Shown here piece by piece: positions 1 to 49,770 of a stretch of DNA of 49,770 bases. Position 1 is the stretch's first letter; each line of letters starts with the position of its first letter. A model generated the notes under the pieces. The model was not told where the DNA came from. It worked only from the letters and a program-made list of their open reading frames with translations, and searched no databases. The stretch lies in NCBI GenBank assembly GCA_021797735.1, contig JAJZZE010000042.1, forward strand, positions 1 through 49,770, given 5' to 3'. This DNA comes from Thermoplasmata archaeon. Lineage in GTDB: Archaea > Thermoplasmatota > Thermoplasmata > Thermoplasmatales > Thermoplasmataceae. Both the position numbers and the translations under genes were made by a program.

Positions 1-320
1 GTTAGATGGAATGTATATTTATATGTTAGATTATTTAATATAATATTGCCACGGGATATTAATTCCTTATTTGCACTCGCATTAAAAAAATGTGCATTAT
101 TTAATTCTATCCTTGAATAATTAGGATTTGCATTTAAATATTCCATAAGCTGTGATACATATGATATTGTTACATTCACAGCAGGATTATTCGTGCCCTT
201 GCTGCTAATACTGGAGGGAGAATATTTCATATTGCTATTCTGTGCTGTTACCATACCACCAAATGCCATCATTATCATAACAGTAACAATGGATATTGCC
301 ATAATAGTTTTCCTATTCAT
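1..320 (-). CDS. Partial secreted protein of unknown function
   Basis: The frame opened by the ATG at 320 stays open to the window edge, giving at least 106 residues with the C-terminus cut off. The N-terminus (MNRKTIMAISIVTVMIMMAF, then GGMVTAQ) is a classic signal peptide: a basic start, a hydrophobic core and a likely cleavage after residue 26. The mature part is rich in Asn and Ser, which fits an exported acidophile protein. A TATA-like run lies about 27 bases upstream, so the mRNA is probably leaderless. The secreted gene at 34235 has the same kind of start (D-R-K plus hydrophobic core), but I cannot show homology. No family recognised. Confidence 0.7.
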   Translation of the reverse strand, partial: MNRKTIMAISIVTVMIMMAFGGMVTAQNSNMKYSPSSISSKGTNNPAVNVTISYVSQLMEYLNANPNYSRIELNNAHFFNASANKELISRGNIILNNLTYKYTFHL

Positions 321-340
321 ATAAATATTAATACATTATT

Positions 341-352
341 ATTTATATATAT
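341..352 (-). promoter_or_regulatory. TATA box of the partial secreted gene
   Basis: An alternating A/T run, read leftward as ATATATAAAT, is centred about 27 bases before the ATG at 320. That is the spacing of a leaderless archaeal promoter. Confidence 0.45.
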
Positions 353-710
353 ATATCGATTTAATTATATTAAGAAATATTTTATTACTGAATTATTATT
401 TAGAATTTAATGATAATTTAATATGAGAAATAAATTATATAATATTTTCATAAATAAGATTTAAAATATCAAAAATAAAATATTCCATTTACAGCCACTG
501 CCAAATTCTCTGTGATAACATGTGATGTATATAACACCATGAGTGAATCATAAAAACTGTATGTGTAGAATTATATGTACCACTGTATTTTTATTATAGT
601 TCATAATTAAACTTATGATGCAAAATACGTGTAAATTTAAACCAGGAAAGTCTGTTCTCTTTTTTTAGGAAACTATAAAAATTTATTTACGCTAAAAATA
701 AAAAATAACT
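353..710. other. Divergent intergenic region, no gene seen
   Basis: AT-rich spacer between the leftward secreted gene and the rightward ComB-like gene. I see only the two promoters at its ends. Short ATG-started frames inside stop within a few codons. Confidence 0.5.
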
Positions 711-720
711 TATATAAATA
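711..720 (+). promoter_or_regulatory. TATA box of the ComB-like gene
   Basis: TATATAAATA is centred about 21-22 bases before the ATG at 736. It favours that ATG over the one at 732, which opens a frame that stops after four codons. Confidence 0.5.
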
Positions 721-735
721 CACTATTAGAGATGA

Positions 736-1392
736 ATGTTAATTAATGTTATTGATGGTAGAAAGGAGAAAGAATTTGATGATTCTGTAAAGGTTTTAAT
801 AGACGTGTTCAGGTCCACAACAACTATTCCGTTAATGCTATACAAAAAAGCAAAATATGTAGTACCCGTAAGGACAATAACGGAGACAAGAAAATTAAAG
901 GACAAAAATCCCGGATATGTTACAAGTGGTGAGCGATACGGAATAAGAATTCCTGGTTTTAATTATGACAACTCCCCGTATGCCATACTAAATTCTGATT
1001 TGAGCGATAAAATAGTATTGTTTACATCAACAAACGGTATAAAAGTTCTTTATAAAATAATGGATTATCCTGGAAAAATATACATATCGTCATTTATAAA
1101 TTTCAATGCAACATATAATGCAATAAAAGATTGTGATAAAGTATCATTAATAGTATCTAACAGGCCAGATGGCAAATCAGACGAGGATTATATATATGCT
1201 GAGATGCTTGAAAACAAGCTTAATGGCCGCGATATAAACATTGATGAGTACAAAAATAGAATAAGGAACAGCCACGGTGCAAAAAGATTGAAAATACTTG
1301 GTGCATTCCGGGATATAGAATCATCATTAAATATTGATGTGTATGATTATCCCATTATATATAATGATGGGAAAATAATTACTGAGAAGTAA
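736..1392 (+). CDS. comB: 2-phosphosulfolactate phosphatase-like protein (ComB family)
   Basis: A 218-residue protein with the ComB family hallmarks in order: DVFRSTTTI near residue 23, GERYGIRIPGF with NSPYAI near 65-80, and LFTSTNGIK near 95. ComB is a Mg-dependent phosphatase that acts on 2-phosphosulfolactate in coenzyme M synthesis. This organism shows no other methanogen trait in the window, so the real substrate may be another phosphorylated hydroxy acid; that is inference. Length fits the family, though it is slightly short. The gene converges on mptE, with one base between the stop codons. Family membership is fairly secure, the exact reaction is not. Confidence 0.75.
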   Translation: MLINVIDGRKEKEFDDSVKVLIDVFRSTTTIPLMLYKKAKYVVPVRTITETRKLKDKNPGYVTSGERYGIRIPGFNYDNSPYAILNSDLSDKIVLFTSTNGIKVLYKIMDYPGKIYISSFINFNATYNAIKDCDKVSLIVSNRPDGKSDEDYIYAEMLENKLNGRDINIDEYKNRIRNSHGAKRLKILGAFRDIESSLNIDVYDYPIIYNDGKIITEK

Positions 1393-1393
1393 A

Positions 1394-2068
1394 TTATATC
1401 TCAATAATATTACCTTCCTTAAATTCCGAGCCCCGTTTCTGTGCGAGTAATACCAGTAAATATCTTGCCCACTGTAACTTCCTTTTTTTAAATATAATAT
1501 CCCTGTCTGTATAATAATTTTTCATACTTACATTATTGAAATCAAATCCAAGTAAAATTATTTCAGATGCATCCAGATAATCCGAAATATATGCTGACCT
1601 ATCACCATCGGAAAAGCCTCCAAAATTATAGATTCTGTCAAATGGTATATTCTGCGTTGTTGCAATACCGTTATTAAAATAATTTGAATATAAATCTATT
1701 TTATTTATATTATCACCGTGTGAATGCAGGATAACATCTGTACCATTATCATACGACCTTTTAATTAGATTTATATCACCATCCAGATCCGTAACAATAA
1801 TATCAGGTTCTTCTAAAAAATTTACATATGTATCTAATGCTGAATCCGCAACAATTGTTATCCCGTTGGATACTGTATTTATATTATCCTTCAAGTTTTT
1901 TCCATTGCCTATAATAAAAAATCTTTTATTTTTATATTTATTTAAAATTTTTATATCATTGTTTATATGTTTTGATAGGTGTACTGAAGATATATAATCA
2001 TAATCCCGGTTTATACCTAAACTATCTGTTATTTTAATATATACAGGTAACCATTCATAATAATTCAT
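1394..2068 (-). CDS. mptE: 6-hydroxymethyl-7,8-dihydropterin pyrophosphokinase (MptE)
   Basis: A 224-residue protein of the archaeal MptE/DUF115 family. It transfers pyrophosphate from ATP to 6-hydroxymethyl-dihydropterin in folate or methanopterin-type cofactor synthesis and replaces bacterial FolK. Visible signatures are IIGNGKNLK (near 52), VTDLDGD (near 93), LHSHGDN (near 115) and GGFSDGDRSAY (near 150). The start overlaps the end of the upstream DUF373 gene by four bases, so the two are translationally coupled. Length and motifs fit the family. Confidence 0.88.
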   Translation of the reverse strand: MNYYEWLPVYIKITDSLGINRDYDYISSVHLSKHINNDIKILNKYKNKRFFIIGNGKNLKDNINTVSNGITIVADSALDTYVNFLEEPDIIVTDLDGDINLIKRSYDNGTDVILHSHGDNINKIDLYSNYFNNGIATTQNIPFDRIYNFGGFSDGDRSAYISDYLDASEIILLGFDFNNVSMKNYYTDRDIIFKKRKLQWARYLLVLLAQKRGSEFKEGNIIEI

Positions 2069-3192
2069 TTTATCTCCATTATATTTTTATCCCTGTTTTT
2101 TAAGGAGGAATAATATTTATGAACCAGAGATGATGATAATGCCACAACTATACCTGCAACCATATATGCAACATATAGTATTACAGATGAGAACTTTACA
2201 AACCCTATTACATATCTGACGTAGTTCATCATGCCATAGAATATGAATAGGATAGCAAGTGAAAAGGAAATGCCATACCAGATCTTTGAGACGCCCTTTT
2301 TCTTATCAATAGATAATTCAAATGCAGTAAATAGTTCCATGGAAACATATGAACCATAAACCCACCATGCCAGTAACGTAATAAATATGAGCGCCTTATT
2401 TATTAATGGTATAACCTTTAATGTGTATTCATAAGCATATGTTATTCCTATTACAACAATAAAAAATGATACAAGATACGATAACATGGATATTTTTGTT
2501 TCCTGTGAATATTCTTTGAATTTTGTAGAAATTGCTATGGTTACGCCCTTTATATCTACCGCTTTTGCTAAAAAGTAGAAACCAAGAACCATTGCAACAA
2601 GCATTATTGCACCGGTTGATGGTACTATTACAAAGTATCTTGATATATACATAGAATATATTGTAAAGCCCAATAATGAAACACCATAACTCAGCAACAG
2701 TAAACCTATAGGTATTGTAAATTTCCTTGATATTTTTTTATCCTTTATTCCCCTTACTATGTAATAGTATAAGGATTCTATATTTTCATTATGCCTTACT
2801 ATTATATGCTTGACATACCTTATTTTTATTCTCGATGATATTATAGGTATAATGTAATCATCTTCCGCACCATCCGATATTAAAATTAAATTATCATAGT
2901 GTTCCATACTCAGGACATCATCCAACTGTCCACTTAAAATTTCATCTGATTTTTCGCCCACATCGTCGTCTCCGGTTATCACTGCTATTTCTACATTTTC
3001 ATCTTTCTTTTTTAAATCCTCATAATGTTTTATTGCACCGAATAATGCATTGGCATCCGAATCTTCAGGGTCAACAGAGATAAGTTTTAACGCAGCATTA
3101 TAGCACTCGCCGTATCCTATAACCGGTCCATCTATTCCGGCTTTTATGCCATAATCGTTATCCCTGTCCACATTTAATATAAGTGTTAACAT
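2065..3192 (-). CDS. DUF373 family membrane protein
   Basis: A 375-residue archaeal DUF373 protein. Residues 1-150 form a soluble alpha/beta domain beginning LTLILNVDRDNDYG and including AVITGDDDVG and LISDGAEDDYIIPII. The rest holds about six hydrophobic membrane segments (from about 160 to 365). Function is unknown; the Asp-rich soluble domain suggests metal or nucleotide binding, by inference. It lies between a small wHTH gene 85 bases upstream and mptE, whose start it overlaps. An AATTTAAATA box about 27 bases before the ATG suggests its own leaderless promoter. Confidence 0.8.
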   Translation of the reverse strand: MLTLILNVDRDNDYGIKAGIDGPVIGYGECYNAALKLISVDPEDSDANALFGAIKHYEDLKKKDENVEIAVITGDDDVGEKSDEILSGQLDDVLSMEHYDNLILISDGAEDDYIIPIISSRIKIRYVKHIIVRHNENIESLYYYIVRGIKDKKISRKFTIPIGLLLLSYGVSLLGFTIYSMYISRYFVIVPSTGAIMLVAMVLGFYFLAKAVDIKGVTIAISTKFKEYSQETKISMLSYLVSFFIVVIGITYAYEYTLKVIPLINKALIFITLLAWWVYGSYVSMELFTAFELSIDKKKGVSKIWYGISFSLAILFIFYGMMNYVRYVIGFVKFSSVILYVAYMVAGIVVALSSSLVHKYYSSLKNRDKNIMEIK

Positions 3193-3277
3193 TATCTACA
3201 TTTCTAATAATCAATAAGAGTATTTAAATTTTTATTGATAAAAAGTAATAAATAAAATATTTATAAAATCCTGCAAC

Positions 3278-3493
3278 TTATTTATAAATAAAATAACCTG
3301 CACTTTTCTGTCTCGCAATTCTTTTAACTAACTTTTTATCCAGTAATTCCTTTAAACCTGCATTCACAATTGCTTTACCAACAGTAGCCTTTTTCATGAT
3401 ATCATCTGCTGTTTTTAATTTATTCTCTGATATTGCCCCTAATACTTTCATTGCATCGTAAACTTTCTGTGCATTAGGTGATAGTTCATCCAT
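3278..3493 (-). CDS. Small winged-helix DNA-binding protein
   Basis: With the ATG at 3493 this is a 71-residue protein starting MDELSPNAQKVYDAMKVLG. Its layout is a compact winged helix: helix, TADDIMKKATVGKAIVNAGL recognition region, basic wing (KKLVKRIARQKSAG). The frame could be extended upstream to 3562, but the extra 23 residues look non-coding and a TATA box at 3521-3532 sits at the right distance for a leaderless start at 3493, inside that extension. Likely a transcription or chromatin-associated regulator; its target is unknown. It is upstream of and co-directional with the DUF373-mptE pair. Confidence 0.7.
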   Translation of the reverse strand: MDELSPNAQKVYDAMKVLGAISENKLKTADDIMKKATVGKAIVNAGLKELLDKKLVKRIARQKSAGYFIYK

Positions 3494-3520
3494 TATAACC
3501 ACTGGGTGCTTATCTAAAAC

Positions 3521-3532
3521 ATATATATAAAT
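3521..3532 (-). promoter_or_regulatory. TATA box that fixes the wHTH start
   Basis: Read leftward, TTTATATATAT is centred about 34 bases before the ATG at 3493, placing transcription start at or just before that codon. It falls inside the longer alternative reading frame and so argues against the longer start. Confidence 0.55.
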
Positions 3533-3837
3533 ATTGGTGATGCTTGTCCCCATCTCAATCATTCACTGTTATTTTTTAACCGTTGCAGAAAATATGCATT
3601 TTATCCACATTGGAATTATTTTCATTATAATTTTTTAACCGACCCAGATTTATTGTATTGATATTATTGAGTTCTGTATCCAGATTATAACCTGTAAATG
3701 ATAATTATAATGAATATTACTAAATATTTAATTATTGATTTTTTCATAGTAATCACACTTCTGCATATATTTTCGTTTCAAACCTGCTTAATCTAAATTC
3801 AATACAAATCCGAAAAACAGTTATTGCTATGGATAAA
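3533..3837. other. Intergenic region with a 12-bp direct repeat
   Basis: No convincing gene. ATTTTTTAACCG occurs twice, at 3571-3582 and 3630-3641, in the upstream region of the leftward wHTH gene. A 28-codon hydrophobic frame at 3710-3796 is too weak to call. Confidence 0.4.
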
Positions 3838-3849
3838 AAAATATATAAG
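3838..3849 (+). promoter_or_regulatory. TATA box of the MBL hydrolase gene
   Basis: AAATATATAAG is centred about 23 bases before the ATG at 3866, the leaderless spacing. Confidence 0.5.
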
Positions 3850-3865
3850 ATTACAATAAACCCTT

Positions 3866-4612
3866 ATGCTTAATTTCTACATGATCTCATCTGGTAGCAA
3901 GGGCAATTCAACAATAATCTGGGATGAGGACGATTTAATAATAATTGATTGTGGCATTACAATAAAAAAATTTACAGAAAAAACAAAGGAATTTAATCTG
4001 GATGGTATTGAAAAATCTATATTTATAAGCCATGAACATTCAGATCACTCAAAGGGTGTTAAGCCCATATCAAAAAATATAAATGCAGATATATATTCAA
4101 AAGGAAAAACGCTTGAACGGTTAAAAATAGATGGTTATAATATAAATGATGAAAGCGCCATAGGCAATTTTAATATTACACCGGTAAGTGTAAACCATGA
4201 TGCCGTTGACCCTGTGGTATACATAATTAAGAATAGGGGAATAAAAATATCTGTTGTATCCGACCTTGGTAAGGTTAATGATGATTTAATAGATGAAATG
4301 AAGGGATCCAATATTATAGCGATGGAGGCTAATTATGATTTAGATATGCTTCTGAATGGTAAATATCCATGGAATTTAAAAAATAGAATAAGAAGCGATC
4401 ACGGGCATTTATCAAACGAACAGAGTGCGGAAGCAATATACGAGGTATTAAATGATAATACAAGCATAATATTAACACACCTGAGCGAGAACAACAACAA
4501 TCCTGATACAGCACTGGATACAGTAAAAACCTATTTGAAAAATAGGGATAAAAAATACAGATCAATAGAGTGCGCATCGCAGTATTATGGAAGTACATAT
4601 TATAAATTCTAA
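3866..4612 (+). CDS. MBL-fold metallo-hydrolase
   Basis: A 248-residue metallo-beta-lactamase fold protein. The zinc motif HEHSDH is at about residues 52-57, preceded by MISSGSKGNS and IIIDCGIT as in the YycJ/WalJ-like branch. Further ligands are likely His108 (VNHDAVDP), Asp131 (VSDLG) and the late THLSENN near 212. The SGSxGN opening and the size point to a cytoplasmic phosphodiesterase or nuclease-like enzyme rather than a beta-lactamase. It is followed 70 bases downstream by the flavoprotein gene on the same strand. The substrate cannot be told from sequence. Confidence 0.82.
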   Translation: MLNFYMISSGSKGNSTIIWDEDDLIIIDCGITIKKFTEKTKEFNLDGIEKSIFISHEHSDHSKGVKPISKNINADIYSKGKTLERLKIDGYNINDESAIGNFNITPVSVNHDAVDPVVYIIKNRGIKISVVSDLGKVNDDLIDEMKGSNIIAMEANYDLDMLLNGKYPWNLKNRIRSDHGHLSNEQSAEAIYEVLNDNTSIILTHLSENNNNPDTALDTVKTYLKNRDKKYRSIECASQYYGSTYYKF

Positions 4613-4681
4613 GGATAAAAATTTAAATATTATTTAATCAGACAACGCTAAACTTTTAGTATTAATTACTTATTTAGATGC

Positions 4682-5677
4682 ATGAATGACTATGAATTGG
4701 TTATAATAGGCGGAGGACCTACCGGTTTATTTGCAACATTCCTTGCGGGCTTAAGGGATATAAAATCAATAACTTTAGAAGCTTTAGACTATACTGGAGG
4801 CCAGATACCGGAGTTATACCCGGAAAAAACAGTGTATGATGTACAGGGCATACCCAGGATAAATGCCATGGAATTGCGTGACAGGATGTATGAACAGGCA
4901 AAGACGTTTAATAGTGAAATAGCTTTAAACAGTAAGGTATCCGATATAATACAGTCGGATAACAGGTTTACCATAGAGGTAAACGGAGAACAGAAATATA
5001 CATGCAAGGCCGTTTTAATATGTACGGGCATAGGGGATTTTGAACCAAGAAAACTTGGATGCGCAGGAGAGGACCAGTTCTACCACAAAGGTGTTGATTA
5101 TACAGTAAAGGATATAAAAAGATTTTCAAATAAAACTGTTGCGGTGATAGGAGGAGGAGATGCTGCACTGGATTATGCAAACGAGCTGTCCAGTTATGCA
5201 AAGAAAATATATGTAATACACCATAGTGAGAAATTTAAAGCGGCAGAAAAAACATTAAAGGATGCATTGTCCAACAGTAAAATAGAGGTTGTAATGAATA
5301 CATCTGTAACTAAAATGTCCGGTGATAATTATATAAAAAGCATAACATTACATAATGAAATAGATAAAACAGAAAAAAACATGGATATTGATGAGGTGAT
5401 AATAGCAATAGGGCATATAGGCAAGGCGAATGTGTTTAAATCCGTGAAACTTGAGACAAATGCAACGGGAAGAAATATACTGGTAAGCCAGGGATATGAA
5501 ACAAACATAAAGGGGATTTACGCTGTCGGTGATATAGCCACAATAGAGGGTGAATCTATACATCCACTGATAGCCGTTGATGGCGGAGATGCCTATAATG
5601 CAATAAATTATATTAAAAAGTTCTTAACCCCAAATGCATCAATATTCGGTGGTCACAGCTCAAATCTTAATATTTAA
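4682..5677 (+). CDS. Ferredoxin-NAD(P)+ reductase-like flavoprotein (TrxR fold)
   Basis: A 331-residue two-dinucleotide-domain flavoprotein. FAD motif VIIGGGPTG is near residue 6, the NAD(P) motif VIGGGDAALD near 155, and the C-terminal FAD motif GIYAVGDIA near 277. The CxxC redox pair of thioredoxin reductase is absent, which places it with the TrxR-like ferredoxin/flavodoxin reductases. The usual HRRxxxR element that grips the NADP phosphate reads HHSEKFKAAEK here, so NADH preference is possible. It probably passes electrons between ferredoxin and a pyridine nucleotide in the cytoplasm. dph2 begins eight bases downstream. Confidence 0.8.
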   Translation: MNDYELVIIGGGPTGLFATFLAGLRDIKSITLEALDYTGGQIPELYPEKTVYDVQGIPRINAMELRDRMYEQAKTFNSEIALNSKVSDIIQSDNRFTIEVNGEQKYTCKAVLICTGIGDFEPRKLGCAGEDQFYHKGVDYTVKDIKRFSNKTVAVIGGGDAALDYANELSSYAKKIYVIHHSEKFKAAEKTLKDALSNSKIEVVMNTSVTKMSGDNYIKSITLHNEIDKTEKNMDIDEVIIAIGHIGKANVFKSVKLETNATGRNILVSQGYETNIKGIYAVGDIATIEGESIHPLIAVDGGDAYNAINYIKKFLTPNASIFGGHSSNLNI

Positions 5678-5685
5678 ATCCGAAT

Positions 5686-6702
5686 ATGCAATTATATAAC
5701 GTGAAAATTGATAATGCCATTGATAAATTAAAGTCTATGAATGCTAAAAAAATATTATTGCAGTTGCCAGATGGTTTAAAGCCAGAATCATTTGATATAT
5801 TCAATAAATTTTCAGAGCATTTCGGTGTTGTAATAAGTTCAGGGGCATTTTATGGAGCATGCGACATAGGCAATATGGAAGTTTATAATAATGTAGACTG
5901 CATAGTCCAGTTTGGCCACAGCGAGATACCGAATATAAATTATCCAAAACCGGTAATATTTATAGAGTATATGTATGATAAAATTGAACTGGACGATAAC
6001 ATATTTGATAAATTAAGGGAAAACAGTATAAAAAATATAGGTTTATTATCGTCCGTCCAGTATTATAATCAGATGTTTTATGTGGAAGAGAAATTGAAAA
6101 AACTGGGATATAATGTTATAATAGGCAAGAATGATGAAAGATTGAAATATCCCGGCCAGGTTCTTGGATGTAATTTCAGTTCTGCACATTCAATATCATT
6201 ATATGTGGATGCTTATTTACTGGTGAGCACGGGATTATTTCATGGCATAGGTGCCCAGCTGTCTTCTGATAAACCCGTTTATATCCTGGATTTAAACGAT
6301 AAAAAAATAAAAAATATTAAGGATAATGTTGATAAATTCTTAAGGAAACGGTATGGAAAAATAGAGAGGGCAATTGATGCAAAAAAATTCTGTGTTGTAA
6401 TAGATACAAAAATAGGCCAGTATCGAAAGAAATTGGCATATGATATCTATAATAAGATAAAATCACTTGGCAGGGATGCTATTATAATCACAACCGATAA
6501 TGTAAGTCCATCAGATTTTGAGAACATAATGTGTGATGCAGTAGTTTTTACCGGCTGTCCGAGGGTATCTATAGATGATGGGGATAAATTCAAAATGCCA
6601 GTATTAACCCCAATAGAATTTGAACAGCTGTTTAAATTTAAAAATAATAATAAATATGTTATGGATGAAATAGTAGCTGTTGATTATTCCCCTATTAAGT
6701 AA
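5686..6702 (+). CDS. dph2: Dph2, diphthamide synthase (radical 3-amino-3-carboxypropyl transferase)
   Basis: A 338-residue archaeal Dph2. It uses a [4Fe-4S] cluster and S-adenosylmethionine to put the 3-amino-3-carboxypropyl group on the conserved His of elongation factor 2. The three cluster cysteines are visible at residues 59 (GACDIG), 162 (VLGCNFSSA) and 291 (TGCPRVSIDDG), almost exactly the archaeal Dph2 spacing. Its substrate, EF-2, is encoded at 20586-22784. The 3' end overlaps the convergent methylthiotransferase gene by 19 bases. It follows the flavoprotein gene closely and may share its transcript; that flavoprotein could even feed electrons to Dph2, which is speculation. Confidence 0.93.
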   Translation: MQLYNVKIDNAIDKLKSMNAKKILLQLPDGLKPESFDIFNKFSEHFGVVISSGAFYGACDIGNMEVYNNVDCIVQFGHSEIPNINYPKPVIFIEYMYDKIELDDNIFDKLRENSIKNIGLLSSVQYYNQMFYVEEKLKKLGYNVIIGKNDERLKYPGQVLGCNFSSAHSISLYVDAYLLVSTGLFHGIGAQLSSDKPVYILDLNDKKIKNIKDNVDKFLRKRYGKIERAIDAKKFCVVIDTKIGQYRKKLAYDIYNKIKSLGRDAIIITTDNVSPSDFENIMCDAVVFTGCPRVSIDDGDKFKMPVLTPIEFEQLFKFKNNNKYVMDEIVAVDYSPIK

Positions 6703-7886
6703 TTATTTCCATGTGAGATTATCTTGCAGTACACTGTATCATATTTTCTGTATTTACTGCTTAGAATAACAGGCCGATAATTATCATCTCTGGCGACCAT
6801 TGTATTATTTTTGCCCTCCTCCGTTACAATTGCCCTTTCTTCCTTTCCCAGAAATTTATCCAGTTTTTTATTCATGATTATATCATGTAGCTCTATTAAT
6901 TCCCTTGACCACTCCTTTAATTTATTTGAATTTAATGGCTTTTTGTTATAATCCGGAGTATATGGCCTTGGAGAAAATCTTGTTACGTTAAGTATATCGG
7001 GTTCAGAGCTTTCTATAAATTTAAAGGTTCTTTCAAAGCTTGTATCATCATCATTATAGTACCCTAAAATAATATCTGTTGCTATATTTATATCCTTGAA
7101 ACTGTTCCTGAACTGTTTTATTATCTCCACGGATTCCTCCACTGTATATTCCCTGTTCATAGCATTTAAAATTCTGTTATCTGCGTTCTGGACAGGCAAA
7201 TGCAAAAATTTGAACACCTTCTCATTTTTATATGAATTTATTAATTTATTTAATATATCGTATGTATTTCTGGGCTCCATCATTCCTACCCTGAGTTTAA
7301 AGTTATTATTTATTTCTGTAATGTTATTTATTAACTCTGCCAGATCGGTATTTATATCCTTTCCATATGCGGCAGTATCAAGTGATGAAATCCTTATTTC
7401 TTTTATATTCCGATCCAGTTCCATTTTAACCTGGTTTACAATTTTATCTATATTTCTTGACAGCAATTTGCCCCTGGCTATATGTGATATACAGAAATTA
7501 CAGTGGCCTGTGCATCCCTGATTTATCGGTATACCATCATATATATCAGAATTTATTGTCACATCATCAAAATATCCCCTGTAAAAATCTCTGAATTCAT
7601 CCGGCTTTAATACCTCAATATTCTCTGATTCTAATGTATTGCCATTTACTGTGCTTAGGCAGCCGAGAACCTTTACCTTCTCAGATTTTTTAGAGAGATC
7701 TGAAATCCTCCTTACCATTTTATCCTCTGTGTGTTTAATTACAACACATGTACCTATTACACTTAAATCTGCGTCCTCGGGTTTATTCACCAGTTGGTTG
7801 TTTTTATCCATTAATAATTTATTTAGATATAATGATGATTCGGATTTTTCCACTGTACATCCGTATGATTCGAAATATATTTTCAT
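6684..7886 (-). CDS. tRNA N6-threonylcarbamoyladenosine (t6A37) methylthiotransferase
   Basis: A 400-residue radical-SAM methylthiotransferase of the archaeal/eukaryotic CDKAL1 type, which makes ms2t6A at position 37 of ANN-decoding tRNAs. Domains in order: UPF0004 with three cluster cysteines (YGCTVEKSES, GTCVV, LGCLS), a radical-SAM core with CTGHCNFC (Cx3Cx2C) near residue 125, and a C-terminal TRAM-like RNA-binding segment (EERAIVTEEG onward). I place the start at the ATG of MKIYFESYGC. The frame can be extended five codons to a TTG at 7901, but the TATA box at 7906-7915 supports a leaderless ATG at 7886. The Dph2 gene overlaps its 3' end. Confidence 0.88.
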   Translation of the reverse strand: MKIYFESYGCTVEKSESSLYLNKLLMDKNNQLVNKPEDADLSVIGTCVVIKHTEDKMVRRISDLSKKSEKVKVLGCLSTVNGNTLESENIEVLKPDEFRDFYRGYFDDVTINSDIYDGIPINQGCTGHCNFCISHIARGKLLSRNIDKIVNQVKMELDRNIKEIRISSLDTAAYGKDINTDLAELINNITEINNNFKLRVGMMEPRNTYDILNKLINSYKNEKVFKFLHLPVQNADNRILNAMNREYTVEESVEIIKQFRNSFKDINIATDIILGYYNDDDTSFERTFKFIESSEPDILNVTRFSPRPYTPDYNKKPLNSNKLKEWSRELIELHDIIMNKKLDKFLGKEERAIVTEEGKNNTMVARDDNYRPVILSSKYRKYDTVYCKIISHGNNYLIGE

Positions 7887-7905
7887 GCCCTTAAATTGCA
7901 ATAAT

Positions 7906-7915
7906 GTTTATAACC
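7906..7915 (-). promoter_or_regulatory. TATA box that fixes the methylthiotransferase start
   Basis: Read leftward, GGTTATAAAC lies about 24 bases before the ATG at 7886. It is too close to the TTG at 7901 to serve it. Confidence 0.5.
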
Positions 7916-8028
7916 ATTTTTATATATTATATTTATGAATGTATATTAAAACAAATTTAAGCTTATAACATCTATAGTCACAAATTCGTTAAATTTAAAT
8001 TATAATCAAACATAAAAAAATAAAAAAA

Positions 8029-8039
8029 GTTATATATTG
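8029..8039 (+). promoter_or_regulatory. TATA box of the Lrp-family regulator
   Basis: GTTATATATTG is centred about 23 bases before the ATG at 8057. Confidence 0.5.
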
Positions 8040-8056
8040 CTTTAAAATACAATTTC

Positions 8057-8593
8057 ATGACTGAAGAAAATAGTGTTAAGAAAGATGATAGCAAAAATTA
8101 TGAATGTGATTTATCGGTGAGGTGGAGCCATATCGATTCTTCTATTCTGCCATTTGACGACCTTGATAAGGAAATTATGTGCTTTTTAAGGTATAATGCA
8201 AGAATGTCAAATGCTGAAATAGCAAAGATGCTGAATACCAGTGAGGCAACTGTAAGAAGGAGAATAAATGAACTGGTAAAGAAAAAAATTATTACAGGTT
8301 TTTCTGCACTTGTAGATCTGCATACAATAGAAAATAGCATAAAGGTATGCATAAGAATAGATGTGGATGGTGATAAACTTGATAGTATAGCAAAAACGTT
8401 ATCAGAAAATTCCAATATATTATCACTGTACAGGAGAAGAAGCCAGAATCAGTTATTATTGCAGGGATTATTTTTGAACCTTGAGGCTATACAGGAATTT
8501 GAGGATGATTTGGCCCGGAGAGGTGGAATAATTAAATACGATACCATGGTTGTATCAAAGGCATACAAAAAAGACCCGTGGGTTGGAATATAA
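8057..8593 (+). CDS. Lrp/AsnC-family transcription regulator
   Basis: A 178-residue regulator with an N-terminal tail of about 35 residues, then the AsnC-type helix-turn-helix (LDKEIMCFLRYNARMSNAEI, then TSEATVRRRINELVKK) at about 36-85, and a C-terminal ligand-binding RAM-like domain (about 90-170). Lrp proteins form dimers or octamers and respond to amino acids or other small effectors. It converges with aspA, whose stop codon lies four bases beyond its own, and may sense an amino acid of that pathway; this is only a context guess. The N-terminal extension is longer than usual. Confidence 0.85.
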   Translation: MTEENSVKKDDSKNYECDLSVRWSHIDSSILPFDDLDKEIMCFLRYNARMSNAEIAKMLNTSEATVRRRINELVKKKIITGFSALVDLHTIENSIKVCIRIDVDGDKLDSIAKTLSENSNILSLYRRRSQNQLLLQGLFLNLEAIQEFEDDLARRGGIIKYDTMVVSKAYKKDPWVGI

Positions 8594-8597
8594 AAAA

Positions 8598-9965
8598 TTA
8601 TTTTAAGAAACTAAATATTTCATTATACTTTTTTTCATCTATTTTTCCGGTCGCAAGAACAAGTTCTTTTATACTTTTTCCTGTTTCCAGGGCTTCTTCA
8701 ACAATTTTTGCCATTGTATCATAGCCGAGATATGGGTTCAGTAATGCTGCTGACCCGAAGCTCTTTTCAATGTTTTCCCTTATTTTATTTAAATCGGGTT
8801 TTATTCCGGCTATAGCCTTTTCATTCAACATTTTTATTCCGTTTGATAATCTTGTTATAGATTTTGATATTTCATAGTCCATATGTGGCATCATTACATT
8901 TAACTCCAGCTGACCTGCCTTATCTGATAGATTAACTGCTGCCTGCGATCCGAGGATTGAATTGCATATCATATTCATTGCCTCTGCTATTGACGGATTA
9001 ATTTTGCCGGGCATTATAGATGATCCCTGCTGGACTGCGGGTAATACTATCTCATGCAGCCCTGATCCGGGACCGGAGTACAGTAATCTTAAATCGTCCG
9101 ATATTTTACTGAGGTCCAGGGACAGGTTTGCAAGTGCATTCATTACCCTTGGGAAATCCGTCATAAACTGCATTAACCCGGCTGTATTGCCGCTTACCCT
9201 GAAATTAAAATTGGTTTCCTCGCATATTTTCTTTACTGCATTTTCCTTATAGTTTTCCGGTGTGTTTGCACCATTGCCCACGGCAGTTCCACCTATATTT
9301 AATTCCAGTATATAATCCAGGGACTGCTTCAATTCTTTTAAATCTCTTTCAATTGCGTATTTATATGCGTTGAATTCGTCTCCCAGGGTAACCCTTATAG
9401 CGTCCTGCAGATGTGTTCTTCCACTTTTGTATATATCCTTAAACTCATTATGCTTTTGATCCAGTGTGTTTATTAAATCATCTATATTATTTATCAGGCC
9501 CGTTGACTTTAACATGATGCTTACCCTTATCATTGTGGGATATATGTCATTCGTTGACTGGCTCATATTTATTACATCATTCGGGTGTGCATATTTGTAT
9601 TCTCCTTTTTTATGGTTTAAGGATTCCAGAACTATATTTGCTATAATTTCGTTAGTATTCATATTAAAGGATGTGCCTGCCCCGGCCTGAAAAACATCAA
9701 CAACAAACTGATCATTAAAATCACCTTTTATTAGTTTATCACACGCCCTGGAAATACTATTATACAGTTCCTCTGATAATTTTTTTGCCTTAAAATTTGC
9801 ATATGCTGCGGATTTTTTTATTATTGCCATTGCCCTTATATGATCCGGGTCATTGGATTTTATACCAGATATATTAAAATTATCTTTTGCCCTGTATGTA
9901 TTTATGCCATAATATATATTATCGTCTATTTCCACTTCCCCTATAACATCTCTTTCTGTTCTCAT
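8598..9965 (-). CDS. aspA: Aspartate ammonia-lyase (aspartase)
   Basis: A 455-residue member of the aspartase/fumarase superfamily. The start IYYGINTYRAKDNFNIS and the block QAGAGTSFNMNTNEIIAN (near 93-110) favour aspartase over fumarase. The catalytic loop GSSIMPGKIN lies at about 314-323, and HPNDVINMSQSTND near 127 and GRTHLQDA near 182 bind substrate. It reversibly removes ammonia from aspartate to give fumarate. The asparaginase at 11196 and the IDH-like gene at 10047 run divergently from it, suggesting a unit that feeds asparagine and aspartate carbon into the citrate cycle. A fumarase role cannot be fully excluded. Confidence 0.85.
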   Translation of the reverse strand: MRTERDVIGEVEIDDNIYYGINTYRAKDNFNISGIKSNDPDHIRAMAIIKKSAAYANFKAKKLSEELYNSISRACDKLIKGDFNDQFVVDVFQAGAGTSFNMNTNEIIANIVLESLNHKKGEYKYAHPNDVINMSQSTNDIYPTMIRVSIMLKSTGLINNIDDLINTLDQKHNEFKDIYKSGRTHLQDAIRVTLGDEFNAYKYAIERDLKELKQSLDYILELNIGGTAVGNGANTPENYKENAVKKICEETNFNFRVSGNTAGLMQFMTDFPRVMNALANLSLDLSKISDDLRLLYSGPGSGLHEIVLPAVQQGSSIMPGKINPSIAEAMNMICNSILGSQAAVNLSDKAGQLELNVMMPHMDYEISKSITRLSNGIKMLNEKAIAGIKPDLNKIRENIEKSFGSAALLNPYLGYDTMAKIVEEALETGKSIKELVLATGKIDEKKYNEIFSFLK

Positions 9966-10018
9966 ATATTATGATTATTAAAGGGTATAAAAATATTTTA
10001 ATTAATACATTAAAAAAT

Positions 10019-10027
10019 GTTATATTC
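10019..10027 (+). promoter_or_regulatory. TATA-like box before the IDH-like gene
   Basis: GTTATATTC is centred about 24 bases before the ATG at 10047. It overlaps the longer alternative start at 10017 and so favours the ATG at 10047. Confidence 0.4.
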
Positions 10028-10046
10028 TATAATGCATGCTGTAATT

Positions 10047-11156
10047 ATGAATATAGAATTTAATGATGATGGTATGAAGATACCTGATAATCTCAGTATC
10101 GGGTATATAGAGGGTGAGGGCATAGGACCTGAAATAACATCGGCAATGATAAAGGTAATAAATTCATCAATAGAACTTGCATATTCCGGTGATAAGTTTA
10201 TAGAATGGATGAAAATCCTTGTTGGAAAAGATGCATATGAAAAATATAATAAATATATGCCCGACGAATCGATAGAAGAAATTAAAAAGTATGTAATAAC
10301 CATGAAATCTACATTAAACTTACTGCCAGATAAGGATGATATTAACACATTGTTAAGGAGGAAACTCGGCCTATATACTAATATAAGGATAGTAAAATAT
10401 TTGCCGGGAATAAATGTAAACATTGAAAGTTTTAATAAAATAAACATAACAATAATAAGGGATTCAGTAAACGGAAGTTACTCATTTTACCATTCCTTAG
10501 AGAACACAAAGGATTTAATAAAATACATATCGGAAAATTATGATATAAATATTAATGAAGACTCTTCAATAGCAATGATAACACAGAGTAAATTCAGGAC
10601 AAAAAAAATCATTAAAAAAATTATAGATTTTTATAGGATTAATAAAAACAGGAAAATTACGGTAGTTTACAGTGATTTAAACCCGGAATTCCTGGACTGG
10701 TGCAGAGAAGAATTAAAAAAATCACATGATGTACCGTATGAATATTTGAAGTTTAATGATTTTATTAAAAAACTTATAAATAATCCTGAAGATTTTGACC
10801 TTGTATTTCTGGACAATATAATAAACAGAACTGTGATAAATTATATTATAAATATAGTAAATGTTGAATATGGATGCAGTATTGGAGACCAGTGTGCATT
10901 TTTTGAGGCTGTCCAGAGCTCATCACCGGGCGAAGAGGGTTACGATATAGCAGATCCACTATCATTTATCCTGTCCGGTTCCCTGATGCTAAGGTATATA
11001 GGCTGGAATGAGGCATCTAAAATAATAGATAATGCCATAAAACAGACCTTCATAGATAATAAAATACCTAAGGATTATGTGGGAAATGGCAAAACAGTGC
11101 CGGTAAAATGCTCACAGTTTGCGGATGAAATAATAAAAAGAATGAAAAAGGAATGA
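10047..11156 (+). CDS. Isocitrate/isopropylmalate dehydrogenase-like protein, catalytically degenerate
   Basis: With the ATG at 10047 this is 369 residues; in-frame ATGs also exist at 10017 and 10032. The fold is clear: GYIEGEGIGPEIT (19-31), LLRRKLGLYTNIR (102-114), IIRDSVNGSY (136-145) and a late FEAVQSSSPGEEG then FILSGSLMLRYIGW. The substrate arginines (104, 114, 138) and Tyr145 are kept. Missing are the catalytic lysine (VVYSDLN), the metal-binding aspartates (DNIINRTVIN where NxxGDxxSD is expected), and the NADP loop (VQSSSPGE for HGTAPK). It probably does not catalyse oxidative decarboxylation. It may bind a tricarboxylate or act as a regulatory subunit, by inference. It lies 39 bases before the asparaginase gene. 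Confidence 0.8.
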   Translation: MNIEFNDDGMKIPDNLSIGYIEGEGIGPEITSAMIKVINSSIELAYSGDKFIEWMKILVGKDAYEKYNKYMPDESIEEIKKYVITMKSTLNLLPDKDDINTLLRRKLGLYTNIRIVKYLPGINVNIESFNKINITIIRDSVNGSYSFYHSLENTKDLIKYISENYDININEDSSIAMITQSKFRTKKIIKKIIDFYRINKNRKITVVYSDLNPEFLDWCREELKKSHDVPYEYLKFNDFIKKLINNPEDFDLVFLDNIINRTVINYIINIVNVEYGCSIGDQCAFFEAVQSSSPGEEGYDIADPLSFILSGSLMLRYIGWNEASKIIDNAIKQTFIDNKIPKDYVGNGKTVPVKCSQFADEIIKRMKKE

Positions 11157-11195
11157 AAAACAGTAAAAATTAATTAACTGGCAGTATTACTGTCT

Positions 11196-12029
11196 ATGAA
11201 TATACTGATTTTACATGGTGGCGTTGGATCGCCTGGAACATTATCACCGGTGCTAAATAAATATGCAGAAAAGGCTGTTAAAAAAAATGCTATAGGATCT
11301 GTAATAGATTCAGTTGTTTTAATGGAAGATGATGAAACGTTTAATGCCGGAAAAGGGTCATATATGAGAATAGATAGGTCAGTACAGATGGATGCTGCAG
11401 TTATGATACCGGGCAATTTTGGATCAGTAGTAAACATAGAAAATGTAAAAAACCCGGTAAGGGTGGCATATGACGTTATGGCAAGATCACCCCATAATAT
11501 ATTATCCGGTGATGGTGCGGTTAAATTTGCAAGGTTGCTGGGATATGATGACTACAATGTAAAAACTGAAAAGGCTGAAAAAAAATATAATGAAATAATA
11601 GCTAAGATAAAAAATGGTGAGATAAAGGAATTTGATGAAATGAAAAAGAACTTTGACATAAATGATCTGATAGGTGATACAGTAGGCGCAGTTGCAAGGA
11701 TTGATGGTGAATTTGCCGCTGCAGTATCTACCGGTGGAACACCGTTAATGTTAAGGGGGCGTGTTGGGGATTCCCCGTTACCGGGATCTGGAATATACTG
11801 CGGTGAAAATGGAGCTGTGGTTGCAACTGGCATAGGCGAGGAGATAATAAAAAAACAGTTATGCTACAGGATATATAATGAAATAGGAAAAATGCCTCTG
11901 GAACAGATAGTGAAAAATAAAATATCCGAATTTGATATCAGTGTACCTGTAGGTGTAATAGCTGTAACCAGAGATGAATATTCTATTTATGCCAGTAAGG
12001 ATATGGCATACGGGGTCAAAACATTTTAA
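11196..12029 (+). CDS. Asparaginase / isoaspartyl peptidase (Thr-type Ntn hydrolase)
   Basis: A 277-residue plant-type asparaginase that matures by self-cleavage before a catalytic threonine. Thr162 in IGDTVGAVA is the new N-terminus, and the substrate-binding STGGT and GRVGDSPLPGSGIY blocks follow at about 177-199. The alpha part opens ILILHGGVG and contains NAGKGS (50-55) and MDAAVM. It hydrolyses L-asparagine or beta-aspartyl peptides to aspartate. Aspartase, encoded divergently at 8598-9965, could then release fumarate. The gene is slightly short but complete. It converges with the site-2-protease-like gene, overlapping it by four bases. Confidence 0.88.
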   Translation: MNILILHGGVGSPGTLSPVLNKYAEKAVKKNAIGSVIDSVVLMEDDETFNAGKGSYMRIDRSVQMDAAVMIPGNFGSVVNIENVKNPVRVAYDVMARSPHNILSGDGAVKFARLLGYDDYNVKTEKAEKKYNEIIAKIKNGEIKEFDEMKKNFDINDLIGDTVGAVARIDGEFAAAVSTGGTPLMLRGRVGDSPLPGSGIYCGENGAVVATGIGEEIIKKQLCYRIYNEIGKMPLEQIVKNKISEFDISVPVGVIAVTRDEYSIYASKDMAYGVKTF

Positions 12030-13687
12030 GTTATATGTATTGTAACTATCCCGGCATTACCGTTGCTATAAAGCATTATTTCCCACGTTCCCCTGGTTTT
12101 TGATAACAGACTTAAATTAATTGTCCCTCCGGAGTTGATAGTTATCGGTGCACCGAAAATATAGTGCTCACCGGTTATATTTAAATAACCTGAATTTGTG
12201 TAAATGTATGTATCCATATTATTTGCTATTGAAATTATTTTCATTGCCAGGGATGTGCTGTTTTCATTGGAAACCGAGAGTGTAAAGGTTTTGTTTACAG
12301 GTTCAGTCATATTATATGGATTACGGTTGTTAAATGTTATTGAACTCACTGCATTTACATAATAAACCTTTATAAACTCATTAAATTTTTGGCTTCCGGT
12401 ATTTATGGCAAGGTTATAACTTATTTTGCCAGAATGATTATTACTTACAGGTATTTCCATGCTGTATATGGATTCATTCTTAAATCTGTGTTCTGAATTT
12501 ATTTTTAATTTTCCCGGGTTCATCGAAAATATGGGTTCAACACTGTTACTGCCGTGAACTGTAACATTAAATGTTATATTGTGCGGTTCTGCGGTGTTTA
12601 CAATGTAACAGTTGTTATTTAATGAAATACTTTCATTACTGTTAACAATATGAAACGGCAATGGCACAAAACCAAACATGATGATAACAAAAACAACTAC
12701 CCCAAGATATTTTACGCTCTTTTTTGATTTTATAACATTGTTCAATGGTAATGGTCCGGTTAATCCTATCAACAGTATTATTATTACGATAATTACAAAA
12801 TAGACATACACAAAACTCATTATTAAAAGTATAAAAATGGAAATATATGAAAAATACTTGAACTTATTTTTTAATATGCCTGAGAAAACAAGGCCACCGT
12901 CCAGAAATCCTAGGGGCAGGGCATTAATGGATGTTGTAATAAGACCTGCGTAACCGGCAAGTTCCAGTGGGTCTGGCAGTAATGTTGCCGGGAATATATG
13001 GTTTATAAATACAATGTATAAAAACGGAAAATTTAATGTCGTTAATGGCGAATATATATCGGGGTTGTATATTAAATTTAATGGTGTTATGTAAGCACCG
13101 ACAATTATAAAAACAAGGGATGATAAAAACCCAAGTATTAATGAGTAACTTCCTGTCATTATCATTGAGCTCTGTGTCTTAAACTGATTCCTGTTTGAAT
13201 TTATTACCCCTAATGTACCCAAACCCAGGGTTGGTATAAAAATGGGAAAATAATATTTCATATGGTTTCTTTTTAATGCTATATATTTACCATATTCCCT
13301 TAAAAATATTATAAATGCAAGGGGAATGAAAAATAAAACCATGCCGTAAAATAAATTTTTAAAAAAATTATATGAATAATAATAAAAGGAATAATATGTA
13401 TATCCTGTGTAAACCATTGTTATAACGGTAAGGGCAAATAAAAATAGTTTAACCCCAATTTTTTCCTTTGATATATTATAATTGTTTAGTACTATTATCT
13501 GATTATCCGGATAATCATTTGTAAACACCGTTGCACCGATTGAATTTAAATTGTCTACCAGTGCCGAGAAAGCCTTCTCATTACTTAAATCATTAACATG
13601 GAATGTAATTGAATACGCGCTTTTTTCCTCATCTGTGAAATTATAGTATTTCTTTACTATATTTTCTATTTCACCTGAATTTATCAT
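12026..13687 (-). CDS. Site-2-protease-like (M50) membrane protein lacking the HExxH zinc motif
   Basis: A 553-residue polytopic protein. A soluble N-terminal domain (1-75) is followed by several membrane spans (about 80-350) and an external beta-rich C-terminal domain (about 360-553) rich in Asn and Ser. The S2P scaffold is recognisable: FIPLAFIIFL precedes the expected HExxH site, and the second motif NALPLGFLDGG (255-265) keeps its aspartate. At the zinc site, however, the sequence is REYGK (130-134), with both histidines replaced. It should therefore not bind catalytic zinc and is probably a pseudoprotease, comparable in principle to plant EGY3. Its start overlaps the alaS stop (ATGA), so it is translated from the alaS transcript. 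Confidence 0.75.
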   Translation of the reverse strand: MINSGEIENIVKKYYNFTDEEKSAYSITFHVNDLSNEKAFSALVDNLNSIGATVFTNDYPDNQIIVLNNYNISKEKIGVKLFLFALTVITMVYTGYTYYSFYYYSYNFFKNLFYGMVLFFIPLAFIIFLREYGKYIALKRNHMKYYFPIFIPTLGLGTLGVINSNRNQFKTQSSMIMTGSYSLILGFLSSLVFIIVGAYITPLNLIYNPDIYSPLTTLNFPFLYIVFINHIFPATLLPDPLELAGYAGLITTSINALPLGFLDGGLVFSGILKNKFKYFSYISIFILLIMSFVYVYFVIIVIIILLIGLTGPLPLNNVIKSKKSVKYLGVVVFVIIMFGFVPLPFHIVNSNESISLNNNCYIVNTAEPHNITFNVTVHGSNSVEPIFSMNPGKLKINSEHRFKNESIYSMEIPVSNNHSGKISYNLAINTGSQKFNEFIKVYYVNAVSSITFNNRNPYNMTEPVNKTFTLSVSNENSTSLAMKIISIANNMDTYIYTNSGYLNITGEHYIFGAPITINSGGTINLSLLSKTRGTWEIMLYSNGNAGIVTIHIT

Positions 13688-16350
13688 ACCCTTACATTTA
13701 CTAAAATCTCCTTTATTAAGTTTTCACTTATTTTATTTTCGGCAACGGCTGAATAAATCCTATTGTTGTTTATTTTTTCATTTAATTTTATATTTTTATT
13801 CAGTTCTTTAACTGTATTGCTTAAACTGTTTTTATCCCCTACCATTAATATTTCATTACTGTTTACAATCAATGATGGTTTATCTGTTTTATAAATACCC
13901 TGAATAAGCAGATTTAATTCCTTTTCATTGAGGTTTACATAATATAAATTTATATTATTATATTCCTTACTATTATTTATAATATTTTCTATTTTCTCCT
14001 TTAAAATCCTGTTAAATTCCTTTTTAATTTCTATATTGTCCTTCAGTAAATTATGGGAATATTCGTATAATTTATCCTCTTCCACCTTCATGAATTCCTC
14101 TTCCTTTGATATTATATCATATAATGACTGGGTGTATCTCACAGCCGCAGGGCCTGCAGAAAACGTTATCCTCTGAATGCCCTCCTGTAATGTTTCTGTT
14201 TTTATTATTTTTATAAAACCCATGTGTATTGTGCTATCTAAATGTGTACCACCGCAACCCTCTGAATCAATATCCTCTACTGTAACAACCCTTATTCTAT
14301 CGGATAACGGCACACCGCCTTCAAATAATCTGAAACCATAATCATTTATTGCATCGTTCCATTTTATTGATGTTACATCTATTTTTTTATTCTGCTGTAT
14401 TGCCTCAAAACATAATCTTTCAATATTTTTTATATCGTTTAAATCTATTTTATTATAGTGTGTTATATCCAGCCTTGATTCATTTACCTCCTTTTTAACA
14501 CCATTCTGCCATATGTGTTCACCGAAATATTTCCTTAGAATTCCCAGTAATAAATGTGTCGCAGAATGATGGATCATCAGCTGATATCTTCTATCATAAT
14601 CTATAAATCCTCTTATTCTTGCATTTTCCTGTATGTCATTATCCAGAAAATGAATTATAACATTATTATATTTCTGAACGTTTAAAACATTTACCCTTTT
14701 TCCATTGTAAATAAAATATCCAAGGTCACAGGGCTGGCCACCACCTTCGGGATAAAATGCGGTTTGATTGACAATGATTTTTTTATCCTCAGAATATAGA
14801 ACTATTGCAGTAAATTCTTTTATTTTTGTATTATCATAATATAATGGCCTTGTTTTTATATCTGGATAATTAATTTCTGCTTTATTCTTTTTAATAATTT
14901 TTTCATGCTTTGATATTAATAATTCCTGGAAATTATCAGGTATTTCTAATTCCTTACCTGTTATATCAGTATATATATCTGATATTAGATCCTCATTTAA
15001 TCCATCGGATTCATACAGTTTTATCATATCATCTATTTTTAATTCATTATTTTTTATAGATTTTTTTACCTTATTATACGCATTTTTATTTACCGTATCA
15101 TATTTCTCCTTTTCTATTGAAATGATATTATTTATGAAGTTTATATCAAAATTTTTTATAATCTGATTAAACTTTTTATACTGATATTCCAGCAGGTATT
15201 GCAGATCATATTTGAATTTAATTTCATCTATAAATTTAAAGCATCTTCTTATTAATGTCCTTGCAAGATACCCTACCTTAACATTTGATGGTATTACATA
15301 ATCAGAGAACATTAATAATAATGTTTTTGTATGGTCTGCCAATGAATAAACATTTCTTATGCTTTTAAGGTTATTTAAAAATTCATTATCCATACTGTAA
15401 TTATTTTTATCCATAAATTTTTTTAATTCCTTCATCAGTTGAGCCTCACTGTATGGATCTATAACTGCAGCATATTCTGAAATTTTCTGTAATAATTTAT
15501 CATCAATTTTATGTGCTCTGGAATTTTTTAAAATAAAACTTATTGCATCACCGAATATTGATTCATAAATTGTTGGGGTAGCCTGTGATAACCATGTTAA
15601 TCTTTCCAGTCCGTAGCCGGTATCAACTATTTCTAATGGCATTTTGGAATATTTTGTATTTTCTATAATTATGGGTCCGTAATCATCCTCCTTTAAATCC
15701 ATAAAAACCAGTGTGGCTACTTCTAAACCCCTGACAAAAACCTCTACTGCATTGCCGGCATTGCCCCCACCGAACCATGGTTTCTCCTTATATGTTATTA
15801 ACTCCGGCCTGACCTTTAATTTTTCTGTTAAAAACCTGAAAGAATATCTTATTGTTTCGTCCTTCCAGTAAACATATCTATTTTCATAATTGAAGGAATC
15901 ATGGCATAACATTTCAAACGTTGTTAAATGCCTTCCGGTTTTACCTACCAAATCAAGATCAAGCATTCTTATGCTTGGTTGAGACATTACGAGGGGGTTT
16001 CCTGGTGGTGGTACCATGCCTGAAGTAACCTGTGGCTGAAAATCATATATAGATGCATTTACCAGCAGTACGTCATTTCTCCATCTTGGAACTACCGGAT
16101 ATGGCTCAATGAATTTATGCCCCAGTTCATCGTTTTTAAAGAAATTTATAAATTCATCCCTCATTTCATCCAGTGTATATTTTTTATAAACAGGTGAATT
16201 ATTAATAAATGAATAACTTTCACAGGCTGGATCACCACATGTGTTTTTATTTCTATCAGATGTCCAGAAATATGATTTACATACAGTGCACTGCTTTCTT
16301 ATAAAATTTAAATCTCTGAAGAAATCTATATCAAAAGCCGTATTTTCCAT
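13684..16350 (-). CDS. alaS: Alanyl-tRNA synthetase, archaeal type
   Basis: An 888-residue class II synthetase that charges tRNA-Ala. The archaeal N-terminal zinc-finger-like region (CTVCKSYFW, CGDPAC) comes first. The aminoacylation core runs to about residue 400 (for example MLDLDLVGKTGRHL and WFGGGNAGNAVEV). The editing domain carries HHSATHLLL near 590 and CGGTHLD near 695, the zinc/editing residues that remove misloaded Ser or Gly. A coiled C-terminal part ends KEILVNVRV. Length fits archaeal AlaRS. The gene is followed with a four-base overlap by the site-2-protease-like gene, an unusual partner. Confidence 0.95.
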   Translation of the reverse strand: MENTAFDIDFFRDLNFIRKQCTVCKSYFWTSDRNKNTCGDPACESYSFINNSPVYKKYTLDEMRDEFINFFKNDELGHKFIEPYPVVPRWRNDVLLVNASIYDFQPQVTSGMVPPPGNPLVMSQPSIRMLDLDLVGKTGRHLTTFEMLCHDSFNYENRYVYWKDETIRYSFRFLTEKLKVRPELITYKEKPWFGGGNAGNAVEVFVRGLEVATLVFMDLKEDDYGPIIIENTKYSKMPLEIVDTGYGLERLTWLSQATPTIYESIFGDAISFILKNSRAHKIDDKLLQKISEYAAVIDPYSEAQLMKELKKFMDKNNYSMDNEFLNNLKSIRNVYSLADHTKTLLLMFSDYVIPSNVKVGYLARTLIRRCFKFIDEIKFKYDLQYLLEYQYKKFNQIIKNFDINFINNIISIEKEKYDTVNKNAYNKVKKSIKNNELKIDDMIKLYESDGLNEDLISDIYTDITGKELEIPDNFQELLISKHEKIIKKNKAEINYPDIKTRPLYYDNTKIKEFTAIVLYSEDKKIIVNQTAFYPEGGGQPCDLGYFIYNGKRVNVLNVQKYNNVIIHFLDNDIQENARIRGFIDYDRRYQLMIHHSATHLLLGILRKYFGEHIWQNGVKKEVNESRLDITHYNKIDLNDIKNIERLCFEAIQQNKKIDVTSIKWNDAINDYGFRLFEGGVPLSDRIRVVTVEDIDSEGCGGTHLDSTIHMGFIKIIKTETLQEGIQRITFSAGPAAVRYTQSLYDIISKEEEFMKVEEDKLYEYSHNLLKDNIEIKKEFNRILKEKIENIINNSKEYNNINLYYVNLNEKELNLLIQGIYKTDKPSLIVNSNEILMVGDKNSLSNTVKELNKNIKLNEKINNNRIYSAVAENKISENLIKEILVNVRV

Positions 16351-16434
16351 TATAACTATAATACTTTTGAATAAATATAATTATCTTTTTTACCAATTAT
16401 AAATATGAGATGTTATAACATAGATTAAACAATA

Positions 16435-16443
16435 TTTATATTT
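16435..16443 (+). promoter_or_regulatory. TATA box of the dCMP deaminase gene
   Basis: TTTATATTT is centred about 25 bases before the ATG at 16464, giving a leaderless mRNA. Confidence 0.5.
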
Positions 16444-16463
16444 ATTGCATATATATCATTAAT

Positions 16464-16979
16464 ATGGAAGAAATAGGGAGACCCTCATGGGATCAATATT
16501 TCATGAGGATGGCTTATCTCGCTGCATCACGATCAAACTGTACGCGCAGGAAGGTTGGTGCTGTTATAGTAAGGGACAACAATGTTCTGGCCACCGGATA
16601 CAATGGTCCACCGGCACATACGGTGAACTGTAACGTAATAGGGTGTATACGTGATGAAATGCATGTAATGTCAGGAGAGAGGCAGGAACTTTGCAGGGGT
16701 CTGCATGCAGAGCAGAATGCAATTATACAGGCTGCTGTAAACGGTTCCGGTATAAAGGGCTCAAAAATATATGTTACAACACACCCATGTTCAGCATGCT
16801 CTAAAATGATAATGAATGCACAGATCACAGAGATAATATTTGCCGAGGGCTATCCCGATGATTTAGCCAAACTAATGTTGCTTGAAAGCAGTATAGAAAT
16901 AAGAAGGTTTACATTGCCTGATATTGAAGTAAAAACAATGATAGGCGAATTTTATTTGCACAAAACTGGAGAAGATTAA
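16464..16979 (+). CDS. dCMP deaminase family protein
   Basis: A 171-residue zinc deaminase. The catalytic HAEQNAI is near residue 82 and the zinc ligand pair PCSAC near 111. An extra Cys/His-rich insert (NCNVIGCIRDEMHVMSG, then ELCRGLHAE) is typical of dCMP deaminases with a second zinc. It should convert dCMP to dUMP to feed thymidylate synthesis. The start MEEIGRPSWDQYFMRMAYL is the usual N-terminal helix and a TATA box supports it. It is transcribed divergently from alaS. Confidence 0.88.
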   Translation: MEEIGRPSWDQYFMRMAYLAASRSNCTRRKVGAVIVRDNNVLATGYNGPPAHTVNCNVIGCIRDEMHVMSGERQELCRGLHAEQNAIIQAAVNGSGIKGSKIYVTTHPCSACSKMIMNAQITEIIFAEGYPDDLAKLMLLESSIEIRRFTLPDIEVKTMIGEFYLHKTGED

Positions 16980-17157
16980 TTTATTTTTTTATTTATAAGA
17001 TATAGTTTATGTGAGTTTGCGGAAAAATATCGGATCTGCTGAGGGCTCCATGAGAAACCTCAAATGTAAGTTATTGTGTTTTTCCATCATTCCCATATAT
17101 TAATGATGTTTTGAATGATATTAATAGAACTTAATAAATAATATTTATTACGGTAAC

Positions 17158-17469
17158 TCAAATATCGTTTCCGGGATTTTTTTCTCTTAACGATTTTTTT
17201 AATTTATAATATGTATGTTCTACTACAAGTATATATGGGGGCAATATCAGTATAACCACAAATATTATCCCAATGAATCTGAACAAATATATACTTAATA
17301 TAATTTCAAAATAAGTTACAATCCTTGCCGGTTTAAACTTAATATATTGCTTAATTTCTGCCTTAATATAAACGTATACAAATAAAAAAGTTGTAATAGC
17401 CCATAATGGTGATAACACGTTCTCAAAAGACATATATAAATGTAATAATAAATTATATAAACTTAACAT
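17158..17469 (-). CDS. Small membrane protein of unknown function
   Basis: A 103-residue protein with about two to three hydrophobic spans (near 15-32, 48-65 and 65-82) and a basic tail ending KKSLREKNPGNDI. I choose the ATG at 17469 because a GGTGAT Shine-Dalgarno (17473-17478) precedes it by three bases; the same frame could be extended to 17529. The Shine-Dalgarno contains the stop codon of a 28-codon frame just upstream (17474-17560), implying coupled translation. Family not recognised. The gene is isolated between dCMP deaminase and hsp20. Confidence 0.6.
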   Translation of the reverse strand: MLSLYNLLLHLYMSFENVLSPLWAITTFLFVYVYIKAEIKQYIKFKPARIVTYFEIILSIYLFRFIGIIFVVILILPPYILVVEHTYYKLKKSLREKNPGNDI

Positions 17470-17473
17470 ATTA

Positions 17474-17560
17474 TCACCATGGCGGTTCTCCAAATGGATT
17501 CCATGGACTGTTATGCGGATTATTTGCATAAAGAGATTGAGATGTACTTACAATTGGCAT
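17474..17560 (-). CDS. Putative 28-residue Pro/Trp-rich mini-protein or leader peptide
   Basis: An ATG at 17560 opens a frame reading MPIVSTSQSLYANN, then PHNSPWNPFGEPPW, and stop. An AAATATATAG box centred about 26 bases upstream (near 17586) would make it leaderless. Its TGA lies inside the GGTGAT Shine-Dalgarno of the membrane protein gene at 17469. The composition (five Pro, two Trp, three or four Asn, no Lys) differs from what random AT-rich DNA would give. It may be a real small protein or a coupling peptide. Too short for homology. Confidence 0.4.
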   Translation of the reverse strand: MPIVSTSQSLYANNPHNSPWNPFGEPPW

Positions 17561-17845
17561 ATATAATATATAAATAAACTATCTATATATTTTTCGGTAT
17601 CGTCCATAGCGGAAATTGACCGCACACACCATATAAGCGCTATAGGCATAGGGGAAAGAATAACGGGGCTTTCTAAAAACCTGTTATTATTAAACACCGG
17701 TGTGGTATTCAGTTAGTAATATGGCTGTTATGCAGCAGGTGTAATTTTATAGATATGGACAAATGGAGAGGTATTTTAATAATACTCAATAATATATTTT
17801 TGTACTTATAATATAAACCTTTAAATATTATAATTGAATATATGA
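17561..17845. other. Spacer before hsp20, no gene seen
   Basis: Less AT-rich than most spacers between about 17600 and 17720. I find no long frame and no recognisable RNA. Two A/T boxes (17805-17819 and 17819-17836) near its right end could serve hsp20. Confidence 0.4.
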
Positions 17846-17868
17846 GTTGACAACTAATGGTTGTTAAC
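17846..17868. promoter_or_regulatory. Imperfect palindrome at the hsp20 transcription start, possible operator
   Basis: GTTGACAACTA and TGGTTGTTAAC form an inverted repeat around a single central A, with 9 of 11 pairs matching. It lies about 25 bases after an AT-rich TATA-like run (TTTAAATATT, 17820-17829), so it should overlap the transcription start, the place where the archaeal heat-shock repressor Phr blocks RNA polymerase. A Phr-like gene lies directly downstream of hsp20. Confidence 0.4.
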
Positions 17869-17881
17869 TAAGGTGATAATA

Positions 17882-18424
17882 ATGACAGCAAGAAGAGATG
17901 ATGATTGGGATGATATATTTAACGACCTGTACGATGAATTTGGTTTTGATATGAAAAAGGTAAACAGTGAAATCGCAAAATTCTGGGAATCAATAATGAA
18001 GGGCGAAAGTGATGATAAAATGCTTGGACCATATGTATATGGATTCAGCTACAAGGTAGGGCCGGATGGCAAACCTGTTTTCCAGGAATTTGGAAATGTA
18101 CCCAAGGGCAGATCCAGATTGGGCTCCGGTAACATGGAGGGAAACTACAGGGAACCATTAACAGATGTAAACGAGGACAATGAAAACATATACATTACAT
18201 ATGAGTTACCAGGAATTGATAAAAAGGACATAAAATTAACGATAAATGAAAATAACATGGAGCTAAAGGTTGATAAGGAACTGAGAAAATATTATAAAAA
18301 CATTGAGTTAAATGTGCCTGTAGACACTGATAGTGCAGTGGCCAAATTCACAAATGGAATACTTGATATAACATTGAAGAAATTAGATAATAAAAGGAGT
18401 GGAAAAACAATAAAAATAGATTAA
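17882..18424 (+). CDS. hsp20: Small heat-shock protein (Hsp20/alpha-crystallin)
   Basis: A 180-residue chaperone that holds unfolding proteins. After an acidic N-terminal region (MTARRDDDWDDIFNDLYDEF), the alpha-crystallin domain starts near REPLTDVNEDNENIYITYEL (about 97) and contains LPGIDKKDIKLTI and FTNGILDITL. The C-terminus has the I-x-I type anchor (TIKID). I use the ATG at 17882 because AGGTGAT at 17871-17877 precedes it with a four-base spacer; the frame can be extended to a TTG at 17861 that sits over the palindrome. An ArsR-type regulator gene follows after 53 bases. Confidence 0.9.
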   Translation: MTARRDDDWDDIFNDLYDEFGFDMKKVNSEIAKFWESIMKGESDDKMLGPYVYGFSYKVGPDGKPVFQEFGNVPKGRSRLGSGNMEGNYREPLTDVNEDNENIYITYELPGIDKKDIKLTINENNMELKVDKELRKYYKNIELNVPVDTDSAVAKFTNGILDITLKKLDNKRSGKTIKID

Positions 18425-18477
18425 AAATTTTATTTTTTAAACTTTATTAATAAAAATTTATAATTATGGTGATTTAA

Positions 18478-19062
18478 GTGGAAGATGAACTGTGGGAAAT
18501 ATTAATGGCATTGGAAAATAACACTAGAAGGGAGATGCTAAAGACACTTGCAAATGATGATTCATATGCTCTTGAACTGAGTAAATTAATAGGCGTATCA
18601 CAGCAGGCAATAAACAAACAGCTGGATTTACTTGAAAAATTGGGATTGATATCATCAGCAGGTATGAAGATCTCAACAATAGGGCCTCCAAGGAAGGTGT
18701 ATAAATCCAGTGGATTCTCCACAATAATTATAGATTATTCAAAAAATTTTATGAATATAAAAAAGATGGATATAAACTATGATAATGAATGCAGTATTTC
18801 AGGAAATAACAGTGAATTACTGGATGAACTGGAAACTACCAATAGGAACATAGATGAAATTAATAGGAAAAGGAGTGAATTAATAAAAACAAAAGATGAA
18901 ATTATAGAAAAACTAAAAAACAATTTAAGTAAATACGATGAATTTTACAGAAAAATAATAACGGATTATATAGAAACACTTGATACGGGAGCTGTTGCAG
19001 TAAATACTGGTTTACCCGAAGAAATAATAAGGCATATAGTATCCGCATTTATTTCGGATTAA
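18478..19062 (+). CDS. ArsR-type winged-helix regulator, Phr-like (heat-shock repressor candidate)
   Basis: A 194-residue protein starting at a GTG supported by GGTGAT at 18468-18473 (four-base spacer). Residues 5-80 are an ArsR winged helix: ALENNTRREMLKTLAND, then ELSKLIGVSQQAINKQLDLL and a GPPRKVYK wing. Residues about 110-150 form a charged coiled coil (NRNIDEINRKRSELIKTKDE), and the C-terminus is helical. The size, the wing and the position after hsp20 match the Phr heat-shock repressor described in Pyrococcus. Identity as Phr is inference, the fold is secure. Confidence 0.8.
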   Translation: MEDELWEILMALENNTRREMLKTLANDDSYALELSKLIGVSQQAINKQLDLLEKLGLISSAGMKISTIGPPRKVYKSSGFSTIIIDYSKNFMNIKKMDINYDNECSISGNNSELLDELETTNRNIDEINRKRSELIKTKDEIIEKLKNNLSKYDEFYRKIITDYIETLDTGAVAVNTGLPEEIIRHIVSAFISD

Positions 19063-19091
19063 TATTATATATCTTATTAATATAATCGGCT

Positions 19092-19508
19092 ATGAAGGTA
19101 TCATTTAAATTCGATAATAAAATAGGATTTGTTTCTGACGATGAAAAGTATGAGGTAAAAATAAAAAACTCTGTGGTTAATAATGATGAATACCATTCAC
19201 CTACAGAGTTATTATTAATGGCTATGGGTGGATGCACAAGCGATGATGTTTTAAATATATTAATTAAAATGAGAAAGAATATAAAAAACTACAGATGTGA
19301 GGTTGAAGGTGAAAAAAGAGATGAACATCCTAAAATGTTAAGATATGCAAGAATACATTATATTTTTGAGGGAGATGCATCCCCTGAAGATATAAAAAAG
19401 GCTATAGAACTATCATTAACAAAATACTGTTCCGTATCATTAACCGTGAAAAGTGCTGGAATACCTGTATCATATTATTATACATTAAATGGAAAGGATT
19501 ATAATTAA
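19092..19508 (+). CDS. OsmC/Ohr-family protein
   Basis: A 138-residue OsmC-fold protein. The two redox cysteines are at about residue 48 (MGGCTSDDV) and 113 (KYCSVS). Between them come the family's central strands (CEVEGEKRDEHPKMLRYARI). OsmC proteins are thiol peroxidases for organic hydroperoxides. It lies 29 bases after the Phr-like regulator and overlaps the convergent thrC by four bases. Its place beside hsp20 suggests a stress cluster. Confidence 0.88.
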   Translation: MKVSFKFDNKIGFVSDDEKYEVKIKNSVVNNDEYHSPTELLLMAMGGCTSDDVLNILIKMRKNIKNYRCEVEGEKRDEHPKMLRYARIHYIFEGDASPEDIKKAIELSLTKYCSVSLTVKSAGIPVSYYYTLNGKDYN

Positions 19509-20512
19509 TTTTTTAATCCGTTTCCTGTCAGTATTAACAGGGATTTCCCATCAAAATTAGATTTTTTATATGCGGCATATACAGTTGCCGAGCTATATTC
19601 TGTATATATGCCCTTCATGGCTAATTCCTCCCTTGATTTTATTATTTCATCCTCGGAAACAGATATACATTTCCCATTTTTATTTAAAATCTGCAACATT
19701 TTCGTAATTAATACCGGTTTTTTTGACACAAGGGCATCCGCTATTGATGTAAGATTATTGTCAGGATTATATAAATTACTGTTAATTTTTGAGCATAATG
19801 GAGATATATTTTCAGGCTGTACCCCGATTATTTCAGGTATACTATCTATCTCATTACAATCATATAAATGCTTTAAACCGGAATATAAGCCCGATAACAG
19901 CGTACCTGCGGAAACGGGCACAAAAATATGGTCTGGCATTTTATCAAACTGTTTAAAAATTTCGTACGATAATGTTCTTATTCCGTCCCTGAACTCAGGA
20001 TTTAAAATGTGTGACGCATAAAAGCCATTATAACGTTCTGCGGCCTTCTGAACATCGTCCCTTGAACCTTTAATTTTAATTATATTTGCACCGTATGCCT
20101 TTATCTGCTTTAACTTTGATTCGTTTGCATTTTCCGGTGTGAATATATTTACGGAAAAACCAGCCTTTTTACCATAGGCAGCTATGGATGCCCCGGCATT
20201 GCCTGAAGAATCCTCATTTATAGATTCTACCCTGTTATTCGAATACAGATAGGATGTGAGATTTTTCGAACCACGGTCTTTATATGAAAATGTTGGTGAG
20301 AAATAATCTAATTTAAAATATAAATTATCGTTTTCCCTTACTACAGGGGTTTGAACCTCGCCTAAGGAGATGAAATGAGTTATATAATCAAAATTTTTTA
20401 TTATGTTATCGTTATACCTTTTATCGTATAAAATTTCAAATGGTTCATTGCATACATTACAGTATAACTCATTGCCCTTCCTTTCGTGCCCGTTAAAGCA
20501 TAAATATTTCAT
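19505..20512 (-). CDS. thrC: Threonine synthase-like PLP enzyme
   Basis: A 335-residue fold-type II PLP enzyme. A small zinc-ribbon-like start (CFNGHERKGNELYCNVC) is followed by the PLP lysine in SPTFSYKDRGSKN (near 77) and the phosphate-binding loop SSGNAGAS (near 105). It should convert O-phosphohomoserine to threonine. At 335 residues it is shorter than many threonine synthases, and threonine dehydratase-like or related activities cannot be ruled out. The start MKYLCFNGHE at 20512 matches the family best; an ATG five codons upstream (20527) is possible. Confidence 0.8.
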   Translation of the reverse strand: MKYLCFNGHERKGNELYCNVCNEPFEILYDKRYNDNIIKNFDYITHFISLGEVQTPVVRENDNLYFKLDYFSPTFSYKDRGSKNLTSYLYSNNRVESINEDSSGNAGASIAAYGKKAGFSVNIFTPENANESKLKQIKAYGANIIKIKGSRDDVQKAAERYNGFYASHILNPEFRDGIRTLSYEIFKQFDKMPDHIFVPVSAGTLLSGLYSGLKHLYDCNEIDSIPEIIGVQPENISPLCSKINSNLYNPDNNLTSIADALVSKKPVLITKMLQILNKNGKCISVSEDEIIKSREELAMKGIYTEYSSATVYAAYKKSNFDGKSLLILTGNGLKN

Positions 20513-20585
20513 GGATTGAAAACACATTATAAAATAAAAATTTAATTGAAAAATAAAATTAATTTTTATAAAAAATATTCAAAAA

Positions 20586-22784
20586 TTAAAGCGATGAATA
20601 ATATGCTTCATCGTATGGTTCTGGCTTTAATCCTTTTCTTTCCCTTATTTTTGCAACTATTCCAGTCTGTAATTCATATGGAACCCTCTGATAACCTGAG
20701 TTTTCTGAACTCCATATAGCCTTACCACCTGTTGCACTTCTTATTGCAGATGCAAATCCTATCATGCCGGATACAGGTGCAACTGCCACCACCGTGATTT
20801 CTTCACCATTCTGCTGCATATCCTCTACAACACCGCGCCTCTGCTGCAATTCGCTTGTCACCGGTCCCATTAAGTCCTGCGGTACACTTATGAAGACTTT
20901 CTGCATTGGCTCCAGTAATACCCTACCGGCCTGGCACATTGCGCCATATATTGAATTCCTGCCCGCAGGTATAACCTGTGCTGGACCCCTATGGATACTA
21001 TCCTCGTGCAATTTTGCATCCATTAAACTTACCTTTAAACCATAGACCTTTTCATTTGCCAGTGGTCCCTTATCCAGGGATTCGTTTAACGATTCTATTA
21101 ACAGTTCCATTGTTTCATCAAGGTACTGTATACCTTTTGTCATATCAAGCATAATGTTGATACCATGTATTGATACAAGGCCACGTGCCTCATCATGGCC
21201 CATACCCGCCTCCTCAAGCGTTGCCATAACAGCCTTTTTATCCTTTATTTTTGATCCACTGGGCACCTTGCCATCGAGTATTGCCTGGACAACACCTTCC
21301 GGTAACTTCTCCACCTTGAAATAGAATCTATTATGCTTATTTGGGGATTTACCCTCAAATGGACCGCCTGTTTTATCAACAGTTTCCCTGTAAACCACCA
21401 GGGGTTCCGAGGTAACAACATCAACATGGTAATCATTTTTAATTCTGTACATTGTTATTTCTAGATGCAATTCTCCCATTCCTGATATTAAATGCTCTCC
21501 GGTTTCCTGGTTTATATCAACCTGTATTGATGGGTCCGCCTTTGAAACGGATCTTAAAACATCTATTAACTTCGGTAAATCTGCTGTATGTTTTGCTTCT
21601 ATTGCCAGTGTAACCACCGGTTCTGAATAGTGAGACATTGGTTCAAAGTCTTCCATATCCGGCAATGACGATACTGTTGAACCTGCTATTGCACCCCTTA
21701 ATCCAACAATTGCAGCTATGTTCCCTGCGGCTATATCATCTATTGAGATTCTATCAGGACCAACCATCATGGATAGCAACTGAACCTTTGATTTTCCAGC
21801 TCCGGTTACATATAATTCCGTACCCTTTCTTATTATACCGGAAAATAATCTTCCAACCGCTATCTCACCGGCATGTGGATCAATTAATATTTTTGTGATC
21901 ATCATGCTTATAGGCCCATTATCATCACATTTTAACATAGCTTTTCCTATCTCTGAATTTAAATCACCATGCCAGATCTGTGGTATCCTATATTTCTGTG
22001 CAACCTCCGGGTTCGGCAGGTTTTTTATAACCATATCAAGCACTACCTTATGTAACGGTGCCTTTTTTGCCAGTTCCCTCTGTTTACCCGAGCTAACCAG
22101 TTCTGTAATATCCTTAAATGTTATCTTAAAAATGGCCATTGCAGGAACGGATAATGCCCAGTTATTATATGCGGATCCAAATGCTACGGTTCCATTCTGT
22201 ACACTAACCTGCCAGAGCTTACTGAACTCTTCAGGGGAATATTTTGTTATTAACCTATTTACATCAGAAATTACCTTAATAAAACGTTTCTGCATTTCCT
22301 CTCCATTTAATTTCAATTCATTTATTAATCTATCAACCTTATTTATAAACAGTACAGGTTTAACCTTTTCCTTTAAAGCCTGGCGTACAACAGTTTCCGT
22401 CTGTGGCATAACGCCTTCCACGGAATCAACAACTATTACTGTACCGTCCACTGCCCTCATTGCCCTTGTAACATCTCCACCAAAATCAACATGGCCTGGA
22501 GTATCTATTAAATTAATTAAATACTCTCTACCCTCTACAGTATGAACCATTGATGCATTTGCAGCATTTATTGTAATTCCTCTCGCCTGTTCCTGTTCAT
22601 CATAATCCAGTAACAATTGTTTTCCAGCAAGTTCCTCACTCATCATTCCCGCACCGGCAATCAAATTATCGCTCAGTGTAGTTTTACCATGATCTATATG
22701 TGCTGCTATATCTATGTTCCTTATTAATTCTGGATGTTCAACTAATTTCATTGCTTTTGCAACATTATCTTCTTTTCTCCCCAT
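20586..22784 (-). CDS. fusA: Translation elongation factor aEF-2
   Basis: A 732-residue translocation GTPase. G1 AHIDHGKTT, G3 DTPGH and G4 NKVD are present in the first 150 residues, followed by domains II-V. The diphthamide histidine is in the domain IV tip DSIHRGPAQVIPAGRNS; Dph2, which starts its modification, is at 5686-6702. I use the ATG at 22784, preceded by GGTGTT; the frame can be extended to a GTG at 22793 that overlaps that Shine-Dalgarno. It follows uS10 after 85 bases and may be co-transcribed with EF-1alpha and uS10. Confidence 0.96.
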   Translation of the reverse strand: MGRKEDNVAKAMKLVEHPELIRNIDIAAHIDHGKTTLSDNLIAGAGMMSEELAGKQLLLDYDEQEQARGITINAANASMVHTVEGREYLINLIDTPGHVDFGGDVTRAMRAVDGTVIVVDSVEGVMPQTETVVRQALKEKVKPVLFINKVDRLINELKLNGEEMQKRFIKVISDVNRLITKYSPEEFSKLWQVSVQNGTVAFGSAYNNWALSVPAMAIFKITFKDITELVSSGKQRELAKKAPLHKVVLDMVIKNLPNPEVAQKYRIPQIWHGDLNSEIGKAMLKCDDNGPISMMITKILIDPHAGEIAVGRLFSGIIRKGTELYVTGAGKSKVQLLSMMVGPDRISIDDIAAGNIAAIVGLRGAIAGSTVSSLPDMEDFEPMSHYSEPVVTLAIEAKHTADLPKLIDVLRSVSKADPSIQVDINQETGEHLISGMGELHLEITMYRIKNDYHVDVVTSEPLVVYRETVDKTGGPFEGKSPNKHNRFYFKVEKLPEGVVQAILDGKVPSGSKIKDKKAVMATLEEAGMGHDEARGLVSIHGINIMLDMTKGIQYLDETMELLIESLNESLDKGPLANEKVYGLKVSLMDAKLHEDSIHRGPAQVIPAGRNSIYGAMCQAGRVLLEPMQKVFISVPQDLMGPVTSELQQRRGVVEDMQQNGEEITVVAVAPVSGMIGFASAIRSATGGKAIWSSENSGYQRVPYELQTGIVAKIRERKGLKPEPYDEAYYSSL

Positions 22785-22869
22785 TAATAACACCGTTTAA
22801 TTTTACAAATTCTATATTAAAAATCATTATTTAATTATTATCAAAATTTATTAAAAAATAAAAATAATT

Positions 22870-23181
22870 TTAGCTTTTTATCTGTATTTCTATTCTTACA
22901 CCATCCGGTATGGATATTCTCATCAACTGCCTCAGGGTTCTTTCATCTGCGTCCACGTCTATTAATCTTTTATGAACCCTCATTTCCCAGCGATCCCATG
23001 TGGGTGAACCTTCACCATCAGGGCTTTTTCTAACAGGAACCTTCAATCTTTTTGTTGGTAATGGCACAGGACCATGTACCTCAACTCCGGTTCTTTTTGC
23101 AATTGATTTTATTTCTTCACAGACTACGTCCACTATCTTGTTTTCAGTGCCACTCAATGAAATCCTTGCCCTATATGCCAT
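22870..23181 (-). CDS. rps10: Ribosomal protein uS10
   Basis: A 103-residue archaeal S10. The order is typical: [20 protein letters not shown], then [20 protein letters not shown] and the C-terminal [18 protein letters not shown]. It is part of the small-subunit head. It lies six bases after the EF-1alpha stop, the conserved archaeal tuf-rps10 pair. Confidence 0.96.
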
Positions 23182-23187
23182 ATGATA

Positions 23188-24468
23188 TCACGCCACGACT
23201 GCTTTTTCAAGATCTATACACTGACCTGCCGCAACTGTCATTCCCATATCCCTTATTGCAAATCTTCCAAGTTGCGGGAATTCGGCAACCTTCTCAAGAA
23301 CAAGAGGTCTGTCCGGAACCACTTTTACAACCGCTATATCCCCAGCTTTTATGAAATCTGGTTTATCCTTTAACGTTGTTCCATCCTTTGGATTTATTGT
23401 TTTTATTATTTCGTCTATTCTACATGCAACCTGTGCTGTATGAACATGGAATACGGGTTTGTATCCGGCTGCTATTACACTGGGATGCTGCAGTACAACG
23501 ATCTGCGCTGTGAATGATTTTACTACTGTTGGAGGATTATTGACAGGACCGCATACATCTCCTCTTCTTAAATCGTTCTTTGCTATTCCCCTTACGTTGA
23601 AACCAACATTATCACCGGGCTCTGCCTTTTGCATTGATGTGTGATGCTCTTCTATTGATTTAACCTCTCCTGTTTTGTTAGCAGGTAAGAATATTACCTT
23701 GTCGTTTACTCTTAACACACCTGTTTCTACCCTACCTACCGGAACTGTCCCTATACCGGTAATTGAATATACATCTTCTACGGGCAATCTTAATGGTTTG
23801 TCCGTTGGTTTTGCAGGTACCTTTAGATTATTTAATGCCTCTATTAATGTCGGGCCTTTCCACCATGTAAGGTTTGAACCTGTTTTTATTATATTATCTC
23901 CTTTGTAACCGCTCAATGGTATTATAGGTACATCTTTGAAACCTATAGGTGTCAATAATTTTGTTACCTGTTCCTTTACTTCATTGAATCTTGCTTCACT
24001 GTATGCTGGCTGTGTTGAATCCATCTTGTTTATGCCGACTATTAATTGCGGTACTCCTAATGTCCTTGCAAGGAATGCATGTTCCCTTGTCTGTGCCATT
24101 ACTCCCTCTCCTTCTCTTGCCGATACAACCAGAACTGCTGCATCTGCCTGGCTTGTTCCTGTTATCATGTTTTTTACGAAATCCCTATGTCCCGGAGCGT
24201 CAATTATTGTGAAGTAGTATTTGTCTGTTTCAAATTTTCTGTGTGTTAAATCTATTGTAACTCCTCTTTCTCTTTCTTCCTTGAAACGATCCATGACCCA
24301 TGCAAACTCGAATGTTGCCTTTCCTTTCTCTTCTGATTCTTTTTTATATTCATCGATAAGATGCTGTGGAATTTCTCCGTGCTCGAACAGTAATCTACCT
24401 ACAAGGGTAGATTTTCCATGATCGACATGCCCTATTACGACTAAATTCATATGTGGTAATTCTGCCAT
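23188..24468 (-). CDS. tuf: Translation elongation factor EF-1alpha
   Basis: A 426-residue GTPase that delivers aminoacyl-tRNA to the ribosome. GHVDHGKS (near 12), [12 protein letters not shown] (near 93) and NKMD (near 150) are the G motifs; domains 2 and 3 follow. The start [14 protein letters not shown] at 24468 is fixed by the AAGGTGA Shine-Dalgarno at 24474-24480. The frame could run upstream to 24558, but that stretch contains the promoter. The leader carries a perfect short palindrome (24485-24499). First gene of the tuf-rps10-fusA set. Confidence 0.97.
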
Positions 24469-24484
24469 TTTTTTCACCTTTAAT

Positions 24485-24499
24485 AAGGATAATATCCTT
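24485..24499 (-). promoter_or_regulatory. Perfect 7-bp-arm palindrome in the tuf leader
   Basis: AAGGATA and TATCCTT flank one base, just upstream of the Shine-Dalgarno. By the TATA position it would start at or near the first transcribed base. It could be an operator or a short 5' hairpin. Confidence 0.4.
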
Positions 24500-24519
24500 T
24501 TCTTACCATATAATACTTT

Positions 24520-24532
24520 AATATTTAAATAT
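24520..24532 (-). promoter_or_regulatory. TATA box of the tuf-rps10 operon
   Basis: ATATTTAAATA, followed upstream by AAAG-rich sequence as in a BRE, predicts a start near 24500 and a leader of about 30 bases. Confidence 0.55.
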
Positions 24533-24591
24533 CTTTCTTTCTTTAATAATATATGCAAATAGATTTATTAATAGTTTAGGTATTTATTATT

Positions 24592-25350
24592 GTGTTAAAC
24601 CATGTATATATATTACCACACGGCGATGAGATTATAGATATGCCCAATGAAGATAGTGTAAAGATGAACAAAACCATAAAAAATGTAACGGGAAATGATG
24701 ATGCAGTAAAAATAATAATATCCCCACATGGCCTAAGATTAAGTGATAAAATAGGAATATATATGAGTTATAATTTTAAGGGCTATTATAAAACAGAAAA
24801 TAATATTATAATAAATAATTATAAAAATGAAATTGACCTGTCAAATAATATATATGAAAAAACGAACAGTATTTCTGAGGGCATAAATTACATTACCTCC
24901 GGAGAAGGTTCATATCTATTTTTAGATTTTGGGGCTTTGATACCGTTAAAATTCTTTAAAAAAAGCAATATAGTCGTTATAGGTGAACCGAGATTTGATA
25001 ATAAAGAAGTTTTAATAAATTTCGGATATACCATGTATGACGTAATAAATAATTATAATAAAAAAATATCACTTATAATGAGTGCAGACCAGGCACATAC
25101 CCACAGTAAAAGTGGTCCATATGGATATTCGCCCATGGCAGAAAAATATGATGAAATGATAAAAAATTGGATTATAAATAATGATGATACAGTAATAGAT
25201 ATTGATAATAATTTTATAAAGGATGCAAAACCAGATAGTTACTGGAATATGCTGATTTTATATGGCCTTATTAAGGCTTCAGGAATTAAATTAACCCTTG
25301 ATTATTATTATGTACAGAAATACTTTGGAATGCTGTGCGCACATTATTGA
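24592..25350 (+). CDS. LigB-like extradiol dioxygenase-family protein
   Basis: A 252-residue protein starting at GTG 24592. It resembles the class III extradiol dioxygenase/MEMO-type fold: VYILPHGDEII at the start, IIISPHGLR near 42, and SADQAHTHSKSGPYGYSPM near 163 with the second histidine set. In true dioxygenases these histidines and a glutamate hold Fe(II). Archaeal relatives are often of unknown function. The gene is rightward and starts 123 bases from the EF-1alpha start. No aromatic catabolic genes are nearby, so the substrate is open. Confidence 0.65.
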   Translation: MLNHVYILPHGDEIIDMPNEDSVKMNKTIKNVTGNDDAVKIIISPHGLRLSDKIGIYMSYNFKGYYKTENNIIINNYKNEIDLSNNIYEKTNSISEGINYITSGEGSYLFLDFGALIPLKFFKKSNIVVIGEPRFDNKEVLINFGYTMYDVINNYNKKISLIMSADQAHTHSKSGPYGYSPMAEKYDEMIKNWIINNDDTVIDIDNNFIKDAKPDSYWNMLILYGLIKASGIKLTLDYYYVQKYFGMLCAHY

Positions 25351-25551
25351 TATTGCATATGGTGAAGTGCCACATCTATTACAGTGATCACCCTATGATG
25401 AAATATATTACTTCCTGTTAATGTTAAAATTTAAAGTAATGTATCCATGAACACACTGAAAAATATCATTACGCAGAAACAGTATATAGAAACCTGTGTG
25501 AGGAATAATAGGTCACAAAAATAATAAATATAATTAGATGATGTGGTTTGT

Positions 25552-25965
25552 ATGGATTCTAAAATGGAAGCATTTGAGAGTAAATTTGTAGGGGGGTGGA
25601 ACAATCATATAATCGATGACCTTTTAAAATTATATTCTGACAGCATTGTATATAAACATCAGGGAGAAGAGCCAAGAGTTATAGAGGGAAAAATGCAGTT
25701 TAAAATTTATCTAAGAGGTCTGTGGGCCTCTATTCCAGATTTTGAATTCAGATTATTGAACACGGTTTGGGATGGAAACATGGGATTTGGGGAGTGGATA
25801 TGGAAAGGGACATTCCACGGAAAAAGATACTCCTTTGGCAATGTAACTGAAAACAAAAAAGTCCAGTATGAAGGCGTGGATATCATAATACTGGATGGTA
25901 ATGGCCTTATAAAAGAAGAGAGGGCATATTATAATATGCTGGACATCATAAAACAACTCCAATAG
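25552..25965 (+). CDS. SnoaL/NTF2-like protein
   Basis: A 137-residue NTF2-fold protein: ESKFVGGWNNHIIDDLLKLY helix, then VIEGKMQFKIYLRGLW, then the strands WDGNMGFGEWIWKGTFHGK and YEGVDIIILDGNGLIKEERAYYN. SnoaL-like proteins are small isomerases, hydratases or binding proteins. The ATG at 25552 is preferred over the GTG at 25543; an A/T box near 25525-25533 fits a leaderless start. It precedes the MFS gene by 25 bases and shares its richer base composition, suggesting the two were acquired together. Confidence 0.75.
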   Translation: MDSKMEAFESKFVGGWNNHIIDDLLKLYSDSIVYKHQGEEPRVIEGKMQFKIYLRGLWASIPDFEFRLLNTVWDGNMGFGEWIWKGTFHGKRYSFGNVTENKKVQYEGVDIIILDGNGLIKEERAYYNMLDIIKQLQ

Positions 25966-25990
25966 TATTGTACAGAATGGTATTTCATAG

Positions 25991-27223
25991 ATGCAGCATA
26001 AAGAGATAGTAATAACCTCACTTCTTGGCTTCATATCGACATTTGAAGCGTCCATGATACTGATTGCTGTACCTACCATTTCTGATTATTTCAACATCTC
26101 TCACATTCAGGCATCGTTCCTGATAACAGTATATGTTGCTATAGAAGCGTTGCTCTTTGTTCCATTTTCCATAGTATTTGAACGGTTTGGATTGAAGTCT
26201 GGGATGATTCTGGGAGGTACCTTCCTTGCAATAGGGGGATTACTTATTTTCCTGAGCAACAGTTTTTTTGAAATGGAACTTTTCAGGGCCATACAGGCAG
26301 TTGGGGCATCCATAGTTCTTCCATCCTCACTTGCCTATGCATCCAGGCTGGGTGAGGATTCAAAGAGAGGCAGTGCTATTGGCATAAACCATGGCATAGT
26401 TAGTTTGGGATATGTTTTTGGGCTTCCGGTGGGTGGACTCACAGCCATTTTTGACTGGAAAATACTTTTCCTTGTGTCTTCTATTGTTGCTCTGGCAGGT
26501 CTATTATTTGTTCTGAAGATAAGTAACATTCACGGAAGGTCATCTATTGGGCATAGTGCTTTTGGTCCGGGTATTGCATTAAGTGGTGTCGTTATTATAC
26601 TCTTCAATATCTGGGCTGGAATAGCCATCATAACCGTGGGGCTGACAATGAGCCTGAAATCACGATTACCGGGGGAGTATATAAAATCCAGCCTAAGTGG
26701 ATTTATGCACTCCATAACCAGAAATGGTTTTGCTGCATTCCTTGTATTTCTGTATGCTTCCATTGGATACAATGCACTACAATACAGCCTGCTTGTTCTC
26801 CTATTTCCATTATCGTTCACAGTATTTTCTCTGACAGGTGGCAGGGCATTCGATAGATTCGGAAAAAAGAAGGTCCCACTGCTGGCATTTTTTTTAATGT
26901 CGCTGTTTTCACTCTCAATATTTGTTAATCCTATTCTGGCCGAAATTCTCCTTGGCATTGCATCTGGTCTTGCAACGACGTCAAACACATCATATACCAT
27001 GGGCAGCCTTGAAAGGGGAAACAGAACCGTTGGGTCTGCCCTGAGAACCTTACAGGGTGCTGCCTCAATGTCCATTGGTTTAAGCCTTGCATCAATTATT
27101 TCGGTAAAACCCGGGCAGATAATCCTTACTATCATGATACTGAACGCAATTGCATGCATTGCTGTGTTATTCTATAACCCTTCGAAACTTAAAAAAGAGG
27201 CAACACGGCATTCCGGTGCATAG
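25991..27223 (+). CDS. MFS transporter (12-span type)
   Basis: A 410-residue major facilitator with about twelve hydrophobic spans. The motif A region between TM2 and TM3 is seen as FERFGLKSGMILGG (near 65), and the C-half copy as GGRAFDRFGKKKVPLL (near 282). The layout fits drug/proton antiporters or sugar/acid exporters; the cargo is unknown. Codons such as CTT, TTC, ATC and GGC are used more than in neighbouring genes, so it reads as a recent acquisition along with the SnoaL-like gene. Confidence 0.88.
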   Translation: MQHKEIVITSLLGFISTFEASMILIAVPTISDYFNISHIQASFLITVYVAIEALLFVPFSIVFERFGLKSGMILGGTFLAIGGLLIFLSNSFFEMELFRAIQAVGASIVLPSSLAYASRLGEDSKRGSAIGINHGIVSLGYVFGLPVGGLTAIFDWKILFLVSSIVALAGLLFVLKISNIHGRSSIGHSAFGPGIALSGVVIILFNIWAGIAIITVGLTMSLKSRLPGEYIKSSLSGFMHSITRNGFAAFLVFLYASIGYNALQYSLLVLLFPLSFTVFSLTGGRAFDRFGKKKVPLLAFFLMSLFSLSIFVNPILAEILLGIASGLATTSNTSYTMGSLERGNRTVGSALRTLQGAASMSIGLSLASIISVKPGQIILTIMILNAIACIAVLFYNPSKLKKEATRHSGA

Positions 27224-27536
27224 TAAGGGTAGATATTATGCAGTAAAAGCTCCCTTATGATTAATATAATTTCTATTGGTGTTTCCGGATAACTATTTTC
27301 CCTGAACTACTTTCTGGTATGTTCCAGAGGATTGCAATATTTTCTCCACTGCTGGGTAGTTTTCCTGAAGAAACGTTCAGGGGGTCTGTTTACCTAAGGC
27401 TATGAATATATACCGGTAAGACTCCAGTTCCAGTATGGGATGTATAAATGCCACAGAAAACCGGTAATACCTGATATCGCAGAAAGGATTCAATTTTTCC
27501 CATGCACACAACAGTGACCGGTTATACATCAAAGAT
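27224..27536. other. Spacer after the MFS gene, no gene seen
   Basis: No long frame on either strand. The base composition stays higher in G+C than elsewhere until about 27520, so the spacer seems to belong to the same acquired block. Short broken leftward frames are present but I cannot assign them. Confidence 0.4.
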
Positions 27537-27549
27537 AAAAATATATACC
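27537..27549 (+). promoter_or_regulatory. TATA box of rpo11
   Basis: AAAAATATATACC is centred about 24 bases before the ATG at 27568. Confidence 0.5.
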
Positions 27550-27567
27550 TATTTAAAATAGGGTATC

Positions 27568-27858
27568 ATGGATGCCAAATTTAGTATAATGTCAAAGGAA
27601 AAGGATTCAATTAAATTAGAAATGTTAAATTATGATAATACATTATTAAGACCCCTGGCAGAGGAAATTTTAAAGGATGATAAGGTAGAAACTGTACATT
27701 ATTATATAAAACATCCGGATATTGATAACCCGGAGATATATGTAAAGGTAAACAGTGGCAAACCACAGGCTGCAATAAAGAGGACAATAAGAAGGCTTAA
27801 TAAATTATATGAAACTATGTATTCAGACCTTGAAAAGGAAAAATTAAATAAAAATTGA
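27568..27858 (+). CDS. rpo11: RNA polymerase subunit Rpo11 (RpoL)
   Basis: A 96-residue RNA polymerase assembly subunit, partner of Rpo3. DNTLLRPLAEEI (near 28-39) and VHYYIKHPDIDNPEIYVKV (near 47) are the conserved core, followed by the long C-terminal helix AAIKRTIRRLNKLYETMYSD. It starts leaderless and is followed after four bases by the TrmG10 gene, so the two are one operon. Confidence 0.93.
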   Translation: MDAKFSIMSKEKDSIKLEMLNYDNTLLRPLAEEILKDDKVETVHYYIKHPDIDNPEIYVKVNSGKPQAAIKRTIRRLNKLYETMYSDLEKEKLNKN

Positions 27859-27862
27859 AAAG

Positions 27863-28831
27863 ATGGTAAATAACTATATAATCGAAACATCAAAGGAAAA
27901 TACTGACATAGCATATACAGAAATAAATTCAATAATGGAAAATTATAAGAGTTTCAGTATATTATTTACGGTTGATAACTATATAATGATCTCTGGTGAT
28001 TATTCCGATTTAAAAGATTCTGCATTTATAAATTATATATCACTGGTAATAGATGAAACCGATGATTATAAAAATTTTAATAAAAAAATACCGGATGGCA
28101 GGTTTTTTGTAAGGGTATCAGGAAGGAATAAGACAGAAACGGAATATTTTGAAAATGAAATAGGCAGGGTGTTAAATGGCTATGGAAGAATATCCTTCAG
28201 AAATCCTGATTTTATAATAAGGGCGGTATATATAAACAGGTGGTATTTGTGTATACTGAAATATGAAAAAAACAAAAAGGAATTTGAATCAAGAAGGGCA
28301 CCGTTGAGACCGTTTTTCTCTCCGGTATCATTACATCCGAAATATGCAAGATATTTAATAAACACATCATTTACAAAGCCTGGAGATACAATAATTGACC
28401 CATTCTGCGGTACGGGTGGAATATTAATAGAAGCAGCCCTAATGAAAAGAAAAATAATAGGAAATGATTCCTCACTGAATATGGTAATGGGAACTAAATT
28501 AAACCTAAAATATTTTGATATCAAGGATTATAAAATTTATAATGATGATATATCACATTTAAATATCAGTAGAAAGGTAAATGCCATTGTAACGGATATG
28601 CCATATGGCAGAAGCTCTGGCATTGATAACCATGAAATAAATGACCTGTACATGGAATCATTTAAAAAATTTAGTGATATTTTAATAAAAAATGGTAAAT
28701 GTTCGGTGATAATTAATGATAAAAAATTTTTAACATATGCGGAGGATTATTTTGATATAATAAAAATAGTTCCCGTATATCAGCATAAATCACTGATAAG
28801 GCAGTTTGTAATATTAAATAAAATTAACTGA
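27863..28831 (+). CDS. tRNA (guanine(10)-N2)-methyltransferase, TrmG10-like
   Basis: A 322-residue THUMP-plus-methylase protein. Residues about 1-130 hold the THUMP-like RNA-binding region. The Rossmann methylase follows with SLHPKYARYLINTS, the SAM loop IIDPFCGTGGILIEA (near 174) and the catalytic motif TDMPYGRSSG (near 247), which is D-M-P-Y-G-R as in archaeal Trm-G10. It methylates G10 of tRNA. The 3' end overlaps the convergent ileS by eight bases. Confidence 0.88.
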   Translation: MVNNYIIETSKENTDIAYTEINSIMENYKSFSILFTVDNYIMISGDYSDLKDSAFINYISLVIDETDDYKNFNKKIPDGRFFVRVSGRNKTETEYFENEIGRVLNGYGRISFRNPDFIIRAVYINRWYLCILKYEKNKKEFESRRAPLRPFFSPVSLHPKYARYLINTSFTKPGDTIIDPFCGTGGILIEAALMKRKIIGNDSSLNMVMGTKLNLKYFDIKDYKIYNDDISHLNISRKVNAIVTDMPYGRSSGIDNHEINDLYMESFKKFSDILIKNGKCSVIINDKKFLTYAEDYFDIIKIVPVYQHKSLIRQFVILNKIN

Positions 28832-31800
28832 TTTTTTCTATTTTTATTCCTATTTTTTTATCCTCTATATCCCAGTACCTGAAATCCTTTGTATTGCCAG
28901 TTATTATTTTATCGGTTAATGTTTCTTTCATTATCATGGATGAAAACTTTTTTACTGCAACCAACAGTTCGCCGTTTGAGTCTATATAGGTATTTATGCT
29001 GTCTGAGTAACCGAGATTCAAGTCCTTTCTCATAACCTGTATCCTTCTTATTGTTTCCCTTGCATAACCTATCAGTTTAAGATTTTCATCTATATCCTTA
29101 TTTATAAATACCCCTATTCCTGATTTTGAATCTGATGTATATGCATAATTTTCATGCGGAATTTCTGTTATTTCAAGTACATCCCTACCAAATTCATTAC
29201 TGTCAAATTTTATTTTGCCTGTTTTTAGGAGTTCATCATAGGTATTGTTTTTATTTAAATACTCGACGAAGGCATTTGTTTTTGCCTTTAATACCGGAGC
29301 TACTTTTGAAAATACCGGTTTTATTATATATTTCACAGGTTTTTCATCTTCCTTTATAAACCTTATTTCCTCTGAATTAAGTTCCGGTGATATTATATTC
29401 AATATTTCATTGCTTAAATTCATGTCACTGTAAATTAATATTTCCTTTACGGTTTGCCTCCCCTTTATATTTGATTCCTGCCTTAACCTTCTTGATAATT
29501 CCATTATTGATATTGCATAATTAAATTCGTTTTCCAGATCCTTATTTATATAATATCTATCTGCTTCAGGATAATTTTCCATATGAACTGTTTTCTCTGA
29601 ACCGGATAGTTTTAAATATAAATAATCAGAGAAAAATGGTGCCAGTGGTGCCATTAATTTTATTATATTAAATAATGTATAGTACAGTGTTTCATACGCT
29701 CTTTTCTTTTCACTGTCTAAATTCCCTTCCCAGAATCTTTTTCTTGATAGCCTTAAATAATAATTTGAGAAGTCGTTGATTAAATCCATTATAGACCTCA
29801 ATGCTATATGTATGTTATAATCATCCATATTATTTCTAACATCCGCCACTGCTGAATTTAATCTTGACAGTAACCATTTATCCAGCAAATTTTCAGGTTT
29901 TTCCAGTTTGTCAAAGATAAAATTATCCAGATTTGCATTGGAAACAAAAAATGAATATATGTTTGACAGTGTGCTGAAAACCTTTCTTGTTGTATCATTT
30001 ATTAGCTTTTTATCTATTGACTTTGAATTCCATGGAGCACCTGAGAAGAAAAATAGCCTTGCTGCATCAGCACCATATTCATTTATAAAATCCTTTGCGG
30101 TTACAAAATTACCCTTGCTCTTGGACATTTTCTGACCATGTTCATCCAGTATAAAGCTTATGGACATAACGTTTTTATAACCGTTTCTTTTGAGTAATAA
30201 TGAGGATATTACATGTAATGTATAGAACCATCCCCTTGTCTGGTCTATTGCCTCGGAGATAAAATCCACAGGTATATTCTTCACATTATAATTTTTATTG
30301 AAGGGGTAATGCATTGCAGCATATGTTGCACTGCCAGAATCAAACCATGTATCTATAACATATGGCTCTCTTGCCATTTCCTCATTGCATTGCGGGCATT
30401 TTAATTTAACATTATCTATAAATGGCCTGTGCAGGTCTTCTGGCACACTGCCACCGTATTTTTTTATATCGTCCCTGCCACCTATGGCTAAATAATGCTT
30501 ATTATTACATTTCCATACCGGTAGCGGGGTTCCCCAGTAACGGTCCCTGCTTAATGCCCAATCCTTTGCCTCCGATAGAAAATTGCCAAACCTTCCCTCC
30601 TTAAGATAATCTGGATACCAGTTTATTTTCTCATTATTTTCTTCCAGTGATTTCCTTATATTTGATACCTTTATAAACCATGCATCCAGTGGATAATACA
30701 GTAACCTCGTACCGCAGCGGTAACAGAATGGATATGTATGCTTTACTTTCTGGCTTTTAAATAATAATTTATTTTCCTTCAAATATCCAATTATTTCACT
30801 ATTTGCGTCTATAACAAATTTATCTTTCCAGGGTACCTCATTATTAAATTTACCATCAAGGCTTACCGGGTTTAATATTGGCACCCCAAATTTTTTTCCT
30901 ATCTCAAAATCATCTGCACCAAAAGCTGGTGCTGCATGGACTATGCCTGTACCATCATCCGCTGTTACAAAATTGCCGGTAACGACTTTCATGGTATTTT
31001 TTGGAGCCTGCAGAAAAGGCATTAACTGTTCATATTCCATTCCAGATAGAGCCTCACCCTTAAATTCTGATAGTATTTTATACTTATCAAATAATTTATC
31101 AACTATTGATGATAATAAATAATATTCATTGCCTTCACTTTCTATTAATGCATATTCTAAATCTGGGTTTACAGCTAAAAATTCATTAGATTGCAGTGTC
31201 CACGGTGTTGTTGTCCATGCTATGAAATATCTATTTTTATGGCCTTTCACCATGAATTTAACATATACCGATGGGTCATCAATATTCTTATATCCCTGTG
31301 CAACTTCATGTGAGCTTAAAGAAGTACCACATCTTGGGCAGTATGGAACAATTTTATAGTCCTTAACAAGCATGTTTTCATCAAATAATGTTTTTAATGC
31401 ATACCACTCACTTTCCATGTAATCATTTCTTAGAGTTACGTATGAATTTTCTTCATCTATCCAGTAACCTATTAAATTATCTATTTCGTTCCACTCATCT
31501 ATGTATTTAAAAACGCTGTCCTTACAGTATTCATTGAATTTTTCTATGCCAAAATTTTCTATATCCTTCTTACTGTTAAAACCAAAATGTTTTTCTGCTT
31601 CAATTTCAACTGGAAGCCCATGACAATCCCAGCCCCCGGTTCTTCTCAATATATCATAGCCCATCATGTATTTATATCTCATTACCGTATCTTTTACAGT
31701 TCTTGTCATTAAATGGCCAACGTGTGGCCTGCCATTTGCTGTTGGCGGTCCCTCCAGAAATGTAAAATTTTTATTTCCCCTTTTAGTTTTAAGGATATCA

Positions 31801-31898
31801 TTTAAAATGTTCTTTTTTTCCCAGTAATTAAGCACTTCCTTATCTATATCAACTATCGATCTATTTACATCTACATTTTCATAAAGTTTTTGATTCAT
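28824..31898 (-). CDS. ileS: Isoleucyl-tRNA synthetase
   Basis: A 1024-residue class I synthetase. The HIGH-type motif is PTANGRPHVGH (near 51-60) and the KMSKS motif is KMSKSKG (near 590). The editing domain (about 190-400) contains WTTTPWTL and GTGIVHAAPAFG. Zinc-type cysteines appear in CPRCG and CPQCN. The start ATG has a strong GGAGGT six bases upstream, in a leader that could fold over it (31905-31940). The DNA upstream is the relic of an IS200/IS605-type element, so the promoter region has probably been remodelled. Confidence 0.96.
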   Translation of the reverse strand: MNQKLYENVDVNRSIVDIDKEVLNYWEKKNILNDILKTKRGNKNFTFLEGPPTANGRPHVGHLMTRTVKDTVMRYKYMMGYDILRRTGGWDCHGLPVEIEAEKHFGFNSKKDIENFGIEKFNEYCKDSVFKYIDEWNEIDNLIGYWIDEENSYVTLRNDYMESEWYALKTLFDENMLVKDYKIVPYCPRCGTSLSSHEVAQGYKNIDDPSVYVKFMVKGHKNRYFIAWTTTPWTLQSNEFLAVNPDLEYALIESEGNEYYLLSSIVDKLFDKYKILSEFKGEALSGMEYEQLMPFLQAPKNTMKVVTGNFVTADDGTGIVHAAPAFGADDFEIGKKFGVPILNPVSLDGKFNNEVPWKDKFVIDANSEIIGYLKENKLLFKSQKVKHTYPFCYRCGTRLLYYPLDAWFIKVSNIRKSLEENNEKINWYPDYLKEGRFGNFLSEAKDWALSRDRYWGTPLPVWKCNNKHYLAIGGRDDIKKYGGSVPEDLHRPFIDNVKLKCPQCNEEMAREPYVIDTWFDSGSATYAAMHYPFNKNYNVKNIPVDFISEAIDQTRGWFYTLHVISSLLLKRNGYKNVMSISFILDEHGQKMSKSKGNFVTAKDFINEYGADAARLFFFSGAPWNSKSIDKKLINDTTRKVFSTLSNIYSFFVSNANLDNFIFDKLEKPENLLDKWLLSRLNSAVADVRNNMDDYNIHIALRSIMDLINDFSNYYLRLSRKRFWEGNLDSEKKRAYETLYYTLFNIIKLMAPLAPFFSDYLYLKLSGSEKTVHMENYPEADRYYINKDLENEFNYAISIMELSRRLRQESNIKGRQTVKEILIYSDMNLSNEILNIISPELNSEEIRFIKEDEKPVKYIIKPVFSKVAPVLKAKTNAFVEYLNKNNTYDELLKTGKIKFDSNEFGRDVLEITEIPHENYAYTSDSKSGIGVFINKDIDENLKLIGYARETIRRIQVMRKDLNLGYSDSINTYIDSNGELLVAVKKFSSMIMKETLTDKIITGNTKDFRYWDIEDKKIGIKIEKIS

Positions 31899-31904
31899 CT
31901 AACT

Positions 31905-31940
31905 ACCTCCAAGGTGGACACGTTCGAAATAGCGTGGAGG
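31905..31940 (-). promoter_or_regulatory. Possible Shine-Dalgarno-masking hairpin before ileS
   Basis: Read leftward, CCTCCA (31940-31935) can pair with TGGAGG (31911-31906), which includes the ileS Shine-Dalgarno GGAGGT (31910-31905). CACG/CGTG inside could extend the fold. An AAAATATGG run near 31973 would start the mRNA just before this hairpin. The function is inferred. Confidence 0.4.
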
Positions 31941-32670
31941 AATTGAAAACCGAAGCCCAATCCTTTGCCATATTTTCTCAACTGCACTTTCCTTACATTT
32001 ACATCCATTTTCTTTTCCCCCTTCATGACAGACTTCCACAGCTAAAGCGTGTGGGGATCTGCAAGTTTTGCCCTGTGGGTTAGAACCATACGAAACGTGA
32101 AATTGTGCCTGTATTCTGCGGGGGTCTGCTGGGACCCAATATAACTTCTGTTTTTTCTTCATGTTTTCAAAGTTCCCTGATCAACTCTTGCGTTGCCCTT
32201 ATTGGACAACCCACATATGTTATGTGTGGTGGTTGGCTTAATAGTTCAGTAATAAAATGTATATATTATTTTTTATTATGAATCTAACCCAATGAGCTAA
32301 AAGTTTCCTTTTGCGTTAAACTGAAATGGATCAAACGGTTGACCCCTGGCAGAGGAAGTTTTAGATCTGGTTGTGTCTCTGAAGCAGGAAACAAACTTAA
32401 TTTGATTGGTGTGTCGCTGATGACAGCATGCATGCCACCTATTCTGAGGTGTTAACAATAAGTACAGGAATACCGGAATAATATCTTGGAGAAGTGAATT
32501 GCCCTAACCTGATTCTATAACATGCTGGTGGTAAAAGTGTACAGGTTTGTGAGTAATATAAAAGAAATATTAATGGATAATAATCCCTAATTTTGAAATA
32601 TATTGTACAATAAATATTATCATTTATTCCCATTCGCCAGTAGTTATTTTAAAAGCTATAAAATTGAATA
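31941..32670. other. Gene-poor stretch between ileS and the basic protein
   Basis: It holds the IS200/IS605-type relic (32030-32235). The rest (about 32240-32670) shows no gene I can support, only short broken frames. An 87-codon leftward frame at 31899-32162 crosses the relic and is not believed. Confidence 0.5.
32030..32235 (-). mobile_element. Relic of an IS200/IS605-type element, tnpB 3' end
   Basis: In one leftward frame (32215 to 32042) the DNA reads CGLSNKGNARVDQGTLKT, a TGA, then YIGSQQTPAEYRHNF and LTHRAKLADPHTL, and stop. The QQ(S/T)PAEYRHN...VLTHRA...ADPHTL pattern is, from memory, a common tnpB tail. The stop lies in a hairpin with GCTTTAGC in its loop region (32036-32056), a feature of the right end and guide RNA of these elements. 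A second hairpin (CACATA-tgt-TATGTG) is at 32212-32226. The catalytic part of tnpB is gone. Confidence 0.5.
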
Positions 32671-32997
32671 TTATCTGTACTTGCTATAGTTATACAATAA
32701 ATCTATTAAATTTTTTTCCATGCCGTCATTTATTGTACCATCGTTTTTTTTGCCGATAATATAATCCTTTGCATCCTTTATACCCTTTTTCGAGGCAATG
32801 GAATATATACTGCCTCTTAAGGCTCCCCTTAAACTATCCGGTAAATCCCTAAGAATTGTGCCTAACATATAATTAAATTCTTCTTCCCTTCGCATATCTA
32901 ACTTTTTAATGCTTTTTTCACCGTTATTAACCCTGTAATTTTTATTTATTCTTTTTTTCCCATTTCTACCATATTTATTTCTATTGTAAGTTCCCAT
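32671..32997 (-). CDS. Small basic protein of unknown function
   Basis: A 108-residue, strongly basic protein. The N-terminal 35 residues are disordered and Lys/Arg/Asn-rich (MGTYNRNKYGRNGKKRINKN). The rest is helical and better conserved-looking: EEEFNYMLGTILRDLPDSL, then RGALRGSIYSIASKKGIKDA. This suggests a nucleic-acid-associated protein; the family is not recognised. A TATA box at 33019-33028 supports the ATG. It stands alone between IS relics but its codon use looks native. Confidence 0.65.
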   Translation of the reverse strand: MGTYNRNKYGRNGKKRINKNYRVNNGEKSIKKLDMRREEEFNYMLGTILRDLPDSLRGALRGSIYSIASKKGIKDAKDYIIGKKNDGTINDGMEKNLIDLLYNYSKYR

Positions 32998-33018
32998 CTG
33001 TTATTTATAGGTTAAATT

Positions 33019-33028
33019 GATATATAAC
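33019..33028 (-). promoter_or_regulatory. TATA box of the small basic protein gene
   Basis: Read leftward, GTTATATATC is centred about 26 bases before the ATG at 32997. Confidence 0.5.
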
Positions 33029-33109
33029 ACTTTTTAATTTTCAATTTAATAATTTATAAAAATTATGAGATGAAATTAACATCATTGAAATTTAGGCATT
33101 AAGGATGTG

Positions 33110-33130
33110 CTATAGTGATTATTAACCATT
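33110..33130 (+). repeat. Terminal inverted repeat, copy 1 left
   Basis: Begins CTATAGTGATTATT. Differs from the copy 2 end at five of 21 positions. Confidence 0.6.
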
Positions 33131-33239
33131 ACAAAATAGGTAGTTTGATCGTGAATTTGTACTTTATTTTACGTACCAACAGAAAAGATCTAGATCATAG
33201 TGTCCAGATGTGTGTTACAGGTAGATATATGACAATTGT

Positions 33240-33536
33240 TGTGAGAAAAGTGGAATAGATTATTACAAGTTGTATGATGAGAAGCGTGTGAATGGGAAGG
33301 TTGTACAGAAATATACTGGATACCGCGGGAAAGTGCCAAATTCTAGGGGTGAGATCAAACCCTAGGAGATTATAATGTATGTTCAGAGGCTAATGAATAA
33401 GGGTATACCACAGGAGAATATAGATCAGATCCTCAGAAAGATTGGTATAGAATATGATATATGGTCAATAACTAAGATAATCATAGAGAATGAACTGAAT
33501 GTGAAGAATATAACCCTTACACGCAGGAAGCAATAA
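33240..33536 (+). pseudogene. Decayed small element-encoded ORF (in-frame TAG)
   Basis: One open frame reads CEKSGIDYYKLYDEKRVNGK, VVQKYTGYRGKVPNSRGEIKP, then TAG, then EIIMYVQRLMNKGIPQENID and on to TRRKQ and stop. Only the single amber codon (33363-33365) breaks it. The YYxxxDEKRVNGK and GYxGK segments recur in copy 2 (35410-35636), so this is a conserved element protein. The upstream part is damaged. It may be a DNA-binding accessory protein; I do not recognise a transposase core. Confidence 0.6.
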
Positions 33537-33571
33537 ATAAATATTATGATTTTTATAAAAATAGATGAAAT

Positions 33572-33592
33572 AACGGAAGATAATCACCATAG
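33572..33592 (+). repeat. Terminal inverted repeat, copy 1 right
   Basis: AACGGAAGATAATC followed by ACCATAG, the reverse-complement form of the left end. One of five copies of the 21-bp end motif in the window. Confidence 0.65.
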
Positions 33593-33735
33593 CTTAGGCA
33601 TTGTAATTAAATAATTTAGTTAGTTAGTCGCTTCTGACTTGTTTGCATAATTCCACCTTCCATGGAATTTGTCTGCCTTAATGTTTCATTATGATAGGGT
33701 AGAAATAACTATTTAATTACATCACAATGCCTTAG
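33593..33735. repeat. 143-bp inverted-repeat segment of unknown nature
   Basis: The left arm CTTAGGCATTGTAATTAAAT (33593-33612) returns inverted at 33711-33735 with a five-base insertion. It starts at the very edge of element copy 1. It could be another small element, or a duplicated target. The interior also holds AATTCC...GGAATT. Confidence 0.4.
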
Positions 33736-34005
33736 TATTTATTTCCTAAGCAGTAAATATCAATGTCTACGTAATAATTAATTGTAGCATAGACTTGCAT
33801 CATGCAGTATAATTCCCCCATTTATCCCCAATTTTAGTGGATTCTTGATGGAAAATTATGCAACATTTCTAATCCTTTATGTCCACTATAGGCCATATGG
33901 AAAACTATTTCTATTCAGACAATACTTCACGGTCCGACAAAATACCGGGTATTTGGAACGATCTATATATGTTCCTACACGTGTGTGGGTCGGACATTAT
34001 GCGAA
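33736..34005. other. Spacer with no supported gene
   Basis: Two overlapping rightward frames (33845-34117 and 33879-34139) run into the MITE and have no protein-like features. The right part holds the apparent native promoter of the secreted gene. Confidence 0.45.
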
Positions 34006-34016
34006 TATTTATATAC
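34006..34016 (+). promoter_or_regulatory. Displaced TATA box of the secreted-protein gene
   Basis: AATATTTATATAC is centred 25 bases before the ATG inside the left copy of the target duplication (34037). That is the leaderless spacing, so this was probably the gene's promoter before the MITE separated them by 198 bp. Confidence 0.5.
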
Positions 34017-34035
34017 AGTCATATGTTTATACAGT

Positions 34036-34043
34036 CATGGATA
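34036..34043. repeat. Target-site duplication, left copy
   Basis: CATGGATA, identical to the eight bases immediately after the MITE-like element. Confidence 0.8.
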
Positions 34044-34064
34044 CTATGGCGATCATTTGGCGTT
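34044..34064 (-). repeat. Terminal inverted repeat, MITE left
   Basis: CTATGGCGATCATTTGGCG followed by TT, the reverse complement of the AACG...CCATAG motif. Confidence 0.8.
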
Positions 34065-34212
34065 GGAAATTTGACGCCTATATGCACTGCGGACCAACAA
34101 ATTCATGGGATTTCTAATTCAAATTTGCGTGTTATGTAGGCCTCATTACACTAATTCTTTCAAAAGAAGCAGGAAGATTATGATCCCCTATCAATTTTCT
34201 TGCAAAAGAAAT

Positions 34213-34233
34213 AACGGTTAATGATCGCCATAG
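34213..34233 (+). repeat. Terminal inverted repeat, MITE right
   Basis: AACGGTTAATGATCGCC followed by ATAG. It ends one base before the ATG at 34235. Confidence 0.8.
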
Positions 34234-34241
34234 CATGGATA
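34234..34241. repeat. Target-site duplication, right copy
   Basis: CATGGATA. It contains ATG GAT, the first two codons of the secreted-protein gene. Confidence 0.8.
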
Positions 34242-35038
34242 GAAAGATGATAATAGGTGTGGTAATGGCATTTATATTTATTATGTCGGGATTTGCAATT
34301 GCAGCAGATAATTCAGCTGGCAATATGAATGCGGGTGTTGCTAAGCCGGAATATAATTATAACAACGTTAATATCCCCAGCATAAATATAAATATTGTGG
34401 GCATGAATAGCTTTATTGCCAATTTATTCTCATCAGGAAGAATGGAGAAAACTTTTATTTACAATGGTATTGTAATTCACGAAGAGAGTAATAAAATTAA
34501 AAACAATGAGGTAAAAGTACACTTTTTTGTGCATACAAAAAATTTTAGCAAAAAAACAGCAGTAACAATAATAAGCAAGAATAATGCATATTATATTTTT
34601 AATGACCAAATAAAAGGTTCTGTAAAAATAAACAGTAATACCGATAAAATCATATATGATCCGGGAGGAACTTATTATTACTACGTATCTTCTTCGGGCA
34701 GTTCCAGTCATAAATGGACTACTCCAGTATCATCGGGTCACTGGTATGCGTGTTCTAAATCTATTGTTAAAACTGACACAGCTTTTATAACATGGAGCGG
34801 CCCAAGTGTTATTTTTGTATTTGGGATGCCAGAGATATATTCCCCTCTATTAGGATCTTACTGGCAGGAATCCAATAGCGATGGGTGGGCAGTTTCATGT
34901 GGTCACATACCCCCACATGTAAACGGTCCTGAGATGCCAGTAACCGGTCAGAGGACATTACATAATTATCATGGCGCCAATACAGATGTAAAGGTAACTG
35001 TAATATGGAGCTATACTCCAGTATTAGGAGGTTTTTAA
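34235..35038 (+). CDS. Secreted protein of unknown function, start codon in a target duplication
   Basis: A 267-residue exported protein. MDRKMIIGVVMAFIFIMSGF followed by AIAADNSAG is a signal peptide with cleavage near residue 24. The mature protein is rich in Asn, Ser, Tyr and beta-type sequence (YYYYVSSSGSSSHKWTTPVS) and has two cysteines (WYACSK, VSCGHIPP) that could pair. Family not recognised. The MITE ends one base before its ATG, so it must now use a new or distant promoter. An AGGAGGT near its 3' end serves the next gene. Confidence 0.75.
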   Translation: MDRKMIIGVVMAFIFIMSGFAIAADNSAGNMNAGVAKPEYNYNNVNIPSININIVGMNSFIANLFSSGRMEKTFIYNGIVIHEESNKIKNNEVKVHFFVHTKNFSKKTAVTIISKNNAYYIFNDQIKGSVKINSNTDKIIYDPGGTYYYYVSSSGSSSHKWTTPVSSGHWYACSKSIVKTDTAFITWSGPSVIFVFGMPEIYSPLLGSYWQESNSDGWAVSCGHIPPHVNGPEMPVTGQRTLHNYHGANTDVKVTVIWSYTPVLGGF

Positions 35039-35040
35039 AG

Positions 35041-35268
35041 ATGTCAGTAAATTTGTCCAGATCAGGCAAAAAAAGAATAATACCGAATAAAATATTTTTG
35101 ATAATATTGGCTGCGGAGATTTCATCTGTATATATATTAAATTATGTATACTCCGGAATGATACCACTGGATATAACCATAATTCTTGGTATTATCGGAT
35201 TTATAGTGATAATGAACGGTTTCAGCAGATATGCTGAGTACGAAAAAAGTAAGTATCATGGAAAATAA
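35041..35268 (+). CDS. Small two-span membrane protein
   Basis: A 75-residue protein starting MSVNLSRSGKKRIIPNKIFL with two hydrophobic spans (about 17-36 and 42-60) and a charged tail ending YEKSKYHGK. The ATG at 35041 is fixed by the strong AGGAGGT at 35026-35032. It begins two bases after the secreted-protein stop, so the two form an operon and may act together at the membrane. Family not recognised. Confidence 0.65.
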   Translation: MSVNLSRSGKKRIIPNKIFLIILAAEISSVYILNYVYSGMIPLDITIILGIIGFIVIMNGFSRYAEYEKSKYHGK

Positions 35269-35409
35269 ATGAGTTTGTGGTAAATGAAACCATGAAGAAT
35301 ATTTTATATTACTCTTAATTTGTGGTTCCATATACCTGCAGTATGTAAAATTTCATGAATTCTTTTAACACGGATACATTCTTCTCATATATTTCAGGTG
35401 CCTGGTTGC
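35269..35409. other. Spacer after the membrane-protein gene
   Basis: No gene. It probably contains the eroded far end of element copy 2, but I could not find a matching terminal repeat there. Confidence 0.4.
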
Positions 35410-35636
35410 CTAGCTTTCTTGAATAACCATCAGAAATACAGATTGATGAGGATATATTAGACTGGTTCTATCTTTAATGATCTCTATAGGTTCAACTTCC
35501 TTCTTCGAGTTTGGAATTTCCCCAGATATCCCATGTACGTCTTCATACCCTTTCCATTTACACGCTTCTCATCCACAATGCTGTAGTAAGTCTTTCCGGT
35601 ATTTCCCCTTGTAACCTTTTTTGCCCCAAGTGTCAT
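35410..35636 (-). pseudogene. Decayed small element-encoded ORF (frameshifted)
   Basis: From the ATG at 35636 the frame reads MTLGAKKVTRGNTGKTYYSI, VDEKRVNGKGMKTYMGYLGK and soon stops at 35484. A one-base shift near 35514 restores PNSKKEVEPIEIIKDR, which lines up with PNSRGEIKP-stop-EIIMY in copy 1. The shifted frame then ends at 35410. So it is a frameshifted homologue of the 33240-33536 ORF. Confidence 0.6.
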
Positions 35637-35724
35637 TGTAAACTGTAATTATATCCCACAATATAAATCCTTATACCAGTACGTAAATTAAAGTAAAAAT
35701 GCATGATCAAACTGCCCATTTTAT

Positions 35725-35745
35725 AACGCCTAATAATCGCCATAG
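35725..35745 (+). repeat. Terminal inverted repeat, copy 2 outer end
   Basis: AACGCCTAATAATCGCC followed by ATAG. As written on the + strand this closes the leftward element. Confidence 0.7.
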
Positions 35746-35894
35746 ATACTAAGAAAAAATATAATAACTTATGTCTACCATGCTATGGGGATAATCTTTA
35801 AAAATAAATGTTAACAGAAACTATCACAACAGTTATGTTTTTATTTTGCGATTAAATGATAAATTATCGACAGAATTTACTATATTGTAAAAAT

Positions 35895-35906
35895 GTTATA
35901 TATAAG
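35895..35906 (+). promoter_or_regulatory. TATA box of the eL42 operon
   Basis: GTTATATATAAG lies 35 bases before the ATG at 35935. An AAGGTG Shine-Dalgarno follows at 35923-35928. Confidence 0.55.
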
Positions 35907-35934
35907 TAAAAAATATAGTTAAAAGGTGTAAATT

Positions 35935-36216
35935 ATGAAAATGCCAAAACAGATAAAAACTTACTGTCCATATTGTAAAAAGCATACTCTTCATGATGTG
36001 GAAAGGGTGCGTAAAAGAAAAGCCAGTGAATTGAGAGCAGGCCAGAGAAGGTTCAGGAGAGTAACCTCAGGTTACGGGGGTTTCCCGAGACCAAGATATG
36101 AGGGTAGGGAAAAACCTACAAAGAGAATTGCATTAAGATTAAAATGCACTGTATGCAAGAAGTCAATTACTCCTCCAACACAGAGAGCAAAGAAATTTGA
36201 AATAATAGAGGCATAA
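35935..36216 (+). CDS. rpl44e: Ribosomal protein eL42 (L44e)
   Basis: A 93-residue zinc-ribbon protein of the large subunit E site. The zinc ligands are CPYCKKH and CTVCKKS; the central arginine-rich loop ([20 protein letters not shown]) reaches into the E site. The start is supported by AAGGTG six bases upstream. It begins the conserved archaeal set eL42, eS27, aIF2alpha, Nop10. Confidence 0.96.
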
Positions 36217-36218
36217 AT

Positions 36219-36416
36219 ATGGAAGAATTTAAAAAATTAAATAATGTTGGAAACAACTTCCTGAAAATTAAATGTAAAAACTGCGGTAATGAACAGATAA
36301 TCTATTCCAAAATTTCATCGGCTGTTACATGCAATATCTGTGGGTCGGCCATTGCTAAACCCACTGGATCAACATTGTCAACATCGGGTGAATTTGTGGA
36401 AAAGGTCAAATTATAA
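36219..36416 (+). CDS. rps27e: Ribosomal protein eS27
   Basis: A 65-residue small-subunit zinc-finger protein. The two CxxC pairs are CKNCGN and CNICGS, with the typical AKPTGSTLSTSGEFVEKV C-terminus. It starts two bases after the eL42 stop. Confidence 0.95.
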   Translation: MEEFKKLNNVGNNFLKIKCKNCGNEQIIYSKISSAVTCNICGSAIAKPTGSTLSTSGEFVEKVKL

Positions 36417-36423
36417 GGTATAT

Positions 36424-37185
36424 ATGTATAAGGAAGTACCGGAAGTCGGTGATTTAGTAGTTGTAACGATAAGGGAAGTACAGAACTTCGGTGCTATAGC
36501 TCAGTTAGATGAATATCCAGGTTATTCTGGATTCATACATATAGCAGAGGTTGCAACAGGCTGGATAAGGCATATAAGAGATTTTGTCAGGGTTAATCAG
36601 AGAACGGTATGCAAAGTATTAAACGTTGATGCAAATAGAAAACATGTTGACCTATCATTAAAAAGGGTAAATGCCCATCAGAAAAGGGAGAAAATAGAAG
36701 AATGGAAAAATGATCAGAAAGCATACAAATTGCTCGGAATGATTATGTCCGAAGCAAAAATAAGCAATAAAAGTAAAATTAGGGAAATAGAAAATTATTT
36801 AATTACAGAATACGGAAGCATATATAACGCTTTATACGATGCTGCCGCAGATAAGGATTTTATGATAGATATTAAGGAACCATGGAGAGATATGTTCATT
36901 AAGATTGCGGGTGACAACATATCAATACCACTGATAAAGATAGGTGGTGTTATAGAAATGTACTCAATTGCGCCCGACGGCATAGATTCAATAAAAGAGG
37001 TATTAGAAGAAGTTTCTGAGGATAAAAATATAAATATATCATATATGGGTGCACCGAAATATAGAATTTCAATCATGGACGAGGACTATAAATCAGCAGA
37101 AGAAAAATTAAAGAAAAACCTTGATCTTGTAGCAGATAAATGTAAAAAACGTGATGTCGAATATAGTTTTTCAAGGGATGAGTAA
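36424..37185 (+). CDS. eif2a: Translation initiation factor aIF2, alpha subunit
   Basis: A 253-residue subunit of the factor that brings initiator tRNA to the ribosome. An N-terminal S1 domain (GDLVVVTIREVQNFGAIAQL, then GFIHIAEV) is followed by a helical middle and a C-terminal alpha/beta domain. I use the ATG at 36424 (MYKEVPEVGD), seven bases after the eS27 stop; a longer frame to 36340 would overlap eS27. Its stop overlaps the nop10 start by one base (TAATG). Confidence 0.94.
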   Translation: MYKEVPEVGDLVVVTIREVQNFGAIAQLDEYPGYSGFIHIAEVATGWIRHIRDFVRVNQRTVCKVLNVDANRKHVDLSLKRVNAHQKREKIEEWKNDQKAYKLLGMIMSEAKISNKSKIREIENYLITEYGSIYNALYDAAADKDFMIDIKEPWRDMFIKIAGDNISIPLIKIGGVIEMYSIAPDGIDSIKEVLEEVSEDKNINISYMGAPKYRISIMDEDYKSAEEKLKKNLDLVADKCKKRDVEYSFSRDE

Positions 37186-37364
37186 TGAAAACTTTAATAA
37201 GGAAATGCAATTATTGCAGTATTTATACAATGGATGAAATATGCCCAAAATGTGGGAATAAAACTGTAATGGCAATACCGATGAAATATTCTCCGGCGGA
37301 TAAATTCCAGAAATACAGATTAAGGTTAATTGAGGATGATAAAAATGGAAAAAATAATTATTAA
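37185..37364 (+). CDS. nop10: Nop10, H/ACA ribonucleoprotein subunit
   Basis: A 59-residue protein that stabilises the Cbf5 pseudouridine synthase in H/ACA complexes. It opens MKTLIRKCNYCSIYTM; the zinc ribbon is CNYC and CPKCG, and the C-terminus carries the family motif SPADKFQKYRLRLIED. It starts on the aIF2alpha stop codon (TAATG) and its last 20 bases overlap the PAC2 gene. Gene order aIF2alpha-nop10-PAC2 is conserved in archaea, which supports the call. Confidence 0.94.
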   Translation: MKTLIRKCNYCSIYTMDEICPKCGNKTVMAIPMKYSPADKFQKYRLRLIEDDKNGKNNY

Positions 37365-38097
37365 AACCTATGAAGAACCGGAGCTTAAGGATCCGATATT
37401 CGTGGGGGGATTACCAGGAATAGGCAATGTTGGCAAAATAACTGCAGATTATTTTATAGACAAATTAAAAATGAAGAAAATAGCTGATATATATTCAGAA
37501 TATTTGCCACCACAGGTCTTTATAAATGATAGTGTAGTACACCTTGTAAGGGATTCTTTATACTATAAGAAAACAAACAAAAAAAATGATTTAATATTTT
37601 TAGCAGGTGATTTTCAGGGAACAACACAGGAGGGACAGTACGAATTATCCTATAAAACCCTTGAACTGCTGAAAAAATATAATGTTTCTAAAATTTATAC
37701 ACTGGGTGGCTACAGCATAGGTAAAATTGTGGAAAAACCTAAAGTTTTAGGTGCTGTAAGTGATAAGAATATTATAAAAAACCTTGAAAAGGCTGGTGTT
37801 ACATTTACAGATGGTGAGCCAAATGGTGGCATTGTTGGGTCAGCTGGCTTACTTTTAGGCCTTGGAAAGGAGTTATTTGACGTAGGTGGGGCATGCCTTA
37901 TGTGTGAAACATCCGGTTACTTTGCAGATCCAAAAGGGGCAAGGGAAATAATAAACGCATTAATAAAAATACTTAAAATGAAGGTTGATTTAAAGGATAT
38001 AGATGAAAAAACAAAGCAGCTGGAAGAAATAACGGAAAAAATGAAGCAGGAAACACAGAACAAAACAACCAAGGAAGATCTAAATTATTTTGGATGA
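37345..38097 (+). CDS. PAC2-family proteasome assembly chaperone-like protein
   Basis: A 250-residue protein of the PAC2/COG2047 family. Typical blocks are FVGGLPGIGNVGKITADYF (near 20), DFQGTTQEGQYEL, and GGIVGSAGLLLGLG (near 165). It is thought to help proteasome assembly or quality control. The C-terminus (about 215-250) is a charged coiled coil. I use the ATG at 37345; in-frame ATG 37336 and TTG 37330 are alternatives. All overlap nop10, and a GAGG lies just upstream. Confidence 0.9.
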   Translation: MEKIIIKTYEEPELKDPIFVGGLPGIGNVGKITADYFIDKLKMKKIADIYSEYLPPQVFINDSVVHLVRDSLYYKKTNKKNDLIFLAGDFQGTTQEGQYELSYKTLELLKKYNVSKIYTLGGYSIGKIVEKPKVLGAVSDKNIIKNLEKAGVTFTDGEPNGGIVGSAGLLLGLGKELFDVGGACLMCETSGYFADPKGAREIINALIKILKMKVDLKDIDEKTKQLEEITEKMKQETQNKTTKEDLNYFG

Positions 38098-38154
38098 ATT
38101 TTATTTTAATATTTTATAATTTAAATCTTTTATATCCGTAAATTATTATGACAT

Positions 38155-38766
38155 ATGAAAGCAGAGGTTATTAAAAAATCCAATTTAAAGAAAATTAAAA
38201 AGGAATTTGATAATTTTCCGGATAATAAAAGGATTCTTTTTTCCGCAGTAATAAAGTTATTTGAAATATTTGATGATAAAATAATATTAATAAAGGTCTA
38301 TGAGGACAGTGACATAGATTTAAAAATAAAATTAAGCAATAATGAATATAAATATGTGAGGATATTACATGCAGTCGATGATAAATTTGGAATAATGAAT
38401 CTAAACATGCATGAAAGGAAAATCGGTAAGGATAATTTATACAACATGATAAATAACGATATAAATTATGAAAATAGATTATCAAAGGAAACAAAGAATG
38501 AAATATTAAAGTATATTGATTTTAACAGAAACAGAAAAAAATTACTGTATATACTGATTGCTGGCAATAATTACTATATTATGAAGGAACAGACAATAAA
38601 GGAGATAATATTGAAGGATGTTGAATATATGTATAAAAAAGATTCTTCGTATAGGGTATATAACGGTAATATACCGGTAAATTTTATCAATAATTACTGG
38701 ACATCGCATTTACATGCAAAGAAAAAATCCGAAATTGATGTGTGGAGATATGTGATGATGGGTTAA
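38155..38766 (+). CDS. Conserved-looking protein of unknown function
   Basis: A 203-residue charged, Lys/Asp/Asn-rich protein with no membrane span. Distinctive stretches are VYEDSDIDLKIKL and YVRILHAVDDKFGIMNLNMH in the first half and NNYWTSHLHAKKKSEIDVWR near the end. A TTTTATATCC box about 23 bases before the ATG supports a leaderless start. I do not recognise a family. Codon use is native. Its neighbours (PAC2 upstream, FixC downstream) give no strong hint. Confidence 0.7.
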   Translation: MKAEVIKKSNLKKIKKEFDNFPDNKRILFSAVIKLFEIFDDKIILIKVYEDSDIDLKIKLSNNEYKYVRILHAVDDKFGIMNLNMHERKIGKDNLYNMINNDINYENRLSKETKNEILKYIDFNRNRKKLLYILIAGNNYYIMKEQTIKEIILKDVEYMYKKDSSYRVYNGNIPVNFINNYWTSHLHAKKKSEIDVWRYVMMG

Positions 38767-39073
38767 TTTATCATAAACAAAAGTTTAAACGCTATAGTAT
38801 TCTGAATTTAGAATTTATACCGTTATTAAAAGTAACAGACCGGTATTGTGTGCATGGAAGTACTTAAATTTTAGATCTATTCAATGTATGTTACCAGACT
38901 GCCATAACATTCTGTTAGGTTAAAATTCTACACCGAGAGATATTCTACCAAATCTGCGAAAAACTCAATAATTTCAGGGATCACAGTAATTTAATGCTGG
39001 AAATGTGTTCATATTCCACCGGTAAGTTACGGAATAGTAAAAAAATTATTAAACATGATAATTATATATAAAA
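38767..39073. other. Intergenic region before fixC
   Basis: No gene or repeat recognised. A TTATTAAAC run near 39045 could be part of the fixC promoter. Confidence 0.4.
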
Positions 39074-40342
39074 ATGGATTATGATGTTGACGTTGCAATA
39101 GTTGGTGGTGGGTTATCCGGTCTTTCTGCCGCAATTACTGCTGCGAAGAATGGTTTATCTGTGATAGTCCTGGAACGGGGCGATTATTCCGGGTCAAAGA
39201 ACGTAAGCGGTGGAAGAATGTATGTTCATTCCTTAAAGAGGCTTGTTGGTGATAAATTTAAGGATGCACCGTTAGAATTACCCATAAAAAAGGAGACATT
39301 TGAGGTATATAATAATGGAAGAAAAACAACATTTTCCTTTGAGAATAAGGAAAATGATAATAGTTATTCAGTGCTGAGGTCAAAATTTGACCGGTGGCTT
39401 GCCTCCGAGGCTGAAAATAGCGGGGTTGCAATATCATATTCAACACTGGTAACAAATGTAAGAAGGGAGGATGGAATAATGGTTGTGGAAAGCAACAGGG
39501 GCGATATAAGAACACCACTTGTAATAGAAAGTGATGGCGCCTCCTCCTTCGTATCCAGATACTTGGGATTATCTGATATAGGTATGAACTATAAAATGGA
39601 AAATGTAAAAAATCTGTTAGGCAACAATAATTTCCAGGCAAAAAATTTTATGCTTGGCATTAAGGAAATAGTGGAGAGAAAAGCTGAAGATAGTGCTGGA
39701 GAGGCTAAAACAATTCTTGGTTTAACTGATGGCATAAAGGGCGGGGGATTTGTTTATACAAACAAAAATAGCTATTCAATAGGCTTAACATTAAAGATGG
39801 ATTCACTGGAATCAAATAATATAAAATCCCATGAAATAATAGAAAAATACAGGGAAAATCTGGGCATGGATGGAAAAATACTTGAATATTCCGCACATTT
39901 AATTCCATTTTACAGATATGATTATTTACCGAAAAGGTATGATGATAATTTACTGGTAACCGGTGATGCAGCCGGATTCATGTTAAACGATGGCTTCACC
40001 ATACGTGGCATGGATCTGGCAATAGAATCTGGCATGATCGCCGGAAATGCCGCAAAGAAAATAACAGATTCGAAGGATTACAGTGATACATACATATATG
40101 AAAAAATGCTTGAGGATAGCTTTGTATTAAAGGATTTAAAAGCCGCATCAAAAATATCTTCACTGTTCGGTAACGAGAGAACGTTCAATGTATACCCATC
40201 AATCATCTCTAATTTAATAGATACAATGTTTACGGTTACTGATAGTCCAAGAGAAAACATTAAAAACGTTATAAGGAATGAGATTAAAAATAATAATATA
40301 AGTTATTTTACAGTAATTAATGATTTATTAAAGGTGATATAA
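39074..40342 (+). CDS. fixC: FixC-type flavoprotein (ETF-quinone oxidoreductase family)
   Basis: A 422-residue FAD enzyme. VDVAIVGGGLSGLSAAITAA at the start is the dinucleotide fold, and LLVTGDAAGFMLNDGFTIRG (near 295) the second FAD contact and membrane-facing region. FixC with FixX passes electrons from electron-transfer flavoprotein to quinone. fixX starts on its stop codon (TAATG). The ETF genes fixA/fixB are not in this window. The acyl-CoA dehydrogenase at 46925 is a likely electron source, by inference. Confidence 0.9.
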   Translation: MDYDVDVAIVGGGLSGLSAAITAAKNGLSVIVLERGDYSGSKNVSGGRMYVHSLKRLVGDKFKDAPLELPIKKETFEVYNNGRKTTFSFENKENDNSYSVLRSKFDRWLASEAENSGVAISYSTLVTNVRREDGIMVVESNRGDIRTPLVIESDGASSFVSRYLGLSDIGMNYKMENVKNLLGNNNFQAKNFMLGIKEIVERKAEDSAGEAKTILGLTDGIKGGGFVYTNKNSYSIGLTLKMDSLESNNIKSHEIIEKYRENLGMDGKILEYSAHLIPFYRYDYLPKRYDDNLLVTGDAAGFMLNDGFTIRGMDLAIESGMIAGNAAKKITDSKDYSDTYIYEKMLEDSFVLKDLKAASKISSLFGNERTFNVYPSIISNLIDTMFTVTDSPRENIKNVIRNEIKNNNISYFTVINDLLKVI

Positions 40343-40608
40343 TGGAATTAATAAAAAGACTGGGTTTAAATAAAAATGAGGTTGGAAATGAAAGCCATAT
40401 AGCAGTTAATACAGACATATGCATAAACTGTACTGATAAGCCATGTACAAAGGTATGCCCTGCTGGAACATATGAGGAGGATAAGGAAAAAATACTGATA
40501 GTCCATTATGAAAGGTGTGTTGAATGCGGTGCAGCATTACTTGCATGCCCTTACGGCGCATTAAAATTCCACTATCCTGAAAAGGGTATAAGTTATATGT
40601 ACGGGTAA
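40342..40608 (+). CDS. fixX: FixX ferredoxin-like protein
   Basis: An 88-residue iron-sulfur protein. CINCTDKPCTKVCP and CVECGAALLACP supply the cysteines, with the C-terminal YGALKFHYPEKGISYMYG typical of FixX. It accepts electrons in the FixC complex. Overlap with fixC by one base shows tight coupling. Confidence 0.92.
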   Translation: MELIKRLGLNKNEVGNESHIAVNTDICINCTDKPCTKVCPAGTYEEDKEKILIVHYERCVECGAALLACPYGALKFHYPEKGISYMYG

Positions 40609-40804
40609 TTTTAAAACATTCTGTGCTATACCTGTTCCAGTAAGGCCTCAAACAATAGCAATTGAAGTTAACAAATCCAGTAATGCGCCTGGTGTGGTAA
40701 TCATAGATATTCTTAATTCCTCACAGGGATAATTTATATAAAATCATTTATCGCCAAAAGATTTGTGTATTTTTGTTATATAAAAATAATTTACATATTG
40801 ATTT

Positions 40805-42313
40805 TCAGTCACGTTTCCGGGTAAAGTAAAATGCTATTCCAGCTGGAACAAGAAGCCATACTATACCTATTATTATCACAGAATATATGTTTATTCCAAC
40901 GGATGCAGCAGTTACTGTACCGAATGCATTTTTATAGTAGTCAGCTAATATATACGGAAAATATGACGGGGAAAATGCATTAAGTATAAGGGAATCCTTA
41001 GAGTAAACTGATGTGGTACTTTTTATTTTCAGCAGGAATAACAATGCACCTGAGATTACTTGCCACATAAATCCTAAAGCAAACAGCAATCCAATGCCTG
41101 TACCCAGAACTGCGCCCTGTGATTTTATAAACTGGGATGCAAGATATATAATTCCTGCAAAAGCTATTGCCTCAATCAGGTAACCGGCAAGCATTTCTGT
41201 AAAAAAGCCCGCGGAAATAAAAGCCCCGGTGTAATGCTCGAGTATTATGTCGGCTACGGCAAGGGCTATTATGATGCCTGCGAGGAAGCTGACTGAGGTG
41301 CCAATGAATCTTGACAGGAACAGTTTTCCCTTCGTTATTGGCCTTACTATAACGGATTCTATAATACCAGAGGCTCTGTCCTTGCTGTAATAGAAATAAG
41401 CGGAGAATATTCCAAGTATTGGTACAAATAAAACCCCAAAGAACGTTACAAGTGCACCCTGAAGTGCTATTCCCGGATTATTATCGACGTAAAGGAATGA
41501 GGTAAAGGCGACTGGTGCCACATTAGTACTTCCACTGGTGCCATTTGCCAGGTATAAATTTACATACTCTCCATTGTTTCTGATGCTCAATGGTAGAATT
41601 ACAGTATATTCAGCTGATTTCATTGTGCCGTACCCTGTTACATTTTTCGTATTTAAGTTGGAATTTGGATAGACATTTGTATTGAAAGTTGACGATGTAT
41701 TATAATATAAATGCAGTGGTGCTGTGGAGGATGTGTAATTCCTGTTAAAAATCATAGTTTTAATAGCACTCCCATCACCTTTCTCACGAACGTTTGCCGT
41801 GTATAATGAGTAGCCATTACTGTGTGAATATGATATGGAATAACTCTGCTGGATGCAACATTCACTGTAGTTGGACATATGACCATTGCTGAAACCTACT
41901 CCCATGCGTAACCCCACTGAACTCCCATCATTATAAGACAGATATATGTTATAGTTATAATTCGTGGATGAATTATATGGTACTGTTGTATTAAAATAAC
42001 CATTTGAACCTGTGGTCCCTTTTATGTGCACATATGTGGTGCCATTTCCCGTGAAATTCTCCAGCTGTGATGAAATTTTTAGGCCAGAAACCGGTGCACC
42101 GTACCCATTAATGGCATAATCACTGATTGTTAAATTATGTCCAGTGTCATTCATATATGGCATGACTATGGCAACACTGCCCGGAGTTGATGAATTTGAT
42201 GTTACTCCAACACTATAGGCAGTAAGGCCAGTAATAAGTACAAGGAGAATTACAATTATTATGGTAAATTTTCCTGTTAATGTTCTCTTAATATCATATA
42301 AAAATCCGTTCAT
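40805..42313 (-). CDS. ABC-2-type permease with a large external domain
   Basis: A 502-residue membrane protein. TM1 (about 15-35) is followed by a roughly 240-residue loop rich in Ser, Thr, Asn, Gly and Tyr (for example YLSYNDGSSVGLRMGVGFSN), then five or so spans (about 285-500). GALVTFFGVLFVPILGIF and KDRASGIIESVIVRPI are ABC-2 permease features. The external loop contains beta-rich repeats and two adjacent Cys (SECCIQQS). It pairs with the ATPase gene immediately upstream. The cargo is unknown. Confidence 0.82.
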   Translation of the reverse strand: MNGFLYDIKRTLTGKFTIIIVILLVLITGLTAYSVGVTSNSSTPGSVAIVMPYMNDTGHNLTISDYAINGYGAPVSGLKISSQLENFTGNGTTYVHIKGTTGSNGYFNTTVPYNSSTNYNYNIYLSYNDGSSVGLRMGVGFSNGHMSNYSECCIQQSYSISYSHSNGYSLYTANVREKGDGSAIKTMIFNRNYTSSTAPLHLYYNTSSTFNTNVYPNSNLNTKNVTGYGTMKSAEYTVILPLSIRNNGEYVNLYLANGTSGSTNVAPVAFTSFLYVDNNPGIALQGALVTFFGVLFVPILGIFSAYFYYSKDRASGIIESVIVRPITKGKLFLSRFIGTSVSFLAGIIIALAVADIILEHYTGAFISAGFFTEMLAGYLIEAIAFAGIIYLASQFIKSQGAVLGTGIGLLFALGFMWQVISGALLFLLKIKSTTSVYSKDSLILNAFSPSYFPYILADYYKNAFGTVTAASVGINIYSVIIIGIVWLLVPAGIAFYFTRKRD

Positions 42314-43210
42314 TTACTTCACCATCTCCAGGAAGTATTCTTCCAGCGTTTCGTTTTCCCTGCCTATGTAATCCACCATATAGTTCTTCATGACAAGCTC
42401 CTTATTTATTCCAGCAGGATCCTGATTTCCACCCTTTTTTATGAAGTAATAGTCACCGGTAAGTGATGTTTCTCCAAAGGATGATAGAATGTCTATAACT
42501 CCCTTGTCAGGGTTTGTAATGTGTATTTTAATGCCACTGCTTCCAAGATTTACAAGTTCTTCCCTTGTAAGTATTTTTATCAGCTGGCCATTTTTTATAA
42601 TGGCAATTTTATCTGCAACATTCTGAAGTTCTGAAAGTATGTGCGATGAAAGAAATACAGATTTGCCATCTTTTTTAAGGTTTATAATAATATCCCTGAC
42701 CTCCTTTACCCCCTGTGGATCCAGTCCATTTAATGTCTCATCAAAAAGATAATTGTCCGGATCCCCAATCATTGCTGCAATGAGAGAGAACCTTTTTTTC
42801 ATTCCCTGAGAGTAATACTTTAGTTTCCTGTTCCTGTAATTATATATCCCAAACTCCTCCATTAATTCCTTAATTTTTTTGTCAAGCTCACCGGCACCAT
42901 ATTCATAGAACCCCCCATAGTATTTCAAAAGGGGTATAGGTTTTGCATTGACCTCAAAATTTGGAAGTTCCGGAACCCAGCCAAGATGCTTTGACGCCTT
43001 TACCTTCTCCCTGACTATATCATTATTGTCAATAGAAACTGTGCCGGATGTAGGAAATATTATGCCAGCCATGGCTCTTATTGTTGTGCTCTTTCCTGCT
43101 CCGTTTAAACCCGCGAAACCCATTATTTCTCCATTTTTAATTTCAAGGTTTAGATCAGAAACTGCCTTGAATTTATTAAATGATTTTGATAGATGTGAAA
43201 TTGTAATCAT
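42314..43210 (-). CDS. ABC transporter ATP-binding protein
   Basis: A 298-residue ATPase. Walker A GLNGAGKST (near 34), signature YSQGMKKR (near 130), Walker B YLFDETLNGLDP and the switch His in SSHILSEL are all present. The C-terminal part (about 215-298) is the extension typical of ABC-2 exporters. The ATG at 43210 (MITISHLSKSF) is preferred to a TTG at 43228, because a TATA box at 43230-43240 lies 25 bases upstream. The permease ATG directly abuts its stop codon. Confidence 0.93.
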   Translation of the reverse strand: MITISHLSKSFNKFKAVSDLNLEIKNGEIMGFAGLNGAGKSTTIRAMAGIIFPTSGTVSIDNNDIVREKVKASKHLGWVPELPNFEVNAKPIPLLKYYGGFYEYGAGELDKKIKELMEEFGIYNYRNRKLKYYSQGMKKRFSLIAAMIGDPDNYLFDETLNGLDPQGVKEVRDIIINLKKDGKSVFLSSHILSELQNVADKIAIIKNGQLIKILTREELVNLGSSGIKIHITNPDKGVIDILSSFGETSLTGDYYFIKKGGNQDPAGINKELVMKNYMVDYIGRENETLEEYFLEMVK

Positions 43211-43229
43211 CCATGTGTCATACAACAAC

Positions 43230-43240
43230 TATATATAAAA
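43230..43240 (-). promoter_or_regulatory. TATA box of the ABC transporter operon
   Basis: Read leftward, TTTTATATATA is centred about 25 bases before the ATG at 43210. Confidence 0.55.
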
Positions 43241-43564
43241 TTTTAGTTAAAATATAAATTATCAACTCTGTGTAAATGGATATATTAAACCCTTCCTGTA
43301 GTATCATATTTAACTGAGTTTCCCGGGCGTTGCTTTACCTTATATTGAAAGTTCGGGTATTACGGTGCTTCCATCCATAAAAATCCCGTAATAAAACCAT
43401 CGAGTTTTCAGTTTCGATGCTATACGGTATTCCCTACTTTATAAACTTTATAAAGTATTAAATTTATTAGATTATAAAAAATATAACATTATGTATCTAT
43501 TAGATTCAAAAATATTAATATGCCAGCTTTTTAGAGTGCCCTATTCCCACAACCCGGTGCGGTA
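43241..43564. other. Divergent spacer with several small inverted repeats
   Basis: No gene. TATTACGG (about 43356-43363) and CCGTAATA (about 43387-43394) form a hairpin candidate, and ATCGA...TCGAT a smaller one near 43400-43418. The composition in 43310-43430 is richer in G+C than the flanks. Confidence 0.4.
43436..43456. repeat. Direct repeat and palindrome, possible operator
   Basis: ACTTTATAA is repeated back to back (43436-43444, 43445-43453), and the second copy is part of the perfect palindrome ACTTTATAAAGT (43445-43456). It lies about 110 bases before the MFS gene and 225 from the ABC gene. Confidence 0.4.
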
Positions 43565-44734
43565 ATGCCCAGAAATTTTTTGTATATAGTTTTATCAATG
43601 CTACTTGCCAGTATTTCAGTCAGTATTATGTATATAGGGATAACATGGTATATACTCATATCACACAATGGCGAGATTCTGTATGGATTAATTATTTTAA
43701 TTGGAACGGTTACGGGATTTGCATTATCAAATTTCATAGGTAAAATTATAGATAAATATGATAGAAAAAAACTTTTTGTACTATTAAATATTATTATTTC
43801 AGTATCATTCCTGATAATATTTTTATCATTAATTAAATATATTAAACTGAATGTTTCTGTGCTTTTCATTTTGTATATGATTATTTCTGTATATTCAATA
43901 TTTTACTGGAATGTAATAACATCGATAACACAGCAGATTTTTAGCATAAATGAGTATAAATCAATTAACAGTAAAATGGAAATTATTGGTCAGGCATCCG
44001 CTGCTTTCTCGATAATTGGCGGTTTAATAATTTACAGTGTAAATTTTTTATTTATAATAATTATATCCTCCATTATCTTTGCAGTAAGTGCAATAATATT
44101 TAGAAATGTCAGAATGTCAAAACTTGAAAAATATAATAGAGATTATTCAGGTTTCAGCAGTTTTAAATATCTTAAAAATAATAAGTATTTATTTATTCTA
44201 TTGCTATCAATGTACACCCCATTTATTGCAATCATTGTTGGCAATTACACAAAACCATCATTTATTGTAAATGATTTAAACGGCACACCAATTATAATAG
44301 GGGCAATGGAGAGTATCTATGCTATTTCTGCAGTTATAACCTCGCTGTTAATACCAAAGATAAATGAAAAAAATGAGTTTGTGCTGATAATAATATCAAT
44401 GGTCGTATTTTCAGCGGGAACAATAGCAATGGGTTTCTTCAAAATTGTTATTCTGTTTTTAAGTTTTGATGCAATACAGGGATATGGCAATCCTGCAATA
44501 CGGATAATAAGGAAAACCATAATGATGAAAACTATACCTAAAAATATTATTGGCCGTATATACGGGTCTCTAGAAACCCTTTCCTATATGGTTAGAATAA
44601 TATTCCTCACATTATATATTTTGATAATAAGATATACTGGTGCAGGGATATTAATAGAAATACAGGGGGTATTTGTACTGCTTTCTGTGCTTGCAATAGT
44701 ATATTCCTTTAAAAAGGTTATAACCAGATCATGA
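43565..44734 (+). CDS. MFS transporter
   Basis: A 389-residue major facilitator with about twelve spans. The motif A-like loop IGKIIDKYDRKKLFVLL lies near 60, and the C-half is NAIRIIRKT-like around NPAIRIIRKTIMMKTIPKN (near 308). Similar proteins are drug or macrolide-type exporters. Codon use is native and very AT-rich, unlike the MFS at 25991. A GGTG a few bases before the ATG may be its Shine-Dalgarno. The 3' end overlaps the convergent Cas4-like gene by six bases. Confidence 0.85.
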   Translation: MPRNFLYIVLSMLLASISVSIMYIGITWYILISHNGEILYGLIILIGTVTGFALSNFIGKIIDKYDRKKLFVLLNIIISVSFLIIFLSLIKYIKLNVSVLFILYMIISVYSIFYWNVITSITQQIFSINEYKSINSKMEIIGQASAAFSIIGGLIIYSVNFLFIIIISSIIFAVSAIIFRNVRMSKLEKYNRDYSGFSSFKYLKNNKYLFILLLSMYTPFIAIIVGNYTKPSFIVNDLNGTPIIIGAMESIYAISAVITSLLIPKINEKNEFVLIIISMVVFSAGTIAMGFFKIVILFLSFDAIQGYGNPAIRIIRKTIMMKTIPKNIIGRIYGSLETLSYMVRIIFLTLYILIIRYTGAGILIEIQGVFVLLSVLAIVYSFKKVITRS

Positions 44735-46105
44735 CCTTTTAATGATTTCCATTTTGCAGCTGCAATTTTTATAGGGGCATGAATTTATTGTAAACTCCGG
44801 GCACAGGTCAAGTATTTCAGGATTTTTATTTTTCAGTGCATAGTTTATATCGTTTATTTTTTGATTGCACAGATTTATTATTTTATTTATGTCAAAGTTT
44901 ATATCGTGAACGACGATTTTATTATCTAACCTTGGATAAACAACTATGATTATGCCATTGCCTATATTTCTCCTTGCACATGTTACTGCCAGTTCAGAAT
45001 AATATGTTTCAGGTATTTTGCCTGTAAATTTTGAATTGTTTATTTTTAAAATAAATGGTGTTATTGAATTTTCGTCATAAATGTTTTTTATAATATATTT
45101 ATCATCACCATATAATTCAATTTTATTCTCCATATTCTTTTCCGCACGTTCATAACCATTTACGCCCAAAATCGAGGAATTTATAATGTCAAGTATGAAA
45201 AATTTTATATTGTTTTTCTCGTAGTCAAAGGATGGTTTACTGTTTTCAATAATTACCTCGTCCCTCATCATTTTATGATAATATTTTCTCGGATATATGA
45301 GGTCATAAAATCTTAAATCTATATTATTCTCACCATTTTTATATATGCTGTATAATTTATTTTCAAATTCTTTATCCTCTTCTATCTTTATTGAATTTTT
45401 AATCCATGAAGCGTTTTTTGCACTCAGTTTATTACATGAACATATGTTGTTTTCCTTAAATTTGCAGCCATATAAATAATATGAACATCTTGGCAGTAAT
45501 GCCGTATCGTTATTTACTAAACTTCTTTTTATCAGACTCATCCTGTATGAAATTTCACTCTTTATCGTATCCGGGTCAACGATGTTTATTTTATATACAT
45601 AGAATCTTTCATCCACATAAAATATCAGATAATTGTTTTTATCAAAATTCATATTTATAATTGAATAAAATAATAACTGCTCTAAATCCGATAGATAAAT
45701 GTCAAACAGATTATCGATGGATATATTATCAGTATTTTTGGTTTTAAATTCTATTATGGAATCGTATATCATAAAATCAGACCTGCCAATTACGTTTATA
45801 TCTATATTGCTTCCATTTAAAACAATTTCTGAACCTGAAAAACCATCAATTTTTTCAAACCATTGCCTGGCAATAAAATGTGTTTCCTCTCCATTTTTCA
45901 TTCTGTCAAAGATTTTTTCCGGTGTTTCTATTTCAGGATATTTTCTTGAATAATATGAATAAACTGGATTTATAATATCTGTAACGTATAAATAATCAGG
46001 TATATCAAAACTTTTTTTGTTGATATTATCTGTCAGTATCTTTGCTATATAATCATTTATACTCTCAGAATTTATTGATGATTTAATATCTTTTAGCAGA
46101 CTCAT
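44729..46105 (-). CDS. Tandem Cas4/RecB-like (PD-(D/E)xK) iron-sulfur protein
   Basis: A 458-residue protein that looks like two Cas4-type modules in a row. Module 1 (about 36-225) has His76 (GEETHFIARQW), Asp110 (IGRSDF), Glu119-x-Lys121 (IIEFKTK), Gln143 (LEQLLFY), then Cys207, 214, 222, 224. Module 2 (about 265-450) repeats the layout (YDLIYPRKYYHK against TDIINPVYSYYSRK) and ends with Cys435, 443, 448, 450, again closing with CxC. In module 2 the E-x-K site reads FILKIN, so it seems inactive. Cas4-like enzymes are nucleases with a [4Fe-4S] cluster. No CRISPR is nearby, so a repair role is likelier. The classification is from motifs only. Confidence 0.65.
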   Translation of the reverse strand: MSLLKDIKSSINSESINDYIAKILTDNINKKSFDIPDYLYVTDIINPVYSYYSRKYPEIETPEKIFDRMKNGEETHFIARQWFEKIDGFSGSEIVLNGSNIDINVIGRSDFMIYDSIIEFKTKNTDNISIDNLFDIYLSDLEQLLFYSIINMNFDKNNYLIFYVDERFYVYKINIVDPDTIKSEISYRMSLIKRSLVNNDTALLPRCSYYLYGCKFKENNICSCNKLSAKNASWIKNSIKIEEDKEFENKLYSIYKNGENNIDLRFYDLIYPRKYYHKMMRDEVIIENSKPSFDYEKNNIKFFILDIINSSILGVNGYERAEKNMENKIELYGDDKYIIKNIYDENSITPFILKINNSKFTGKIPETYYSELAVTCARRNIGNGIIIVVYPRLDNKIVVHDINFDINKIINLCNQKINDINYALKNKNPEILDLCPEFTINSCPYKNCSCKMEIIKRS

Positions 46106-46155
46106 AAATATATATCAATTCATATATTAAAAATTATTTTAATTTTTAATTAAAA

Positions 46156-46803
46156 TTAAAATAATTCATAAACATTATTATTATTTTTTATTAATTTTAG
46201 TTCTGATATATTGTCCATAACCTTTTTAAGATTAATATCATCAGCGTTTAAACCATAATTTAATTTTAATAATTCCTTTATTTCATCAATTTTTAATGGC
46301 TTATCCATAAATTTCTTTGATAAATTATATGTATCCTCATATATATTCCATGGAAATATAAACCATGCCCAATTTTCCTTGGATAGGCCCTCACCATAAT
46401 AATCTGGAACATAACTTGAACCATTTACATACAGCATTGATGATGTTTTAACCTCCAGCGGGTTTAAGGATTTTACATAATCGTATGTTAATTTTATGCT
46501 TTCACCGGTATCGGTTATATCATCAACAATCAGTATCTTTTTATCGCTAATATCGTAATTCAATTTGTATTTTATTACTGCCTTTCCATCCATGGATGCT
46601 GTCAATCCCCAGTGTTCGGTTTTTACTGTCATTAAATCCTTTATAAACAAATAATCCGACATCATTCTTGCAGGTACCAGTCCACCACGGGAAATGCCTA
46701 TAATAATATCCGGTTTATAATTATCGGATACCACCATATCGAGAATGCCCTCTGACCATCTTTCTATATCATACCATGAAACATATTTGGCTTTGAATTC
46801 CAT
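46156..46803 (-). CDS. Phosphoribosyltransferase (xanthine/hypoxanthine type)
   Basis: A 215-residue type I phosphoribosyltransferase. The PRPP loop is KILIVDDITDTGES (near 89-102) and the first loop IIIGISRGGLVPARMM (near 34). WAWFIFPWNIYEDT (near 145) is the base-binding region of xanthine/guanine-type enzymes (Gpt family). It salvages a purine base to its nucleotide. The C-terminal 55 residues extend beyond the core and look helical. It lies 51 bases upstream of the Cas4-like gene on the same strand. Confidence 0.85.
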   Translation of the reverse strand: MEFKAKYVSWYDIERWSEGILDMVVSDNYKPDIIIGISRGGLVPARMMSDYLFIKDLMTVKTEHWGLTASMDGKAVIKYKLNYDISDKKILIVDDITDTGESIKLTYDYVKSLNPLEVKTSSMLYVNGSSYVPDYYGEGLSKENWAWFIFPWNIYEDTYNLSKKFMDKPLKIDEIKELLKLNYGLNADDINLKKVMDNISELKLIKNNNNVYELF

Positions 46804-46924
46804 TATTATCTATGGATAAGTCCTTATTCTTATTTTAAACTTAGTCTGTTTACCATTGTCTAATAATTGTAATAAAAATATGTTTAATAAGAAATATTTA
46901 ATAATTATTTTATAATAAATTATA

Positions 46925-48082
46925 ATGGACTTTTCTTTTACGGATGAGGAAAATATTTTGAGGGAGAATACAAAGAGATTTTTGGAGATTAATTTGCAGC
47001 CATATGTTAAGAGTATAGATAAAGATGGAGTGATACCTGCCAATTTCTTTAAAAAGGCCGGTGAAAATGGTATAGTATCTCCATTAATTGAAAATAAATA
47101 CGGTGGGTCACAGTTATCATTTATGGGTGCAGCAATTATATCTGAAGAAATTGCAAAAATAGATATAAGCATGGCAACTTCTGTATATTGTTTACTGGAT
47201 ACGTCCTGGGCATATGTATTACAGAAATATGGAAACAGTGATTTAAAAAAGGAATTACTGCCAGAAATAGCAAATGGCAATAAATTTATAGGAATATCAT
47301 CAACGGAACCTTCCGGTGGGAGCGATGTTTCAAATATAAAAACTACCGGAGAAATAAGGAATAATAAAATTATAATAAACGGGGAAAAACTGTATATCAG
47401 CGGTGCTATTGAAGCAAAGAATAATCATGGTGGACATTTAACCCTTGTTAAAACTGATAAAAACAGAGGCCATAAGGGCATAACAATGGTATATATCCCT
47501 GCCGATTCAGATGGCATTGAAATAAACAAACTTGAAAATATGGGCAGAATGGGAATATCCACAGCTTCAATAAAATATAATAATGTTGAAATCGATAGTA
47601 ATAACATTATCGGTGAGGTAAACAAGGGCTTTTATTATTCAATGGATGGATTTAACCATGCAAGGATAATGGTTGCAGCCGCATGCAATGGATTATCTGA
47701 AAAAATATTAAATGGTGGTATTGAATATATCAACAACAGGGATGCATTTGGCAATAAATTAAAGGATTTTGAATCAATAGCATTTGAGGCTGCAGATTTA
47801 AGGACAGATATTGAAATGGTTAAATTACTAACATATAAATCGGCATATTTAGCGGATACTAATTCTAATGATCAGTATATATATGCTGCAATGTCTAAAT
47901 TAAGGGCTCCTCAAATAGCAATGGATGTGGTAAAGAAAATAATGATGTGGTACGGTGCATACAGTTATACAAAGGATGCGGAAATAGAGAAAAGTGCAAG
48001 GGGAATATTCTCATATCTTGTTGGAGCCGAGGGTGCATTAAATATAATGAAATTAATTATATCAAAGGCTATTCTAAAATAA
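46925..48082 (+). CDS. Acyl-CoA dehydrogenase
   Basis: A 385-residue flavoprotein. MDFSFTDEENILRENTKRFL is the N-terminal helix, STEPSGGSDVSNIKT (near 125) the FAD-binding loop, and the late helix carries GAEGALNIMKLI, where the family has YEGT with the catalytic Glu; Glu is kept, Thr is replaced by Ala. It makes the trans-2,3 double bond in acyl-CoAs and passes electrons to ETF. FixC/FixX in this window and the SDR downstream fit a beta-oxidation role. An A/T-rich box (about 46892-46905) gives leaderless spacing. Confidence 0.9.
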   Translation: MDFSFTDEENILRENTKRFLEINLQPYVKSIDKDGVIPANFFKKAGENGIVSPLIENKYGGSQLSFMGAAIISEEIAKIDISMATSVYCLLDTSWAYVLQKYGNSDLKKELLPEIANGNKFIGISSTEPSGGSDVSNIKTTGEIRNNKIIINGEKLYISGAIEAKNNHGGHLTLVKTDKNRGHKGITMVYIPADSDGIEINKLENMGRMGISTASIKYNNVEIDSNNIIGEVNKGFYYSMDGFNHARIMVAAACNGLSEKILNGGIEYINNRDAFGNKLKDFESIAFEAADLRTDIEMVKLLTYKSAYLADTNSNDQYIYAAMSKLRAPQIAMDVVKKIMMWYGAYSYTKDAEIEKSARGIFSYLVGAEGALNIMKLIISKAILK

Positions 48083-48273
48083 TTTACATATATATTAACA
48101 GTAATGAGGTCCTTTAAAATTTTTCATTACTGTTGCAATATCCTGTGAAATGACTTTTTTGTTTTTAAAACTTCCTAAATATTTAAGATTAAAACTATTC
48201 TAGTGCTATTAATTTGCCTAAATAACTTATTGCCCAATCATTATTATTATATTATCTCATCATATGTTCATCA

Positions 48274-49104
48274 ATGTTTAAAAATGATTTGCTCAGAGAT
48301 AAAAATATAATTATAACTGGTGGTGGCACAGGCCTGGGAAAACAGATGACAAAAACCTTTCTTGAATATGGGTCCAGTGTGTCAATACTGAGTAGAAATG
48401 TTGATCACCTTGATGCCGTAAAAAGGGAAATGAAAGGTTATGGGTTTGATATCAAAACCGAAGTATGCGATATCAGGAATCCGGATGAAATCAAAAAAGC
48501 AGTAGATGACATAGAGATAGATGGTAAAATAAACGTTTTGATAAACAATGCAGCCGGCAATTTTATAAGTAAAACTGAGGATTTAACACCTAAGGCTTTT
48601 GACACGGTTTTAAAAATCGTACTGAACGGTACATCATACTTTTCACTTGAAATGGGAAAAAGGTGGATAGAAAGTCATATCAATGGGGTAGTATTGAATA
48701 TTGTTGCAACGTATGCATGGACAGGATCCGGATATGTTGTGCCATCTGCAATTGCCAAGGCAGGGGTACTTGCATTAACAAGGTCCCTGGCAGCTGAATG
48801 GGGCCATTATGGCATAAGGTCTGTGGCAATAGCTCCTGGTGCATTTAAAACCGAAGGTGCATGGTCAAAACTATTGCCTGATGAATCCTATGAAAATGCA
48901 ATTAAATCCAGAAACCCGATGAGAAGGCTTGCAACAAAGGAAGAAATAGCGAACATAGCCACATTTCTCATATCTGATATGTCCTCATATATAAATGGTG
49001 AAGTGATAACTGTTGATGGTGGAGACTGGTTATATGGTTCAAGCATATTTAATATGATGGAAAATTTACCAGATGATATATGGAAAATTATGAGAAAAAG
49101 ATAA
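48274..49104 (+). CDS. 2,4-dienoyl-CoA reductase-like SDR
   Basis: A 276-residue short-chain dehydrogenase. The NAD(P) motif is ITGGGTGLGKQM (near 14) and INNAAGNFIS (near 91). TYAWTGSGYVVPSAIAK (near 150-166) has the catalytic Tyr and Lys 15 residues apart, the unusual spacing of 2,4-dienoyl-CoA reductases rather than the YxxxK of most SDRs. It would reduce dienoyl-CoA in unsaturated fatty-acid oxidation, which fits the acyl-CoA dehydrogenase 191 bases upstream. An ATTATTATATT run near 48243-48253 may be its promoter. Confidence 0.85.
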   Translation: MFKNDLLRDKNIIITGGGTGLGKQMTKTFLEYGSSVSILSRNVDHLDAVKREMKGYGFDIKTEVCDIRNPDEIKKAVDDIEIDGKINVLINNAAGNFISKTEDLTPKAFDTVLKIVLNGTSYFSLEMGKRWIESHINGVVLNIVATYAWTGSGYVVPSAIAKAGVLALTRSLAAEWGHYGIRSVAIAPGAFKTEGAWSKLLPDESYENAIKSRNPMRRLATKEEIANIATFLISDMSSYINGEVITVDGGDWLYGSSIFNMMENLPDDIWKIMRKR

Positions 49105-49174
49105 TTATTTCAATAACCTTTTAAATAAATTTTGTACAATAAAGTTTTAATATAAAATTATAGTTAACCCGGTA

Positions 49175-49531
49175 ATGTCCAACATAAGGTATTTAATGGT
49201 TAAATTGGGTTCTATTATAACGATATTAACAGGTTTAGTGGCTTTAATAGGTGTTTTTATTTCAGGCCTTGTCGGCATTGGATCACTGATGTTGTTTAAT
49301 CCTGCAGGATTTCCGGTAATAGCAGGTTCAATAGTTGGTGCTGTTGTGGCAGTAATCTGGATAATACTGGCATATGTATCATATTCAATAGCTAAAGAGG
49401 GTAGAAAAAAGGATAGAGCATTGAACGGGATTATAATTATTTTCCTTGGATTAATAATACTTGTGATGGGTGGTGGATTTGTTATAGGTCCGGTATTAGC
49501 TATACTCGGAGGGATTTTGTTATTACTGTAA
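49175..49531 (+). CDS. Small four-span membrane protein
   Basis: A 118-residue hydrophobic protein with four spans (about 9-31, 35-50, 52-72, 80-118) and a short basic loop (KEGRKKDRALNG). Gly-rich helices (GLVGIGSLML, GGGFVIGPVLAILGG) resemble DUF4064-type proteins, but I cannot be sure. An AATATAAAAT box about 25 bases upstream supports the ATG. It stands alone after the SDR gene. Confidence 0.7.
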   Translation: MSNIRYLMVKLGSIITILTGLVALIGVFISGLVGIGSLMLFNPAGFPVIAGSIVGAVVAVIWIILAYVSYSIAKEGRKKDRALNGIIIIFLGLIILVMGGGFVIGPVLAILGGILLLL

Positions 49532-49770
49532 ATATTTTTATTAATTTATTGCAAAGTGTATAATGTGTACTGGAATAAAATAAGAACATAGCATTTATCC
49601 TACGTAATTTATTATGAATAAAATATATTCAAAAAATTATAAACAGACTCTCCGCATGTCTTACAGAATAGTTTCCAGTTTTTGAGAAATAATGTAGCTT
49701 TATGAATTAATATATGTACTGAAGTGGCAGACAGGTTAAAATTGGGGGAGTTGATTATGGTTTATGTACA
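49532..49770. other. Right-edge spacer, possible gene start
   Basis: No complete gene. At 49757 an ATG (MVYV before the edge) follows a purine-rich GGGGGAG by six bases, so a rightward gene may begin here. Too little sequence to decide. Confidence 0.3.

Follow-up and report, generated by a model that had tools for sequence, protein, structure and literature searches.

The window, a stretch of 49,770 nt from the draft genome of an uncultured Ferroplasma-like archaeon (G000), carries an intact signal-peptide gene at nt 34235-35038 (+ strand). It specifies a protein of 267 aa with an N-terminal hydrophobic stretch, which gave no match in Pfam/NCBIfam and has a homologue of 46% identity in genome G001. 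Directly upstream is a 190-bp element (nt 34044-34233, no strand assigned) bounded by terminal inverted repeats (TIRs), CTATGGCGATCATTTGGCGTT on the left (nt 34044-34064, + strand) and CTATGGCGATCATTAACCGTT on the right (nt 34213-34233, - strand), that agree at 18 of 21 positions, with no mismatch among the outer 14. It is flanked by a perfect 8-bp target-site duplication (TSD), CATGGATA, at nt 34036-34043 and 34234-34241 (neither assigned a strand), which spans the ATG-GAT of the gene; the left copy retains the original ATG at nt 34037, and the right copy holds the ATG of the present gene at nt 34235. The element of 190 bp with 21-bp inverted ends, the perfect 8-bp duplication and the rebuilt start codon, all described in an earlier note on this DNA, are thus confirmed. 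No transposase was found in a six-frame reading of the element, its size lies within the limit for MITEs (under about 600 bp without a transposase gene), and besides its TIRs and TSD it is multicopy and has ends in common with an autonomous element. The 190-bp stretch is a true, mobile MITE.

Copies of the element were found at five more places in the window genome (98, 99, 91, 90 and 84% identity), giving six full copies, and once in the congeneric sister species G007 (MAG Thermoplasmata archaeon TL1-4.bin55; 86% identity). Exact 8-bp TSDs occur at the copies on contigs C36 (the window copy, CATGGATA), C43 (AATTCATA), C47 (TATCATAA) and C14 (TAATAAGT), all with different flanks, while the copy in G007 (contig C15) has a TSD matching at 7 of 8 positions and those on C49 and C30 have none. 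The presence of the 190 bp at five other loci and once in G007, with four different exact TSDs, is not explicable by chance, and the MITE-like nature proposed earlier is upheld. The same ends also enclose other interiors, forming subfamilies of 238, 283 and 274 bp in the window genome and, in G007, one of 190 bp (two sites). The empty site of the window insertion, for which a search of relatives had been suggested, is present in G007, where the alignment (~91% identity) continues unbroken over the position of the insertion, CATAAATA occurs once and the 190 bp is missing; the start codon at this site is ATA, and an ATG follows 12 nt further on. In a paralogue on contig C37 of G007, ATGGATA is unbroken. 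The C43 insertion likewise has an uninterrupted site in G007 (95% identity over query positions 141-268, with the junction at 200), and no clean empty site with joined flanks was found in relatives for C47. Neither of the patterns that the earlier note had set against an insertion was seen: the 190 bp is not a conserved leader in relatives, and the ends and flanking 8-mers do not vary independently. Since the element copies are only 1-2% divergent (98-99% identical), as against 3-5% for the flanks of the two species, the window insertion probably took place after the split from G007.

The promoter of the gene was examined with a motif model built on 223 upstream regions of the window genome, using predicted starts. 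The BRE/TATA motif begins mostly 31-33 nt upstream of the ATG in these regions, so leaderless genes predominate in this genome. At the locus such a motif, ATATTTATATACAG (nt 34005-34018, + strand; 9.2 bits), begins 32 nt before the left ATG, scores above 98% of the gene promoters of the window genome and is conserved in G007 and the paralogues, in agreement with the displaced leaderless promoter reported earlier. A 16-bp tandem copy of it (tandem repeat D3) forms a second TATA-like motif at nt 34021-34034 (+ strand; 5.7 bits). The strong promoter now lies 198 bp away from the gene. Between the two are a hairpin and a leaderless ORF of 26 codons that arose through the insertion (MDTMAIIWRWKFDAYMHCGPTNSWDF, nt 34037-34117, + strand; stop at nt 34115-34117). 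No promoter-like site was found on the plus strand of the element (best site, 1.5 bits), and at the proper distance upstream of the right ATG nothing scores above -1.5 bits, the 7th percentile of gene promoters; the element therefore parts the promoter from the gene and brings no recognisable promoter of its own. A promoter borne by the element was rejected on these scores, which also speak against the earlier proposal that the gene may be driven by it. The leader folds strongly (z=-3.4), with the element ends paired, and a known RNA family was rejected, as there was no Rfam match. Transcription would still start at nt 34037 and yield a leaderless mRNA beginning AUGGAUACU, in which the 26-codon ORF would be followed by the hairpin of the element and only then by the real ATG. 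The 267-aa protein would be made poorly or not at all, and the gene is presumably silenced or strongly reduced in expression.

Full-length insertion sequence (IS) relatives of 2.11-2.18 kb, with CTATGG ends and 8-bp TSDs, occur in Ferroplasma and other Thermoplasmata: they were found in Ferroplasma acidiphilum Y (G003) and in genomes G001, G021 and G011; the duplications are TCACCGTA in G011, CTTCTGTA in G021 and CATTTTAG in G003. The G011 copy, flanked by its 8-bp TSD, starts with CTATGGCGATCATTTAGTGT, a terminus near-identical to the left end of the MITE; in this copy orfA and orfB each contain a single stop, and the copies of G021 and G003 are open. On contig C86 of G001 (L130), adjoining copies of the IS share the duplication CATTTTAG, which looks like nesting or a tandem arrangement. 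The element encodes orfA (~106 aa) and orfB (~500 aa), which overlap as AAATGA, the stop of orfA and the ATG of orfB forming ATGA, with orfB in the -1 frame. This overlap suggests coupling, a simpler explanation than the -1 frameshift also considered, by which the two ORFs are joined in the ISMich2 group (p-MULT 4). OrfB scored just above the cut-off for Transposase_mut (22.1 bits; cut-off 21), under that for MULE (24.5 bits; cut-off 27.6) and far under the curated cut-off for IS256 (38.7 vs 150 bits), so that membership of the IS256 family was not accepted. The inverted repeats with a terminal C and the duplications of 8-9 bp are those by which the Mutator superfamily (p-MULT) is recognised (PMC3942029), and the parent IS has both. 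Assignment to the ISH6 family (p-MULT 2) was rejected, as the duplications vary and do not fit AANATNTT. The MITE is probably mobilised in trans by such a Mutator-like IS, judging from the like CTATGG ends and 8-bp TSD.

The search for orfB in the assembled contigs of the window genome was negative, which is weak evidence given the ends of contigs C55 and C56. Both stop 127 bases into an element that begins CTATGGCGATCATATAGTGTT and reads MTIIPR, the start of orfA. Four contig ends of this genome (C55, C56, C48 and C3; L210, L211, L043 and L042) lie exactly 127 bases inside elements with the same ends, which is the mark of collapsed multicopy repeats, and C55 and C56 begin the parent IS. As these two ends look like a collapsed multicopy IS, an autonomous copy is probably present in the window genome. 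Two relics of the parent IS remain in the window: one at nt 33110-33592 (+ strand), found also in G007, in which both TIRs are preserved and orfA is disrupted, and the 5' end of another (TIR and orfA start) at about nt 35440-35745 (- strand), inverted with respect to the first. A 2.3-kb segment (nt 33276-35573) is inverted relative to its flanks between the window and G007, with both breakpoints inside the two inverted relics, near about 20 bp that they share (GATGAGAAGCGTGTGAATGG). Carriage of the MITE by a virus was considered and rejected, since neither the MITE end nor the gene product matched viral contigs. One gammaproteobacterial contig matched over 22 bases, which was put down to chance, as only one end is covered and no element is present.

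Across the family, the insertions are not evenly placed with respect to genes. In six of 13 copies, one of which precedes cas6, the element end lies 42, 46, 43, 44, 44 and 43 bp from the next start codon, against 6.2% of intergenic positions in the 35-50 bp range. For 13 of 20 insertions, the distance between the element end and the start of the BRE/TATA motif is 9-11 bp, compared with 6% of random intergenic positions; enrichment is confined to this single 3-nt bin (z=5.6). A stricter set (n=15) was restricted to insertions with a TSD of at least 7/8 and includes three elements found later in other genomes. Here 11 insertions have a motif of at least 4 bits at 9-11 bp, that is, 1-3 bp past the TSD (random intergenic sites 6.8%, p=1.5e-10; AT-rich intergenic sites 14%, p=3.5e-7), and the best site within 70 nt falls at this offset in 10 (p=2e-10). 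The offset was noticed in the same data before testing and 22 bins were examined, and the p-values survive this; the better flank was taken for each insertion, with random controls handled identically, and the set is small. Two of the three elements found after the pattern had been noticed fit it, a 177-bp element of G003 (10.3 bits) and a 222-bp element of G001 (7.5 bits), both at exactly 11 bp, and the third has a weak motif. GAAA stands directly 3' of the TSD in 7 of 20 insertions, against 1.45% of random sites and 5% of promoters. A candidate negative-control IS family (ends GAGACTGTGTGAAAA) is single copy and was unusable. A promoter at a fixed distance from the element end is also the p-MULT criterion for promoter targeting, here with an archaeal rather than a sigma-A promoter. 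These comparisons show a preference of the MITE/IS family for integration at a fixed distance just upstream of predicted archaeal promoters. The family would cut so that the 8-bp TSD ends 1-3 bp before the BRE/TATA promoter (consensus N8-GAAAA-WTTWATATA), at about -43 to -36 relative to a leaderless start; promoter and gene would normally both be spared. The preference would stem from contacts that the transposase makes either with TBP/TFB-bound promoters or directly with BRE/TATA DNA. The more specific proposal, that an archaeal Mutator-like transposon lineage and its MITEs recognise the TBP/TFB-bound promoter and are a Ty3-like counterpart that spares host genes, is offered tentatively, at somewhat less than even odds.

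The window copy does not itself show the preference. It has GAAAG at the right place, within GAAAGATGATAATAG (nt 34242-34256, + strand), a BRE-like half of the target motif directly after the TSD that reaches the 98.4th percentile of random sites by leave-one-out scoring, and it lacks the TATA half (-2.9 bits). For the real promoter, the TSD would be expected to start at nt 33994, 11 bp before nt 34005; this expected site (nt 33994-34004, + strand) is unused, with a target score of 7.9 vs 4.1 at the site used. The element would have taken a weaker look-alike, CATGGATA-GAAAGATGATAATAG, on the start codon of this surface-protein gene, 42 bp downstream of the expected site, and its position looks like a near-miss of promoter targeting. 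The insertion on the start codon, on which the earlier note had laid its emphasis, is thus confirmed as to position, and what had made it remarkable is better explained by the family-wide preference. The explanation as a whole, a recent insertion of an IS-mobilised MITE from a promoter-targeting family that narrowly missed its usual site and displaced the promoter of the gene, is given a probability of roughly 85%.

Other explanations were weighed against this one. That the 190 bp is an ancestral conserved leader of the gene family, with no insertion at all, could draw on the recurrence of the promoter and signal-peptide region in paralogues, but is refuted by the empty site: the sequence is continuous here in G007 and the paralogues, whereas the 190 bp is found at unrelated loci with other duplications. 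The chance of this reading is negligible. Hardly more probable is a repeat wrongly joined at nt 34044-34233, as might be feared in a draft assembly with contigs ending in repeats of the same MITE/IS family; the element is short, however, both flanks are unique, the duplication is site-specific, and several independent copies have the same structure. The element might instead supply a promoter or regulatory leader that now drives the gene, as it abuts the start codon, its leader folds strongly and many bacterial MITEs carry promoters (PMC10969869). This is improbable given the 7th-percentile score at the proper distance and the lack of an Rfam match, and at other loci the element lies 5' of the host promoter and does not displace it.

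About equally unlikely is that there is no targeting, insertion being random and selection keeping the intergenic, promoter-sparing events, so that the survivors lie upstream of promoters. In favour of this, the stretches between archaeal genes are small and AT-rich, an insertion within a gene would not persist, and the window copy demonstrates that sites of other kinds are open to insertion; the control IS family, being single-copy, also leaves room for selection. Far-upstream positions would be equally harmless, however, yet enrichment is confined to 9-11 bp; it holds against AT-rich intergenic sites (the p-value given above), and the GAAA right behind the TSD is left unexplained.

Promoter targeting is known from bacterial Mutator-like elements. 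TnGBS and ISLre2 (p-MULT 3) choose sites 15-17 bp before the -35 box of sigma-A promoters, and some ISKra4 elements (p-MULT 4) have the same preference (PMC3942029). Like the present family, they have inverted repeats ending in C, 8-9 bp duplications and a fixed distance upstream of promoters, and the near-symmetric ends of the ISKra4 group allow promoters on either side, as is also seen here; the present family differs in its archaeal BRE/TATA target, with the TSD 1-3 bp before it, and in the ATGA overlap of orfA and orfB. ISH6 is also an archaeal Mutator-like IS, for which a preference for promoters through its AT-rich duplicated motif was suggested (PMC3942029), but it duplicates AANATNTT itself, whereas the present family duplicates a variable 8-mer that does not include the motif. 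The IS256 family (p-MULT 1), for which insertion is reported to be random (PMC3942029), has in common the 8-bp duplication and the orfB match, weak and far below the cut-off. Archaeal MITEs are already known, and the Correia elements and Sulfolobus MITEs are likewise short, non-coding and multicopy, with TIRs and TSDs (PMC10969869); the present family differs in having no detected promoter and in its fixed distance from host promoters. Fixed-distance targeting has thus been described in bacterial relatives and, for archaea, only guessed at before; no description of it for BRE/TATA promoters in archaea was found in the literature searched, which was covered in part.

The present data give an offset to TATA/BRE promoters that is precise to the base pair and is seen in at least two genera and in several subfamilies of the element, and they suggest a testable model in which a DDE transposase could read the archaeal pre-initiation complex. 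Yeast Ty3 integrates at TFIIIB, at Pol III genes, by means of a retrotransposon integrase; in the present family, contact with TBP/TFB is hypothetical. The analogy with Ty3 has also been drawn before (PMC3942029). Insertions of the family are natural promoter tags in organisms without transcript maps, and the preference accounts for a start-codon insertion that seemed a curiosity.

Two of the other MITE copies lie beside CRISPR-related sequences. One (L169 13767-13956; G000:C43:53767-53956) is in an apparent CRISPR leader. The one repeat still present lies about 40 bp further on, and in G009 the same repeat forms an array. The other (L188 6612-6802; G000:C47) precedes a cas6 gene by 46 bp and lies immediately 5' of the TATA motif of that gene. 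At the window locus, comparison of nt 34324-35032 with G007 (C1:6844-8228) shows mature proteins that look unrelated behind a promoter and signal peptide of 91-97% identity, as though the body of a surface protein had been swapped behind a retained promoter-signal cassette. The promoter and signal-peptide start (nt 33892-34028) are also found upstream of further genes of G000 and G007 that probably encode secreted proteins (L054, L055, L056 and L066), which suggests that surface genes sharing a leader form a dispersed family.
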